Positions 1 through 57,871 of a DNA stretch of 57,871 nucleotides are shown piece by piece. The position numbers and the translations under genes are program-made. Position 1 is the first letter of the stretch. Every line of letters starts with the position of its first letter. The notes under the pieces are model-generated. The model searched no databases. It saw nothing but the letters and a program-made list of their open reading frames with translations, and was not told the origin of the DNA. This stretch comes from an uncultured Pelagibacteraceae bacterium (GTDB taxonomy: Bacteria; Pseudomonadota; Alphaproteobacteria; Pelagibacterales; Pelagibacteraceae). The stretch spans positions 1 through 57,871 of the forward strand of contig CACDFC010000005.1 in assembly GCA_902552035.1 (NCBI GenBank), read 5' to 3'.

Positions 1-425
1 ATATTTCTTTTATGAAAGAGGATAAAATAATGAGAAATGAAATTGAACAATTAGATATGGAAAAATTTATTTTTACTAATGGTAGCGCAGAGCATGCTAA
101 AAATATTTTAACCCATCTAGGAATATATGATTTATTTGGAAGAGATAAAGTTTTTGATATTCAAGATGCTGGGTATGTACCTAAACCTGAAGCAGCAACT
201 TTTGACTTAATGACTAAAAAATTTGGTATTAATCCGAAAGAGACAATCTATATTGAAGATATCGCCAAAAACTTAAGTATTGGTCATGAGAGAGGATGTA
301 CAACTGTTTGGTTAATTAATGATGAACATTTTGGTAAGATGGACTCTGATAAAGATTATATTTCACATAAAATTGAAAATCTGGCTTTATTTCTAAAAGA
401 AATAAGGTTATTAAAAAGTAAATAA
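1..425 (+). CDS. HAD-superfamily pyrimidine 5'-nucleotidase-like hydrolase, 5' truncated
   Basis: This is the C-terminal part of a HAD-family phosphatase, probably of the pyrimidine 5'-nucleotidase group, which dephosphorylates small phosphorylated metabolites in the cytoplasm. The reading frame is open to the left edge of the window, so the ATG at 12 is probably internal and the catalytic DxD motif lies outside the window. Three later HAD elements are visible: FTNGS (motif II Ser/Thr region), VPKPEAATFD (motif III lysine) and IEDIAKN (motif IV acidic residue). The family is usually a little over 200 residues, so about 80 are missing. dapD starts 3 nt after the stop, so it is likely co-transcribed with the lysine genes. 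The exact substrate cannot be told. Confidence 0.8.
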   Translation, partial: ISFMKEDKIMRNEIEQLDMEKFIFTNGSAEHAKNILTHLGIYDLFGRDKVFDIQDAGYVPKPEAATFDLMTKKFGINPKETIYIEDIAKNLSIGHERGCTTVWLINDEHFGKMDSDKDYISHKIENLALFLKEIRLLKSK

Positions 426-428
426 ATT

Positions 429-1256
429 ATGTCTTTAGAAAAAATTATAAATGATGCGTGGGAAAAAAAGGATCAAGTTAGTCCTAATTCAGAACAAAGC
501 TTAAAAGATACGATTAATCAAGTTATAAATGATTTAGATAGTGGTAAAGTTAGAGTAGCTGAAAAAATTAAAGGTCAATGGATAACTCACCAACACATTA
601 AAAAGGCAATAATGTTAAGTTTTAGGATTTATCCAATGGAAAATCTAAGTGGTCCCTATAGTAGTTGGTATGATAAATCTCATTTACTTAAAGGTAAAAC
701 TGCTAATTGGACAAAATCCGATCACGAAAAAGCTGGATTTAGAATGGTGCCTAATTCTCCTGTGAGAAAAGGATCATATGTAGGAAAAAACGCAGTTTTA
801 ATGCCATGTTATGTAAATATTGGTGCATATATTGATGAGGGTACCATGATAGATACATTTGCTAGAGCAGGAAGTTGTAGTCAGATAGGAAAAAATTGTC
901 ATATCTCCGCAGGATCAGGTGTTGGGGGAGTTTTAGAACCAGCCCAGGCACTTCCAACAATTATAGAAGATAATGTATTTTTAGGAGCAATGTCTGAGGT
1001 TGTGGAAGGTGTGATTGTTGGAGAAGGATCAGTATTAAGTATGGGAATGTACATAGGGCAATCAACAAAAATTGTTGATAGAAAAACTGGTGAAATATAT
1101 TATGGAAAAATACCCCCATATTCTGTTGTTGTGCCAGGCACACTACCTGATAAAAATAATCCCTCTGGACCATCTTTGTATTGTGCTGTAATTATTAAAC
1201 AAGTTGATGAAAAAACAAGATCAAAAACTTCAATTAATGATCTTTTAAGAGATTAA
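429..1256 (+). CDS. dapD: 2,3,4,5-tetrahydropyridine-2,6-dicarboxylate N-succinyltransferase
   Basis: DapD transfers succinyl from succinyl-CoA to tetrahydrodipicolinate in the succinylase branch of lysine and meso-diaminopimelate synthesis (cytoplasm, trimeric enzyme). The 275-residue length is normal. The N-terminal helical region is followed by a left-handed beta-helix of hexapeptide repeats (for example VGKNAVLMPCYVNIGAYIDE and FLGAMSEVVEGVIVGEGSVL) with the conserved DTFARAGSCSQIGKNCHIS segment typical of DapD. The next gene, dapE, catalyses a later step and starts 1 nt after the stop, which supports an operon. The pathway feeds both protein lysine and peptidoglycan; lysA further along the window encodes the final decarboxylation. 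Confidence 0.97.
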   Translation: MSLEKIINDAWEKKDQVSPNSEQSLKDTINQVINDLDSGKVRVAEKIKGQWITHQHIKKAIMLSFRIYPMENLSGPYSSWYDKSHLLKGKTANWTKSDHEKAGFRMVPNSPVRKGSYVGKNAVLMPCYVNIGAYIDEGTMIDTFARAGSCSQIGKNCHISAGSGVGGVLEPAQALPTIIEDNVFLGAMSEVVEGVIVGEGSVLSMGMYIGQSTKIVDRKTGEIYYGKIPPYSVVVPGTLPDKNNPSGPSLYCAVIIKQVDEKTRSKTSINDLLRD

Positions 1257-1257
1257 A

Positions 1258-2415
1258 ATGAAAACTTTCAATGAAATTGAATTAGCTAAACAGCTAATCA
1301 AATTTCCATCAGTAACACCAGTTGATGCAGGTGTAATGAAATTTTTGGAAAAAAAATTAAAAAAATTAGGTTTCGAAACAAAAATAATTGAATTTAAAGA
1401 GAAAAATTTTAAACCTGTTAAAAATTTATATGCTAGATTAGGAAAAACAGAGCCAAATTTTTGTTATGCCGGACACTTAGATGTAGTGCCACCTGGAAAT
1501 ATAAATGATTGGACAAGTAATCCTTTTAAACCATCTATAAAAAAAGGCCATTTAATTGGTAGGGGTGCTAATGATATGAAAAGTTCAATTGCAGCTTTTG
1601 TTTCTGCTGCAAACACTTTTTTAAATAAAAATAAAAAATTTAAAGGATCAATTAGTTTTTTAATTACTGGAGATGAAGAAGGTGACGCAATTAATGGTAC
1701 TAAAAAAGTTGTGGATTATTTAAGAAAAAAAAGAGAAAAAATTAATTTCTGCCTTGTTGGTGAACCCACAAATCCCAATAAGTTAGGAGAAATGATTAAA
1801 ATAGGGCGAAGAGGCAGTTTAACTGGCAAGCTAACAATAAATGGCATTCAAGGCCATGTTGCTTATCCAGATAAAGCAAATAATCCAGCAACAACAATTA
1901 TAAAAATTTTAAAAGAGCTTAAAGATATCAAGTTTGATAAAGGCACGAAAGATTTTCAGCCAACAAACTTGGAAGTTACCAAGATAAATATAATTAATAA
2001 TGCAGATAATGTTATACCAAAATCTGCAGAAGCTACATTTAATGTAAGATTTAATAATAAACATACGTCAATATCACTTAAAAAAAGACTTAATAAAATT
2101 TTTAGAAAAATAAGTAAAAAAAGTAAATCAAATTACAAAATAGAATATAGAGTTTCTGGAGAAGCTTTTTTAACTAAGCCAAACGCTACGACTTTTATGA
2201 TACAAAATATTGTAAAGAAAGTTACAAAAATAAAACCAAAACTATCTACTACAGGTGGAACTTCGGATTTAAGATTTATACGAAAATTATCGCCTGGCTT
2301 AGAGTTTGGTCTGGTAGGAAAAACTATGCATAAAGTAGACGAAGCGGTTTCTTTGAATGACCTAAAAAATTTAACTAAAATATATAATATTATTTTAGAA
2401 AATTATTTTAAATGA
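1258..2415 (+). CDS. dapE: succinyl-diaminopimelate desuccinylase
   Basis: DapE hydrolyses N-succinyl-LL-diaminopimelate to LL-diaminopimelate and succinate; it is a dizinc M20-family peptidase homologue. At 385 residues it has the usual size. Metal and catalytic motifs are visible in order: AGHLDVVPPG (His/Asp), GRGANDMKSS (bridging Asp), TGDEEGDAING (catalytic Glu and metal Glu), a GEPTN segment, and a C-terminal GKTMHKVDE with the last zinc histidine. The dimerisation/lid insertion lies between about residues 180 and 290. It follows dapD by 1 nt and its stop overlaps the start of the next gene by 4 nt (ATGA), so translation is probably coupled through the cluster. Confidence 0.97.
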   Translation: MKTFNEIELAKQLIKFPSVTPVDAGVMKFLEKKLKKLGFETKIIEFKEKNFKPVKNLYARLGKTEPNFCYAGHLDVVPPGNINDWTSNPFKPSIKKGHLIGRGANDMKSSIAAFVSAANTFLNKNKKFKGSISFLITGDEEGDAINGTKKVVDYLRKKREKINFCLVGEPTNPNKLGEMIKIGRRGSLTGKLTINGIQGHVAYPDKANNPATTIIKILKELKDIKFDKGTKDFQPTNLEVTKINIINNADNVIPKSAEATFNVRFNNKHTSISLKKRLNKIFRKISKKSKSNYKIEYRVSGEAFLTKPNATTFMIQNIVKKVTKIKPKLSTTGGTSDLRFIRKLSPGLEFGLVGKTMHKVDEAVSLNDLKNLTKIYNIILENYFK

Positions 2416-3335
2416 AAACTGCAATTATTACCTCTGAAACGTCATTGAACCATGATACGGGATCTGGACACCCAGAAAGCATATCAAGGGTTACATCAAT
2501 TATTGAAAAGTTGAAAAGAAATAAAAAATTAATTTGGAAATATCCAACAACTTATAATAGAGAGATAATAAAAAATACTCACTCTGAAGCTTATGTGGAT
2601 GATATTGAAAATTCATTTCCTCTAGAAGGGCTAAAATTTTTAGATGGCGATACAGTCGTTTCACCAGGTAGTAAAAATGCCACTTTTGATGCAGTAGGTT
2701 CAATTATTTCTGCAATTGACGGGGTTGAAAACAAAGAATTTAGAGCTGCACATTGTGTAACACGTCCCCCTGGTCATCATGCTGAAAAAGACAAAGCTAT
2801 GGGTTTCTGTGTTATAAATAACATTAGTGTTGCAGCAAATTATTTGATTTCTAAATATAATTATAAAAAAGTTGCAGTATTAGACTGGGATTGTCACTTT
2901 GGCAACGGTAGTTATGATATTTTAAAATCAAATAAGAATATTTTTTTTTCAAGTCTTCATCAATATCCATATTATCCTGGCGGTGGAACAGAAGACCAAA
3001 AAGGTGACTATAATAATGTTTTAAATGTTCCTTTACCGGCTGGAACAAATTCTAGTGAATATTTTGATGCTTATGAACATGTACTTAAAAGATTAAAGGA
3101 ATTCAAACCAGAATTTATTTTAATGTCTGCGGGTTTCGATGCTCATAAATTAGATCCGTTATGTCAATTAAATTTAGAATCTAGAGATTATTATGAAATA
3201 ACTAGAAGAGCCCTGGAAACTACAAAAAAATTTTGTAATGGAAAAGTTGTTTCTATACTTGAGGGTGGGTATGATTTGAATGCTCTAGCAGAAAGTGCAA
3301 ATGAACATGTTAACGCACTTTTAGAATTTAATTGA
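2412..3335 (+). CDS. histone deacetylase family (AcuC/polyamine-deacetylase-like) amidohydrolase
   Basis: This is a class II HDAC-like zinc amidohydrolase of 307 residues. Bacterial relatives deacetylate acetylated polyamines, acetoin-pathway proteins or other acyl-lysine substrates. The motifs are clear: HDTGSGHPE near the N-terminus, RPPGHHAE (catalytic His pair), DWDCHFGNG (zinc Asp and His; the usual second His is Phe here), SAGFDAH (zinc Asp) and EGGYDL near the C-terminus (catalytic Tyr). There is no signal peptide, so it should be cytoplasmic. Its start overlaps the dapE stop by 4 nt, and a SET-domain methyltransferase gene follows 30 nt later. The family call is secure; the substrate is unknown. 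Linkage to DAP synthesis may be only genome compaction. Confidence 0.9.
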   Translation: MKTAIITSETSLNHDTGSGHPESISRVTSIIEKLKRNKKLIWKYPTTYNREIIKNTHSEAYVDDIENSFPLEGLKFLDGDTVVSPGSKNATFDAVGSIISAIDGVENKEFRAAHCVTRPPGHHAEKDKAMGFCVINNISVAANYLISKYNYKKVAVLDWDCHFGNGSYDILKSNKNIFFSSLHQYPYYPGGGTEDQKGDYNNVLNVPLPAGTNSSEYFDAYEHVLKRLKEFKPEFILMSAGFDAHKLDPLCQLNLESRDYYEITRRALETTKKFCNGKVVSILEGGYDLNALAESANEHVNALLEFN

Positions 3336-3365
3336 TAGTTTTTTTATTCCTTATAAATAAAACTA

Positions 3366-3857
3366 ATGAAATTATATAGAATAAAAAAATCAAAAATTGA
3401 TAATAAAGGTCGTGGTCTTTATGCAACAAAAAATATTAGATCTGGTACAAAAATTATAAATTATAAGGGAAAAATAATTACTAATAAACAACTTGATCGT
3501 TCTGACAAATATGACAACGGTAAGCCAATATACTTATTTACTTTAAATAATAGATATACGTTAGATGGTGACTTTTCATGGAATATAGCAGGTTTAGTTA
3601 ATCATAGTTGCAACCCCAACTCTGAATATGAAGGTAAAGGTTTCAAAGTTTGGATTACAGCGATAAAGGATATTAAACAAGGTGAGGAAATTACATGTGA
3701 TTACGGTTTTAGCTTTGATAAAGATTACAAACAATTTCCATGCAATTGTAATTCAATAAACTGTTGTGGATATATAGTGCAAGAAGTGTCTAGATGGAGA
3801 ATAAATAAAAAATTTGCTATGAGCAATAAAAAAAATCTAATAAATAACTCTCGATAA
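3366..3857 (+). CDS. SET-domain protein lysine methyltransferase
   Basis: A compact 163-residue SET-domain protein. SET enzymes transfer methyl from S-adenosylmethionine to protein lysines. The hallmarks are present in order: an N-terminal GRGLYATKNI segment, GLVNHSCNPNSEY (the knot NHSCxPN motif binding SAM), GEEITCDYG (catalytic Tyr region), and a post-SET-like cysteine cluster (FPCNCNSINCCG) that would bind zinc. Start ATG 3366 lies 30 nt after the deacetylase-family gene. The last 21 nt overlap the 3' end of truA on the opposite strand. The substrate is unknown; bacterial SET proteins are scattered, and ribosomal or DNA-binding proteins are possible targets. The function is inferred from motifs only. 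Confidence 0.9.
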   Translation: MKLYRIKKSKIDNKGRGLYATKNIRSGTKIINYKGKIITNKQLDRSDKYDNGKPIYLFTLNNRYTLDGDFSWNIAGLVNHSCNPNSEYEGKGFKVWITAIKDIKQGEEITCDYGFSFDKDYKQFPCNCNSINCCGYIVQEVSRWRINKKFAMSNKKNLINNSR

Positions 3858-4577
3858 AAAAAGACCTTCTGGAGGTGCTGGGGGTGCACATAAACTTCTT
3901 TTTTTTGACTTCAAAATATTTTCAAATTTATTTAATGACCATTTTTTCTCACCAAGATATTTTAAGCACCCAACCATTGAACGAACTTGTTGCTGTAAAA
4001 AGGATTGAGATCTGAACTCAATTTCAATTCTATTCCTTAAAGATTTAATTTTAATCAATTTTATAGTTCTAACAGGACTTTTTGCTTTACAGCTTTTTTT
4101 CCTAAATGTAGAAAAATCCATAGTTCCTATTAACTTTTTAGCTCCTCTTTTCATTAAAACTAGATCTAATTCTTTAATAATATGCCAACTTCTATTTCTT
4201 TCTAAAACTGGTACACTTAGTCTATTAATAATAATATATTTATATATTCTCATTTTAGCTGAAAATCTTGCGTGAAAATTGCTATTTTTTTTTCTTATTT
4301 TAAGAATTGTAACAGCATCTTTATTCAGGAAATAATTGACCGATTTGAGAAATCTATTTAATTCTTTAATTTTATTTTTGCAATCGAAATGGGCAGATTG
4401 TTCAATTGCATGAACTCCTGTATCAGTTCTACCTGATCCTATTAATATTATTTTTTCCTTAAGTAACATTGAAATTATTTTTTGTATAAGTCCTTGAACA
4501 CTTTTGCTTTTTTTTTGAATTTGCCAACCTTTGAAACCCGTTCCATCATACTCAACTAATATTTGATATCTAAACAT
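3837..4577 (-). CDS. truA: tRNA pseudouridine(38-40) synthase
   Basis: TruA converts uridines 38-40 in the anticodon stem-loop of many tRNAs to pseudouridine. The 246-residue length is normal. The catalytic aspartate motif GSGRTDTGVHA is clear near residue 50, the N-terminus YQILVEYDGTGFKGWQ is typical, and the C-terminal FLQQQVRSMVG (family FLxxMVRxxxG) is recognisable. It is the last gene of the def-fmt-truA run; its start overlaps the fmt stop by 8 nt. The 3' end overlaps the convergent SET gene by 21 nt, leaving no space for an intrinsic terminator. Confidence 0.96.
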   Translation of the reverse strand: MFRYQILVEYDGTGFKGWQIQKKSKSVQGLIQKIISMLLKEKIILIGSGRTDTGVHAIEQSAHFDCKNKIKELNRFLKSVNYFLNKDAVTILKIRKKNSNFHARFSAKMRIYKYIIINRLSVPVLERNRSWHIIKELDLVLMKRGAKKLIGTMDFSTFRKKSCKAKSPVRTIKLIKIKSLRNRIEIEFRSQSFLQQQVRSMVGCLKYLGEKKWSLNKFENILKSKKRSLCAPPAPPEGLFLSRVIY

Positions 4578-5499
4578 TAGATATTACTGAGCCTTTTTTT
4601 ATTTTAGATCCAAGTAAAAACTCAGCAATTTTCTGGGGTTTTTTACCTTGTCTCTGTATTTCAAGAATTTTGATTGATTGATTACTACAAGCAATTTCTA
4701 ATTTATCAGTTATTACTTCTCCAACTTTACCTTCACCACTTCCAATTTCAGCTTTAAGGATTTTGTACCTTTCTCCATTAAAATTAAAGAAGGCACCAGG
4801 TGTGGGAAATAAACCATTTATCTTTCCAAGAATATTAATAGCTTTATCACTCCAATTAATTTTACCCTCTGCTTTATCTATTTTTTTGGCGTATGTTGCA
4901 TTTGAATGATCCTGATCAATAAATTTTACTTTATCCTCCAATACATCATCGATAATATCCAAAATTTTCTCAGCAGCTAATAAGGATAATTTTTCTGAAA
5001 TTTCTTGTGCATTACTATTATAATCTATATTTATTTTAAAAGTATTGCTAACAGGTCCACTGTCTAACTCCTCGTTAATTTTCATTATACTTATCCCGGT
5101 TTCATTATCCAATTCCATAATAGATCTTTGAATTGGGGCAGCTCCTCTCCATCTAGGAAGAATAGATCCATGAATATTTATAAAACCCTTTTTAGTTAAA
5201 TTTAAAAATTTTTTAGGTATGATTTGGCCATACGCAACTACAACTGCCAAATCTGCATTCAAGTTGTTTATAAAATTATATTCTTCATCATTATCTTTTA
5301 AAGTTTTTGGATATCTAAAATCTATGTTTAAAGTTTCTGAAATACCTTGAACAGGTGATTTATTTATTTTTTGACCGCGTTGTGATTTTTGAGGTGGTTG
5401 GGTATATACAACTGATATTGGATATCCATTTTGATAGAGTGATTTCAAAATTGGTACAGCAAATATAGGCGTACCCATAAAAATTATTTTTTTAGCCAT
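4570..5499 (-). CDS. fmt: methionyl-tRNA formyltransferase
   Basis: Fmt formylates Met-tRNA(fMet) using 10-formyltetrahydrofolate to make the initiator tRNA. The 309-residue length matches the family. The N-terminal formyltransferase domain carries IFMGTPIFAV, the folate/catalytic motif NIHGSILPRWRGAAPIQRSI and GISIMKINEELDSGP; the C-terminal domain (from about residue 205) shows the family pattern FPTPGAFF. It sits 3 nt downstream of def, so formylation and deformylation enzymes are made together, as in many bacteria, and it overlaps truA by 8 nt. Confidence 0.97.
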   Translation of the reverse strand: MAKKIIFMGTPIFAVPILKSLYQNGYPISVVYTQPPQKSQRGQKINKSPVQGISETLNIDFRYPKTLKDNDEEYNFINNLNADLAVVVAYGQIIPKKFLNLTKKGFINIHGSILPRWRGAAPIQRSIMELDNETGISIMKINEELDSGPVSNTFKINIDYNSNAQEISEKLSLLAAEKILDIIDDVLEDKVKFIDQDHSNATYAKKIDKAEGKINWSDKAINILGKINGLFPTPGAFFNFNGERYKILKAEIGSGEGKVGEVITDKLEIACSNQSIKILEIQRQGKKPQKIAEFLLGSKIKKGSVISNV

Positions 5500-5502
5500 T
5501 TA

Positions 5503-6018
5503 TCAAACTACTATCCTTGTAGATTTGCTTTTAGATAGTTTTTTGATAATCATAGATTTTTTTAACTTGGATAGATAGTCTATAAAAAGTATTCCTTCTA
5601 AATGATCCATTTCGTGTTGAATGCACGTTGCTAATAAACCTTCTGCTTTTAATATTTTTTTTTCACCATTATAATCTAGATATTCTACATCACATTTTTT
5701 AGGTCTATCTATTTCTGCAAATTGATTTGGAACTGATAAACATCCTTCCTCATAAGTAGATTTTAAGTTATCTTTATTTTTAATAACTGGATTAACAAAA
5801 AATAATGGATTTTTTTTATTTTCAATTTTTAAATCAATTACAATTATTCTTTTTGGAATACCAATTTGAATTGCAGCTAAACCAATACCATTAGCACTGT
5901 ACATTGTCTCAACCATATCATCCATTATTTTTCTCTCAGCATCTCCAACTTCTTGAACTGGACTTGAGATTTTTCGTAAAATTTTGTCAGGTTCTGTAAT
6001 AATATTTTTTATTGTCAT
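5503..6018 (-). CDS. def: peptide deformylase
   Basis: Def removes the formyl group from the N-terminal methionine of nascent proteins; it is a Fe/Zn metallohydrolase acting at the ribosome exit. The 171-residue length is normal. All three signature motifs are visible: GIGLAAIQIG (motif 1), EEGCLSVP (motif 2 with the metal Cys) and QHEMDHLEG (motif 3 HExxH). It is followed after 3 nt by fmt. An exported protein gene lies 31 nt upstream on the same strand. Confidence 0.98.
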   Translation of the reverse strand: MTIKNIITEPDKILRKISSPVQEVGDAERKIMDDMVETMYSANGIGLAAIQIGIPKRIIVIDLKIENKKNPLFFVNPVIKNKDNLKSTYEEGCLSVPNQFAEIDRPKKCDVEYLDYNGEKKILKAEGLLATCIQHEMDHLEGILFIDYLSKLKKSMIIKKLSKSKSTRIVV

Positions 6019-6049
6019 AAAACTCTCTTAAATTATTTTAATATATTTT

Positions 6050-7798
6050 TTAAACTTTTAAAGGAAGAACTTCTAACAAAATCTTATTTCTTATAGTATC
6101 AATATCCATTTGATTTAATGTATAGATAATAAAGTTAAGAGTTTCTGAACCTAATACGTTAAGTTTATCCTCACCTATTATTTCTACAATTCTTAAAAGT
6201 GCCATACCCGATTCATCATTGCTTACCATTGCAATAATATCGGAAGGCACACTAGGTGTGAACTCATAGAGATTTTTATACTTATTTGAAATTTCTATTC
6301 CATCTGACCTTAATGATTCTAATAAAATTATATCTTTTGTAGAAAAAATATATTTTTTATTCTTCTTAAATTTTTTTAAAAAATCATTTGTTTCTTTCTC
6401 TATTTTATTAGAGCTAGTTTCATTCATAAAGTATTTGAGCAATTTAGATTGATGAATCAATTTATTATTAATTTTAATATCTTTTTTTTCATCTTTAGAA
6501 TTTAAATTATTAATATAAAATGTAGTGTAGTTAGAGGGAACATTTTCATAACTTAAATCACTCAATAACTCAGCTAGCTTCTCTTGAAATGCATTTCCCA
6601 AATTTTCTGATAATAAAGACTTTTTTATTTTAAAAGATAAGTCTAAAATTTCATTTGTATTTGATGTTAAAAGTAGTTTTTGATACAACAAGGCTCTTCC
6701 CTCGTAAGATGGAAGGTTCTTAAATACATCTCTTGCATTTATTAATTGATTAATATTAAATTGAAATCTTTTGTATAAATTAAATAAATCTTCCTCAGAA
6801 TAATTTTTATCATGTGTTGCTTTTTCAATAATTTTAATTTTTTCTGCATCTTCTAAATTTACATTCTCGATATCATCTAGCAGGTTAGCAGAAGATAAAT
6901 ATTTCCAAATAATTTTCTTTGTTTTTTCGTTAGGTTTATAAGTAAAGTTTTTATCTGTTACATGTGAAATATGAAAATTTAATATACTTTTTTCAGAAAA
7001 TAAATTATCATTATTTAAATCATATCCCATTAAAATATTAAACTTCTTTTCAAAAAAATTATCTTGAAACCCAAGTTCTTTTTTTAAATCAAATAAAAGC
7101 TGAGCTTCTTCTCTTTTTTTTGAATTTATTAAACAATATATTTTAAACTTAGATAAATAATTATTTTCAATTTTACTGACTTCATCAAAAATTTGGCAAG
7201 CTGAAGCCAGGTCTGAATTTGATAAATATTCGTTAACATAATATGTAATTAGTAAATCGTTATTTAGTTCATCATTATTAATTATAAATTCTTTAATTAA
7301 TTGAAGATTTTTTTTTTTTATAAGATAATCGAATTTAAATTTTAAAAATTCATCAGTATTAATATTTTTTTTTGGAAAGTAAGAATTTGTTAATAACACA
7401 ATCTCTAATATATCATTTGCATCATTTGATAAATTTAAGTTATTTATTTTATTTAAAAGCAATCTTATTTTTTCTCCATCAGAATTGGTCCACATATCAA
7501 TATTTAAGTTATTTTCTTGAGGATCGTAAAGACCAGCTAAAAGTATTTTATTTTCAAGCTGATCATTGTCTAAAATAGATAATTCTAAATTATCTTTATT
7601 TTTAATTTTGTCATAAAGACTTCTTTGAAGGTTGCTATTTTCATTCTGAGAATTTTGAGAAAAACCTTTATCATTTTCTTTATTTTCTAGATTCCATATA
7701 TCTACTGTCTCTGTTGAATATAATTTATTGAAGCTGAATAAGGAAATCAAAATTAAAAAAAAAAAAAATTTATTACTTAATAATTTTAAATTTTTCAT
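6050..7798 (-). CDS. exported protein of unknown function, 582 aa
   Basis: I do not recognise this protein. It starts with a classical signal peptide: charged MKNLKLLSNK, a hydrophobic FFFFLILISLFSF core and a probable cleavage site near LYSTE. It is therefore likely periplasmic or tethered at the envelope. The rest (about 550 residues) is Asn/Lys/Leu-rich and reads as almost entirely alpha-helical, with spacing reminiscent of repeated helical hairpins (TPR-like), but no named motif is evident. The ATG lies inside the 3' end of the 61-residue membrane-protein gene (26 nt overlap), and def follows after 31 nt. Codon use matches the neighbours and the frame is intact, so it is a real gene. A role in envelope assembly is only a guess. 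Confidence 0.75.
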   Translation of the reverse strand: MKNLKLLSNKFFFFLILISLFSFNKLYSTETVDIWNLENKENDKGFSQNSQNENSNLQRSLYDKIKNKDNLELSILDNDQLENKILLAGLYDPQENNLNIDMWTNSDGEKIRLLLNKINNLNLSNDANDILEIVLLTNSYFPKKNINTDEFLKFKFDYLIKKKNLQLIKEFIINNDELNNDLLITYYVNEYLSNSDLASACQIFDEVSKIENNYLSKFKIYCLINSKKREEAQLLFDLKKELGFQDNFFEKKFNILMGYDLNNDNLFSEKSILNFHISHVTDKNFTYKPNEKTKKIIWKYLSSANLLDDIENVNLEDAEKIKIIEKATHDKNYSEEDLFNLYKRFQFNINQLINARDVFKNLPSYEGRALLYQKLLLTSNTNEILDLSFKIKKSLLSENLGNAFQEKLAELLSDLSYENVPSNYTTFYINNLNSKDEKKDIKINNKLIHQSKLLKYFMNETSSNKIEKETNDFLKKFKKNKKYIFSTKDIILLESLRSDGIEISNKYKNLYEFTPSVPSDIIAMVSNDESGMALLRIVEIIGEDKLNVLGSETLNFIIYTLNQMDIDTIRNKILLEVLPLKV

Positions 7799-7958
7799 TT
7801 GGAACTAATTTTTCGATATTTTTTTCTGGTTTTGGAAAATCAATTTTATCTACAAGAATTATTGCAATAATTAATAAAAAAAAAATTATTGCTAATTTAA
7901 TTAAAAATCTTCCAATAGAACTAAAACTACTGCCTCTTGTTTTTCTCTCAAATTGCAT
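7773..7958 (-). CDS. small single-pass membrane protein, unknown
   Basis: A 61-residue protein with a basic N-terminal tail (MQFERKTRGSS), one strongly hydrophobic helix (about residues 19-41, LIKLAIIFFLLIIAIILV) and a short charged C-terminal segment after KIDFPKPEKN, predicted outside. No family is recognised. It overlaps the start of the 582-residue exported protein by 26 nt, which suggests translational coupling and a shared envelope function. The gene is divergent from aroK; the 57 nt between the two starts must hold both promoters. An ORF overlapping it at 7901-8113 in another frame is a shadow. Confidence 0.6.
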   Translation of the reverse strand: MQFERKTRGSSFSSIGRFLIKLAIIFFLLIIAIILVDKIDFPKPEKNIEKLVPNEKFKIIK

Positions 7959-8015
7959 ATATCGTTTATTAATTTCAAATTAAGACATATTTGTGTTTTT
8001 TCAAAGTATAAACTC

Positions 8016-8531
8016 ATGAAAATAAATAAAAATCTTGTATTAATAGGCATGATGGGATCTGGAAAATCTACATTGGGATACTTGATTGCAAAAAAACTTA
8101 ATCTCGCTTTCATAGATGTTGACAGAGAAATTGAAGAAATAGAAATGATGTCGATTTCAAAAATTTTTAAAAAGTACGGTGAGAAACATTTTAGAATTAT
8201 TGAAGAAAAAATTACGTCTGAAATTTTGAAAAAAAACTCTTTAAGTGTAGTATCTTTAGGAGGTGGAGCATTTTTAAATAAAAAAATTCAGGATTTAGTT
8301 CTAAAAAAGAATATATCTTTTTGGCTAAAATGGAAAAATGCTAGCATTATTAAAAGACTTAAAAACTATAGTAAAAGACCAGTATTAAAAAATATGAATA
8401 ATGAAAAATTAATTAATTTGATAGATCAAAGGTCTAAAATATACTCTAAAGCAGATTATTCTATAGAATGTGATAATTTAGAAAAATTTGAAATTATAAA
8501 TGAAATTATAGAAATATATGAGACAAAGTAA
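8016..8531 (+). CDS. aroK: shikimate kinase
   Basis: AroK phosphorylates shikimate with ATP in the chorismate pathway. I place the start at ATG 8016 (MKINKNLVLIGMMGSGKST) rather than the track start at 7953: homologues begin just before the Walker A loop, and the upstream 21 codons run into the divergent promoter region. That gives 171 residues, normal for the family. The P-loop GMMGSGKST, the substrate-binding DVDREIE and GGGAF motifs, and the lid arginine (RPVL) are present. The 3' end overlaps aroB by 14 nt, the usual alphaproteobacterial aroKB pair. Confidence 0.96.
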   Translation: MKINKNLVLIGMMGSGKSTLGYLIAKKLNLAFIDVDREIEEIEMMSISKIFKKYGEKHFRIIEEKITSEILKKNSLSVVSLGGGAFLNKKIQDLVLKKNISFWLKWKNASIIKRLKNYSKRPVLKNMNNEKLINLIDQRSKIYSKADYSIECDNLEKFEIINEIIEIYETK

Positions 8532-9618
8532 GTTATTAATAAAAACTAAAAATAAGAATTATTCAATTTTTGTTGGAAAAAATATTACTAATAATATCTC
8601 AAAAATTTTAAAAGAGGAAAAAATTAAGTTTAATAAATGTTTAATAATTGTAGATAAAAAAGTACCAAAAAGTTCTATTTACAAAATAATCAGAAAAATT
8701 AAATCTAAACTTAAAAAGATTATTTTTTTTAATTCTAGTGAAAAAAACAAAAATATTAATAGTGTAAATAAAATTTTAGATTTACTATTCAAAGAAAATT
8801 TTAGCCGTGATGATTGTATTATTTCCATTGGTGGTGGTATTACTGGTGATGTAGTTGGTTTTGCTGCAAGCATCTTCAAAAGAGGAATTAAATTTATTAA
8901 CTTTCCAACTACTTTATTATCGCAAGTGGACTCATCGGTTGGTGGAAAAACAGGAGTAAATAACAGATATGGAAAAAATTTAATAGGATCTTTCAATCAA
9001 CCTGATTTGGTCCTATCTGAGATTAATTTTTTAAAATCTTTACCAAAAAGAGAATTGATTTGTGGATATGCTGAAATTCTTAAACATGCAATAATTGCTG
9101 ATAAAAAAAAATTTTTATTTCTTGAAAAAAATAAAAATAAAATACTAAGCTTAAATGGTGATGTGATTCAAAAAACTATTATTGACAGCTGCACTATAAA
9201 AAAAAAGGTAATTGAAAAAGACGAAAAAGAGAAAAATTTAAGAAAAGTGTTAAACTTTGGCCACACGTTTGCCCACTCTTTTGAGGCATCACTTAGATAT
9301 TCAAAAAAATTAAATCATGGTGAAGCAGTACTTATGGGAATTAAATGTGCAGTTAAATTTAGTAAAAAAATTAATCATATACCAGAAAATGATGCGAAAA
9401 GAATAATTAATCATATAGACAGTTTAAAAATAAAAAAATTAAATGATTTTTTTAATTTAAAACATTTGGAAACACTAATCAAATTTATTAAAATTGATAA
9501 AAAGAACAAATCAAATAAAATAAATCTGATTTTATTAAAAAAAATAGGTAAACCAGATATTAATTCTAATTATAATGTTAATACTGTTAAGAAATTTTTA
9601 TATAATGAATTAAATTAA
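8518..9618 (+). CDS. aroB: 3-dehydroquinate synthase
   Basis: AroB cyclises DAHP to 3-dehydroquinate, using NAD and a divalent metal. The 366-residue length is normal. Visible motifs include GGGITGDVVGFAAS (NAD binding), NFPTTLLSQVDSSVGGKTGVN (substrate loop), GYAEILKHAII, and the metal-binding NFGHTFAH and NHGEAVLMG histidines. ATG 8518 lies inside the last codons of aroK, so translation is coupled. The 3' end overlaps the convergent bolA gene by 9 nt. Confidence 0.97.
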   Translation: MRQSKLLIKTKNKNYSIFVGKNITNNISKILKEEKIKFNKCLIIVDKKVPKSSIYKIIRKIKSKLKKIIFFNSSEKNKNINSVNKILDLLFKENFSRDDCIISIGGGITGDVVGFAASIFKRGIKFINFPTTLLSQVDSSVGGKTGVNNRYGKNLIGSFNQPDLVLSEINFLKSLPKRELICGYAEILKHAIIADKKKFLFLEKNKNKILSLNGDVIQKTIIDSCTIKKKVIEKDEKEKNLRKVLNFGHTFAHSFEASLRYSKKLNHGEAVLMGIKCAVKFSKKINHIPENDAKRIINHIDSLKIKKLNDFFNLKHLETLIKFIKIDKKNKSNKINLILLKKIGKPDINSNYNVNTVKKFLYNELN

Positions 9619-9870
9619 TTTAATTTGAATAGAATGAATAAATTTTTTTATTTCATATTCCAAAATTTTATGTACTTGTCTTGAAACCTCAATTCTATTT
9701 TTAATTTTAAGTTTTTCAGATTTAATTATTATTTGTAAATGAAATTTTCCTTGTTTATGGTTATCATGCTTTAAATGAAGAAAAGTTTTATCTAAAATTT
9801 TTACATCATCTACTTGTATACTTGCATTAATTTTTTTTTTTACAATTTCGATAAGTTGGTTTATATCCAT
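9610..9870 (-). CDS. bolA: BolA family protein
   Basis: An 86-residue BolA-like protein. BolA proteins pair with monothiol glutaredoxins to handle [2Fe-2S] clusters and in some species act as regulators. The compact alpha/beta class-II KH-like fold signature is recognisable: HLKHDNHKQGKFHLQIIIKS (the conserved His and HF/L strand), an Arg in the helix (NRIEVSRQVHKIL), and the IHSIQIKL C-terminal segment equivalent to the family IHAL motif. It is divergent from the J-domain gene, an arrangement also found in other alphaproteobacteria. Confidence 0.88.
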   Translation of the reverse strand: MDINQLIEIVKKKINASIQVDDVKILDKTFLHLKHDNHKQGKFHLQIIIKSEKLKIKNRIEVSRQVHKILEYEIKKFIHSIQIKLI

Positions 9871-9888
9871 AATTAAATTTATTATATC

Positions 9889-10410
9889 ATGAAAAATATT
9901 TGTGACTGGGAGAAATGTAACAAAGCAGGTGAGTACAAAGCTCCAATTGAGAGAGATAATAGTAAGAAATACAGGCTATTGTGTTTAGAACATGTAAAGG
10001 AGTTTAATAAAAATTGGAATTATTTTAAAGATATGAATGATACACAAATTTACGATTTTTTAAAATCTGATATGACTTGGCATAAACCTACACAAAGTTT
10101 TAGCTCTTCAGATAATTTCTTTAAAATATTATGGAAGAACGTTCTTAAAGGCGAATATCATTCTCCAAACAAAAACTTTAAGGACCTTAATTTTAAAAAA
10201 GTCAAATTTGATCAAAATGATTTAAAAGCATTCAGTATCCTTGGTATAAAAGTAGGTCAAGATTGGAAGAAAATACAACATAAGTTTAAAATACTTGTGA
10301 AAAAATTTCACCCTGATATGAATTTAGGAAATAAAAAATTTGAAGATAAACTTAAAGTAATAACTTTAGCTTATACTCAACTGAAAAAAACATATAAAAA
10401 TATAATATGA
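9889..10410 (+). CDS. J-domain (DnaJ-like) protein with N-terminal Cys/His motif
   Basis: A 173-residue protein whose C-terminal 60 residues form a J domain: LGIKVGQDWKKIQHKFKILV, the diagnostic HPD tripeptide in KKFHPDMN, and a final helix. J domains stimulate Hsp70 (DnaK) ATPase. The N-terminal region starts with CDWEKC and later has CLEHV, a CX4C...CX2H arrangement that could bind zinc; this part is typical of the alphaproteobacterial J-domain protein found upstream of cobS. The gene overlaps cobS by 4 nt (ATGA), so it may be a co-chaperone linked to the CobS/CobT complex (inference from position). Confidence 0.88.
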   Translation: MKNICDWEKCNKAGEYKAPIERDNSKKYRLLCLEHVKEFNKNWNYFKDMNDTQIYDFLKSDMTWHKPTQSFSSSDNFFKILWKNVLKGEYHSPNKNFKDLNFKKVKFDQNDLKAFSILGIKVGQDWKKIQHKFKILVKKFHPDMNLGNKKFEDKLKVITLAYTQLKKTYKNII

Positions 10411-11381
10411 TTAGTAATTTAAATATTCAGCCTGACATAAGGTTATCTGTAAAACAATCATTTGGAATTGAAACAGATATGGAAGTAAGTGCTTTCTCAA
10501 AAAAAAACGATTTTGTTCCAGAGATAGATAAGGATTATAAATTTGATCGTGATACAACGTTAGCAATCTTAAGTGGCTTTAATTTTAATAAAAGAGTTAT
10601 AATTCATGGATATCATGGTACTGGAAAATCAACTCATATTACACAGGTTGCTGCAAGATTGAATTGGCCTTGCATGAGAGTAAATCTAGACTCACATATA
10701 AGCAGAATAGATCTTATTGGTAAGGATGCAATTATAGTAAAAGACGGAAAACAAATTACAGAATTCCAAGAAGGTGTACTGCCATGGTCTATTCAAAATC
10801 CAGTAGCACTTATTTTTGATGAATATGATGCTATGAGGCCTGATGTGGCTTTCTTGATGACTAAAGTTTTAGAAGCAGAGGGAGGTTTAACACTACTTGA
10901 AAAAAATAAAGTAATTAAACCAAATGAATATTTTAGATTATTTGCTACAGCTAATACCATAGGGTTAGGTGACACCACTGGACTTTATACAGGTACACAA
11001 CAAATTAACCAGGCTCAAATGGATAGATGGAATATAGTTACTACTTTAAATTATCTTTCCTTAGACAAAGAAATGGAAATTATTTTATCTAAAAATAAGA
11101 ATTTAAATAGTCCTAAAGGTAAAGAAACAGTTTCTAATATGATTAAAGTTGCTTCTCTTACAAGAAAAGGCTTTATATCTGGAGATATATCTACTGTAAT
11201 GAGTCCTCGTACAGTTTTACATTGGGCTGAAAATTTCGAAATTTTCAAAGATATTGGTTATGCATTTAGAGTTACTTTTTTGAATAAATGTGATGAAACT
11301 GAAAAAAATGCAATTTCAGAATATTATCAAAGATGTTTTGGTGAAGACTTACCAGAGTCAATGGTTAATATACAGATGTAA
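10407..11381 (+). CDS. cobS: cobaltochelatase subunit CobS (AAA+ ATPase)
   Basis: CobS is the MoxR/BchI-like AAA+ motor of the aerobic cobaltochelatase CobNST, which inserts cobalt into hydrogenobyrinic acid a,c-diamide. The 324-residue protein carries Walker A GYHGTGKST (about residue 70), Walker B ALIFDEYDAM, and a sensor region LFATANTIGLGDTTG, all close to classical CobS. The start overlaps the J-domain gene by 4 nt and the stop abuts the cobT start directly. No CobN or other cobalamin gene is in the window, and SAR11 genomes generally lack de novo B12 synthesis (general knowledge), so an alternative remodelling role for CobST is plausible. Confidence 0.93.
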   Translation: MISNLNIQPDIRLSVKQSFGIETDMEVSAFSKKNDFVPEIDKDYKFDRDTTLAILSGFNFNKRVIIHGYHGTGKSTHITQVAARLNWPCMRVNLDSHISRIDLIGKDAIIVKDGKQITEFQEGVLPWSIQNPVALIFDEYDAMRPDVAFLMTKVLEAEGGLTLLEKNKVIKPNEYFRLFATANTIGLGDTTGLYTGTQQINQAQMDRWNIVTTLNYLSLDKEMEIILSKNKNLNSPKGKETVSNMIKVASLTRKGFISGDISTVMSPRTVLHWAENFEIFKDIGYAFRVTFLNKCDETEKNAISEYYQRCFGEDLPESMVNIQM

Positions 11382-13175
11382 ATGGATAAAGAAAAAAATA
11401 TTAAAGAAAAATTCAAACAAGCACTAATATCAACCGTAAAAGTAATTTCTGAAGATTTTGAGACAAAAAATCATAATAAAAAAAATGTAAGTTTAAAAAA
11501 TTATGATTTTATTGAATTAGACAATTTAACTACTAAAGATGATTTTATTAAATTAAGAGCCGAAACTGACTCGGAAGCGTTAAAGAGAAGGTTTTCAAAT
11601 GTTAAGATATATAATAAAAACCTTCCAAAAAAAGCTTCATTTAGAAATCTATACGAAATTTCAGAAAAAATTAGATATGAACTTATTGGTGGAAAAATGT
11701 TAAGAGGTGTCCAAAAAAATATTCTAGAAAATTATTCTTTAAAAATTAAAATAAAAAAAAAGGATCAATTAAAATCTAAAGAAGATGTAAATATTTCAGA
11801 GGCTTTTGAGTTATATATGCTCAAAAATTATTTTAATATTAAGCTAAATAAACTAACTGAAAAAATGTTGAGTTTTTGGGAAACTGAATTTGAATCAACT
11901 TTAGGAAAACATAAAGACTTTTTAAATAAAAATGTAACAAATCAAGAGATCTATAATTCAAAATTTTCTGAACTGTTACAAAAAATTGAAATTTTTGAAA
12001 ATGAAGATGATAAATCAGAAGAAAAAAATCAAGAAAGTGATGATCAAAATAATAATTCAAATGATTCAAATCAATCAGATAATGATCAAGATATGAATAA
12101 ACAGGAAACTGATCAAGGTGAGATAGATGCTGATTACGATGTTAATGAATTCAGAATGGATGAACAATTGGTAGATACAGACTCCGAGCAACAAAGCTCA
12201 GAACAAATTATACAAAAATTTAACAATAGCGATAATGATAATGTCTATAAAGTATTTACTTCGAAGTTTGATGAGATAGCAAAAGCTGAGTCTTTAGAAA
12301 CTGCAGATGAAATCTCTAAATTAAGAAAAAACTTAGACCAACAGCTTACTAGTTTTCAAGATTTAATCACCAAGCTGGCTAATAAACTTCAAAGACAATT
12401 ACTTGCAAAACAAAATAGATCATGGGAATTTGATTTAGAAGAAGGATTACTAGATAGTTCAAAATTACCAAGGATAATTATTGATCCATATAACTCACTT
12501 TCTTTTAAAAGAGAAAAAGATTTAGACTTTAAGGATACAGTGGTTACTTTATTAATTGATAATTCAGGTTCAATGCGGGGAAGACCAATAACTATTGCAG
12601 CAATTTGTGCAGATATATTATCTAGAACTTTAGAGAGATGTTCAGTTAAAGTTGAGATTCTAGGATTTACAACAAAAAATTGGAAGGGAGGAGAAAGTAG
12701 AGAATACTGGAATAAAAATGGTAAAATAAAAAATCCAGGTAGACTAAATGATCTTAGGCATATTATTTATAAATCAGCTGATACACATTGGAGACAATCA
12801 AAAAAAAATCTAGGATTAATGCTTAAAGAAGGAATACTTAAAGAAAATATTGATGGAGAGGCTATTACTTGGGCTTATAGTCGTTTGAAAAAAAGAAAAG
12901 AAGAAAGAAAAATACTAATGATAATATCTGATGGTGCACCAGTAGATGACTCAACCCTCTCAGTGAATTCTGGTGATTTTCTTGAAAAACATTTAAAAAA
13001 AACTGTAAAATTAATTGAAAGTAAAAATGATATTGAAATTCTAGCAATTGGGATTGGTCATGATGTCTCCAGATATTATCAAAAAGCTATTAAAATTTCA
13101 GACGTCCAAGAACTTGGGGATGTGATGATCTCTGAGTTAAGTGGACTTTTTAATAATAAAAAAACAATTAATTAA
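11382..13175 (+). CDS. cobT: cobaltochelatase subunit CobT (VWA domain)
   Basis: CobT partners CobS in the AAA+ chelatase module. The 597-residue protein has an N-terminal helical region, a strongly acidic Asn/Asp/Gln-rich low-complexity linker (about residues 200-275), and a C-terminal von Willebrand A domain whose MIDAS motif [10 protein letters not shown] sits near residue 390, with [11 protein letters not shown] later. The organisation matches classical CobT. It follows cobS without a gap, and its 3' end overlaps the convergent histidine kinase gene by 4 nt. See the finding on whether this pair acts in cobalamin synthesis at all. Confidence 0.93.
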
Positions 13176-14449
13176 ATCTTAGATAAGTCTTTATTTTTCC
13201 AAGTAATATTTATTTCAGCTCCACCTCTTGTTTCAGAATTTCTGCAGGTAAGTTTTGCAAAATTTTTTTCTAATAACGTCTTTCCAATGAAAATACCTAG
13301 TCCTAATCCTGTTTCTGACATTTGTTTTTTTTTTAAAGATCTTATATATGGTTCTCCAATTTTATTTAAAATATCTTTTGGAAAACCAGGACCATCATCC
13401 TCTATTATTATTTCGGACATTTCGCTGTCACTTTTTACAGTAATAAATATTTTATTTTTAGCAAATTTATTTGCATTTCCGACAAAGTTTCTAATTCCGT
13501 AAACTAATTCTATCGACTTTCTTAAATTAAATTTATTCGTATTCTGTTTATCAATTAAAATAAATTCTTTTTCTGAAATTTCTTCAAATGATTTTGTTAT
13601 TTCATATACATAATCGTAAATACTTAAATCTTTATCTATAAATTCATCGTCAATAGTGGGATTTAAAGTTAATTTTTTTAAAATGTCATTACATCTATTT
13701 ACTTGGCTTACTAAAAGTTCAATATCTTTATTAAATTTTTTACTACTTTTAAGTTCTTTCAGTAAATCCTGTGAAATAATTTTAATTGTTGATAAAGGTG
13801 TTCCTAGAGAATGTGCCGCAGCTGCAACCTGACCACCAAGAGAAACTAGCTCGTGTTCTTTTGCAATTACTTCTTGAATTTTATCTAAAGCCTCTTTTCT
13901 TAATTTAGACTCCTTTCCAAAAATAAGAGCAAAATAATTTAGAAAAATTAATGCAATTATAAGTGCTGTTGGAATAGCATAGAAATAATGATCATTAAAT
14001 TCATATTGGCTCAGAGGGTATGGTAAATCCTGATAGAAGAAAGTTAAAGTTATAATCGATACAATCGTAAAAAAAACTAAAGTTAGGTTAGTTTTCATAT
14101 TTAATCTTAAAGATCCAAATACACTTGGAATTAATAAAAATACAGAAAAGGGATTTAATACACCCCCTGTTAAAAATAGCAATAATGTTAACTGTATAAT
14201 ATCTATTGTTAAAAATATAAATGCAGGTTTACTATTAAGTAAATTATTTTTAAAAAAATAAGTTAAATGTAAATTACTTAAAACTCCTAGCGCTATTACA
14301 AAATTCGCTAAAATATAATTAAATTCAAAATTAAAAATAAACTTTACAGAATTAATGGTTAAAAATTGTCCAATTATCGCAATCCAACGAAGATTTATAT
14401 AAATTAATTTGTTTAATGAATGATATTTTGAGGATTGTTCAAAATCCAT
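13172..14449 (-). CDS. regB: RegB/PrrB-type redox sensor histidine kinase
   Basis: A 425-residue membrane histidine kinase. The N-terminal half has about six hydrophobic segments, with the GGVLNPF motif (near residue 95) corresponding to the RegB quinone-binding signature. The H-box [16 protein letters not shown] puts the phospho-accepting His at residue 213. A Cys at residue 253 ([11 protein letters not shown]) matches the redox-active cysteine of RegB. The ATP-binding domain has N ([11 protein letters not shown]), G1 (EDDGPGFP) and G2 (GLGLGIFIG) boxes. RegB kinases sense the ubiquinone pool or redox state and phosphorylate RegA. No response regulator gene is adjacent. It lies 6 nt downstream of gyrB. 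Confidence 0.88.
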
Positions 14450-14455
14450 GATGCT

Positions 14456-16513
<2,058 letters not shown>

Positions 16514-16593
16514 TTATTTTTATTGGAAAAATTAAATTATATCATTTTTTGATTATTAAATAAAATTTAGATTTTTTGGGTGATTAAATCAGC

Positions 16594-16606
16594 GTTGATT
16601 ATCAAC
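16594..16606. promoter_or_regulatory. 13-bp dyad between gyrB and tRNA-Ser
   Basis: GTTGATTATCAAC is a perfect 6-bp inverted repeat around one central base, about 80 nt upstream of the gyrB start in otherwise featureless A+T-rich DNA. It could be an operator for gyrB. No other copy of the same site was noticed in the window, so this is a weak call. Confidence 0.25.
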
Positions 16607-16691
16607 ATAAATTAAGTTTTTATAAAAATTTTTTTCTATTTTTTTAAAATTGGACTTTTGAGGTATTTTTTAAAGTCATATCTCAAGGAAT

Positions 16692-16781
16692 TGGCGGAGA
16701 GAGTGGGATTCGAACCCACGAAAGAGTTTCCCCTTAACACGCTTTCCAAGCGTGCGCCTTAAACCGCTCGGCCATCTCTCC
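16692..16781 (-). tRNA. tRNA-Ser (GGA)
   Basis: The reverse complement reads GGAGAGATGGCCGAGCGG... and ends ...CTCTCCGCCA. It folds as a class II tRNA with acceptor stem GGAGAGA/TCTCTCC, anticodon stem CACGC/GCGTG around loop TTGGAAA (anticodon GGA), a long variable arm typical of tRNA-Ser, a T-loop GTTCGAATC and an encoded CCA end. It marks the border between gyrB and the surface-glycan cassette. Confidence 0.97.
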
Positions 16782-16783
16782 TT

Positions 16784-17629
16784 TTATTTTTTGGTTATAA
16801 ATGCGATATCATTTCCCTTTTGGCCCATATAGATTTCTATGGATTGAAAGTTTTTTAAAAAATAATTTTTATCCTCCTCTTTAATGTATTTTGAACTAAA
16901 ATTTTTTTTATTTTTTATATCATAAAGAATATTTCTTAAAGTGGGCTTTGAGAAATTTAGTCTCATATCTTCTCTAGTATCTGGAAAATTTAATTCTTCT
17001 ATAACAAATATTCCCTTCGAATTTAACTTTTTAAAACACATAAATAAAGTGATTATTTGATCTTTTAAAATATGGGATGCATCATCAATTATAATATCAT
17101 ATCTAATTTCAGTATTAATAATTTTTTTATTTAGTGAACTCTCAGATCCACTATCTATATAAAAATTTTTAATTCTTTCTGATTTATATCTTAATATATC
17201 TGGAAAGATATCACCTGAGAAAATTAACGAATTTTTTAAATAAAAATAAAAGGCAGCTAACGCATTTCCATTAAAAGCTCCTAATTCTAAAATAGTACAT
17301 TTTACATTAATATACTTTTTAAAATATTTTTCGTAAAACTCAGAATAACCATGGCCAATAATTTTTTCTTTTTTTCTTTGTGCTGGTTTAGGGTACTGAT
17401 CAAAAACTCTTTTTGCTTTATCACTGCCAAAATACTCCAATAACATATCCAGATTAAACTCTGTAAATTTATCTTTATTTATTTGATCCAAATTAATTAT
17501 TTTTGGAATATAAATAAGGTTTATTAAATATGAAAAAGGAAGTGATAAAAAAATATAGATTTTAAGTATAAACTTTGCTTTTACTATTCTGTGTCTATAA
17601 TATATGTTGTAAAATGTGTTTAATTTCAT
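16784..17629 (-). CDS. class I SAM-dependent methyltransferase-like protein
   Basis: A protein of about 281 residues resembling sugar or antibiotic O-methyltransferases of the CmcI/MycE-like group. Visible features are a Rossmann motif I ILELGAFNGNAL (about residue 135), SGDIFPD for the second strand, and YDIIIDDASH (a motif II acid pair that can bind metal), followed by GIFVIEEL. An N-terminal hydrophobic stretch (about residues 24-43) could be a membrane anchor. I use ATG 17629 rather than the TTG at 17632. The gene starts 2 nt from tRNA-Ser at its 3' side and lies in a cassette of glycan genes, so methylation of a surface sugar is the likely role (inference). Confidence 0.75.
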   Translation of the reverse strand: MKLNTFYNIYYRHRIVKAKFILKIYIFLSLPFSYLINLIYIPKIINLDQINKDKFTEFNLDMLLEYFGSDKAKRVFDQYPKPAQRKKEKIIGHGYSEFYEKYFKKYINVKCTILELGAFNGNALAAFYFYLKNSLIFSGDIFPDILRYKSERIKNFYIDSGSESSLNKKIINTEIRYDIIIDDASHILKDQIITLFMCFKKLNSKGIFVIEELNFPDTREDMRLNFSKPTLRNILYDIKNKKNFSSKYIKEEDKNYFLKNFQSIEIYMGQKGNDIAFITKK

Positions 17630-17677
17630 CAAATAAATATATTTAATTTTATAAATGAATAATAAATATTATCAATA

Positions 17678-18742
17678 ATGTCGGTAGCAATAATAACAGG
17701 TTCATGTGGGTTAGTAGGCTCAGAAGCTTGTATCTTTTTAGCTAAAAAAGGTTTTAAAATAGTAGGAATTGATAATAATTTAAGGAAAAGATTTTTTGGC
17801 AAAGAAGGTTCTACAATTTGGGTAAGAAAAAAACTACAAATAGAAATAAATAAATATGAACATTACAATATTGATATTAGAAATTTAGATTCTTTAAAAA
17901 AAATTTTTAAAAAATATAAAAAAAATATTAAATTTATTATCCATAGCGCTGCACAGCCCTCACATGACTTTGCAAAGAATAATACAAAAATTGATTTTGA
18001 GGTTAATGCTTTAGGCACTTTGAATCTTTTAAGACTTACTGAAAAATATTGCAGAAATGCACCATTCATTCATATGTCTACTAACAAAGTTTACGGTGAT
18101 AATCCTAATAAATTAAAATTAAAGGAAAAAAAATCTAGATGGGATATTGATGACAGATTATATAAAAATGGAATAAATGAGAATTTCTCAATAGATAACT
18201 GTACCCATAGCTTTTTTGGGGTTTCAAAAATTTATTCAGACTTTATTGCACAGGAATACGGAAAAAATAATAAATTAAATACTGGAATTTTCAGAGCAGG
18301 TTGTATAACTGGTCCAAATCATTCTGGCGCGAAGCTTCATGGTTTTTTATCTTTTCTTATTAAGTCTTGTTTAAAAAAGAAATCTTACAATATAATTGGA
18401 TATAAAGGAAAACAGGTAAGAGATAATATACACAGTCTTGATCTGGTGAATTGTTTTTGGGAATTTTATAAAAATCCAAAAAAAGGTGAAATATATAATA
18501 TCGGAGGTGGAACTTATTCTAACTGTTCAATACTAGAGGCAATTAATATAATTGAAAATATTACTAAATTAAAAATTAAAATAAAATATGATAATAAAAA
18601 TCGGATAGGTGATCATATTTGGTATGTATCAGATTTAAAAAAGTTTAAAAAAGATTTTCCTAATTGGAAGCAAAAATATAATTCATTTAAAATTATAAAA
18701 GAATTAATTGAGACTAATAAAAATTATTTCGATAAATCGTAA
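17678..18742 (+). CDS. NAD-dependent epimerase/dehydratase, CDP-paratose 2-epimerase-like SDR
   Basis: An extended SDR of 354 residues likely modifying a nucleotide sugar. The N-terminal NAD site is ITGSCGLVG, followed by GIDNN. Family-specific segments include HSAAQPSHDFA, TGPNHSGAKLHGF, GYKGKQVRDNIHSLDLV and a C-terminal GDHIWYVSDLKKF, which match a CDP-tyvelose/paratose epimerase-like group. The catalytic YxxxK reads as HSFFGVSK, with Phe at the Tyr position; I believe this is common in that subgroup. It is divergent from the methyltransferase gene and its 3' end overlaps the DUF4422 gene by 19 nt. A second SDR at 19604 probably works with it. Confidence 0.85.
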   Translation: MSVAIITGSCGLVGSEACIFLAKKGFKIVGIDNNLRKRFFGKEGSTIWVRKKLQIEINKYEHYNIDIRNLDSLKKIFKKYKKNIKFIIHSAAQPSHDFAKNNTKIDFEVNALGTLNLLRLTEKYCRNAPFIHMSTNKVYGDNPNKLKLKEKKSRWDIDDRLYKNGINENFSIDNCTHSFFGVSKIYSDFIAQEYGKNNKLNTGIFRAGCITGPNHSGAKLHGFLSFLIKSCLKKKSYNIIGYKGKQVRDNIHSLDLVNCFWEFYKNPKKGEIYNIGGGTYSNCSILEAINIIENITKLKIKIKYDNKNRIGDHIWYVSDLKKFKKDFPNWKQKYNSFKIIKELIETNKNYFDKS

Positions 18743-19563
18743 AATACCCATGGTGAATACCCAACTCTACAATATTTTTCAAACCAAAACGGTAAATATC
18801 TTTCTGTTAAAAAAGTATAAATTCTTTGAGTACCATAGTCATTCGTTTTTTTAAGACCAAAGACTTTTTCACAATTCTCAAGCCATGTGAAAAGTTTTAA
18901 ATAAAATTTTTCAACTTTTTCTTTATTATTTGAAATATACATACAATTAGGACTTAAAGAAGTTTTATGATTGATATAGTTTTGAAAGTCCAATTTATCA
19001 TCTTCTGGAAGTAAATTGATAGCTAAATCAAGATTTTTATACCCATGAAACATTTCAAAATGTAATCTTATGTTATGTTTTTTTCCATTAAATAGTATTG
19101 ATGGTTTTTTTATAAAAGACTTAAATGCTTTTTTTATGATTTTAGTTTTTTTTTGATTTCTAAGATCTATTGGCTCACACAGAATGACATCTAAATCTTT
19201 CCAACTCTTATCTGGTTTTTCTATTATCATAGACTTAATTTCATTAAGACTAAGCTTATTTTTGAAAAACCCTTGTTGATTATTAGAATTTTGAATTTTT
19301 TTATAAAATTTATCTTTAAGAAAAAATCTTCTGTAATGACAAACCCCAAACCAATCATTTTTAGAAAAATCTTTCAGCTTATTTTTCCATAGCCAATAGT
19401 GAAAAGTAATTTCTCCATAATAGGGATTTTTTTGATTGATATTAATTCCAGTTTTTTCATCTATAAAATTTTGGGGATATGAGTTACTTCCTACACCTGA
19501 AGGTATTAAATTTAATTTTTCAATGAAATCTAAGTTTTTATGAGTTATACAATATATGTGCAT
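18724..19563 (-). CDS. DUF4422 family glycosyltransferase-like protein
   Basis: A 279-residue protein matching the DUF4422 family of capsular or exopolysaccharide glycosyltransferases. Recognisable motifs are an N-terminal YCITHKNLD strand, NPYYGEITFHYWLWKN and the signature GVCHYRRFF, plus a C-terminal region rich in Tyr/Trp (RYLPFWFEKYC). No transmembrane segment is evident. It overlaps the convergent epimerase by 19 nt and is divergent from the second epimerase (40 nt apart). It is likely to add a sugar to lipopolysaccharide or a surface glycan; donor and acceptor cannot be read from the sequence. Confidence 0.82.
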   Translation of the reverse strand: MHIYCITHKNLDFIEKLNLIPSGVGSNSYPQNFIDEKTGININQKNPYYGEITFHYWLWKNKLKDFSKNDWFGVCHYRRFFLKDKFYKKIQNSNNQQGFFKNKLSLNEIKSMIIEKPDKSWKDLDVILCEPIDLRNQKKTKIIKKAFKSFIKKPSILFNGKKHNIRLHFEMFHGYKNLDLAINLLPEDDKLDFQNYINHKTSLSPNCMYISNNKEKVEKFYLKLFTWLENCEKVFGLKKTNDYGTQRIYTFLTERYLPFWFEKYCRVGYSPWVFYDLSK

Positions 19564-19603
19564 ATTTTTTAAATTTTTATAACTTATATTAAATTATAAA
19601 ACT

Positions 19604-20629
19604 ATGAATATTTTAATTACAGGAGGCTGTGGATTTGTCGGTACAAATTTATCTTTATATTTAAAAAGTAAAAAGTTTAGTGTTTATACACTGGATAACT
19701 TGTCTAGAAAAGGTTCAAAATTTAATTATACAGTTTTAAAAAAAAAAAAAATCAAAAACTTTAAAATCAATATTGCAAACTATAAAAAATTAAAAGGACT
19801 TAGAAAATTTGATCTTATTATAGATTGTTGTGCAGAGGCAGCTGTTGAAGTTTCTAGAAAAAAAATAGACGAGGTGTTCAATACAAATTTGGTAGGAACA
19901 TTTAATATTTTAAAAAAAGCAAAGAGAGATAAATCCAAAATAATATTCTTATCATCGAGTCGAGTAAACTCTATTAAAAATATAAATAAAATTATAGGTA
20001 ATAATTCTAATTTAAAAAAAAAATTGCATATAAGTAAACTTATTGATGATAAATTTGAAAATTCTAGACCGAAATCTTTATATGGTTTTACAAAACTTGC
20101 ATCTGAGATGCTTATTGAGGAATTTAATTATGCTTTCGGATTAAAGTATATCATTAATAGATGTGGTGTAATAGCTGGACCTCTTCAATTTGGTAAGCAA
20201 GACCAAGGTTTTGTTAGCTTGTGGGTTATAAGTCATATTATGAAAAAAAAATTAAGTTACATTGGATATGGTGGTCACGGAAATCAAGTCAGAGATGTTC
20301 TTCATATTGATGATTTATGTGAATTAATTCATAAACAAATAAAAATAATTAATAAAATTTATAACAAACTTTATACTGTGGGTGGTTCCAAGACATCTTA
20401 TACTTCACTAAAAAACTTAACAAAAATCTGCCAAAATATAACTGGTAACAAAATTTTAATCGATAAAAAGAAATCAACGTCTATATATGATATTCCATAT
20501 TTTGTTACTGATAATCGTAAAGTTAGTAGAGCATATAAGTGGAGACCAAAAAAAAATATAAATAAAATTGTTTATGATATTACATCTTGGATAAATAATA
20601 ATAAAAATTTAATTCAGAAATACTTTTAA
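19604..20629 (+). CDS. NAD-dependent epimerase/dehydratase (CDP-paratose 2-epimerase-like SDR)
   Basis: A 341-residue extended SDR with NAD-binding ITGGCGFVG, the acidic LDNLSRKGS segment after beta-2, catalytic YGFTK (YxxxK intact) and conserved INRCGVIAGP...KQDQGFVSLW and GNQVRDVLHIDDL segments. This is the partner type that I associate with the 17678 family in surface polysaccharide loci. Together they probably interconvert a dideoxy- or deoxy-sugar nucleotide (inference). It ends 4 nt from the convergent GT17 gene. Confidence 0.85.
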   Translation: MNILITGGCGFVGTNLSLYLKSKKFSVYTLDNLSRKGSKFNYTVLKKKKIKNFKINIANYKKLKGLRKFDLIIDCCAEAAVEVSRKKIDEVFNTNLVGTFNILKKAKRDKSKIIFLSSSRVNSIKNINKIIGNNSNLKKKLHISKLIDDKFENSRPKSLYGFTKLASEMLIEEFNYAFGLKYIINRCGVIAGPLQFGKQDQGFVSLWVISHIMKKKLSYIGYGGHGNQVRDVLHIDDLCELIHKQIKIINKIYNKLYTVGGSKTSYTSLKNLTKICQNITGNKILIDKKKSTSIYDIPYFVTDNRKVSRAYKWRPKKNINKIVYDITSWINNNKNLIQKYF

Positions 20630-20633
20630 AAAA

Positions 20634-21440
20634 CTAATTTAAAATAAAATCATTTAGTTGATTTCTATTTTTTATAATAAACTGTGGGTATGAATCATCT
20701 ATGTCGACTTTTTGATATTTATGTCCTCTGTTAAATAAATCTATTTTTTGATCTATCTTATTTTTGATGGTAAATATTGATGAATATTTATCATCACTAA
20801 ATTCAGTATGAGCAAATGCTTTTAATTTTAATGATATTTCTTCTGGCGTTAATAAATTATTGAAATGCCAACCAGCATTCTCAAATATTTCAATATTTTT
20901 TTCTTTATCGAACCTTAAAAGATTGTAGTTTAAATTTTTAGATTTGATTTTTTGTCTCATATAATCAATTGACTTCAAATCTTTTTTTTTACAAACTCTT
21001 GTTCCTTCCCAAGGAGTTTCATATTTATTATATAAATTTAATTTATAGTTAAAACATTTTTGCCTAAAAATACCATATTTTTTATTAAGTCTAAAATGAC
21101 TCAGAACATTAGGATCTGGTATCTCATCGGGATCAGAAAACATAATATAATCATCGTCATTTAAAAAATTTAAATTTCTTAACATAAATTCTCTTTGGAT
21201 TGACTGGTTTTTCCATGGACTATTATTTATTGGAAAAGGCTCTTCAAGTACTAAATATTTTATTTTTTCTTTATTATATTTTTTTTTAAAATCGAAATTT
21301 AATTTTTTAGAATTACCCCTATGATCGTATTTAGATTCACAGATAACCATTAAATCAACATGATCCTTTAATATATTGTATCTTAAATCAAAAACGAAGT
21401 TTTCCTGGAAAAAGGTAATGCAATCTATTAATTTTGGCAT
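20634..21440 (-). CDS. glycosyltransferase family 17 protein
   Basis: A protein of about 268 residues of the GT17 type (related to eukaryotic beta-1,4-mannosyl-glycoprotein N-acetylglucosaminyltransferase). It starts MPKLIDCITFFQENFVFDLR, has the ESKYDHRG segment, and carries the metal/donor motif DDYIMFSDPDEIPDP, followed by a WEGTR segment and a C-terminal GWHFNNLLTPEEI, as in bacterial GT17 members. I use ATG 21440; the track start at 21452 is a TTG inside the upstream gene. It starts 1 nt after the oxidoreductase stop, so it is read from the lepA operon. Confidence 0.85.
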   Translation of the reverse strand: MPKLIDCITFFQENFVFDLRYNILKDHVDLMVICESKYDHRGNSKKLNFDFKKKYNKEKIKYLVLEEPFPINNSPWKNQSIQREFMLRNLNFLNDDDYIMFSDPDEIPDPNVLSHFRLNKKYGIFRQKCFNYKLNLYNKYETPWEGTRVCKKKDLKSIDYMRQKIKSKNLNYNLLRFDKEKNIEIFENAGWHFNNLLTPEEISLKLKAFAHTEFSDDKYSSIFTIKNKIDQKIDLFNRGHKYQKVDIDDSYPQFIIKNRNQLNDFILN

Positions 21441-21441
21441 T

Positions 21442-22461
21442 TTAACTCTCAATCCATCTATCTAATATTGTTATATTTTGTTCAGTATCATATCTGTTCA
21501 TTGCAGGATAAATAGGATCTTTTCTATTTTCAATTATGCACTTACTAATTTTATCAATTTCATAAGAATATAAATTTTTTATTTCTTTATTTAAGTTATC
21601 ATAATTATCTCCATTAATTATTATTTTTGAAGGGTTACATGACCATGAGTTTTCTATAAATATTTCTCCTTTAGAGCCTATAATCTTTGTAGATTGCCCT
21701 ATGTTCTTTTTAAAAGATGACATTATCTTAGAGGTAAAATTATTGTCAAATTTAAGTATTGCATGTGCTTCAAGGTCAACATCTGAGGAACCATAATCTT
21801 TTTTAATATTTTCAATTTTTAATTTATCTAATTCTATATCGGATTTTAATTTGGCAATGATAACACTTAACGAGCTTGGATAACATCCTATGTCTAGAAT
21901 ACATCCCCCTCCCAAACTTTTATTAAATAATCTTTTTTTTTTGTTAATTTTATTCCATTTGAATCCAAAAAAATTTTTTTGAACAATATTGAAACCAAAT
22001 TTTGACTCCATTGATTGTAACTCACCTATTGTATTTTTTTTAATAATATCGATTATTTTTAGTGTTTGTGGATGATATAAATACATAAAAGCTTCCGCAA
22101 AAAATAGGTTAGAGTTTTCCAATTTTTCATTCACTTTTTTAATTTCATCTAGATTTATAGTGGCTGGTTTTTCTACTAATATATTTTTATTAGACTCTAT
22201 GCACTTCATAATCCATTCAAAATGGAAACTATGTGGAAGAGCAATGTATATTATATCAATTTCATCACAGTTAATAAGATCCTCATAATTTTGAAAGCAA
22301 TATTTCTCTAAAACTTTATATTTTTCTTTAAATAACTTTATGTTCTTCAAACTTTTACTTGAAATCCCTAAAAGTTGAGAATTTTCAACGTAGTCAAAAG
22401 CATTTGCAAATGTATTTGCAATATTACCTAGACCAATTATTCCCCAGTTTATTTTTTTCAT
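21442..22461 (-). CDS. Gfo/Idh/MocA family oxidoreductase
   Basis: A 339-residue NAD(P)-dependent sugar dehydrogenase-like protein. The N-terminal Rossmann domain has WGIIGLGNIANTFA, DIIYIALPHSFHFEW and the family EKPATIN motif (catalytic Lys); the C-terminal beta-sheet domain has LGGGCILDIGCYPSS. These enzymes oxidise or reduce sugars and sugar nucleotides. It is 1 nt downstream of lepA and 1 nt upstream of the GT17 gene, so it is co-transcribed with both. A role in making a surface sugar is inferred from context. Confidence 0.9.
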   Translation of the reverse strand: MKKINWGIIGLGNIANTFANAFDYVENSQLLGISSKSLKNIKLFKEKYKVLEKYCFQNYEDLINCDEIDIIYIALPHSFHFEWIMKCIESNKNILVEKPATINLDEIKKVNEKLENSNLFFAEAFMYLYHPQTLKIIDIIKKNTIGELQSMESKFGFNIVQKNFFGFKWNKINKKKRLFNKSLGGGCILDIGCYPSSLSVIIAKLKSDIELDKLKIENIKKDYGSSDVDLEAHAILKFDNNFTSKIMSSFKKNIGQSTKIIGSKGEIFIENSWSCNPSKIIINGDNYDNLNKEIKNLYSYEIDKISKCIIENRKDPIYPAMNRYDTEQNITILDRWIES

Positions 22462-22462
22462 G

Positions 22463-24271
22463 CTAGTTTTTATTTATCTTTAGAACTCCTATAAATGCCT
22501 CTTGTGGAATCTCAACTTTTCCAAATTGCTTTGCTTTGGCTTTTCCTTTTTTTTGTTTTTCTAATAATTTTCTTTTTCTATCAAGAGCCCCTCCTCCATG
22601 TATCTTGGTTAAAACGTCTTTTTTGTAACCTTTGATAGTTTCTCTCGCAATTATTTTCCCTCCAATAGCTGCTTGAATAGGTATCATAAAGTTATGCCTT
22701 GGAATTAAATCTTTAAGTTTTTCGCATACCTCTCTACCAATCGATTGAGCAAAATTTTTATGAACCATCATTGCTAGAGCATCTACTGGTTCAGAATTTA
22801 CTAGTATTCCTAATTTGACTAAATCTCCTTCCTTATGTCCAATTATTTCGTAGTCGAAACTTGCGTATCCACTTGTCATTGATTTTAATCTGTCATTAAA
22901 ATCAAAAACGACTTCGTTTAGAGGTATTTCATAATTTATAACAGCTCTATTTCCAGAATAACTTAAATTTTTTTGAATTCCTCTTTTATCTTGGCAAATT
23001 TTCATAATTGAACCTAAATATTGGTCAGGTGTAATAATAGTAGCCTTTATCCAAGGCTCCTCGATAAATTTTATAAAAGTTGGATCAGGTAAATTTGATG
23101 GATTTTGTAACTCTAAAATTTTACCATCATTTAAATGCACCTTATAAACTACACCTGGGGTAGTTGTAAGAAGGTTTATATCAAACTCTCTTTCTAACCT
23201 TTCTGTTATAATTTCAAGATGAAGTAATCCTAAAAAACCGCATCTAAATCCTAAGCCAAGTGCTGATGAAGACTCAGCTTCATAAGAAAAGCTTGCATCA
23301 TTTAATTGAAGTTTTGCTAAACCATCTTTCAATTTTTGATACTCGGAGCTATCCACTGGAAATAATCCGCAGAAAACCACTGGTTTACTGGGTTTGAAGC
23401 CAGGCAAAGCCTCTTTTACTGGATTTTGATAATCACAAATTGTGTCTCCTACTTTAGTTTCTGATAAATTTTTTATTCCTGTAATTATGAAGCCTATCTC
23501 TCCTGAGTTAAGCTCATCAACATCATGAGGTTTCGGCGTGAAGACACCTACTTTTTCGACAATATACATTTCATTCGATGACATCATTTTTATTTCCATA
23601 TTTTTTTTTATTTTTCCATCTATTACTCTTACTAAAATTACAACTCCCAAATAAGAGTCATACCAACTGTCTACTAATAAACACTTTAGATTTTCATTTT
23701 TTTGACCTATTGGCGCAGGAAGTTTTTCTATAATTTGCTCAAGTATCTCGTCTATTCCTTCGCCAGTTTTACCTGAACATGGAACAGATTCTGAAGTATC
23801 GATACCTATAACTTCCTCGATTTGTTTTTTTGTTTTTTCAATTTCAGATGCTGGTAAGTCTATTTTATTTAAAACTGGTATAATTTCATGATTTATATCT
23901 AAAGCTTGGTAAACATTTGCTAATGTTTGAGCTTCAACTCCTTGGGTACTATCTACGATCAAAATAGAACCTTCGCAAGCGTAAAGTGATCTACTTACTT
24001 CATAGCTAAAGTCTACATGCCCGGGAGTATCAATAATATTTAAAATATATTTTTTTCCATCTTTTGCAGTGTAATTAAGTTTTACAGTTTGTGCTTTAAT
24101 TGTAATTCCTCTCTCTCTTTCGATATCCATAGAGTCAAGAACTTGAGCCTTCATCTCTCTTTCTGTGAGACCTCCACACTTATGAATTATCCTGTCAGCT
24201 ATTGTTGATTTTCCGTGATCAATATGAGCTATTATTGCAAAATTTCTTATATTATCAATTTTTGAACTCAT
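22463..24271 (-). CDS. lepA: elongation factor 4 (LepA)
   Basis: LepA/EF4 is a ribosome-binding GTPase that back-translocates or helps initiate on stalled ribosomes. The 602-residue length is standard. GTPase motifs G1 [10 protein letters not shown]3 DTPGHVDF and G4 NKIDLP are visible, and the LepA C-terminal domain ends in the conserved [22 protein letters not shown] segment. It starts 4 nt after pheT, at the tail of the translation operon. Confidence 0.98.
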
Positions 24272-24275
24272 TTAA

Positions 24276-26684
24276 TTAGGACCTGATTTTCGCCCCAGAT
24301 TTTATTTCAACAGTTGAAATTATTAGATTATTTATTTTTTCTAAATCATTTTCATTTAAAGTTTTATCTGAAGATTGAATAGTTACATTTAGAGCAATAG
24401 ATTTTTTATTATCTGGTATATTTTCACCTTCATAAATATCAAATATTTTAACCGATCTAATTAATTCTTTATCAACAGAAGAAATTATTTCTATTAAATC
24501 TTGGGCTTTGAAATTTTTATCTACAACAAAAGCAAAGTCTCTTTCGGATTTTTGATAATCTGAATACTCAAAGTTTGATTTTTGATCCTTAAGTTTAGTT
24601 TTGTTATTTTTCAAATTATCAAGGTAAATCTCAAAACTAACTAAAGCTTCTGTTTTAATATCAAGCTTTTTAACCACGTTAGGATGTATCTCTCCAAAGT
24701 ATGCCACTGGATCAATATCATCTTTATCTAAATATAACGATCCAGATTTTCCTGGATGATAATAATTTGGCGATTTATCTCTTATAAAAAAGTTGCGTTT
24801 ATCATAACCAGACTCCACTAAGGTTTGGAAAACATCTTTTTTTGCATCAAAAACATCAACATTTCTCTCTTTTTCATTCCAATTATTTCTAAAGTTTTTT
24901 CCTGATTTTATTGCACCGATTACAGTTAACTGTTCGCCAGGTTGGTTGTTTTTAAAAATTGGACCGATTTCAAACAATGAGATATCTTTAAAACCTCTAT
25001 CTAAATTTTTCTTTAGATAAAACATTAAATTAGGAAATATAGAGTTTCTTAAAACATTTAAATCTGAGCTAATTGGATTGACTATTTTTATTTCTTTATA
25101 ATCCTCTTTAAATAGTTCATTTATTTTTGAATCTGTAAATGACCAAGTAACAGTCTCATAATATCCTTTTGATGCAACAGATCTCTGAAGAAAATGGAAG
25201 AGTTTTTGTTTTTTATTTAAAGTATCTTTAATTCTATTTTTTTCTGGTTCTAAAGTTTGAATATTATTGTAGCCTTTTATTCTTACTATTTCTTCAACAA
25301 TATCAATTGGCTGAGTTATATCAGGTCTCCAAGAAGGAATTTTTAATTCAAGTTCTAATTTTTTCTTAGATATTTCAAAACCTAAATCTTTTAAAATTTT
25401 AGTAATATTTTTTTCACTTACTTTAAAACCTGCTACTTTCTCAAACATCGAAATTTTAAATTTTATTTTATTATTTTTGTATTTTTGAGTTTTTTGAATG
25501 TCAAATTTACTAATTGTTCCTCCACAAATTTCAGTTATCAAGTTTGCAGCCTCTGTAAGTCCTAATTCAATAGAATTTGGATCTATTCCTCTCTCAAATC
25601 TAAATTTAGCATCAGTATCAATATTTAATTGTTTTGAAGTTTTTCTAATAGATTTTGGTAAAAAAAATGCAGACTCTAATAAAATATTTTTAGTATTTAA
25701 TTCAGTTCCAGATCGTGTTCCTCCAATTATTCCACCTAGGCCAAGAACCCCAGACTTGTCGGAGATAACGCACATATCGTCTTCCAATTTATATTCTTTG
25801 TTATCAAGTGCTTTAAAAGTTTCATTTTTTTTTGAATTTCTTACTATAATTTCTTTGTCAATTTTATCAGAGTCATAAGCATGTAGAGGTCTATTTAAGT
25901 TTAACATTACAAAATTTGTTATATCTACAATCGCTGATATCGGTTTTTGACCCAAAGATTCAATCTTGTCTTTTAACCACTTTGGACTTTCCTTATTCGT
26001 AACACCTTTAATTAAACAACTGCCAAATATAGTACAGCCTTGATTTTTATCTTTTGTGATTGAAACATTAATATTTTGAGGTCCATTCTTTTTAATATTT
26101 TTTTTCGAAATATCTTTTAATTTTCCAGCTCCTGCAGCGGCAAGATCTCTAGCGATACCTCTCACTCCTAAACAATCGGGTCTATTAGGAGTTATCGATA
26201 AATCAATTACTTTTCCACTTCCATTTTTAAAATAATTTTTTCCTATTTTATTTGAGTACTTGTTTGGAGATAGTTCAGTAATTCCCTGGCTTTCATCAGA
26301 TATATTCAACTCATTTTCAGAACAAAGCATTCCATAAGATATAACACCTCTTATTTTACTAATTGTAAGTTTCGTTTTACTTTTTGGGATTATTGATCCA
26401 GGTCCAGCATAAACTGTAAAAAGATTTTTTTTTGCATTTGGCGCTCCACATACAACCTTAATAGTGTTTTCCTCTCCTATATCGACATCACAAACCTTAA
26501 GTCTGTCTGCATTGGGATGTTTTTCTGTATTTATAATTTTTGCTACTTTAAAACTGTCAAACTCTGAACGAGCTTTTTCAAAACTTTCAACCTCGAGTCC
26601 AATGTCTGTTAATTTTTCAATTATCTCATTATCTTTAAACCTAGTATCGAGATGTTCCTTTAACCATCCTATTGTAAACTTCAT
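24276..26684 (-). CDS. pheT: phenylalanyl-tRNA synthetase beta subunit
   Basis: PheT forms the alpha2-beta2 enzyme with PheS and holds the editing site. The 802-residue length is normal. Domain order: N-terminal B1/tRNA-binding EMAP-like domain ([22 protein letters not shown]), the B3/B4 editing domain ([25 protein letters not shown]), B5 ([13 protein letters not shown] and the [15 protein letters not shown] segment), and the C-terminal ferredoxin-fold anticodon-binding domain ([13 protein letters not shown]). It overlaps pheS by 4 nt. Confidence 0.98.
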
Positions 26685-27748
26685 CTGCTAAGACCTCTAT
26701 AATTTGATGGAACATCTAACGGATCGAAACCAAAATGATTAAGCCATCTATAATCAGTTTCAAAAAATGCTCTAAGATCGTTTATTCCATATTTCAACAT
26801 TCCAAGTCTATCTATTCCGATACCAAAAGCATAACCTTGAAATTTATTTGGATTTACATTTACATTTTTAAGCACATTTGGATGTACCATCCCACAACCA
26901 AGAATTTCTAGCCACTTATCTCCTTCCCCAATTATTATTTTACCATCTTTTAACTCATAACCAATATCTACCTCTGCAGACGGTTCAGTAAAAGGAAAAT
27001 GGCTTGGTCTAAATCTCATCTTAATTTTATCTACTTCAAAAAATGATTTAATAAAATAGTTCAAACAACCTTTTAAGTGCCCCATATTTATTTCTTTATC
27101 GATATGAAGACCTTCAACCTGATGAAACATTGGAGAATGAGTTTGATCACTATCAGATCTATATGTTCTACCTGGTGCAATAATTTTAAATGGAGGTTTT
27201 CCGTTTAACATAGTTCTTATTTGTACTGGAGAAGTATGAGTTCTTAACAATAATTCTTTATTGTTATCTAGGTAAAAAGTATCATGCATATCTCTTGCAG
27301 GATGATGATCAGGCGTATTCAAAGCAGAAAAATTATAATGCTCGTTCTCAATGTCTGGTCCTTCTTCTACACTAAAACCAATTTCAGAAAATATAGATGA
27401 TATTTCATCAATTACTTGGGATACTGGATGTATTTTTCCTCGATTAATTTCTCGCTCAGGCAAAGTTACATCTACTTTTTCGTTTACGAGTTTAGAATTT
27501 ATTTCTTTAATTTCTATCTCTTGAATTTTTATATTTATTATATTTTGAAGCTCTTCTTTTACTGCGTTTAAATCCGATGCAAATTTTTTTCTTTCATCAG
27601 TAGGTAATGAACCTAAATTTTTAAATGAATTCGAAATTTGTCCATTTTTACCAAATAATTCTGTTTTTATCTTATTTACAGTTTCTATATTTAAATTACT
27701 TTTTAACTTTTCTAAATACTCCTCTTTAATTTTTTTAATATCGGACAT
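26681..27748 (-). CDS. pheS: phenylalanyl-tRNA synthetase alpha subunit
   Basis: Catalytic class II subunit charging tRNA-Phe. At 355 residues, with an N-terminal coiled coil (about the first 90 residues) and class II motifs: motif 1 region [10 protein letters not shown], motif 2 [23 protein letters not shown], and motif 3 [18 protein letters not shown]. pheT overlaps its stop by 4 nt; rplT lies 42 nt upstream, in the order rplT-pheS-pheT seen in E. coli. Confidence 0.98.
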
Positions 27749-27790
27749 ATTCGTAGATTATTTCTTAACTTAGGAAAAACAATAGAGAAG

Positions 27791-28147
27791 TTAATTAAGT
27801 GCTGACTGTGCTTTTTTTACTATTGTTTTAAATGCTTCTGGATTATCATATGCTATTTCAGCGAGAATTTTTCTATCCATCTTAATTCCTGATTTATTTA
27901 ATCCATTTATAAACTTAGAATAAGTTAAACCCTCAGCTCTTACACCTGCGTTAATCCTCTGTATCCATAAAGACTTAAAAGTTCTTTTCTTATTTCTTCT
28001 ATCTCTGTAGGCATACTGCATAGCTTTTTCCATTGCCTGCCTTGCTACTCTGATTGTATTCTTTCTTCGCCCCCACTGACCTTTTACAGCTTTTAAAACT
28101 TTTTTGTGTTTTGCGTGACTCGTTACTCCTCTTTTTGTTCTCGCCAT
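27791..28147 (-). CDS. rplT: 50S ribosomal protein L20
   Basis: L20 binds 23S rRNA early in large-subunit assembly and in other bacteria represses its own operon. The 118-residue protein has the basic N-terminal tail ([19 protein letters not shown]) and the conserved [21 protein letters not shown] segment. It starts 1 nt after rpmI. No leader pseudoknot was tested. Confidence 0.99.
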
Positions 28148-28148
28148 T

Positions 28149-28355
28149 TTATCCTCTTAGACTGTATGGCATATAAGATTTTACAATTTTTCCATCTTGT
28201 TTTGACATAACAGTTGTGCCTCTTTGTTTCCTGATTTGAGAATTTGTTCTCTTAATCATTCCGTGTCTCTTGCCAGCTTGAGCAGTTATAACTTTTCCTT
28301 TAGCTGAAATTTTAAACCTTTTTTTTGCTGAGCTTTTTGTTTTAAGTTTGGGCAT
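28149..28355 (-). CDS. rpmI: 50S ribosomal protein L35
   Basis: L35 is a small basic large-subunit protein. I use ATG 28355 ([20 protein letters not shown], 68 residues), because the track start at 28364 is a TTG three codons upstream and homologues begin MPKLKTK. The [10 protein letters not shown] segment is conserved. rplT follows after 1 nt; infC lies 53 nt upstream. Confidence 0.98.
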
Positions 28356-28408
28356 AATTTTCAAGGTTTATACAAATATTAATATTAATTTACAACTACA
28401 ATTATTCA

Positions 28409-28954
28409 CTATAATGGCTGAATAACCATTATCATCTGTTTTCCATCAAACTTTGGATCTAATTCTATTTTTCCTACAGCTTGCATATCAGCTTTTATCT
28501 TATCCATTAGTTCATTTCCAAGATGTTTATGTTGCAATTCTCTACCCTTAAATCTAATCGTAAACTTAACTTTATCTCCTTTAGACAAAAATTTTTGAGC
28601 ATTTTTAATTTTGAAAGAATAGTCGTGAACTTCTGTAACTGGTCTTAATTTGATTTCTTTTAATTCAATTTTCTTTTGTTTTTTTTTTGCTTTATTAGCT
28701 TTTTTTTGAGCATCATATTTATATTTTCCCATATCCATTATTTTACAAACAGGCGGTTTTGCATTTGGTGCTATCTCGATTAAATCTAGCCCTTCGTCTT
28801 TGGCCATAGATATTGCTTGATTTGTATTTATAATACCTAAATTTTCGCCCGCACTTGATATAACTTGTATTTCTGGAGATGTAATTCTATGATTTGCTTT
28901 TGGGCCTCTATCCTTTGTTCTTCTCTGAAAATAATTTTGTTTAAAGTCTGCCAC
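28409..28954 (-). CDS. infC: translation initiation factor IF-3
   Basis: IF-3 binds the 30S subunit, blocks premature 50S joining and checks the initiator codon. The 181-residue protein shows the N-domain segment (NHRITSPEIQVI...ENLGIINT), the basic linker (NKAKKKQKKIELKEIKLRP) and the C-domain (VKFTIRFKGRELQHKHLG). The start is a GTG at 28954, 4 nt after the thrS stop; no in-frame ATG is near. A non-ATG start in infC recalls the AUU-based autoregulation of E. coli infC, although GTG alone is weak evidence for it. Confidence 0.97.
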   Translation of the reverse strand: MADFKQNYFQRRTKDRGPKANHRITSPEIQVISSAGENLGIINTNQAISMAKDEGLDLIEIAPNAKPPVCKIMDMGKYKYDAQKKANKAKKKQKKIELKEIKLRPVTEVHDYSFKIKNAQKFLSKGDKVKFTIRFKGRELQHKHLGNELMDKIKADMQAVGKIELDPKFDGKQMIMVIQPL

Positions 28955-28958
28955 TAAT

Positions 28959-30872
28959 TTAGTTTGGTGATTTGCTTAAGGCAGAATATGTTTTTATAAA
29001 GTTATTCAAATCAATATTTTCTTGTTTATTTGAGTCCAATCTTCTAATTGTTACTGAATTAGAGTCAACTTCTTTTTTTCCACAAATTAATAAAATTGGT
29101 ATTTTTTTTAGAGAATGCTCCCTAATTTTATAGTTAAGATTGTGGTTTCTTAAGTCAACATCACAAGATATTCCATTTTTTTTGATTTTGACATTTACTT
29201 CTTTTGCATATTTATCAAAATCATTTGAAACTGGTATTACAGTGACCTGTAGTGGTGAAATCCAAAAGGGTAGTTTACCAGAGTAATTTTCTATTAAAAT
29301 TCCAATAAATCTTTCTAGAGATCCAAAGAGAGCCCGATGAAGCATCACTGGAACTTTTTTAGATCCATCTTTATCAACATAGGATGCACCAAGTCTTCCA
29401 GGAAGATTTAAGTCTACTTGAAGAGTACCACATTGCCAGTCCCTTCCAATTGCGTCTCTTAAAACAAACTCTATCTTTGGTCCATAAAATGCACCTTCTC
29501 CCTTATTTGTGCTATATTCTAAATTTGTAGCTTTAATCGCTTTTAATAATGCTTCCTCTGACTTATCCCAAATATGATCTTCACCCACTCTTATGTCTGG
29601 TCTATCTGAATATTTTAGAATAATCTTTTCAAATCCTAGGTCTTTATAAATATCTAAGATTAGTTTTGTGACTGTTAGACATTCCTCTGTAATTTGTTGC
29701 TCTGTACAAAAAATATGAGCATCATCTTGAGTAAAGGCTCTTACTCTTAAGAGTCCGTGCAAAGCTCCTGAGGGTTCGTATCTGTGAACTTTTCCAAATT
29801 CAGACATTTTAAGAGGTAGATCTCTGTAGCTTTTTAATCCTTGATTAAATACTTGTACACATCCTGGACAATTCATCGGCTTGATTGCAAAAATTTTTTC
29901 ATCTGGTGTAGTTGTTGTATACATATTTGCTCCAAATTTTTCCCAATGACCAGATTTTTCCCACAACGATCTATCTAAAACTTCTGGAGTATTAATTTCT
30001 TTGTATCCCGCATCATCTTGTTTTGACCTCATATAGGAAACTAATTTCTGAAAGAGGTTCCAACCTTTTTCATGCCAAAATACAGAACCTGGACTTTCCT
30101 CTCTAAAATGAAATAAATCCATTTCTTTTCCAAGTTTTCTATGATCTCTTTTTTCAGCTTCTTCTATTCTTTTTAGATATTGGTCGAGGTCTTTTTGAGT
30201 AGACCAAGAAGTACCATAAATTCTTTGAAGCATCTCATTATTTGAGTCTCCTCTCCAATAAGCTCCTGAAACTTTTGTAAGTTTAAAATATTTTCCAATT
30301 TTTCCAGTTGATGTTAAATGAGGCCCTCTACACAAATCATGCCATTTACCATGAAAGTAAAGAGAAACTTCTTCTTCTTTTGGTATATCTTTTATAATTT
30401 CAGCTTTATATATCTCTCCTTCTTTTTTAAAATGTTCAATAGCTTTCTCTCGCTTCCAAACCTCCCTACGAGTAGGCTCGTCTCTCTCAACAATTTCAAG
30501 CATTCTTTTTTCTATTTTTCTTAGGTCATCCTCAGTAAATGGTTCTCTTCTAGCAAAGTCATAGTAGAACCCATCATCAATTACTGGTCCTATAGTTACT
30601 TGTGTACCAGGGAAAAGCTCTTGTACAGCCATTGCTAATACATGTGCTGTATCGTGTCTTATTGTCTCTAATCCTTCTTTGTCTTTTGCTGTATAAATCT
30701 TTATTGAACAATCTTTATCTATTTCGTAATTTAAATCTTTTAAATTTCCATCAACGCTAATCACCAATGCTTGTTTTAATAGTGATTTACTAATTTTATC
30801 AGCTATTTGTAAGCCAGTAATTTTTTTTTCAAAACTAATTGAATTTCCATCAGGTAATTTAATATTAGGCAT
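28959..30872 (-). CDS. thrS: threonyl-tRNA synthetase
   Basis: ThrRS charges tRNA-Thr and edits Ser-tRNA-Thr. The 637-residue protein has an N-terminal TGS domain (MPNIKLPDGNSISF), the editing domain with HDTAHVLAMA (HxxxH) and CRGPHL, the class II core with MNCPGCVQVFNQ (zinc Cys), GKVHRYEPSGALHGLLRVR and a C-terminal anticodon domain. Its ATG overlaps the upstream GT4 stop by 1 nt (TAATG), so it is translationally linked to a surface glycosyltransferase, which is unusual. infC follows after 4 nt. Confidence 0.98.
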   Translation of the reverse strand: MPNIKLPDGNSISFEKKITGLQIADKISKSLLKQALVISVDGNLKDLNYEIDKDCSIKIYTAKDKEGLETIRHDTAHVLAMAVQELFPGTQVTIGPVIDDGFYYDFARREPFTEDDLRKIEKRMLEIVERDEPTRREVWKREKAIEHFKKEGEIYKAEIIKDIPKEEEVSLYFHGKWHDLCRGPHLTSTGKIGKYFKLTKVSGAYWRGDSNNEMLQRIYGTSWSTQKDLDQYLKRIEEAEKRDHRKLGKEMDLFHFREESPGSVFWHEKGWNLFQKLVSYMRSKQDDAGYKEINTPEVLDRSLWEKSGHWEKFGANMYTTTTPDEKIFAIKPMNCPGCVQVFNQGLKSYRDLPLKMSEFGKVHRYEPSGALHGLLRVRAFTQDDAHIFCTEQQITEECLTVTKLILDIYKDLGFEKIILKYSDRPDIRVGEDHIWDKSEEALLKAIKATNLEYSTNKGEGAFYGPKIEFVLRDAIGRDWQCGTLQVDLNLPGRLGASYVDKDGSKKVPVMLHRALFGSLERFIGILIENYSGKLPFWISPLQVTVIPVSNDFDKYAKEVNVKIKKNGISCDVDLRNHNLNYKIREHSLKKIPILLICGKKEVDSNSVTIRRLDSNKQENIDLNNFIKTYSALSKSPN

Positions 30873-32026
30873 TAATTAAATAATTTTTTATATTCTGAAT
30901 ATGTAGAAAAACACATTTTTTCAATATTAAATCTTTTTATTACATTTTTTCTACCCTCATTGCCAATAGATTTCAATGTAGTTTCATCTAATTGTAAAAC
31001 TTCTATGATTTTTTTACATAAAGACTCTGCTTTTCCAGACTCAAACAAAATACCTGTTTTATTATCAATAATTGTCTCATTTGAGCCACCAATATTGCTC
31101 GCTATTATTGGCCTTTCCATAGATTGAGCCTCAACTGATACTCTTCCAAAAGCTTCGGGCTCAATTGAAGCAGATACAATTATGTCTGAAATCTTATAAG
31201 CAGTTGGCATTTTTTTGCAATTATTTATAAATCTTATCTGATTATTCAATCTGTACTGCTCAACTAGTCTTTCGATTTTTTGCTTATAAATTTTTCTTCC
31301 CTGATCACTTCCTAAAATTACAGCATAGAAAGCTTCATGTCCTAACTCTTTGTTTACTAAATTAATAGCTTCAATAAAAAGTTCTTGTCCCTTCCAATTT
31401 GTTAATCTCCCAGGCATTAATATTATTTTTTTTCCTCTTTTGATTTCCCATTTATTTAATAATTTATCTTCATCTGAGTCTATTATTGTTGAAGGATCGA
31501 AATAATCAGTATTAATTCCTCTAAAAATTACTAGAAATTTTTTTTTTGGATCTAATAGTTTTGAATAATTATCTTGAATATGAGTAAAAATAAAATTTGA
31601 TCCTGCAATAATTAAATCAGATCTTAGCATAACTGAATTATAAAATTTTTTTAACGAATTATTGAAATTATAAGTTCCATGAAATGTAGTAACAAATTTT
31701 TTTCTAGTGATTTTAGTTGCAAACAAACATGACCATGCTGGAGCTCTACTTCTTGCATGGACAACAGAAATATTCAAAAATAAAATAATTAAAGTTAAAA
31801 TTATCGCGTTGAATATAATTAATATCGGATTTTTGCTATGAACTGGGAGTCTTATAATTTTTACTTTTTTTTTATCTACATATTTAAGTAGCTCTCCACC
31901 ACTTGTAACAATATACGAAGCACAGTTTTGTTCATATAAATAATGCGCCAAATCATAACATCCTGTTTCAGCACCTCCGTATCCTAGTTTTGGTATAACT
32001 TGTAATACTTTTAATTTAGATGACAT
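30872..32026 (-). CDS. glycosyltransferase family 4 (GT-B fold)
   Basis: A 384-residue retaining GT4 enzyme. The N-terminal domain has VIPKLGYGGAETGCYDLA (donor loop glycines) and VVHARSRAPAWSC, and the C-terminal UDP/GDP-sugar domain has LMPGRLTNWKGQELFIEA and the E-x7-E motif region EPEAFGRVSVEAQSMERPII. These enzymes build lipopolysaccharide core or O-chain sugars at the inner membrane. It is the first gene of the run leading into thrS, with a 1-nt overlap; it is divergent from the alpha/beta hydrolase gene (42 nt). Specific sugar and acceptor are unknown. Confidence 0.92.
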   Translation of the reverse strand: MSSKLKVLQVIPKLGYGGAETGCYDLAHYLYEQNCASYIVTSGGELLKYVDKKKVKIIRLPVHSKNPILIIFNAIILTLIILFLNISVVHARSRAPAWSCLFATKITRKKFVTTFHGTYNFNNSLKKFYNSVMLRSDLIIAGSNFIFTHIQDNYSKLLDPKKKFLVIFRGINTDYFDPSTIIDSDEDKLLNKWEIKRGKKIILMPGRLTNWKGQELFIEAINLVNKELGHEAFYAVILGSDQGRKIYKQKIERLVEQYRLNNQIRFINNCKKMPTAYKISDIIVSASIEPEAFGRVSVEAQSMERPIIASNIGGSNETIIDNKTGILFESGKAESLCKKIIEVLQLDETTLKSIGNEGRKNVIKRFNIEKMCFSTYSEYKKLFN

Positions 32027-32068
32027 ATGCTAAGTTAATATATTATCAGATAACTCGAATAGAATTAT

Positions 32069-32824
32069 ATGAAAAATTATAAATTACTTAAAATATCAAG
32101 TACAAAAAAACTTAGATATATTGTCAATTATACTCGAAATCACTTATATGTAGTTTTCTTACATGGATTTGCATCTGACATTGAAGGTAAAAAACCAAAA
32201 ATATTCAACAGATTTGCAATTAAAAATAAAATTGGTTTTTTAGCAATGGAATATTCAGGCCACGGAAAATCATCCGGAGAATTTACAAGAGGGAATATTA
32301 GTACTTGGACAAAAGATGCAGAAAAAACTATAAAAAAAATTTTGAAAAAAAATAATTTTATTTTAATAGGATCTAGCATGGGCGCATGGATATCCTTGAA
32401 TTTATTTAAAAATTTTAAAAAGCAAATAAAAGGTTTTTTAGGAATTGGATCAGCACCTGAGTTTTTAACTTACTTGATGTGGAATAAATTTACAAAAAAA
32501 GTTAAAAATGAAATAATTAATAAAGGAACTTATAAACTTAAAAATGGTCAACATGAATACCTAATAACACATCAACTGATTAAAGATGGAAGAAAAAACA
32601 AAGTTTTAAACAAATCAATTACTTCAAAAATTCCAATTACTATGGTTCATGGTAGTAAAGATGAAGTGGTTCCAAAAATTTATTCTAAAAAAATATTAAC
32701 ACTTTTTCCCAACGCAAAGAAAAAATTAAAAATAATAAATAATGGAGACCATAGTTTATCTTCAAATAGAAATCTTAAAATTATATTAAAAGAACTTAGT
32801 CAATTACTTAAAAAAATTGATTAA
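32069..32824 (+). CDS. alpha/beta hydrolase
   Basis: A 251-residue alpha/beta-fold serine hydrolase. The nucleophile elbow is GSSMGAW (Ser in GxSxG), preceded by the oxyanion FLHGFASD region; the acid is in VHGSKDEVVP and the His in NGDHSLS. No signal peptide is seen. Similar proteins are annotated as carboxylesterases or acylglycerol lipases; the substrate is unknown. The 3' end overlaps the convergent gltB by 4 nt. Confidence 0.85.
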   Translation: MKNYKLLKISSTKKLRYIVNYTRNHLYVVFLHGFASDIEGKKPKIFNRFAIKNKIGFLAMEYSGHGKSSGEFTRGNISTWTKDAEKTIKKILKKNNFILIGSSMGAWISLNLFKNFKKQIKGFLGIGSAPEFLTYLMWNKFTKKVKNEIINKGTYKLKNGQHEYLITHQLIKDGRKNKVLNKSITSKIPITMVHGSKDEVVPKIYSKKILTLFPNAKKKLKIINNGDHSLSSNRNLKIILKELSQLLKKID

Positions 32825-35800
32825 CTAGCGATATCTATTGATTTTTTTGCTGAAATAGGATTTGCTAATTTATCCAACATTTCTTTAGGACAAACTTGAA
32901 AAAAGTTGCCAACTTCTCTATCAAATTCGTCTAAAATATATTTTGCAACCTTTGAATTAGTTTCTCTATAGTGCATTTGAATATGGTCTTTTAAAAAATT
33001 TTTCCAATACTCAGTCTCGGGTTTTTGCCAAACAACTGTTTCTGGATTCACTTTTTTTTCAAAATCTTCTTTTTTGTCATAGATAAAAGCCATTCCTCCA
33101 GTCATTCCAGCACCAAAATTATCACCAACTTTTCCAAGAATTATAACATTTCCCCCAGTCATGTATTCACATCCATTTGTTCCACAACCTTCTAATATTG
33201 CAGTAGCACCAGAATTTCTTACAGCAAATCTTTCTCCTGCTTGACCTGATGCAAAAAGGTATCCTGAAGTTGCACCGTATAAAACAGTATTACCAATTAT
33301 TGTATTCTCACTAGATATTAAATTACTTTCCTCTCGAGGTTTTACTACAATCGATCCTCCAGATAATCCTTTTCCAACATAATCATTTGCATCGCCTTCA
33401 AGATTTAGTTTTAAACCTTTTATTCCAAAAGCACCGAATGATTGACCTGCAGAACCTTTAAAGTTTAATGTAAGAAAATTTTTGTCTAACTTGTTGTCTC
33501 CATATTTTTTGTATAAATTATGTGATATTCTAGTTCCAACTGCTCTATGAGTATTTTTAATCTTAAATATTTTTTCAAATTTTTCTGGATTGTTTAATCT
33601 ATTTTCTACTTCAGGCCATATCTCCTGATCTAAAGTATCAGGAACTTTATTAATAGTTTGATACTCAGAATATCTTTTATTTTGACCTGGGTCTGCTTGT
33701 ACAAATAGAGGATTAAGGTCTAAATCATCTAAGTTTTCTGATGCCTTGCTTACTTGTCTCAATAAATCTGTTCTGCCAATTACATCATTTAAAGATTTAA
33801 ATCCTAGTTCTGCAAGGATTTCTCTGACTTCGGTGGCTATAAATGTAAACAAATTTACAACTTTCTCTGGTGTGCCACTAAATTTTTTTCTAAGCTCATC
33901 ATCCTGAGTACATACCCCAACCGGACAAGTATTTGAATGGCACTGTCTAACCATGATACATCCCATTGCAACTAAAGCTGTTGTTGCAACACCATACTCT
34001 TCTGCGCCCATCATTGCAGCTATAACTACATCTCTGCCAGTCTTAATTCCTCCATCTGTTCTTAAAGTAACACTATCTCTTAAACCATTTAAAGTTAATA
34101 CTTGGTTAGCCTCGGTTAATCCCATTTCCCAAGGAATTCCAACATATTTTACACTTGTTTGTGGAGTTGCTCCAGTACCACCATTATGTCCTGAAATTAA
34201 AATTATATCTGCCTTTGCTTTTGCAACACCAGCTGCAATTGTTCCTATTCCTGAGGATGCAACTAGCTTCACACCTACTCTTGCATTCGGATTTATTTGC
34301 TTTAAATCATAAATTAATTGAGCCAGATCCTCTATTGAATAAATATCATGATGAGGAGGTGGAGAAATTAATGTAACACCCGGAGTCGAGTGTCTTAATT
34401 TTGCAATTTCTTTCGACACCTTGAAACCTGGAAGTTGACCTCCTTCACCTGGTTTTGCCCCTTGTGCCATTTTTATTTCTATTTCATTACAATTATTTAA
34501 ATAGTTAATTGTTACTCCAAATCTTGCTGATGCAATTTGTTTAACCCTAGAGTTTGCACTATCTCCATTTTCCATAGTAGTAAATCTTTTTTCATCTTCA
34601 CCGCCTTCACCGCTGCATGATGCACCTTTAATTCTATTCATACCAATGGCTAAAGTCTCATGAGCCTCTTTAGATAATGCACCATGAGACATACTTCCAC
34701 TACCAAACCTTTTTAATATATCTTTAAGAGGTTCAACTTCAGAAATATCAATCGCAGGATTTAAATAACGTTTTCTAAAATCAATCAGATCTCTTAAATT
34801 AATTGGTGGTAAATTGTAAATTCCCTCAGTATATTTTTTGTATGCTTTGTAAGAATTTGAGCCAACCGCACTTTGTAATAAATGTATTAAATTTCCTTGA
34901 TATTGATGCACTTCTCCATTTTTTCTATATCTATAAATTCCTCCGATAGGAAGAACTGAGTCTTTATTCTCTAAGGCATCTCTATGAATAACTCTTAACT
35001 TCTTTTCAATTCCAGAAAGGCCAATTCCAGAAATTTTAGATATTACACCAGGAAAGTATTCAGAGACGATAGTTCTGCTAAGACCCACAGTCTCAAAATT
35101 GCATCCTCCCCTATAGGAACTTAGGACAGATATTCCCATTTTTGACATGATTTTTAAAAGACCATTGTTTACTGATTTAATGTACCTTTTTATGCACTCT
35201 TCATATTCAAAATTACCAAATAATTTTTTTTCAAATCTCTGATATAAACTATCTAAAGCTAAATAAGGGTTAACTGTTGTTGCGCCAACTCCTATAAGTG
35301 TTGCAAATGAATGGGTATCTAAAGCTTCCCCAGTTTCAACATTTATTGAGACATATCCTCTTAGTTTGTTTTTAATTAGATAAGAATTGATTGCTCCAAC
35401 ACATAAAAGCATTGGGATAGGTATTCTGGTGTCTGAAATATTTTTATCAGATAGTATCAACTGCGTTACACCCTCTCTCACAGCTACCTCAGACATTTTT
35501 TTTAAATTATTTAATGCTATCTCTAAATTTTCATTTTTTTCAAAAGTGCAATCTATTTTAAATGAATTCTTACCAAAAAAATTTATAAATTTTTCTAATT
35601 GTGAATTAGAGAGAATAGGACTACTTAAAACATATATATTTTCTTTAGTTAGGTTATCAAAGTCTAAGATATTTCCTAGATTTCCAAACCTTGTTTTTAA
35701 ACTCATGACTTTGTTTTCTCTTAAAGAGTCTATTGGTGGATTTGTAACTTGGCTGAAATTTTGTCTAAAAAAATGGTAGAGAGGTCTATATCTATCAGAT

Positions 35801-37329
35801 AAAACTGCTAAAGGAGTATCATCACCCATTGAGCCGGTTGCCTCTTTTGCATCCTCAGCCATTGGGTGCAAAATTAATTCTAGATCCTCTAAGCTAACAC
35901 CAAATAAGTGTTGTCTTTTTTTTAATTCATTGCCAGAAAATATATTTTTTTCATTAGATATTGTTATTTTTTTATCTAGATCAATAATTTGACTGTTAAA
36001 ATGTTTATATTCTTTTGCTAAATAATTTTTAATTTTTTCATTAGTAAATATTTTTCCTTTAGCTATTCTAACGCCGATAATTTCTCCTGGACCTAATCTT
36101 CCTTTTGAAATAATTTTCTTTTCATTCAGCTCAATCATGCCTGTTTCTGATCCAGCAAATAACAAATTATCTTTTGTTATTGTATATCTAAGTGGCCTTA
36201 AGCCATTTCTATCAGTTGCTACAATTACCCATTCATTATCAGTTGCAGCTATTGCTGCAGGACCATCCCAAGGTTCCATTGTACTATTTAAGAAGTTGAA
36301 CAAATCTCTGTGATCTTTTGATAAAATTTTATCTTTTTTAGACCAAGCATCAGGTATCAGCATAAGTTTAGCTAAAGGAGCTGGTTGACCGGATATATTA
36401 AGTAATTCAAAAACATTATCTAATGATGCGGAGTCAGAATTTCCAGCAGGAATAACTGGTTTAAGATTTTCAATATCCTCAAACAAAGGACTATTCATCT
36501 CTTGTTCATGTACCTTCATCCAATTTATGTTACCTTTTAAAGTATTTATTTCACCGTTGTGAGCAATAGATCTAAATGGTTGAGCTAGATCCCAACTTGG
36601 AGCAGTGTTTGTAGAAAATCTTTGATGGAAAATAGCATATCGAGAAATAAATCTGTCATCTTTTAGATCGGGATAAAAGTCTGACAAGGCTTCAGCAAGA
36701 AACATTCCCTTATAAATTATAGATTTAGAGCTAAAAGAACATATATAAAAATTATTTAAACTAATGCTGTCAGCTTGCTTTTCTATTTTACGTCTCGACT
36801 CGTAAAGTTTTCTCTCTAAAACTTTCCCAACCAAATTTTTATCATTATGTCTAAAAAGTACTTGGGCGATTTCAGGTCTTGTTTGATCAGCTTTAGATCC
36901 TAGAACTTTAGGGTTTACTGGTACCTGCCTCCAACCATATATGTTAAAGTTATTTTTTGTTAATTCACTTTCAATTAGAGTTCTGCAAATTTCCTGTGAC
37001 TCATAATTATTTTTTGGTAAAAAAACCATACCAACACAAATTTCAGAATTGTCATATTTATGACCTGTTATTTCAATTTTTTCTACAAAAAAATCCTTTG
37101 GAATTTCTACATGTATTCCAGCTCCGTCTCCTGTTTTACCGTCTGCATCAACTGCTCCTCTATGCCAAACCGCCTTCAAAGCCTCAATGCCGTTTTCTAC
37201 AACTTTTCGTGATTTTTTACCTTCTGTTGATACTACTAATCCAACTCCACAAGCATCGTGCTCCATATCATTTGAATAAACATGATTGTCCTTTAATAAT
37301 TTTCGATTTTTATTATATCTATTTATCAT
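32821..37329 (-). CDS. gltB: glutamate synthase (NADPH) large subunit
   Basis: GltB makes glutamate from glutamine and 2-oxoglutarate. The 1502-residue length is standard. Cys27 (MEHDACGVG) is the expected N-terminal nucleophile after removal of a 26-residue propeptide. The class II glutaminase domain (to about residue 430), the central domain, the FMN-binding synthase domain (SGHNGGTGATPQTSVKY) with [3Fe-4S] cysteines (CIMVRQCHSNTCPVGVC), and the C-terminal GXGXG domain are all present. It follows gltD with a 4-nt overlap. The order is gltD then gltB, opposite to E. coli. This is the route for ammonium assimilation with glutamine synthetase. Confidence 0.99.
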   Translation of the reverse strand: MINRYNKNRKLLKDNHVYSNDMEHDACGVGLVVSTEGKKSRKVVENGIEALKAVWHRGAVDADGKTGDGAGIHVEIPKDFFVEKIEITGHKYDNSEICVGMVFLPKNNYESQEICRTLIESELTKNNFNIYGWRQVPVNPKVLGSKADQTRPEIAQVLFRHNDKNLVGKVLERKLYESRRKIEKQADSISLNNFYICSFSSKSIIYKGMFLAEALSDFYPDLKDDRFISRYAIFHQRFSTNTAPSWDLAQPFRSIAHNGEINTLKGNINWMKVHEQEMNSPLFEDIENLKPVIPAGNSDSASLDNVFELLNISGQPAPLAKLMLIPDAWSKKDKILSKDHRDLFNFLNSTMEPWDGPAAIAATDNEWVIVATDRNGLRPLRYTITKDNLLFAGSETGMIELNEKKIISKGRLGPGEIIGVRIAKGKIFTNEKIKNYLAKEYKHFNSQIIDLDKKITISNEKNIFSGNELKKRQHLFGVSLEDLELILHPMAEDAKEATGSMGDDTPLAVLSDRYRPLYHFFRQNFSQVTNPPIDSLRENKVMSLKTRFGNLGNILDFDNLTKENIYVLSSPILSNSQLEKFINFFGKNSFKIDCTFEKNENLEIALNNLKKMSEVAVREGVTQLILSDKNISDTRIPIPMLLCVGAINSYLIKNKLRGYVSINVETGEALDTHSFATLIGVGATTVNPYLALDSLYQRFEKKLFGNFEYEECIKRYIKSVNNGLLKIMSKMGISVLSSYRGGCNFETVGLSRTIVSEYFPGVISKISGIGLSGIEKKLRVIHRDALENKDSVLPIGGIYRYRKNGEVHQYQGNLIHLLQSAVGSNSYKAYKKYTEGIYNLPPINLRDLIDFRKRYLNPAIDISEVEPLKDILKRFGSGSMSHGALSKEAHETLAIGMNRIKGASCSGEGGEDEKRFTTMENGDSANSRVKQIASARFGVTINYLNNCNEIEIKMAQGAKPGEGGQLPGFKVSKEIAKLRHSTPGVTLISPPPHHDIYSIEDLAQLIYDLKQINPNARVGVKLVASSGIGTIAAGVAKAKADIILISGHNGGTGATPQTSVKYVGIPWEMGLTEANQVLTLNGLRDSVTLRTDGGIKTGRDVVIAAMMGAEEYGVATTALVAMGCIMVRQCHSNTCPVGVCTQDDELRKKFSGTPEKVVNLFTFIATEVREILAELGFKSLNDVIGRTDLLRQVSKASENLDDLDLNPLFVQADPGQNKRYSEYQTINKVPDTLDQEIWPEVENRLNNPEKFEKIFKIKNTHRAVGTRISHNLYKKYGDNKLDKNFLTLNFKGSAGQSFGAFGIKGLKLNLEGDANDYVGKGLSGGSIVVKPREESNLISSENTIIGNTVLYGATSGYLFASGQAGERFAVRNSGATAILEGCGTNGCEYMTGGNVIILGKVGDNFGAGMTGGMAFIYDKKEDFEKKVNPETVVWQKPETEYWKNFLKDHIQMHYRETNSKVAKYILDEFDREVGNFFQVCPKEMLDKLANPISAKKSIDIAS

Positions 37330-38765
37330 GCTACTTTTTCTACTTTATTTTTTTTAGCTTCTAAAAATTTTTGAATTGACTCAGCTGCATCTCTTCCATC
37401 TTTAATAGCCCAGACAACAAGAGAAGCTCCTCTTACAATATCTCCTGCAGCAAACACTCCAGATAAGTTCGTCTCCATAGTATCAAAATTGTTTTTAATT
37501 GTTCCCCATTTTGAAACTTGCAACTCTGGAGATCCAAATAATGTTGGTAGATCTTCAGGATCAAATCCTAGCGACTTAATTACCATATCTGCCTTTAAAA
37601 TAAATTCAGAGTTTTGAATTGTTTCAGGTTTTCTTCTTCCGCTATCATCAGGTTCTCCTAATTTAATTTTATCTACAACTATATTTTCTATTTTATCTTT
37701 ACCTTGAAATTCTTTTGGTGATGAAAGCCAAATGAATTCGACTCCCTCTTCTTCAGCATTTAAAACTTCTCTAGCTGAGCCAGGCATATTTTCTTTGTCT
37801 CTTCTATATAAACATTTAACAGACTTAGCATTTTGTCTAATTGCTGTTCTTACACAATCCATCGCTGTATCACCTCCTCCAATGACAACTACATTCTTAT
37901 CTTTAGCGTTTAAAGTTCCGTCATCAAAAAATTTTACTTCATCCCCTAAACCTTTTTTATTTGAAGCAGTTAAAAAATCCATCGCTGGGAAAATATTTGC
38001 TAAATCGTTACCAGGGAGATTAATTTCTCTTGCTTTATATACTCCTGTGGAAATTAAAATAGAATCATGTTTTTTTCTTAAATCTTCAAGAGAAGAGTCC
38101 TTACCAACTTCAAAGTTTTGAACAAATTTTATACCACTTTTATTCAGTAATTCAGTTCTTCTCTCAACAACAAATTTTTCTAATTTGAAGTTAGGAATCC
38201 CATATATTAAAAGCCCACCTGCTCGATCATACCGATCATATACTGTCACTTGATATCCTGATTTTCTTAATTGTTCAGCGCATGCTAATCCGGCAGGTCC
38301 AGCTCCGATAATTCCTACGCTTTGGTCTTTCTCAAATTTTACATCTATAGGTTTAACCCATCCTTTTTCCCAAGCATTTTCTGTGATAAATTTCTCTACT
38401 GATCCGATGGTAACTGTACCATGCCCAGATTGTTCGATTACACAATTTCCCTCACAAAGTCTGTCTTGAGGACATATTCTGCCACATACTTCAGGCATAT
38501 TATTGGTACTTTGAGATAGTAAGTACGCTTCCTCCAGACGACCCTCTGCTGTTAATTTTAGCCAATCAGGTATATTATTACTTAAAGGGCAATGAACTTG
38601 ACAAAAAGGAACTCCGCATTGTGAGCATCTACTTGACTGTTCTTTTGCCTTTTCCCTAATAAATTCGTCATAGATCTCCTTAAAATCCTCTTTTCTTTGT
38701 GAAGTGTCTCTTTTAGGTGGATTTTGTTGACCTATATTTACAAATTTTAACATTTTTTCAGTCAT
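37326..38765 (-). CDS. gltD: glutamate synthase small subunit
   Basis: GltD carries NADPH electrons via FAD and two [4Fe-4S] clusters to GltB. The 479-residue protein has the N-terminal Fe-S cysteines (CSQCGVPFCQVHCP and CGRICPQDRLCEGNC), the FAD site IIGAGPAGLACAEQLRKSG, the NADPH site VVIGGGDTAMDC, and a C-terminal GVFAAGDIVRGASLVVWAI. It is the upstream gene of a gltD-gltB operon. The 173 nt between gltD and the divergent uppP must contain both promoters; I see no clear regulatory motif there. Confidence 0.98.
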   Translation of the reverse strand: MTEKMLKFVNIGQQNPPKRDTSQRKEDFKEIYDEFIREKAKEQSSRCSQCGVPFCQVHCPLSNNIPDWLKLTAEGRLEEAYLLSQSTNNMPEVCGRICPQDRLCEGNCVIEQSGHGTVTIGSVEKFITENAWEKGWVKPIDVKFEKDQSVGIIGAGPAGLACAEQLRKSGYQVTVYDRYDRAGGLLIYGIPNFKLEKFVVERRTELLNKSGIKFVQNFEVGKDSSLEDLRKKHDSILISTGVYKAREINLPGNDLANIFPAMDFLTASNKKGLGDEVKFFDDGTLNAKDKNVVVIGGGDTAMDCVRTAIRQNAKSVKCLYRRDKENMPGSAREVLNAEEEGVEFIWLSSPKEFQGKDKIENIVVDKIKLGEPDDSGRRKPETIQNSEFILKADMVIKSLGFDPEDLPTLFGSPELQVSKWGTIKNNFDTMETNLSGVFAAGDIVRGASLVVWAIKDGRDAAESIQKFLEAKKNKVEKVA

Positions 38766-38938
38766 ATTTTACGGCTGTATATATTAATAAAATCCCCATT
38801 TAAAGCATAAGTAGGACAATATTTGTTACCTATTTTTTGAAAAAAACCTGTAAATATAACGTTAATTACCTTTTTGCATATCTAATATGATTTCATGTTA
38901 TTGCTTTATTTTAGATTTATTTAGTTTACGAAAAATTA

Positions 38939-39706
38939 ATGATCTACAATTTTTTGGAAATTACTCTTTTAAGCATAATTCAAGGAATATCAGAATTTTT
39001 ACCTGTAAGTTCATCAGCTCATTTATATCTTGTTTCAGAAATCTATCAATTTAGATCACAGTCATTAATGACTGACGTTGCGCTTCATTTAGGCTCCTTA
39101 ATTGCAATAATATTTTTTTTTAGAAATGAATTAATAAATATTTTTGAAAATAAAAATCTTCTATATCTTTTAGTTCTAGGATCGGTTCCACTTATAATTG
39201 TTGGTTTGTTAATTTTTTCCACAGGCCTAATAAACAATTTAAGAAATTTAGAAGTAGTAGCATGGACAACTTTAATATTTGCAATAATTTTATTTATTGC
39301 TGACAAATTTAGAGTAAGGAAAAAATTAAACACAAATTTGAATATTAAAAGTATTTTGTTTATAGGTTTATTTCAAATTCTATCTATAATACCAGGAGTA
39401 AGTAGATCTGGTATAGTAATCACTGCTGGAAGATTTTTAAATTTTGATAGATTTGACTCAACAAAAATATCATTTTATCTATCAATACCTGCAATAGCTG
39501 GGGCTAGTATCCTAACTTTAAAAGATCTAACTTATGAAACTATTAATTTTAATATTGTTATTCTTTTTGCAATAATTTTTGCTTTTATAGTTTCTTATTT
39601 ATCAATCAAATATTTTTTAATATTTACGAAAAAGTTTTCAATGACAATTTTTGTTATTTATAGAATTATTTTATCTTTAATATTATTCTACATTATATAT
39701 TATTGA
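38939..39706 (+). CDS. uppP: undecaprenyl-diphosphatase
   Basis: UppP (BacA) dephosphorylates undecaprenyl diphosphate to recycle the lipid carrier for peptidoglycan and surface glycans. The 255-residue polytopic membrane protein has the two signature motifs: QGISEFLPVSSSAHL near the N-terminus and PGVSRSGIVITAGRFL in the middle, with seven to eight hydrophobic segments. The 3' end overlaps the convergent EamA transporter gene by 24 nt. Confidence 0.97.
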   Translation: MIYNFLEITLLSIIQGISEFLPVSSSAHLYLVSEIYQFRSQSLMTDVALHLGSLIAIIFFFRNELINIFENKNLLYLLVLGSVPLIIVGLLIFSTGLINNLRNLEVVAWTTLIFAIILFIADKFRVRKKLNTNLNIKSILFIGLFQILSIIPGVSRSGIVITAGRFLNFDRFDSTKISFYLSIPAIAGASILTLKDLTYETINFNIVILFAIIFAFIVSYLSIKYFLIFTKKFSMTIFVIYRIILSLILFYIIYY

Positions 39707-40585
39707 TTTTTTTTGTGGGACAAGCTGCGATATGAGTACCGCACAAAGAATTAACAAACATCCAATTATATTTGAAAAACCTAAAACTTGGTTTAAGATT
39801 ATCCATCCTGCTATTGCTGCAAAAACTCCTTCAAGTGAATATATGATTGCAGCTGGAGCTTCCTCTATATGTTTTTGAGCATACATCTGTAATGTAAACG
39901 CAATTCCACCTGATAAAACACCTGCGTACAAAATAGAATAACCCTCTAAAAGAATATTTGATAAATTTATATCTTCAAAGATTATAGCAAAAAATAATGA
40001 TACGATACCAACAAATGCTGCTTGTAGTGCAGCATAAAACATTGGTATATCAAAAACCTCCATAAATTTTCCTGCATAAATGATATGTAATGCCCAAAAA
40101 ACTGAGCATAAAATTACTAGACCATCACCTAACATAATTTGAGAATCTGAAAAATCACTTAAAAGATATACTCCTGCTACACACAATCCAATTGATGACC
40201 AAATGCTCCAGTGCACTTTCTTTGAGTAGATAAAGAAAAGTAGTATTGGAACTATTGGAACATAAAAAACTGTAAAAAAAGCAGCATTTGCAATGTTAGT
40301 ATACTGCAAAGAAGCTTGTTGTAAGTATGTGCCTAAAAACAAAGAAACACCCATAAATAAAAGGTATTTAAAAAATAATTTTTGATTTGATTTGATTTCA
40401 TTTCTTATTTTTTTTTGTTCAAAAATTAGTGCTATTGGAAGAATTGTTAGGAAACCTACGAAAAATCTTGCCATATTAAAAGTTAACGGCCCTATATTAT
40501 CCATCCCCGTGTCCTGTGCAATAAAAGCTGTACCCCAAATAAAAGTTGTTACTAATGCGCAGATCATTGAGAAAGATTTATTCAT
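39683..40585 (-). CDS. DMT-superfamily (EamA) transporter
   Basis: A 300-residue membrane protein with about ten hydrophobic helices in two EamA repeats: the first begins TFIWGTAFIAQD, the second ends with EEAPAAIIYSLEGVFAAIAGWII. EamA transporters move small metabolites, often out of the cell; substrate prediction is not possible. It lies 25 nt downstream of the dioxygenase gene on the same strand, so it may handle a related compound (inference). Confidence 0.9.
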   Translation of the reverse strand: MNKSFSMICALVTTFIWGTAFIAQDTGMDNIGPLTFNMARFFVGFLTILPIALIFEQKKIRNEIKSNQKLFFKYLLFMGVSLFLGTYLQQASLQYTNIANAAFFTVFYVPIVPILLFFIYSKKVHWSIWSSIGLCVAGVYLLSDFSDSQIMLGDGLVILCSVFWALHIIYAGKFMEVFDIPMFYAALQAAFVGIVSLFFAIIFEDINLSNILLEGYSILYAGVLSGGIAFTLQMYAQKHIEEAPAAIIYSLEGVFAAIAGWIILNQVLGFSNIIGCLLILCAVLISQLVPQKKSIIYNVE

Positions 40586-40610
40586 TTATTTTTTTTTGAT
40601 GAAAAGATTA

Positions 40611-41708
40611 TTAGAATATATTGTATATTCTACAAGAACTATCAAAATCTTCTTTATTTATATAACAGCCAGATATTTTCCTCTTACCTTTAAAAGAGCC
40701 TCTTCCATGCAAGATTCTCCAATTATTAAATATTAACAGTTCACCTGGTTTTAATATATGTCTCCATTGATATTCTGTGCTATTTGCAAGTAAATCAAAT
40801 TTTTTGATTGATTCATAAAATTTTAAAGTTAAATCATTTTTAAATCTAAAAGGCGCCCTATCGTAATTATTAAAACTCACTTGTAAAATTTCTTTATCGC
40901 TGTTCAGTCTAAAAACAGGTCTTTGGGCTTTTAAATAGACTCCATCTCCTTTGTACTGACCTATTACTTCTATTTTTGATAAAATATCAAAAAATTCTTT
41001 ATTTTCTTTTTTGATTGTTTCTGCGATTTTAAATCCATCAACCATTATCGATTCTCCTCCATTTGCCTCATATTCGCAGCAGAGAAGTAATTGAAGCCCT
41101 GGAGCATCATTACTATAAGTTGAGTCTGTATGTGGTCTAAGTTCATCTTGTGTGTAAGCACTATCTGCCATATTTTTATCTGACTCAAAACTCCATAGTC
41201 CTCCAAAAATTGATTGTCTTACATACCCTATTTTATTTGCTATTGTTTCTACTGAACTTATATCAGTTTTACAATTAGTCACTACACAAAATCCAAAATC
41301 ATATAATTTTTTTAAAAATGATTTAAATCCATCTTTTGAATTAACTTTATCAAAATTTATAAAAATTTTGTTATCAATTTCATTTTTAATCCACGGTTTG
41401 CATTTTGTTGTTTCTGATTTATAATTATAAGAATTCTCTATTAAGAAATTATAAGAATATTTAATTGGCTTATCCATATCAGACCACAAAATAGTTAAAC
41501 TATTTCCCTGATCTGATATCTCTGCCTTTTTGATGTATAAATTATTATCAATTTTAGCGGTAAAAACTTTCCTTTGATGTGATCTTGAGTCCCAACTTGT
41601 GTCATCTCTAGCATGATCTCTTAACCATATATTTGGAAACTTATCTTCTTTTTCGTTATCAAAAAGGATGTTTAATTCATTTGATAAAATTTTTATATTT
41701 TTAATCAT
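40611..41708 (-). CDS. gamma-butyrobetaine hydroxylase-like Fe(II)/2-oxoglutarate dioxygenase
   Basis: A 365-residue protein with the two-domain layout of gamma-butyrobetaine/trimethyllysine dioxygenases: an N-terminal DUF971-like domain (FPNIWLRDHARDD) and a TauD-type catalytic domain. The Fe(II) ligands are readable: LRPHTDSTYS (HxD) and ILHGRGSF (distal His), followed by an Arg (GKRKISG) that would bind 2-oxoglutarate. These enzymes hydroxylate quaternary-ammonium compounds on the route to or from carnitine. The operon with an EamA transporter and a small upstream gene fits use of a methylated osmolyte, but the substrate is not proven. Confidence 0.85.
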   Translation of the reverse strand: MIKNIKILSNELNILFDNEKEDKFPNIWLRDHARDDTSWDSRSHQRKVFTAKIDNNLYIKKAEISDQGNSLTILWSDMDKPIKYSYNFLIENSYNYKSETTKCKPWIKNEIDNKIFINFDKVNSKDGFKSFLKKLYDFGFCVVTNCKTDISSVETIANKIGYVRQSIFGGLWSFESDKNMADSAYTQDELRPHTDSTYSNDAPGLQLLLCCEYEANGGESIMVDGFKIAETIKKENKEFFDILSKIEVIGQYKGDGVYLKAQRPVFRLNSDKEILQVSFNNYDRAPFRFKNDLTLKFYESIKKFDLLANSTEYQWRHILKPGELLIFNNWRILHGRGSFKGKRKISGCYINKEDFDSSCRIYNIF

Positions 41709-41721
41709 ATTTTTTTAGGAT

Positions 41722-41901
41722 TTATTTATCTTTCCATATTTCTTCACTTATATTTTTAGTAGCTTCTAAAATTTCCTCTATAGAATAAATATGATTAATT
41801 TCATCCTTTTTGTGTACCTTTTTATAGGATTTTTCCAAATTATTAGCTTTTTCAGCTTCTAAAATAAGTGCTTCTGTATCTTTGGGAATGTTGTTTTTCA
41901 T
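41722..41901 (-). CDS. small acidic/lysine-rich protein, unknown
   Basis: A protein of about 59 residues (MKNNIPKDTEALILEAEKAN...) with mixed charge and heptad-like leucines, predicted mostly helical. I use ATG 41901; the track start at 41916 is a GTG. It ends 13 nt before the dioxygenase gene on the same strand, so it is probably the first gene of that operon. No family is recognised. It could be a small partner of the dioxygenase; codon use matches neighbours and the spacing supports a real gene. Confidence 0.5.
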   Translation of the reverse strand: MKNNIPKDTEALILEAEKANNLEKSYKKVHKKDEINHIYSIEEILEATKNISEEIWKDK

Positions 41902-41954
41902 GATTATTTTTACCACATTTATATCTTTTTTTGGACATCCTTAAATTGGATAAA

Positions 41955-42065
41955 ATGTTAATGATTAAGTTAATACTCAAAAAATTTAAGAAAACCAGTA
42001 ATTTTGAAAACCTTGATGGTCAATATTGGATTCAACGAATAATTTTAAATAAAAAAATTATTTAA
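41955..42065 (+). other. possible 36-codon ORF in the gap before tRNA-Arg
   Basis: A short open frame, ATG 41955 to TAA 42065, encodes MLMIKLILKKFKKTSNFENL and a further 16 residues including DGQYWIQR. The composition (Asp, Gln, Tyr, Trp, Gly in one stretch) looks more protein-like than a random A+T-rich frame, but no ribosome-binding site is obvious and no homologue is recognised. It lies in the 198-nt gap between the divergent 59-residue gene and tRNA-Arg. It may be a gene remnant or chance. Confidence 0.2.
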
Positions 42066-42098
42066 TTCCTTAAATACAAAAAAAAATATAAATATATA

Positions 42099-42104
42099 TA
42101 TAAT
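42099..42104 (+). promoter_or_regulatory. probable -10 box of tRNA-Arg
   Basis: A perfect TATAAT lies 10 nt before the first base of tRNA-Arg. No convincing -35 hexamer is present in the A+T-rich upstream stretch. The position predicts transcription starting within a few bases of the mature tRNA end. Confidence 0.4.
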
Positions 42105-42114
42105 TTAAATGTCT

Positions 42115-42191
42115 GCGCCTGTAGCTCAATTGGATAGAGCGCTTGGCTACGGACCAGGAGGTTCTGGGTTCAACTCCTAGCAGGCGCACCA
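42115..42191 (+). tRNA. tRNA-Arg (ACG)
   Basis: A 77-nt cloverleaf with acceptor GCGCCTG/CAGGCGC, D arm GCTC/GAGC, anticodon stem CTTGG/CCAGG around loop CTACGGA (anticodon ACG, presumably edited to ICG), T arm CTGGG/CCTAG with loop TTCAACT, discriminator A and encoded CCA. The T-loop has A where most tRNAs have G at position 57 region neighbours, but it still fits. A 27-residue ORF starts 13 nt downstream. Confidence 0.96.
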
Positions 42192-42204
42192 GAGAAAGAA
42201 TATT

Positions 42205-42288
42205 ATGAAAGTATCTTTACAAAAATCTGTTTTATATTTTTTTGTTCTAGTATTTTTAATAATTCTATTAATAACACTATTTATATAA
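42205..42288 (+). CDS. possible 27-aa single-pass membrane miniprotein
   Basis: ATG 42205 to TAA 42288 encodes MKVSLQKS followed by a continuous hydrophobic stretch of about 19 residues (VLYFFVLVFLIILLITLFI). A purine-rich GAGAAAGAA lies just upstream, and the stop is 4 nt before the thioesterase ATG, the spacing of an operon partner. It is too short for the ORF track. The shape is that of a small membrane-embedded regulator or leader peptide. No homologue is recognised, and A+T-rich DNA produces such hydrophobic frames by chance, hence the modest confidence. Confidence 0.4.
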   Translation: MKVSLQKSVLYFFVLVFLIILLITLFI

Positions 42289-42292
42289 AATT

Positions 42293-42718
42293 ATGAAAAA
42301 TAGTTTTAAACAACTCAGCATTCGCCCTGGTTTTATGAAACATAATGGCGGTATGTTATTTAGAGAACTGTCAAGAAAACAATACGAATTTAAAGTTAAA
42401 ATAAAAAAAAATCATTTAAATGCGGCAAGTATAACTCACGGAGGCTTTATTGCTTCAATTATTGATGCTGGTGCTGGTACTGGGGCCCATAGAGCATCCG
42501 GAAACCAATCATGTGTGACAATTTCATTAGATATTAAATTTATAAGTGCAACAAAACTTGGCGATGAAGTTTTGGGAATTGTAAAAATACAAAAAAAAAC
42601 AAGTTCAATGATTTTTTTAACTTGTCAATTAGAGTGTAAAAGAAAAATAGTAGCTACTGCATCTGGAATATGGAAAATTTTAAGTAAACCCATAAAGAAA
42701 GCAGGTTATGGTGGCTAG
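42293..42718 (+). CDS. PaaI-like hotdog thioesterase
   Basis: A 141-residue protein of the hotdog fold, thioesterase 4HBT/PaaI group, which hydrolyses acyl-CoA or phenylacetyl-CoA-type thioesters. The active-site helix signature is THGGFIASIIDAGAGTGAHRA (GG...D), followed by the strand SLDIKFISATKLGDEV. No signal sequence is seen. It follows the 27-residue ORF by 4 nt. The physiological thioester is unknown. Confidence 0.85.
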   Translation: MKNSFKQLSIRPGFMKHNGGMLFRELSRKQYEFKVKIKKNHLNAASITHGGFIASIIDAGAGTGAHRASGNQSCVTISLDIKFISATKLGDEVLGIVKIQKKTSSMIFLTCQLECKRKIVATASGIWKILSKPIKKAGYGG

Positions 42719-42779
42719 CTATAATTTAATTACAATTCTCCAATAATTTTTATTCATAAAGAATTTATATTGAATACTG

Positions 42780-42868
42780 TATAATTATGTTACTGTTGAG
42801 ATTACAAAATTCAAAAATGAGAACTTTTGTCATGGTGATTCGGTCTTGTTTTAGACTATTTTTGTTCT
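42780..42868 (+). other. intergenic element upstream of the helicase: -10 box plus terminator-like hairpin
   Basis: The 202-nt gap between the thioesterase and helicase genes contains TATAAT at 42780-42785 and, about 65 nt later, a GGTCT-TGTTTT-AGACT hairpin (42842-42857) followed by a T-rich ATTTTTGTTC run. This could mark a short transcript of about 75 nt or an attenuator for the helicase. The stretch is less A+T-rich than its surroundings (CATGGTGATTCGGTC). A 33-codon open frame (42787-42888) runs through it but uses codons atypical of the neighbours (CTG, CGG), so I do not call it a gene. Confidence 0.3.
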
Positions 42869-42920
42869 TTTCAGATAACAATATATAGTAATAAAAATAA
42901 ATAAGATACTAAAGATAGAA

Positions 42921-45401
42921 ATGGTAAAAAATAAAATTAATGCAGTTTTAGGTCCCACAAATACAGGAAAAACCTTTCTTGCAATTGAAACAATGCTTTC
43001 TTTTGAGTCAGGAATGATAGGTTTTCCTTTAAGACTCTTAGCTAGAGAGGTCTATGACAAAATTACAAAAAAAATCTCAGTAGATAAAGTTGCGCTAATC
43101 ACTGGTGAGGAAAAAATTATACCACCAAATTCGAAGTATTTTTTATGTACTGTTGAGTCCATGCCTACAGATAAAAATGTAGAGTTTGTAGGCGTTGACG
43201 AAATACAAATGTGTACAGATCATGAGCGGGGTCATATTTTCACTGACAGATTATTAAACCTAAGAGGTCAAAAACTAACTATGTTTATGGGTTCAAACTC
43301 TATGAAAAATATTATAGATAAACTTGAGGAAGATGTTGAATATATTAATCGAAAAAGACTTTCGAAACTTACATACTCTGGTCATAAAAAAATTTCAAGA
43401 ATTGAAAGAAAAAGTGCAATAATTGCTTTCTCTGCTGAGGAGGTCTATGCAATTGCTGAATTAATTAGGAGACAAAAGGGTGGAGCTGCAATTGTAATGG
43501 GCTCTTTAAGTCCTAAGACTAGAAATTCTCAAGTAGAACTTTATCAATCAGGAGATGTAGATTATTTAGTTGCAACAGACGCTATTGGAATGGGAATTAA
43601 TATGGATTTAGATAATGTTTATTTTTCAAACTTAAAGAAATTTGATGGCAAAAAACTTAGAAGACTTAAAGTTTCAGAGATAGGTCAAATTTCAGGAAGA
43701 GCGGGTAGATATTTAAATGATGGGTCTTTTGGAATTACTGGTAATTCTGGAGAAATAACAGCTGAAGAGGTTGAACTTTTAGAAAATCATAAGTTTGACG
43801 AAATTCACTCAATATATTGGAGAAATACGAATTTAAATTTCAAAAATGGAGATAATTTAATTAAATCTTTAGAGGAAAGACCAAATAAAAATTGGCTTAA
43901 AAGAATTTATGAGTGCGAGGACGAAAAGGTTTTAAGACATATTTTAAAAGATACAGAAAAATTAGAAATTTATAAAAATGAAAATGAATTAAAATTATTA
44001 TGGGAGTGTTGCCAAATACCTGATTTTGTCAAAAAAACCTATGGCAATCATTTAGAGGTAGTTGGAAAGGTTTTTAATTTTCTAAGAGAAAAACCAGGGC
44101 GAATTTCTAATAGTTATATGAAAGAGCAATTATCAAGTTTAGATAGGTCAGAGGGAAATGTGGACTCTATATCAAATAGAATAGCAAATGTAAGAACATG
44201 GGCATATGTCTCGAATAAGTCAAATTGGGTCGAAAACCAAGACTACTGGATAGAAAGAACAAAATATATTGAAGATAAACTTTCTGATCGTCTTCACGAA
44301 GAACTAATTAAAAGTTTTATAGATAAAAGAGCTAGTGTGTTAGCAAAAGGCTTAAAACAAGATATAAACTTCGAAACTAAAATTCTTGAAAGTGAGCAAG
44401 TTTTTATTGATAAGCAATATATTGGAAAATTAAAAGGTTTAAAACTAGATTTAGATCTCAAGATAGGGGCTCTTGATGCTGATATAAAATCTTTAAAAAA
44501 AGCAGCGAGACAAAACGTTAGCCCAGAGATAATAAACCGAATTGATAAAATTATTAAAGGAAGTTCAATAAGATTAGAAAATGATTTAAAAATTTACTGG
44601 GAGAAATATCCTGTTGCTAAACTAGCACCTGGTAAAGATTATTTAAAACCAGAGATCTCTTTAATAATCGATGATATGATTGAAAGTTCAGATAAACAAA
44701 AATTAAAAAATCATTTAGATCATTGGATGTCTAATAAAATTAATACAGATTTAAAAGATCTTTTAAGTTTAAAAAACTCTGAACAAAAAAATCCACAAGT
44801 TAGAGCACTTTCATATCTTCTTTATGAAAATAATGGTGTTGTTAAGAGAGAAAATGTTTTAGAAATTTTAAAAAAATTGGAACAAAATGATAGAAAAATT
44901 TTAAGAAGTATGGGTATAAAGTTTGGCAGATATCACATATTTTTATATAAATTATTTAAACCTACTCCGGTGTCTTTAAGAATATGTTTGTGGAAAAATT
45001 TTCATCAAAATTATTTTGATCTAAAACCTCCAACATTTGGTTTAAATTTTATTGAAGAAAAAAATTTTAGCAATAATTCTTTCATGCTATTATGTGGTTT
45101 TGAAAAATTTGGAAATTTTTATGTAAGGATTGATATATTAGAAAGATTATTTATGAATATAATAAGCTTAAGCTCTAGTGAAAATAAAGAAATTAAGCTT
45201 GTACCTGAAATGCTAAATCTTTTGGGGTGTAACAAATCTAATTTTTTAAAATTAATAAAATTTATGAGTTATAATTATTTTGAAAAAGAAAAAGAGATAT
45301 ATTTTAAATATTTGCCAAAAAAGATAAAAAAAAGTAAACCATATGTTAAAAATGAAAAAAATAATCCATTTAATATATTAAACCAGATAAATTTTAAATA
45401 A
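42921..45401 (+). CDS. Suv3-like DExH helicase
   Basis: An 826-residue superfamily 2 helicase of the Suv3/MRH4-like group found in alphaproteobacteria and mitochondria, where Suv3 unwinds RNA for degradation. Motif I is GPTNTGKT (residues 11-18), motif II is VDEIQM (DEIQ), the second RecA-like domain has VATDAIGMGINMDLDNVYF and motif VI QISGRAGR. The long C-terminal part is helical with unknown detail. Its stop overlaps the next gene by 1 nt (TAATG), followed by TerB-like, fdxA and carD, a neighbourhood close to that in other alphaproteobacteria. Confidence 0.9.
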   Translation: MVKNKINAVLGPTNTGKTFLAIETMLSFESGMIGFPLRLLAREVYDKITKKISVDKVALITGEEKIIPPNSKYFLCTVESMPTDKNVEFVGVDEIQMCTDHERGHIFTDRLLNLRGQKLTMFMGSNSMKNIIDKLEEDVEYINRKRLSKLTYSGHKKISRIERKSAIIAFSAEEVYAIAELIRRQKGGAAIVMGSLSPKTRNSQVELYQSGDVDYLVATDAIGMGINMDLDNVYFSNLKKFDGKKLRRLKVSEIGQISGRAGRYLNDGSFGITGNSGEITAEEVELLENHKFDEIHSIYWRNTNLNFKNGDNLIKSLEERPNKNWLKRIYECEDEKVLRHILKDTEKLEIYKNENELKLLWECCQIPDFVKKTYGNHLEVVGKVFNFLREKPGRISNSYMKEQLSSLDRSEGNVDSISNRIANVRTWAYVSNKSNWVENQDYWIERTKYIEDKLSDRLHEELIKSFIDKRASVLAKGLKQDINFETKILESEQVFIDKQYIGKLKGLKLDLDLKIGALDADIKSLKKAARQNVSPEIINRIDKIIKGSSIRLENDLKIYWEKYPVAKLAPGKDYLKPEISLIIDDMIESSDKQKLKNHLDHWMSNKINTDLKDLLSLKNSEQKNPQVRALSYLLYENNGVVKRENVLEILKKLEQNDRKILRSMGIKFGRYHIFLYKLFKPTPVSLRICLWKNFHQNYFDLKPPTFGLNFIEEKNFSNNSFMLLCGFEKFGNFYVRIDILERLFMNIISLSSSENKEIKLVPEMLNLLGCNKSNFLKLIKFMSYNYFEKEKEIYFKYLPKKIKKSKPYVKNEKNNPFNILNQINFK

Positions 45402-45829
45402 TGTTTAAGATTTTTAAAAAGGATGAGTTGAAATCAGAAGAGGAAGATAAAATTTTATCAAAAATAGGTTCTTTACTCATACACGCAGCAAAAATTGATG
45501 AAAACTATACAAGTGACGAAAAAAATATAATAAAAAAAACACTTATAGAATTAGGCGCAAATAAGCAAAAAATTGATGAAATAATAACTAATGCTGAAGA
45601 AAATGAGAAAAACTCAAATCAAATTTTAGACTTTACCAAAGAAATAAAGAATTTGGATGAAAAAAAAAAAGAGATCATTATTGAATGTTTGTGGACTATA
45701 ATTTATTCAGATGCAAATTCTGATATGTACGAAGCAAGTTTAATGAGAAAGCTCGCAGGTTTAATATATTTCGATAAAAAAAAATTCGGAGATATCAAAG
45801 AAAAAGTTAAAAATAAAATTAAAAAATGA
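45401..45829 (+). CDS. TerB-like (tellurite-resistance-type) helical protein
   Basis: A 142-residue protein with the helical TerB fold pattern: [20 protein letters not shown] (acidic, metal-binding-like D-x-x segment) and the mirrored [24 protein letters not shown] later. TerB-family domains bind metals or membranes and are mostly not linked to tellurite. It overlaps the helicase stop by 1 nt and fdxA by 4 nt, so all are translated from one message. At this position many alphaproteobacteria carry a small S4 RNA-binding gene; here it is replaced. Confidence 0.82.
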
Positions 45830-46152
45830 CTTATTTGGTTAATGAAAAATGTATTAAATGTAAGCTGATGGACTGCGTAGAAGTATGTCCTGTTGACTGT
45901 TTCTATGAAGGTAAAAATATGCTTGTAATTAAACCAGATGAGTGTATAGATTGTGGCGTTTGTGAACCAGAATGTCCTGTTGACGCTATAGTTCCTGACA
46001 CAGAAAGTGGAAGTGAAAAGTGGTTAGATATAAACAAAAAATACTCAGAAATTTGGCCAAATATTTCAGAAAAGAAAGAACCTCCAACAGACAGTCAAGA
46101 TTTTAAAGATGAAAAAAATAAATTTGAAAAGTATTTTAAAGAAAACATTTAA
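45826..46152 (+). CDS. fdxA: ferredoxin FdxA (7Fe-8S type)
   Basis: A 108-residue seven-iron ferredoxin. The cysteine layout [21 protein letters not shown] (3Fe-4S) and [16 protein letters not shown] (4Fe-4S) is diagnostic, with an extended C-terminal tail. It transfers low-potential electrons to partners not identifiable here. It overlaps the TerB-like gene by 4 nt and the carD frame by 44 nt, which keeps the alphaproteobacterial fdxA-carD pair. Confidence 0.96.
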
Positions 46153-46939
46153 AAAAAAAAATACAAAAAATACTAAGACTAAAGTCGCTAAAAACAAGAC
46201 ACAAAAAGTAAAATCAAAAATTAAAAAAACTAAAAAGATAAAAGAAAGTAAAAAAGTAATTAAGAAAAAAGACAATTTACATCAATCTGTCAACAAATCA
46301 GAAAATCTTAGAATTGTAAAAAATAATGAACAAAAGCCTGAAATAAAAAAAGTAAAAAAACAAGAAAGTGAAAAAAGAATTTACAAAATTAAAGATTATG
46401 TCGTTTACCCTAAACATGGTGTAGGACAAATTACGGAATTTAAGAAAATAAATATCGGGGGAATAGAAGTTGAAACTTATATTTTAAAATTTGAAAAGGA
46501 TAAAGCAAACGGTATGGTACCAGTTAACAAACAAGTTAATTTGAGACCTTTAGCCACTATCAATCAAGTAAATAAATGTATTAGTATTTTAAAAAGTAAA
46601 CCAAAAATTAAAAGATCAATGTGGAGCAGGAGAGCTCAGGAATATGAAGCAAAAATATCTTCCGGTAAAATTTATGAACTTGCAGAAGTGGTTAGAGACT
46701 TGAATAAAGGCGATGATATTCTAGTCGACCAATCTTATAGTGAAAGACAATTATTTGAAAAAGCTTATGAAAGACTTCTTACAGAGTTTCAAATAGTTAT
46801 GAATTCTACGTTAGAAGATGCACAGAAAAAATTAGATAAAGCATTGAAAAGAAATTTACAAAGTCAAACTCAAAAAATTGAAGAAATTCAAAAAGTAAAA
46901 GATAATCAAGAAGAAATATCCGAAGAAGCACAGCAATAA
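46109..46939 (+). CDS. carD: CarD family transcriptional regulator with lysine-rich N-terminal extension
   Basis: CarD/CdnL proteins bind RNA polymerase beta and stabilise open promoter complexes. The CarD domain starts near residue 90 with [17 protein letters not shown] and continues to the helical DNA-binding region ([28 protein letters not shown]). The first about 90 residues are an unusual, disordered, Lys/Thr-rich tail ([15 protein letters not shown]...). ATG 46109 lies 44 nt inside fdxA; no other in-frame ATG exists before the domain. The C-terminus is acidic/Gln-rich. The gene ends at a strong bidirectional terminator. Confidence 0.92.
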
Positions 46940-46945
46940 AAAAAA

Positions 46946-46984
46946 ACGCTCCCCACGCGAACGCCATGGGAAGCGTAATTTTTT
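46946..46984. terminator. bidirectional intrinsic terminator between carD and the Lys/Arg peptide gene
   Basis: A G+C-rich inverted repeat, ACGCTCCCCA...TGGGAAGCGT (stem of five pairs, one C-A mismatch, four more pairs, about 11-nt loop), is flanked by A runs on the left and AATTTTTT on the right. It can therefore stop transcription from both sides: carD on the plus strand and the 24-residue peptide gene on the minus strand. It is the only classical terminator I can recognise in the window. Confidence 0.85.
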
Positions 46985-47001
46985 AAAAAAAGAATGCTAA
47001 A

Positions 47002-47076
47002 CTATCTTCTTCTTCTTTTTTTAGCTTTTTTAGCTTTCTTTTTCTTCTTAGCAGCTTTTTTTCTTCTTTTAGCCAT
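47002..47076 (-). CDS. 24-aa Lys/Arg-rich basic peptide
   Basis: ATG 47076 to TAG 47002 encodes a 24-residue peptide beginning MAKRRKKAAKKKKKAKKA and ending in four arginines; 12 Lys and 6 Arg make 18 of 24 residues basic, the rest being Met and Ala. It is too short for the ORF track. Support for a real gene: a strong AGGGAG Shine-Dalgarno 6 nt upstream, a consensus -35 box, a leader hairpin, and its own terminator 18 nt downstream. It resembles the tail of histone H1-like or ribosomal proteins; nucleic-acid binding is the obvious inference. No family name is claimed. Confidence 0.75.
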   Translation of the reverse strand: MAKRRKKAAKKKKKAKKAKKRRRR

Positions 47077-47096
47077 CTTTAGCTCCCTGTTTTATT

Positions 47097-47115
47097 ACGA
47101 ATCTTTATGATTCGT
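47097..47115 (-). promoter_or_regulatory. leader hairpin of the Lys/Arg peptide gene
   Basis: A perfect 7-bp inverted repeat, ACGAATC-5 nt-GATTCGT, lies in the 5' leader about 10 nt upstream of the AGGGAG ribosome-binding site. It could stabilise the message or serve as a binding site for a regulator. No U run follows, so it is not an intrinsic terminator. Confidence 0.5.
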
Positions 47116-47127
47116 TTGTTAACTATG

Positions 47128-47156
47128 TTTTTATTTTTTTTGATTAGTTATGTCAA
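47128..47156 (-). promoter_or_regulatory. sigma-70-type promoter of the Lys/Arg peptide gene
   Basis: On the minus strand a perfect TTGACA (47151-47156) is followed after 17 nt by TAAAAA (47128-47133). The -35 box and spacing are ideal while the -10 box is weak. Transcription would begin near 47121, giving a leader of about 45 nt that includes the 7-bp hairpin. The rest of the gap up to 47265 is A+T-rich, with no further feature seen. Confidence 0.5.
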
Positions 47157-47265
47157 TTCTTTAATTAATAGTAAAATTTTTAAAAAAATTTTTTTTATTT
47201 TTTATTTATAATACTTAAAAAAGTAAGAGAAATAGCGAATAATAAACAATTTTTTTTAAACTAGT

Positions 47266-48972
47266 TTAATAAAGTTCTTCAAATTTTTTTTTATATTTCT
47301 GTACAATCTTAAATCTTTTTAGTTTTAATGTTGGTGTTAACATTCCATTTTCAATTGAAAATTTTTCATTAATTACGAAAAATTTTTTTATTTTTTCTAT
47401 TTTTGATAATTTTATATTAATTTTTTCAATTTCTTCTTTTATTTGTTCATTTGTAAGTGAATTTTTTTCACTGTTAAGTACGATTAATGCAACAATAAAA
47501 GGTTTGTTATCTCCATAAACTACTGCTTGCTCAAAAAGCTCTGAATTTATTATTTCATTTTCTACTTTAAGTGGTGAGATATTATCTCCACCAGGCGTTA
47601 TTAAAATGTCTTTTTTTCTATCAGTTATTTTTAAGTAATTATTTTCAAAGGCTCCTATGTCTCCAGTATGAAGCCACCCATTTTTTAAAACTTTATCAGT
47701 TTCCTCTTTGTTATTCCAATATCCAATCATAACATTTTCACCTTTAACAAGTATCTCACCATCTTCAGCAATTTTTACCTCATTTCCCTTGAAAGGTGGC
47801 CCTACGGTTTCTACTCTTATGTCGTTAATTGGATTACAGCTTACTACTGGGGATGTTTCGGTTAAACCATAGCCTTGCAAAGTGGGTAATCCAATTGCAT
47901 TTAGAAAAAAACCAACTTCTTTATCTAGAGCCCCTCCACCTGAAACGAAGGTTTTTAGAGATCCTCCAAATTGAGCCTTTATTTTACTTCTTACAATTTT
48001 TTCTAAAATAATATCGAGTATATTTTCTAAAAAAGTCAGAGGTTCCTTTTTAATTTTTTTCAGACCGAGATTAAGCATTTTTCGAACTAAAATTTTTTTA
48101 TATCCTGTTGTTTTATTAAAACTTGAATTAATTTTTTGGTAAAGATTTTGATAAAATCTTGGTACAGCTGTCATAATCTCAGGTTTACAATCATTCATGT
48201 TTTTTATTAATTTATCAATACTTTCAGCATAGAAAATTCTAGCTGAAACAGAAATTTGAACAAATTGGACTGTATGTTCATAAGAGTGAGATAAAGGTAG
48301 CCAAGTTAAAAATCTTGTTTCTTCTTTTTTAATTAATGGCTCTAAAATTTCTAATGCACCATCACAATTATTTAAAATTCCTCCGTGGCTAAGTATAACT
48401 CCTTTCGGATTTCCTTGGGTACCAGAAGTATAGATTATACAAGCAGGATCATTCCTATTAATTTTAATTTTAGAAATAGAATGCGTGTAATTAGAGTTCG
48501 AATTCAAATTATTAATGTTTATATATTCATTTTCTTTAGTACCTTCTAATTTGTCGAAAGAAAAAACTTTTTTAATAAAATTTTTACTTTTAATTATATT
48601 TTCAATTTTTTTATACTGCTCATCATTTGAAACAAAAACTACTGAAGGTTTACAATCATTAATAATATAATCGTAATCTTTTTCGGCATAAGTTGTGTAT
48701 GCTGGTACTGTTATTGCTTCAGATAACATTATTGAAATATCTGCAATAAACCATTCAGGCCTATTTTCTGAAACCAACAAACATCTATCTCCCTTATTTA
48801 AATATTCCTTTAACTTTGTCGAAAGTGTATTAATTGACTCATAAGTTTTTTGCCAACTATAATTTTTTTTTGGTTCTTTTAAAGATGATAAAAGTATTTT
48901 ATTTTTTTTTTTTTGTTTTTCATATTGATGAAAAAATAACTCGATTAAATTATTAATTTTATTCAATTTCAT
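47266..48972 (-). CDS. AMP-dependent long-chain acyl-CoA synthetase
   Basis: An ANL-superfamily ligase that activates a fatty acid to acyl-AMP and then acyl-CoA. Motifs are clear: IIYTSGTQGNPKGVILSHGG (ATP P-loop), GYGLTETSPV, GWLHTGDIG and ITDRKKDILITPGGDNISP (hinge region). I set the start at ATG 48972 (MKLNKINNL, 568 residues), because the track start at 48990 lies inside the 3' end of tRNA-Leu. It is the FadD15-like type with an N-terminal domain. The chain length is not predictable. Confidence 0.9.
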   Translation of the reverse strand: MKLNKINNLIELFFHQYEKQKKKNKILLSSLKEPKKNYSWQKTYESINTLSTKLKEYLNKGDRCLLVSENRPEWFIADISIMLSEAITVPAYTTYAEKDYDYIINDCKPSVVFVSNDEQYKKIENIIKSKNFIKKVFSFDKLEGTKENEYININNLNSNSNYTHSISKIKINRNDPACIIYTSGTQGNPKGVILSHGGILNNCDGALEILEPLIKKEETRFLTWLPLSHSYEHTVQFVQISVSARIFYAESIDKLIKNMNDCKPEIMTAVPRFYQNLYQKINSSFNKTTGYKKILVRKMLNLGLKKIKKEPLTFLENILDIILEKIVRSKIKAQFGGSLKTFVSGGGALDKEVGFFLNAIGLPTLQGYGLTETSPVVSCNPINDIRVETVGPPFKGNEVKIAEDGEILVKGENVMIGYWNNKEETDKVLKNGWLHTGDIGAFENNYLKITDRKKDILITPGGDNISPLKVENEIINSELFEQAVVYGDNKPFIVALIVLNSEKNSLTNEQIKEEIEKINIKLSKIEKIKKFFVINEKFSIENGMLTPTLKLKRFKIVQKYKKKFEELY

Positions 48973-48980
48973 TTGAGCCT

Positions 48981-49067
48981 TGGTGGGCAAAGAGAGAATC
49001 GAACTCTCACAGTATTACTACTATTGGATTTTGAGTCCAACGCGTCTACCAGTTCCGCCATTCGCCC
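48981..49067 (-). tRNA. tRNA-Leu (CAA)
   Basis: The reverse complement GGGCGAATGGCGGAACTGG... folds as a class II tRNA: acceptor GGGCGAA/TTTGCCC, D loop with the GGTAGACGC signature of tRNA-Leu, anticodon stem TTGGA/TCCAA around loop CTCAAAA (anticodon CAA), a long variable arm, T loop GTTCGATTC and an encoded CCA. Its 3' end lies 8 nt upstream of the acyl-CoA synthetase start, so the two may be co-transcribed. Confidence 0.97.
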
Positions 49068-49130
49068 ATATTTCTTAAATATTTATTTTATATTGATAGT
49101 ATAAAAAGAATTATTGTATTAAAAGAAAAT

Positions 49131-49739
49131 ATGTTCAAAGAGCTTTATCAAAAATCAATTAAACTTGCAGGCCATAGGAGTTCAAAATCAATTCTAGGAT
49201 TTATATCTTTTATTGAAAGCTTTATATTTCCAATACCTCCGGATGTTTTAATAATTCCAATGACAATTGCAAAAAGGAATGAGTGGTTTCGAATAGCTTT
49301 TATAGCCTCTATTGGCTCAGTTCTTGGAGCATGTTTAGGTTATTTTATAGGATATGTTTTTTTTAATGAAGTTGGTGTTAAAATTTTTGAATTATACGGA
49401 GTAGACAATACTTCCTTTTTGAAAGACAAACTATCCTCAGAAGGGGGTGTAATAGCATGGATGACACTCTTAGCTATAGCTGGTTTCACACCAGTTCCTT
49501 TTAAATTGCTCACGATAACAAGTGGCTTTGTACATTTTAATTTAATTTATTTTATTATTATCTCTGCTGTCACTAGAGGATCAAGATTTTTTATAATTGC
49601 CTTTTTAATAGGTAATTTTGGTCCCACAATGAAGAAAATAATTGAAAAAAAACTTTTACCTTTTTCAATTCTTATAGGAATTTTATTAATTATTATTGGA
49701 TATATGGTTTATAATTTCTTATTAGATTTTACTTCTTAA
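49131..49739 (+). CDS. DedA/YqaA-type membrane protein (SNARE-associated family)
   Basis: A 202-residue inner-membrane protein of the DedA/VTT superfamily, related to YqaA. Motifs include FIESFIFPIPPDVLIIP, GSVLGACLGYFIGY and the GFTPVPFKLLTITSGF segment with the conserved Arg later (AVTRGSRFFIIAFLIGN). DedA proteins act in lipid-carrier flipping and proton-motive-force maintenance. dsbB begins at the base after its stop, so the two form an operon with coq7. Confidence 0.9.
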   Translation: MFKELYQKSIKLAGHRSSKSILGFISFIESFIFPIPPDVLIIPMTIAKRNEWFRIAFIASIGSVLGACLGYFIGYVFFNEVGVKIFELYGVDNTSFLKDKLSSEGGVIAWMTLLAIAGFTPVPFKLLTITSGFVHFNLIYFIIISAVTRGSRFFIIAFLIGNFGPTMKKIIEKKLLPFSILIGILLIIIGYMVYNFLLDFTS

Positions 49740-50219
49740 ATGAACAAACTTTTAAAATTAAAAAATATTTACTTATTAATATCGGCTATAAGTATTTTTA
49801 CTTTATTAAGTGCAGTTTACATTGAATATATTTTGGGAGTAAAGCCATGTATTCTTTGCTTGTATCAAAGGGTACCTTATATAATTGCAATTTTTTTATG
49901 CTTTTTTGGTTATTACAATTTAAAAAATAAACTTTGGATTTATCTTTTAGTAATTACTTTTTTAATTAGTGCTATATTGTCAGGCTATCATGTTGGTATT
50001 GAAAATAACGTTTTCAACGAATTTTCAGGCTGTACATCCAATAATTCAAATATCGTTAATAAAGATGAATTGCTTAAGGCACTGAAAGAAACTCAGCCTA
50101 ACTGCAAAGATGTAACCTTTAAATTATTAGGTTTTTCACTTGCGACTATAAATTTATTTTTATCGATCATAATTATTATATTAAGTATTAAAATCATTAA
50201 AAATGAAAAAAACAGATAA
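49740..50219 (+). CDS. dsbB: disulfide bond formation protein DsbB
   Basis: DsbB reoxidises DsbA and passes electrons to quinone. The 159-residue protein has four hydrophobic helices, the first periplasmic CxxC (KPCILCLYQR) and a second periplasmic Cys pair (SGCTSN and QPNCKD) at the expected positions. It starts directly after the DedA-like stop, and coq7 begins 17 nt before its end. Linkage to ubiquinone synthesis fits its quinone dependence. Confidence 0.92.
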   Translation: MNKLLKLKNIYLLISAISIFTLLSAVYIEYILGVKPCILCLYQRVPYIIAIFLCFFGYYNLKNKLWIYLLVITFLISAILSGYHVGIENNVFNEFSGCTSNNSNIVNKDELLKALKETQPNCKDVTFKLLGFSLATINLFLSIIIIILSIKIIKNEKNR

Positions 50220-50736
50220 AAAATTATTAGAAGAATTTATAAGAGTAGACCATGCAGGTGAGAGAGGAGCAATTAAAATATATGAGGGCCAACTTCTTGC
50301 TTTAAAGACAATTATGAAGAATGATGAGTTAAAAGAAAAAATTGAGGAGATGAAAGTCCACGAACAAGAACATGCTGATTTTTTTGACAAAGAGATAAAA
50401 AAGAGAAATATTAAGCCAACTAAATTTCTACCCTTATGGGATTTATTGGGGATTGGATTGGGATTTAGTTCAACAATTCTAGGAAATAAAGCTGCAATGT
50501 TATGTACTGCATCTGTTGAGGAAGTTATTGATGAGCATTATCAAAATCAAATTAATAAGATAGGAGATGATGAAAAAAATTTAAAAAATAAGATTATAAA
50601 ATTTAGAGAAGACGAGCTTCATCATAAAGATATTGCTTACAAAAATGGTGCAAGTAAAGAAGGACTTTATTCAATAATGGATAAAATTATTAAAACGAGT
50701 TCAAGGATTGCAATTACAATTTCTGAAAAAATTTAA
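50203..50736 (+). CDS. coq7: demethoxyubiquinone hydroxylase
   Basis: Coq7 is the membrane-associated diiron hydroxylase for the last ring hydroxylation of ubiquinone. The 177-residue protein has the iron ligands in order: DHAGERGAIKIYEGQ (Glu), KVHEQEHADFF (ExxH), SVEEVIDEHY (Glu) and REDELHHKDIA (ExxH). The start overlaps dsbB by 17 nt. The stop is immediately adjacent to the convergent HNH gene with no gap. Confidence 0.96.
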   Translation: MKKTDKKLLEEFIRVDHAGERGAIKIYEGQLLALKTIMKNDELKEKIEEMKVHEQEHADFFDKEIKKRNIKPTKFLPLWDLLGIGLGFSSTILGNKAAMLCTASVEEVIDEHYQNQINKIGDDEKNLKNKIIKFREDELHHKDIAYKNGASKEGLYSIMDKIIKTSSRIAITISEKI

Positions 50737-51306
50737 TTAAGGTTCTAGCTCAACATCCCAATATAAATAATCCATCCAACTTTTATGTAAAAAATTAGGT
50801 GGAAAATTTTTTCCATTTCTATGTAAATCTTCAGTTGTAGGTTGGTATGGTAACTGATTTAATTTCATGCCAGAGGTTTTTAGTAATCTACCTCCCTTTT
50901 GTACATTACAACTCGAACAAGCTGTAACTACATTATCCCAATCAGTTTTTCCTCCTTTAGATCTCGGTAATAAATGGTCAAACGTTAAATCATTTTTACT
51001 CCCACAATATTGACATGAAAACTTATCCCTCAAAAATACATTAAATCTTGTAAAGTTGGGATTTGATTGAGGTTTTATAAATGATTTTAATGCAATAACA
51101 CTCGGTAGTTTCATGCTAAAAGAAGGACTTCTAATTACTCTGTCATAATGGTTTACAATAACTACTCTATCTAAAAAAACAGACTTAATAGAATCTTGCC
51201 AACTCCACAGAGATAAGGGATAATAACTTAATGGTCTGTAATCAGCATTAAGAACTAATGCTGGACATTTTTCAAGTGAAATATTCTGACTATTTAAATT
51301 ATTCAT
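50737..51306 (-). CDS. HNH endonuclease family protein
   Basis: A 189-residue protein with a complete HNH zinc module: CQYCGSKNDLTFDHLLPRSKGGKTDWDNVVTACSSCN (shown by CxxC, DH, N and a second CxxC). The N-terminal half (ALVLNADYRPLSYYPLSLWSW) is typical of a widespread single-domain bacterial HNH family that is not phage-linked. The cellular role is not established; a DNA-repair or housekeeping nuclease is more likely than a mobile element here. It abuts coq7 tail to tail. Confidence 0.92.
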   Translation of the reverse strand: MNNLNSQNISLEKCPALVLNADYRPLSYYPLSLWSWQDSIKSVFLDRVVIVNHYDRVIRSPSFSMKLPSVIALKSFIKPQSNPNFTRFNVFLRDKFSCQYCGSKNDLTFDHLLPRSKGGKTDWDNVVTACSSCNVQKGGRLLKTSGMKLNQLPYQPTTEDLHRNGKNFPPNFLHKSWMDYLYWDVELEP

Positions 51307-51350
51307 TAATTTAGACTAGCTTAAATAAAATAAATTATCAATGTAACATA

Positions 51351-52007
51351 TTAAGTATATAAATGTTTCTTTATAAAAGTAAGTCCATCGCTTGAGGCTT
51401 CGACTGATATATTATGTTCACTATTTTTAATAATTTTTGAGAAAATATTAATTTTATTTCTTAAAAAAAAATCTTTAGCATCAAGAAGATTTGAGGGTGG
51501 AACTACAGTATCTAATTCTCCATGGATAAGTAATATATCAGATTTGGAAGTAAGTCTCTTTGATAAATCATTCTTATCAATTATCTTTCCAGAAAAACCT
51601 ACAACACAGGCTAAGCTTTCTTCTAAAGTAAATCCAACATTTATTGCCATCATACATCCTTGGCTAAATCCAGATAAACATATTTTAGAATAATTGATAT
51701 TATATTTACTTTTTACTTCATTTATAAATTTTTTAATAATTAATTCTGATTTTATAGCTTCTTTATTGATATAATTCTGATCATCAGTGTTTAGATCAAA
51801 CCATTGGAAACCTGAGGGGTTTATTTGACATTTTTCATGTCCATCTGGGCATAAAAAAATTGTATTTTTCAAAGATCTTCTCCATTGGTAAGCTAAAGAA
51901 CTTATATCCTTTCCGTCTCCACCATATCCATGAAGTAATATAATAGCATTATTGATCTCATTGCTTTGATCTGGCTCAATAATTGTAGTATTTAAACTAA
52001 ATGTCAT
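51351..52007 (-). CDS. phospholipase/carboxylesterase (alpha/beta hydrolase)
   Basis: A 218-residue cytosolic serine esterase of the phospholipase/carboxylesterase group. Oxyanion segment LLHGYGGDGKDI, nucleophile GFSQGCMMA, acid LIHGELDTVVPP and His in SEHNISVEA are all readable. The fold and length match the family. It shares the strand with the HNH gene (44 nt apart) and is divergent from argH (70 nt). The natural ester substrate is unknown. Confidence 0.92.
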   Translation of the reverse strand: MTFSLNTTIIEPDQSNEINNAIILLHGYGGDGKDISSLAYQWRRSLKNTIFLCPDGHEKCQINPSGFQWFDLNTDDQNYINKEAIKSELIIKKFINEVKSKYNINYSKICLSGFSQGCMMAINVGFTLEESLACVVGFSGKIIDKNDLSKRLTSKSDILLIHGELDTVVPPSNLLDAKDFFLRNKINIFSKIIKNSEHNISVEASSDGLTFIKKHLYT

Positions 52008-52077
52008 AAAGTTATTATTATGTTTTTTTTTTTAAATTTAAAGTTAATAAATTAATTAAAAGGTATATTTATATTAA

Positions 52078-53241
52078 ATGGGTAAAGTAAGAAAAAATAA
52101 ATCAGTTTGGGGTTCTAGAATTACAAATAAAACTTCATATAATTTTAAAAAATTTGGAGCTTCAATAGATGTAGATAAAAGATTATTTAGAGAAGACATT
52201 GAGGCATCAATAGTGCACGTGGAAATGTTATGTAAACAGAAAATTATAACATTAAGAATAAAAAATAAAATTATTTGGGGATTAAAAAAAATATCCAACG
52301 AAATAAAAAAAAAAAAATTTCATTTTAATTCAAGATATGAGGATATTCATATGAATATTGAAAACAGATTATTTGAAATAATTGGAGAAGACGCAGGCTA
52401 TTTACACACAGCAAGATCAAGAAATGACCAAGTGATTACAGATTTTAAATTATGGTTACGAAAAGCTAATAAAGAAATTATTAAAAGCTTAACTACTACG
52501 ATAAAAATTATAATAAACAATTCTGAAAAACATGTTTATACGGTTATGCCAGGTTTTACACATTTGAAAAATGCACAACCAATATCCTTGGCACATTATC
52601 TTCTTGCTTATGTTGAGATGTTTAATAGAGACAAAAAGCGATTTCAAAATAATTTTTTAGATTTAATGGAAAATCCTCTTGGTGTAGGAGCTATATCTGG
52701 AACCTCATTCAATATAGATAGAAATTATACTTCAAAAAAACTTAAATTTACAAAACCGACAAGAAATTCAATTGATACTATTTCCGATAGAGATTTTGTG
52801 GTTGATTTTTTACATGCTTCATCACTGTGCTCAATGCATATTTCAAGAATTTCCGAAGAATTTATAATTTGGAATTCAGAGGCTTTCAACCTTATTTCCT
52901 TAAATGATAAAATTGTAACTGGATCTTCGATTATGCCTCAGAAAAAAAATCCTGACCCGCTTGAATTGATTAGAGGTAAAACTGGTGCAATTTATGGAAA
53001 TTTATTTTCAATGTTTACTGTTTTAAAAGGGCTTCCATTATCCTACTTTAAAGACCTACAGGATGATAAAAAATTTGTATTTGATACTTTTGATCAATTA
53101 AAAAATTCTATTTTAGTTTTAAATGACGTTTTAAAGAATGTTTTATTTAATAAAAAAGAAATGAAAAATCTTGCTGAAAAGGGATATATTACATCAACAG
53201 ATTTTGCAGATTATTTAGTAAGGGAACTTAAGAATTATTAA
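52078..53241 (+). CDS. argH: argininosuccinate lyase, truncated near the C-terminus
   Basis: ArgH cleaves argininosuccinate to arginine and fumarate (tetramer, fumarase/aspartase fold). The frame begins KSVWGSR, contains HTARSRNDQV (conserved region), TFTHLKNAQPIS, and the catalytic loop TGSSIMPQKKNPDP. It ends at 387 residues in DYLVRELKNY-stop, whereas ArgH is normally about 460. The missing PFRxAHxxxG helix region is replaced by T9A14, and the true C-terminal sequence continues in another frame to 53437. So the gene is disrupted, either biologically or by a sequence error. Conserved Lys/Asn catalytic residues are intact. Confidence 0.88.
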   Translation: MGKVRKNKSVWGSRITNKTSYNFKKFGASIDVDKRLFREDIEASIVHVEMLCKQKIITLRIKNKIIWGLKKISNEIKKKKFHFNSRYEDIHMNIENRLFEIIGEDAGYLHTARSRNDQVITDFKLWLRKANKEIIKSLTTTIKIIINNSEKHVYTVMPGFTHLKNAQPISLAHYLLAYVEMFNRDKKRFQNNFLDLMENPLGVGAISGTSFNIDRNYTSKKLKFTKPTRNSIDTISDRDFVVDFLHASSLCSMHISRISEEFIIWNSEAFNLISLNDKIVTGSSIMPQKKNPDPLELIRGKTGAIYGNLFSMFTVLKGLPLSYFKDLQDDKKFVFDTFDQLKNSILVLNDVLKNVLFNKKEMKNLAEKGYITSTDFADYLVRELKNY

Positions 53242-53264
53242 TTTTTTTTTAAAAAAAAAAAAAA
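53242..53264. repeat. T9A14 homopolymer tract at the argH break
   Basis: Nine T followed by fourteen A, exactly where the argH frame is lost. It forms a 9-bp perfect inverted repeat and is a classic place for slippage or assembly error. It is the longest simple tract I noticed in the window. Confidence 0.9.
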
Positions 53265-53437
53265 CGTTAAGCGAATTAAATCTCAATGAAATTAAGAAAA
53301 TAGAACCAAGAGTAAATGATAATGTTTTGGATGTTTTTAATTTAAATAATTCTGTAAATTCAAAGAAATCATATGGAGGAACTTCTTTTGGTAATATAAA
53401 AAAAATGATAAGTAAGTACAAAAAAGAAATAAAATGA
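53252..53437 (+). pseudogene. argH: displaced 3' end of argH
   Basis: In the +1 shifted frame the DNA after the T9A14 tract encodes KKKKTLSELNLNEIKKIEPR, then DVFNLNNSVNSKKSYGGTSF and a basic tail ending at TGA 53435-53437. This matches the expected end of ArgH (LSELxLxExxxxxP ... SVxxxxSxGGT). It has no start codon of its own and its stop overlaps the lipoprotein ATG by 3 of 4 nt in the usual ATGA layout, so it is the original end of the gene. About 20 residues between the fragments are missing. Confidence 0.85.
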
Positions 53438-53562
53438 AAAAAAACATCATACTAATAATATTTTTTTTTATTTTTTTGATTTCATGTGGAAAAAAAGGTG
53501 ATCCTGAGTATAAAGCTGAAAAAAAACAAATTATATTTAAAAAGTATATTTTGAGTTCCTAA
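53434..53562 (+). CDS. lptM: small LptM/YifL-like lipoprotein
   Basis: A 42-residue lipoprotein too short for the ORF track: MKKNIILIIFFFIFLISC with the lipobox LISC (Cys18), followed by the CGKKGDPEY segment typical of the LptM (YifL) family (CGxKGxL/P). In E. coli LptM helps the LPS translocon LptD-LptE mature. Mature length would be 25 residues. The ATG overlaps the argH 3'-fragment stop (ATGA), and lysA follows after 24 nt; argH-lptM-lysA is a common alphaproteobacterial order. Confidence 0.85.
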   Translation: MKKNIILIIFFFIFLISCGKKGDPEYKAEKKQIIFKKYILSS

Positions 53563-53586
53563 AACTGAAAAAAAGTATTAATAGTA

Positions 53587-54801
53587 ATGAATTATATAAA
53601 TAGAACGTATTCTGTTGAAAATATAAGCTCAATTAAGCTGGCAAAAAAATTTGGTACACCAATTTATTGTTACTCTTACAAAAAAATTAAAGAAAATATT
53701 TTTAACTTTAAAGAAAATTTCAATAGTTTTAAACCTTTAATTTGCTTTTCAGTTAAGTCCAATAGTAATTTGTATTTACTAAGAGAAATGAAAAGACTTG
53801 GTTGTGGAGCAGATGTTGTTTCGAAAGGTGAGTTAATTAAAGCTTTAAAAGCAGGTATAGACCCTAAGAAAATAGTATTTTCAGGAGTAGGTAAAACTTT
53901 TGAAGAATTATCTTATGCTATAAACAAAAAAATTCTATTAATAAATGCAGAATCAAAAAGTGAAATAGTCAAAATAGAGAAAATTGCTAAAACTAAAAAA
54001 AAGACTGTAGATATTGGGATCAGATTAAATCCTAATGTTGACGCAAAAACTTTAATTCAAATCTCAACTGGGAAAAAAACAAATAAGTTTGGAATTGCTG
54101 AAAATGATTTTTATAAATTGGTAAATTTAGTAAAAAAATCAAAATATTTAAAACTTAAATGTTTAAGCATTCATATTGGGAGTCAAATTTTAGACTATAA
54201 GCCATACGTGAAAATGCTGAAAATTCTTAATAGAATAATAATTAATTCTGGACATTACTTTGAATTTATTGATTTAGGTGGAGGAATGGGAATTTCTTAT
54301 AATGATAAAATAAAGAAATTAAATTATAGTAAATATAGCAGAGAGGTTTATAAATTTTATAAAAAGCATAAATCAAAAATTATTTTTGAACCAGGCAGAT
54401 CTATTATAGGTGATGCTGGTGTATTAATCTGTAAGGTTATATATATAAAAAAAACAAATAATAAAAATTTTGTAATACTAGATGCAGGTATGAATGATCT
54501 AATGAGACCTGCTTTGTATGGTGCAGAACATAAAATTATTCCAGCTCAAAAGAAAAATTCTATCTTAAACAAAAACATAGAATTTGTTGGACCAATATGC
54601 GAAACAACAGATAGCTTTTTATTTTTAAAAAAATTTCAAAAATTAAAAGAGAACGATGTTATAGTAATTTGTGATGTAGGAGCTTATGGTATGTCTTTGA
54701 GTTCTAATTACAATTTAAGACCAAAACCTTTAGAAATTTTAATTAAGCAAAATAAAATTAGTATCATAAAAAAAAGGGAAAAAATTTTAGATATACTTTA
54801 G
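53587..54801 (+). CDS. lysA: diaminopimelate decarboxylase
   Basis: LysA decarboxylates meso-diaminopimelate to lysine, the final step of the pathway started by dapD/dapE. The 404-residue fold III PLP enzyme shows the PLP lysine in LICFSVKSNSN, HIGSQI, the glycine-rich GGGMGI, EPGRSI, and the C-terminal catalytic motif GPICETTDSF and CDVGAYGMS. It lies in the argH-lptM-lysA operon and precedes an acyltransferase 10 nt later. Confidence 0.97.
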   Translation: MNYINRTYSVENISSIKLAKKFGTPIYCYSYKKIKENIFNFKENFNSFKPLICFSVKSNSNLYLLREMKRLGCGADVVSKGELIKALKAGIDPKKIVFSGVGKTFEELSYAINKKILLINAESKSEIVKIEKIAKTKKKTVDIGIRLNPNVDAKTLIQISTGKKTNKFGIAENDFYKLVNLVKKSKYLKLKCLSIHIGSQILDYKPYVKMLKILNRIIINSGHYFEFIDLGGGMGISYNDKIKKLNYSKYSREVYKFYKKHKSKIIFEPGRSIIGDAGVLICKVIYIKKTNNKNFVILDAGMNDLMRPALYGAEHKIIPAQKKNSILNKNIEFVGPICETTDSFLFLKKFQKLKENDVIVICDVGAYGMSLSSNYNLRPKPLEILIKQNKISIIKKREKILDIL

Positions 54802-54811
54802 TTTCAATTTA

Positions 54812-55522
54812 ATGCTGAGAAATTCTTTATTTTTATTTTTTTTCTTTTTTGGAATTATATTTATATCAATAATTTTTCTTCCATCTTTATTTTTACCTCA
54901 AAAAATAACCCTATTTGGTGGAAAATTAATGGGATATTGGTCGAAAATTTGTTTGAGAATTTTTCTTTCAACAGAAATTATTATTAAAGGAAGAGAAAAA
55001 ATTATAACTGATAAGAAATATTTTATAGCTTGTTCACATCAGTCAATGTTTGAAACTTTTTTTTTACAGACAATTTTCAATTCTCCTGTATTTATTTTAA
55101 AAAAAGAGTTAACAAAAATACCAATATTCGGCTGGTATTTATTAAAAATTGGTTCAATTTCTATAGATAGAAATAAAGTTAAAAAAGAAAATCTAGACTT
55201 TTTATCAAATGTTAAATTAGTAGTTAATTCTTCTAACCGACCATTAGTTATTTTTCCGCAAGCAACACGTATGAATTTTAATGACAGGTCACCTTTTAAA
55301 AAAGGTGTATCAAGAATTTATGATGAACTAAAAATTATTTGTCTACCTATTGCAATAAATTCAGGCACTGTCTGGCCTAAGACTGGCAAATTAGTTTCTA
55401 ATCGAAAAATTATAGTATCTATTTTAGATCCGATTATGCCTGGTCAAGATCAGAAGGCGTTTTTGGATTTTTTGCAAGACAAAATCTATAAGGAGCTAGA
55501 CAATATTTCTAAGCCTTCATAG
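54812..55522 (+). CDS. plsC: 1-acyl-sn-glycerol-3-phosphate acyltransferase (PlsC family)
   Basis: A 236-residue membrane-bound acyltransferase of the PlsC/LPLAT family that makes phosphatidic acid. It has an N-terminal hydrophobic segment (LFLFFFFFGIIFISIIFLP), the HX4D/E motif CSHQSMFET, a GWYLLKIGSISIDRN segment and FPQATRMN (variant of FPEGTR). The His/Glu version of the first motif occurs in alphaproteobacterial relatives. It ends 14 nt inside the convergent dnaN. A specific role in lysyl-lipid synthesis is not suggested. Confidence 0.9.
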   Translation: MLRNSLFLFFFFFGIIFISIIFLPSLFLPQKITLFGGKLMGYWSKICLRIFLSTEIIIKGREKIITDKKYFIACSHQSMFETFFLQTIFNSPVFILKKELTKIPIFGWYLLKIGSISIDRNKVKKENLDFLSNVKLVVNSSNRPLVIFPQATRMNFNDRSPFKKGVSRIYDELKIICLPIAINSGTVWPKTGKLVSNRKIIVSILDPIMPGQDQKAFLDFLQDKIYKELDNISKPS

Positions 55523-56621
55523 GCATCACAACATATATACTATCAAAATCTGATGGATCTTTAATTAATGCAGGAGATCCAGTATCCTTAAAATATATTT
55601 CAATAATGTCTCCATTCAATTGTGAGGCAATATCAATCAAATACCTAGAATTAAAACTTATATCTAAATCATGATCAAATTTAACTTCAAAGCTTTCTTT
55701 TCCATCACCACTATTAGTATTGTTTACAGACAAGTTAAGAATATTTTTTGATATATTAAACTTAACACCGTCTTTTTTGTCTAATGAAACAGATGCTACT
55801 CTATCTACAGAATCTAAAAAAATCTTTAGATTGGCCTCTAATTTTTTTTTATTTTCTCTTGGTACTACTTGTAAATAATTTGGAAATTTTCCATCAATTA
55901 ATTTTGAAATTAAAATACTATTATTAAGTTCAAATTTAATCTTAGACTTAATATTTGATACTTTTACTTCTCCTTCGTAATCCTCTAGTAAGGAACATAA
56001 TTGAAAAATTGTTTTTTTTGGTAAAATTATTGGTTCAAAATCTATTTTATTTGTAAGCAATAATTTTGATATAGACATTCTGTGACTATCTGTAGCTGCA
56101 GCAGTCAAATAAAATTTTTCATCAGTTTGAGTTTGATGAAAATAAATTCCACTTAAATAATGTCTTGTTTCATCATTTGAAACAGAAAATTTACATTTAT
56201 TAAGTAACTTCAATAAATGCTTAGAATTCAAAGAAAATTCGTTTTGATTAAAATTTTCATTTGTTAAAGGAAATTCAGAAGGATCAATGCAATTTAGGTT
56301 AAATGCTGAATTTTCAGACTCTAAATGGATTTTGTTATTACCTTCATATGAAAAATTTATTAGTTTTCCAGAATTAAATTTTCTTACTATATCATACATA
56401 ATTGAAGATTGTGTTGTGGTTTTGCCCTCTTCAAGAATCTTTACATCTTTAATTTTATGAATAAAAATTAAATCTAAATCTGTTGCAGTAATTGTTAAAT
56501 TTGAATTTCCAGCATCCAATAAAACATTTGAGAGTATAGGCAAAGTACTTCTTTTCTCTATTACACCTTGACAATAATTGAGAGATTTTTGAAGATCTGC
56601 CTGATTTACGTTAAATTTCAT
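55509..56621 (-). CDS. dnaN: DNA polymerase III beta sliding clamp
   Basis: DnaN forms the dimeric ring clamp that tethers polymerase III. The 370-residue length and the three-domain repeated fold are as expected: MKFNVNQADLQKSLNYCQGVIEKRSTLPILSN at the start, RHYLSGIYFHQ in the middle and the C-terminal SPALIKDPSDFDSIYVVMPM cleft. It follows dnaA with an 11-nt overlap, the standard dnaA-dnaN pair near the origin. Confidence 0.98.
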   Translation of the reverse strand: MKFNVNQADLQKSLNYCQGVIEKRSTLPILSNVLLDAGNSNLTITATDLDLIFIHKIKDVKILEEGKTTTQSSIMYDIVRKFNSGKLINFSYEGNNKIHLESENSAFNLNCIDPSEFPLTNENFNQNEFSLNSKHLLKLLNKCKFSVSNDETRHYLSGIYFHQTQTDEKFYLTAAATDSHRMSISKLLLTNKIDFEPIILPKKTIFQLCSLLEDYEGEVKVSNIKSKIKFELNNSILISKLIDGKFPNYLQVVPRENKKKLEANLKIFLDSVDRVASVSLDKKDGVKFNISKNILNLSVNNTNSGDGKESFEVKFDHDLDISFNSRYLIDIASQLNGDIIEIYFKDTGSPALIKDPSDFDSIYVVMPMKA

Positions 56622-57871
56622 TATCTTTATTATAAAGAATCTTATTTTTTAAATTATCTACATTTATTTTTAATTCATTATCCTCTTTAATCAATCGATC
56701 AATTGTTTTAACTGAGTGAATCACAGTCGTATGATCTCTGTTTGAAAATGTTCTACCGATTTCTGGAAGCGACTTTGATGTTAAAATTTTTGCTAAATAT
56801 ATTGCTGTTTGTCTAGGCCTAACTAAATACCTTGATCTACGAGAAGACAACATTTCATTTTTACTAATTTTAAAATATTTACAAACTATTGTCTGAATTA
56901 AGTCAATGGTTACTTTATTTTCTGATAAATTTAATAAATCTTTTAAAATTATTTTAGTTTCTGAAATATTTGGTATTTTATTATATATTCTTGAGAAAGA
57001 CACTATTCTGTTTAATGCACCAACTAATTCTCTAATACTTGTTTTTACCTCAGAACTTATAAATTCTTGCAACTCTTTAGTAACACTTAGTTGATTAGAA
57101 TATAATAAGCTTAATTCACTACATTTAGACTTTACTATTTCATACCTTAAATCATAATCAGGATTCTGAATATCAACAACTAAGCCACCAGAAAATCTAG
57201 ATTTAATTCTTTCCTGAATTCTCAATAGTTTATTTGGAGATCTATCTGCAGATAGAATTATTTGTGAACCCTTTTCTAACAATGCATTGAATGTATGAAA
57301 AAACTCCTCTTGCATTGCTTCTTTTCCATTCATAAACTGAATATCATCAATCAATAAGGCGTCTGTATTTCTAAAATATTCTTTGAATTTGACCATATCA
57401 TTATTTTTTATTGATTTAACAAATTGATACATAAAACGTTCAGCAGAAATGAACATTACTTTTTTTTGCTCTCTATAATTTAAACCAATTGCATTCAGCA
57501 AATGAGTTTTACCCATCCCAACTCCACCGTATATATAAAGAGGATTATATTGTGATATATTTTCTGAAACTTTTTTTGATGCCTCATAAGCAAGTTTGTT
57601 GCTTGAACCTACAATAAAATTTTCAAAGTTTTTGTTTGGGTCAATTCTATTATATTGAAGATATGTATCTTTAATAAAAGATACGTTTTCGGTATTAATT
57701 TTATTTTCAAATTTATTTTCGCTAATATTTTCAGAAATACTTTCTTTTTTATGATTTATCGAAAATTCTATTCTGGATATATTTTTATTATATGTTCTTA
57801 TAATTTGTAAAATTTGATCAATATATCTTGAGGTAATCCAATCTCTAATAAATCTTGTTGTTACAGATATT
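56611..57871 (-). CDS. dnaA: chromosomal replication initiator DnaA, 5' truncated by the window edge
   Basis: DnaA is the AAA+ origin-binding initiator. The track ORF starts at an internal Met (57516); upstream in the same frame the sequence continues to the window edge (VTTRFIRDWITS... then the linker rich in Asn/Glu/Lys, then NFIVGSSNKLAYEA). Walker A is GGVGMGKTH, Walker B LLIDDIQFM, and domain IV has the DnaA-box binding signature GRTFSNRDHTTVIHS. About 420 codons are visible. dnaN follows with an 11-nt overlap. The start and any oriC boxes lie beyond the window. Confidence 0.97.
   Translation of the reverse strand, partial: ISVTTRFIRDWITSRYIDQILQIIRTYNKNISRIEFSINHKKESISENISENKFENKINTENVSFIKDTYLQYNRIDPNKNFENFIVGSSNKLAYEASKKVSENISQYNPLYIYGGVGMGKTHLLNAIGLNYREQKKVMFISAERFMYQFVKSIKNNDMVKFKEYFRNTDALLIDDIQFMNGKEAMQEEFFHTFNALLEKGSQIILSADRSPNKLLRIQERIKSRFSGGLVVDIQNPDYDLRYEIVKSKCSELSLLYSNQLSVTKELQEFISSEVKTSIRELVGALNRIVSFSRIYNKIPNISETKIILKDLLNLSENKVTIDLIQTIVCKYFKISKNEMLSSRRSRYLVRPRQTAIYLAKILTSKSLPEIGRTFSNRDHTTVIHSVKTIDRLIKEDNELKINVDNLKNKILYNKDNEI

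Follow-up and report, generated by a model that had tools for sequence, protein, structure and literature searches.

The short transcription unit at positions 47002 to 47156 on the minus strand of the window (the whole 57,871-nucleotide stretch of DNA that was analysed, from an uncultured bacterium of the SAR11 family Pelagibacteraceae) is, as judged by comparison with its relatives, a real and conserved protein-coding gene. Its 24-residue Lys/Arg product is best read, with slightly more confidence than doubt, as a miniaturised histone-H1-like polycation encoded by a stand-alone, translated gene. The unit is too short for ordinary gene finders and lies below the usual annotation length, and a literature search found no paper describing it. 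An earlier note on this DNA had proposed such a unit, and most of its parts were located as it described them, all on the minus strand. The open reading frame (ORF) MAKRRKKAAKKKKKAKKAKKRRRR (47002 to 47076; 24 codons plus TAG) keeps its frame in relatives and has 18 basic residues among its 24; the window's form contains Lys, Arg and Ala and no Pro. It is preceded by the ribosome-binding site AGGGAG (47083 to 47088), by a leader of about 45 nt, provided that transcription begins near 47121, and by a -35 hexamer TTGACA (47151 to 47156) with a -10-like hexamer TAAAAA (47128 to 47133) 17 nt from it. This -10 box is modest, matching TATAAT at four of six positions and being absent from the listing of a stricter promoter scan. 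The terminator that the note had seen is present as well, at 46946 to 46976, but it begins 25 nt past the stop codon rather than 18.

That intrinsic terminator (a stem of -20.6 kcal/mol, z -5.1, followed by a T run) is common to the peptide unit and to a convergent carD-family gene (46109 to 46939, plus strand; Pfam CarD_TRCF_RID and CarD_C), a conserved neighbour that the stem serves from the other side. In the carD-family protein, some 90 Lys-rich residues extend the N-terminus ahead of the RID domain (46109 to 46380). Upstream of the unit, on the same strand, lies an AMP-binding (acyl-CoA synthetase-like) gene (47266 to 48990, minus strand; Pfam AMP-binding), which is a neighbour only; its true start is probably further in than the TTG given for it at 48990, because a tRNA-Leu (48981 to 49067) overlaps that codon.

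Orthologous loci were fetched with carD as bait, and not with the ORF itself, which gave 80 loci from public SAR11 genomes and 21 from selected genomes, covering 11 sampled genera of the order. The ORF is present in every one of these loci whose contig reaches the site, in all 11 genera, and the eight carD-anchored loci without a complete ORF are all cut off by the end of the contig, in seven cases within the ORF. Two patterns had been named by the earlier note as evidence against its reading, loss of the ORF and promoter among relatives, and frame-disrupting changes in the ORF beside conserved hairpins; every locus that reaches the site has the ORF, and its length shifts only in threes. A chance low-complexity ORF is ruled out by this conservation together with a randomisation of the window: a single ATG ORF in the window is 20 aa or longer and at least 60% Lys/Arg, and none appeared in 300 first-order Markov randomisations. 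The contig ends that cluster inside the Lys/Arg ORF (loci L010, L026, L034, L047, L070, L113 and L115) indicate a stretch that often breaks SAR11 assemblies. Several genomes of 90% completeness or more (G068, G115 and G141, for example) have assemblies lacking both carD and the peptide unit, and because contig ends cluster at this site we tentatively read these cases as assembly gaps. One 28,477-bp contig, CACBTT010000011.1, has a copy of the carD locus at each end, the two facing opposite ways (L067, L069), and is probably an amplification chimera.

The searches also went beyond the order. Beside carD in other orders of the class, no orthologue was found among 29 loci from genomes other than the window's, the sole exception being a Lys/Ala-rich, H1-like stretch in a genome of another order (L133, positions 1233 to 1610) that precedes and overlaps the carD match. 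When the 85-aa protein of a sister family was searched against 114 genomes of the class, nothing was returned, but a control showed that this query reaches only its own family. A class-wide scan for TTGAC...CGAATCA produced many scattered matches, none of which, among the loci read, was followed by a K/R-rich ORF. Phage origin was considered and rejected, viral contigs having no match to the leader pattern.

The way in which the ORF varies is that of a coding sequence. The 117 intact ORFs of the window's family, taken from the carD-fetched set and from leader-pattern loci of the genus, have 15 different lengths (about 21 to 58 aa across the family), with the frame always kept and changes in multiples of three only; a further 47 ORFs come from additional loci, partly in genomes already sampled. 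Among the 19 unique sequences of the 27-aa group, the variable columns number 3, 11 and 17 at codon positions 1, 2 and 3, respectively; 10 codons vary synonymously only, 7 by a K/R swap and 5 otherwise, and exchange of Lys and Arg makes up the majority of amino-acid changes in this class. The sequence GGGAGCTAAA at the ribosome-binding site is near-invariant within the window's genus, as is the start context GGGAGCTAAA(G)ATG. Conservation falls on the composition and overall charge of the peptide and not on one exact sequence, which is the pattern that a disordered polycation would be expected to show. The sister-family ORFs (L127 to L132) start ATG GAG GAA CTT AAA (MEELK), and in the window's genus GAG CTA AAG stands in frame directly before the ATG (47074 to 47089); the ribosome-binding site of the genus may descend from former codons.

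The H1-like reading draws on longer orthologues of the peptide. At the same syntenic place, and with the same -35-to-CGAATCA architecture, carD-fetched loci of the sister family hold a gene (MEELKVIFAKARKKAKKKAAPKKKRKAAKRKPAKKK...) for a protein of 76 to 91 aa. These orthologues are composed of KAAPKKK/AAKRKPAKKK repeats (for example MEELKVIFAKARKKAKKKAAPKKK...), and further sister-family loci encode 40, 60, 79, 85 and 99 aa built from the same modules in variable repeat number. Within the window's family, genus g4 has intermediate K/A/P-rich forms of 34 to 58 aa, genera g2 and g3 have forms of 36 to 38 aa and 31 aa, respectively, and genera g1, g5, g6 and g7 have forms of 20 to 35 aa. Two features characteristic of H1-like proteins of the HctA/HctB/AlgP type are found in this series: a Lys-rich low-complexity chain with Ala and Pro, in the sister-family and g4 orthologues, and tandem repeats of variable copy number, in the sister-family orthologues. 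We conclude, on sequence grounds, that the 24-mer stands at the short extreme of a series of H1-like forms of about 21 to 99 aa. Orthology along the series is argued from synteny, leader and gradation, the short forms not being retrieved by sequence search with the 85-aa sister protein, and the H1-like character proposed for the window's genus is argued likewise, from synteny, composition and the gradation of forms. No family model in Pfam or NCBIfam matched significantly; we therefore describe the peptide as H1-like in its way of working and assign it to no named family. The H1-like resemblance noticed earlier is borne out by the longer sister-family orthologues and finds no counterpart in a family model. 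We infer that the direction of length change was shrinking rather than growth; our searches found no outgroup with which to polarise it. The 24-aa form, which has no proline, may be too short for true compaction, and it counts against the H1-like reading that K/R-rich tails occur in ribosomal proteins too.

The leader of the unit is also conserved. The element CGAATCA (47108 to 47114, minus strand) opens a hairpin (ACGAATC-ATAAA-GATTCGT, 47097 to 47115, minus strand; z -4.15 against dinucleotide shuffles) that is predicted for each of the 77 unique leaders in the first set and is seen again in later loci. CGAATCA is exactly complementary to TGATTCG, which has been proposed as the extended, methylated motif for activation by GcrA in Caulobacter (PMC7987155). 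It lies 33 to 36 nt after the -35 box in all 114 loci in which both could be measured, whereas the start codon follows it at anything from 28 to 61 nt. It is present in 16 of 16 carD-fetched loci across the order, which constitute the unbiased evidence, since later pattern searches demand CGAATCA by construction. The -35/CGAATCA arrangement occurs once per genome in the window's genus and was found in all 12 sister-family genomes that are at least 90% complete. A CcrM homologue has been reported in SAR11 (PMC3973325), and in our own searches all 11 genomes tested scored above cut-off for GcrA and all 9 tested did so for a protein with the RAMA domain, as in CcrM. Both marks of a GcrA/CcrM regulon, an extended GANTC motif at the promoter that is conserved between species and the presence of GcrA and CcrM-type genes in the genome, are found here. 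Because the TGATTCG element lies near +5, an input from CcrM/GcrA, and with it from the cell cycle, to the peptide gene appears likely. The only other CGAATCA/TGATTCG in the window, at 42836 to 42842, about 80 nt upstream of a helicase-like ORF (42921 to 45401), is a second candidate GcrA site. The earlier note had missed the extended GcrA/CcrM motif at its fixed distance from the -35 box and the order-wide leader hairpin, as well as the place of the peptide at the short end of a length series.

A different account of this control, compatible with any reading of the product, would have CGAATCA invariant only because it forms the 5' side of an RNA hairpin at the start of the transcript, and not because it is a GcrA/CcrM site, and we give it serious weight, somewhat below even. 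All leaders fold, as this account predicts, and in g5 to g7 the 3' arm reads GATTTG, which retains the pairing by G-U and drops the second GANTC copy (47099 to 47103, minus strand, in the window). It does not sit well with genera g2 and g4, in which CGAA is invariant although largely unpaired; RNA pairing alone therefore does not explain CGAATCA. Nor does it account for the identity of the 7-mer with the GcrA activation motif or for the presence of two GANTC copies at the leader when GANTC is scarcer in the window than expected (94 copies against an expected 162). The hairpin itself has two pairs with changes on both sides among the forms of g2, g3, g4 and the sister family, and the pairing is lost when the partner is shifted along (97% versus 28 to 48% of cells); since this comparison involves nine sequences, the support from two-sided changes is modest. 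A second helix, predicted in g2, in g4 and in many leaders of the sister family, would pair CUCC-type bases with the ribosome-binding site, which suggests translational control in these groups; leaders of the window's genus are without it.

The main rival to an H1-like product is a role in binding the ribosome or another RNA, in which the translated peptide would be a tiny ribosomal or ribosome-associated protein resembling eukaryotic eL41. Its length and charge fit such a role, as does the strong ribosome-binding site, and the helix over that site in g2, g4 and the sister family resembles the autogenous control of ribosomal proteins. We nevertheless consider it improbable, because a range of about 21 to 99 aa with variable repeats does not suit a ribosomal protein that occupies a fixed site and the sister-family forms consist of K/A/P repeats as in H1 tails; the PDB gave no sequence match at E up to 10, a 24-aa low-complexity query being a weak probe. 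Far less probable is a locus that acts mainly as a small RNA with a dispensable ORF. The transcript would be short (about 180 nt), its promoter, 5' hairpin and terminator are conserved, and the hairpin is retained with two-sided changes at two pairs, but a small RNA would not explain length shifts confined to threes, third-position bias and K/R-conservative changes, a near-invariant start context and ribosome-binding site, or orthologues that reach 99 codons; the coding pattern rules out a purely non-coding RNA. We dismiss as scarcely credible a type I toxin with antisense RNA on the opposite strand, where a hydrophobic ORF does exist (46994 to 47110, plus strand; MLNYLLLLFLAFLAFFFF...), since its ATG needs GAATGCTAA and nearly all relatives in the genus read GAATACTAA, so that the start is not conserved, and since the promoter, ribosome-binding site and terminator are all oriented for the minus strand.

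Returning to the H1-like reading, we propose that the gene would be transcribed from its own sigma-70-type promoter and end at its own terminator. The 5' hairpin would probably steady the transcript or tune translation, and in some relatives the second helix would cover the ribosome-binding site. The peptide would most likely neutralise and condense nucleic acid, the chromosome first, as bacterial H1-like proteins do, and TGATTCG near +5 would provide the cell-cycle input via CcrM/GcrA. Judged from sequence, our confidence in these steps is highest for translation and falls progressively through charge-based nucleic-acid binding and chromosome compaction to cell-cycle control by GcrA/CcrM. More tentatively, we speculate that the gene could encode a universal SAR11 mini-histone, switched by GANTC methylation and GcrA so that compaction is tied to replication, and reduced during genome streamlining from an H1-like repeat protein to some 24 residues; we think this full picture possible and rather doubtful. 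Few kinds of cell in the ocean outnumber SAR11 bacteria, whose small and densely packed genomes serve as a model of streamlining. A gene conserved in all sampled genera and yet under annotation length is a gap in the SAR11 parts list, and these bacteria, the most abundant in the ocean, probably have a nucleic-acid-binding protein that has been overlooked. With its range from 99 down to 21 residues, the series would show clearly how a chromosomal-type protein was cut to little beyond charge, and the GcrA motif would offer a concrete, testable CcrM/GcrA target in SAR11.

Several known systems resemble parts of this unit. Eukaryotic ribosomal protein eL41 has about 25 residues, mostly Lys and Arg; the SAR11 peptide shares its residue count and Lys/Arg dominance, but relatives of the peptide differ widely in length and repeats. 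The rhtB motif (RF01814) of Ca. Pelagibacter ubique adjoins SAR11_1362 rhtB in HTCC1062 (PMC2704228) and so belongs to another locus than the peptide unit; a 31-bit, sub-threshold match to it on the opposite strand of our unit was treated as chance, and five other loci of the unit had no match. The GcrA/CcrM promoters of Caulobacterales likewise have TGATTCG at a sigma-70-type promoter in genomes that encode both regulators, whereas the SAR11 site lies about 5 nt past the presumed transcription start; conserved GcrA targets have been reported as few in the window's order (PMC7987155). In AlgP of Pseudomonas, KPAA repeats bind DNA and vary in number (PMC9239181), and Chlamydia Hc2 (HctB) varies by lysine-rich pentamers (PMC2848022). 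Both proteins share lysine-rich low complexity with the SAR11 peptide and variable copy number with the K/A/P repeats of the sister family. Unlike both, the SAR11 peptide has no profile match and is reduced in the window's genus to 21 to 35 aa with no proline after residue 2; it also lacks the N-terminal helical domain of AlgP, and its gene has a leader of its own with a conserved hairpin and a GcrA-type motif.
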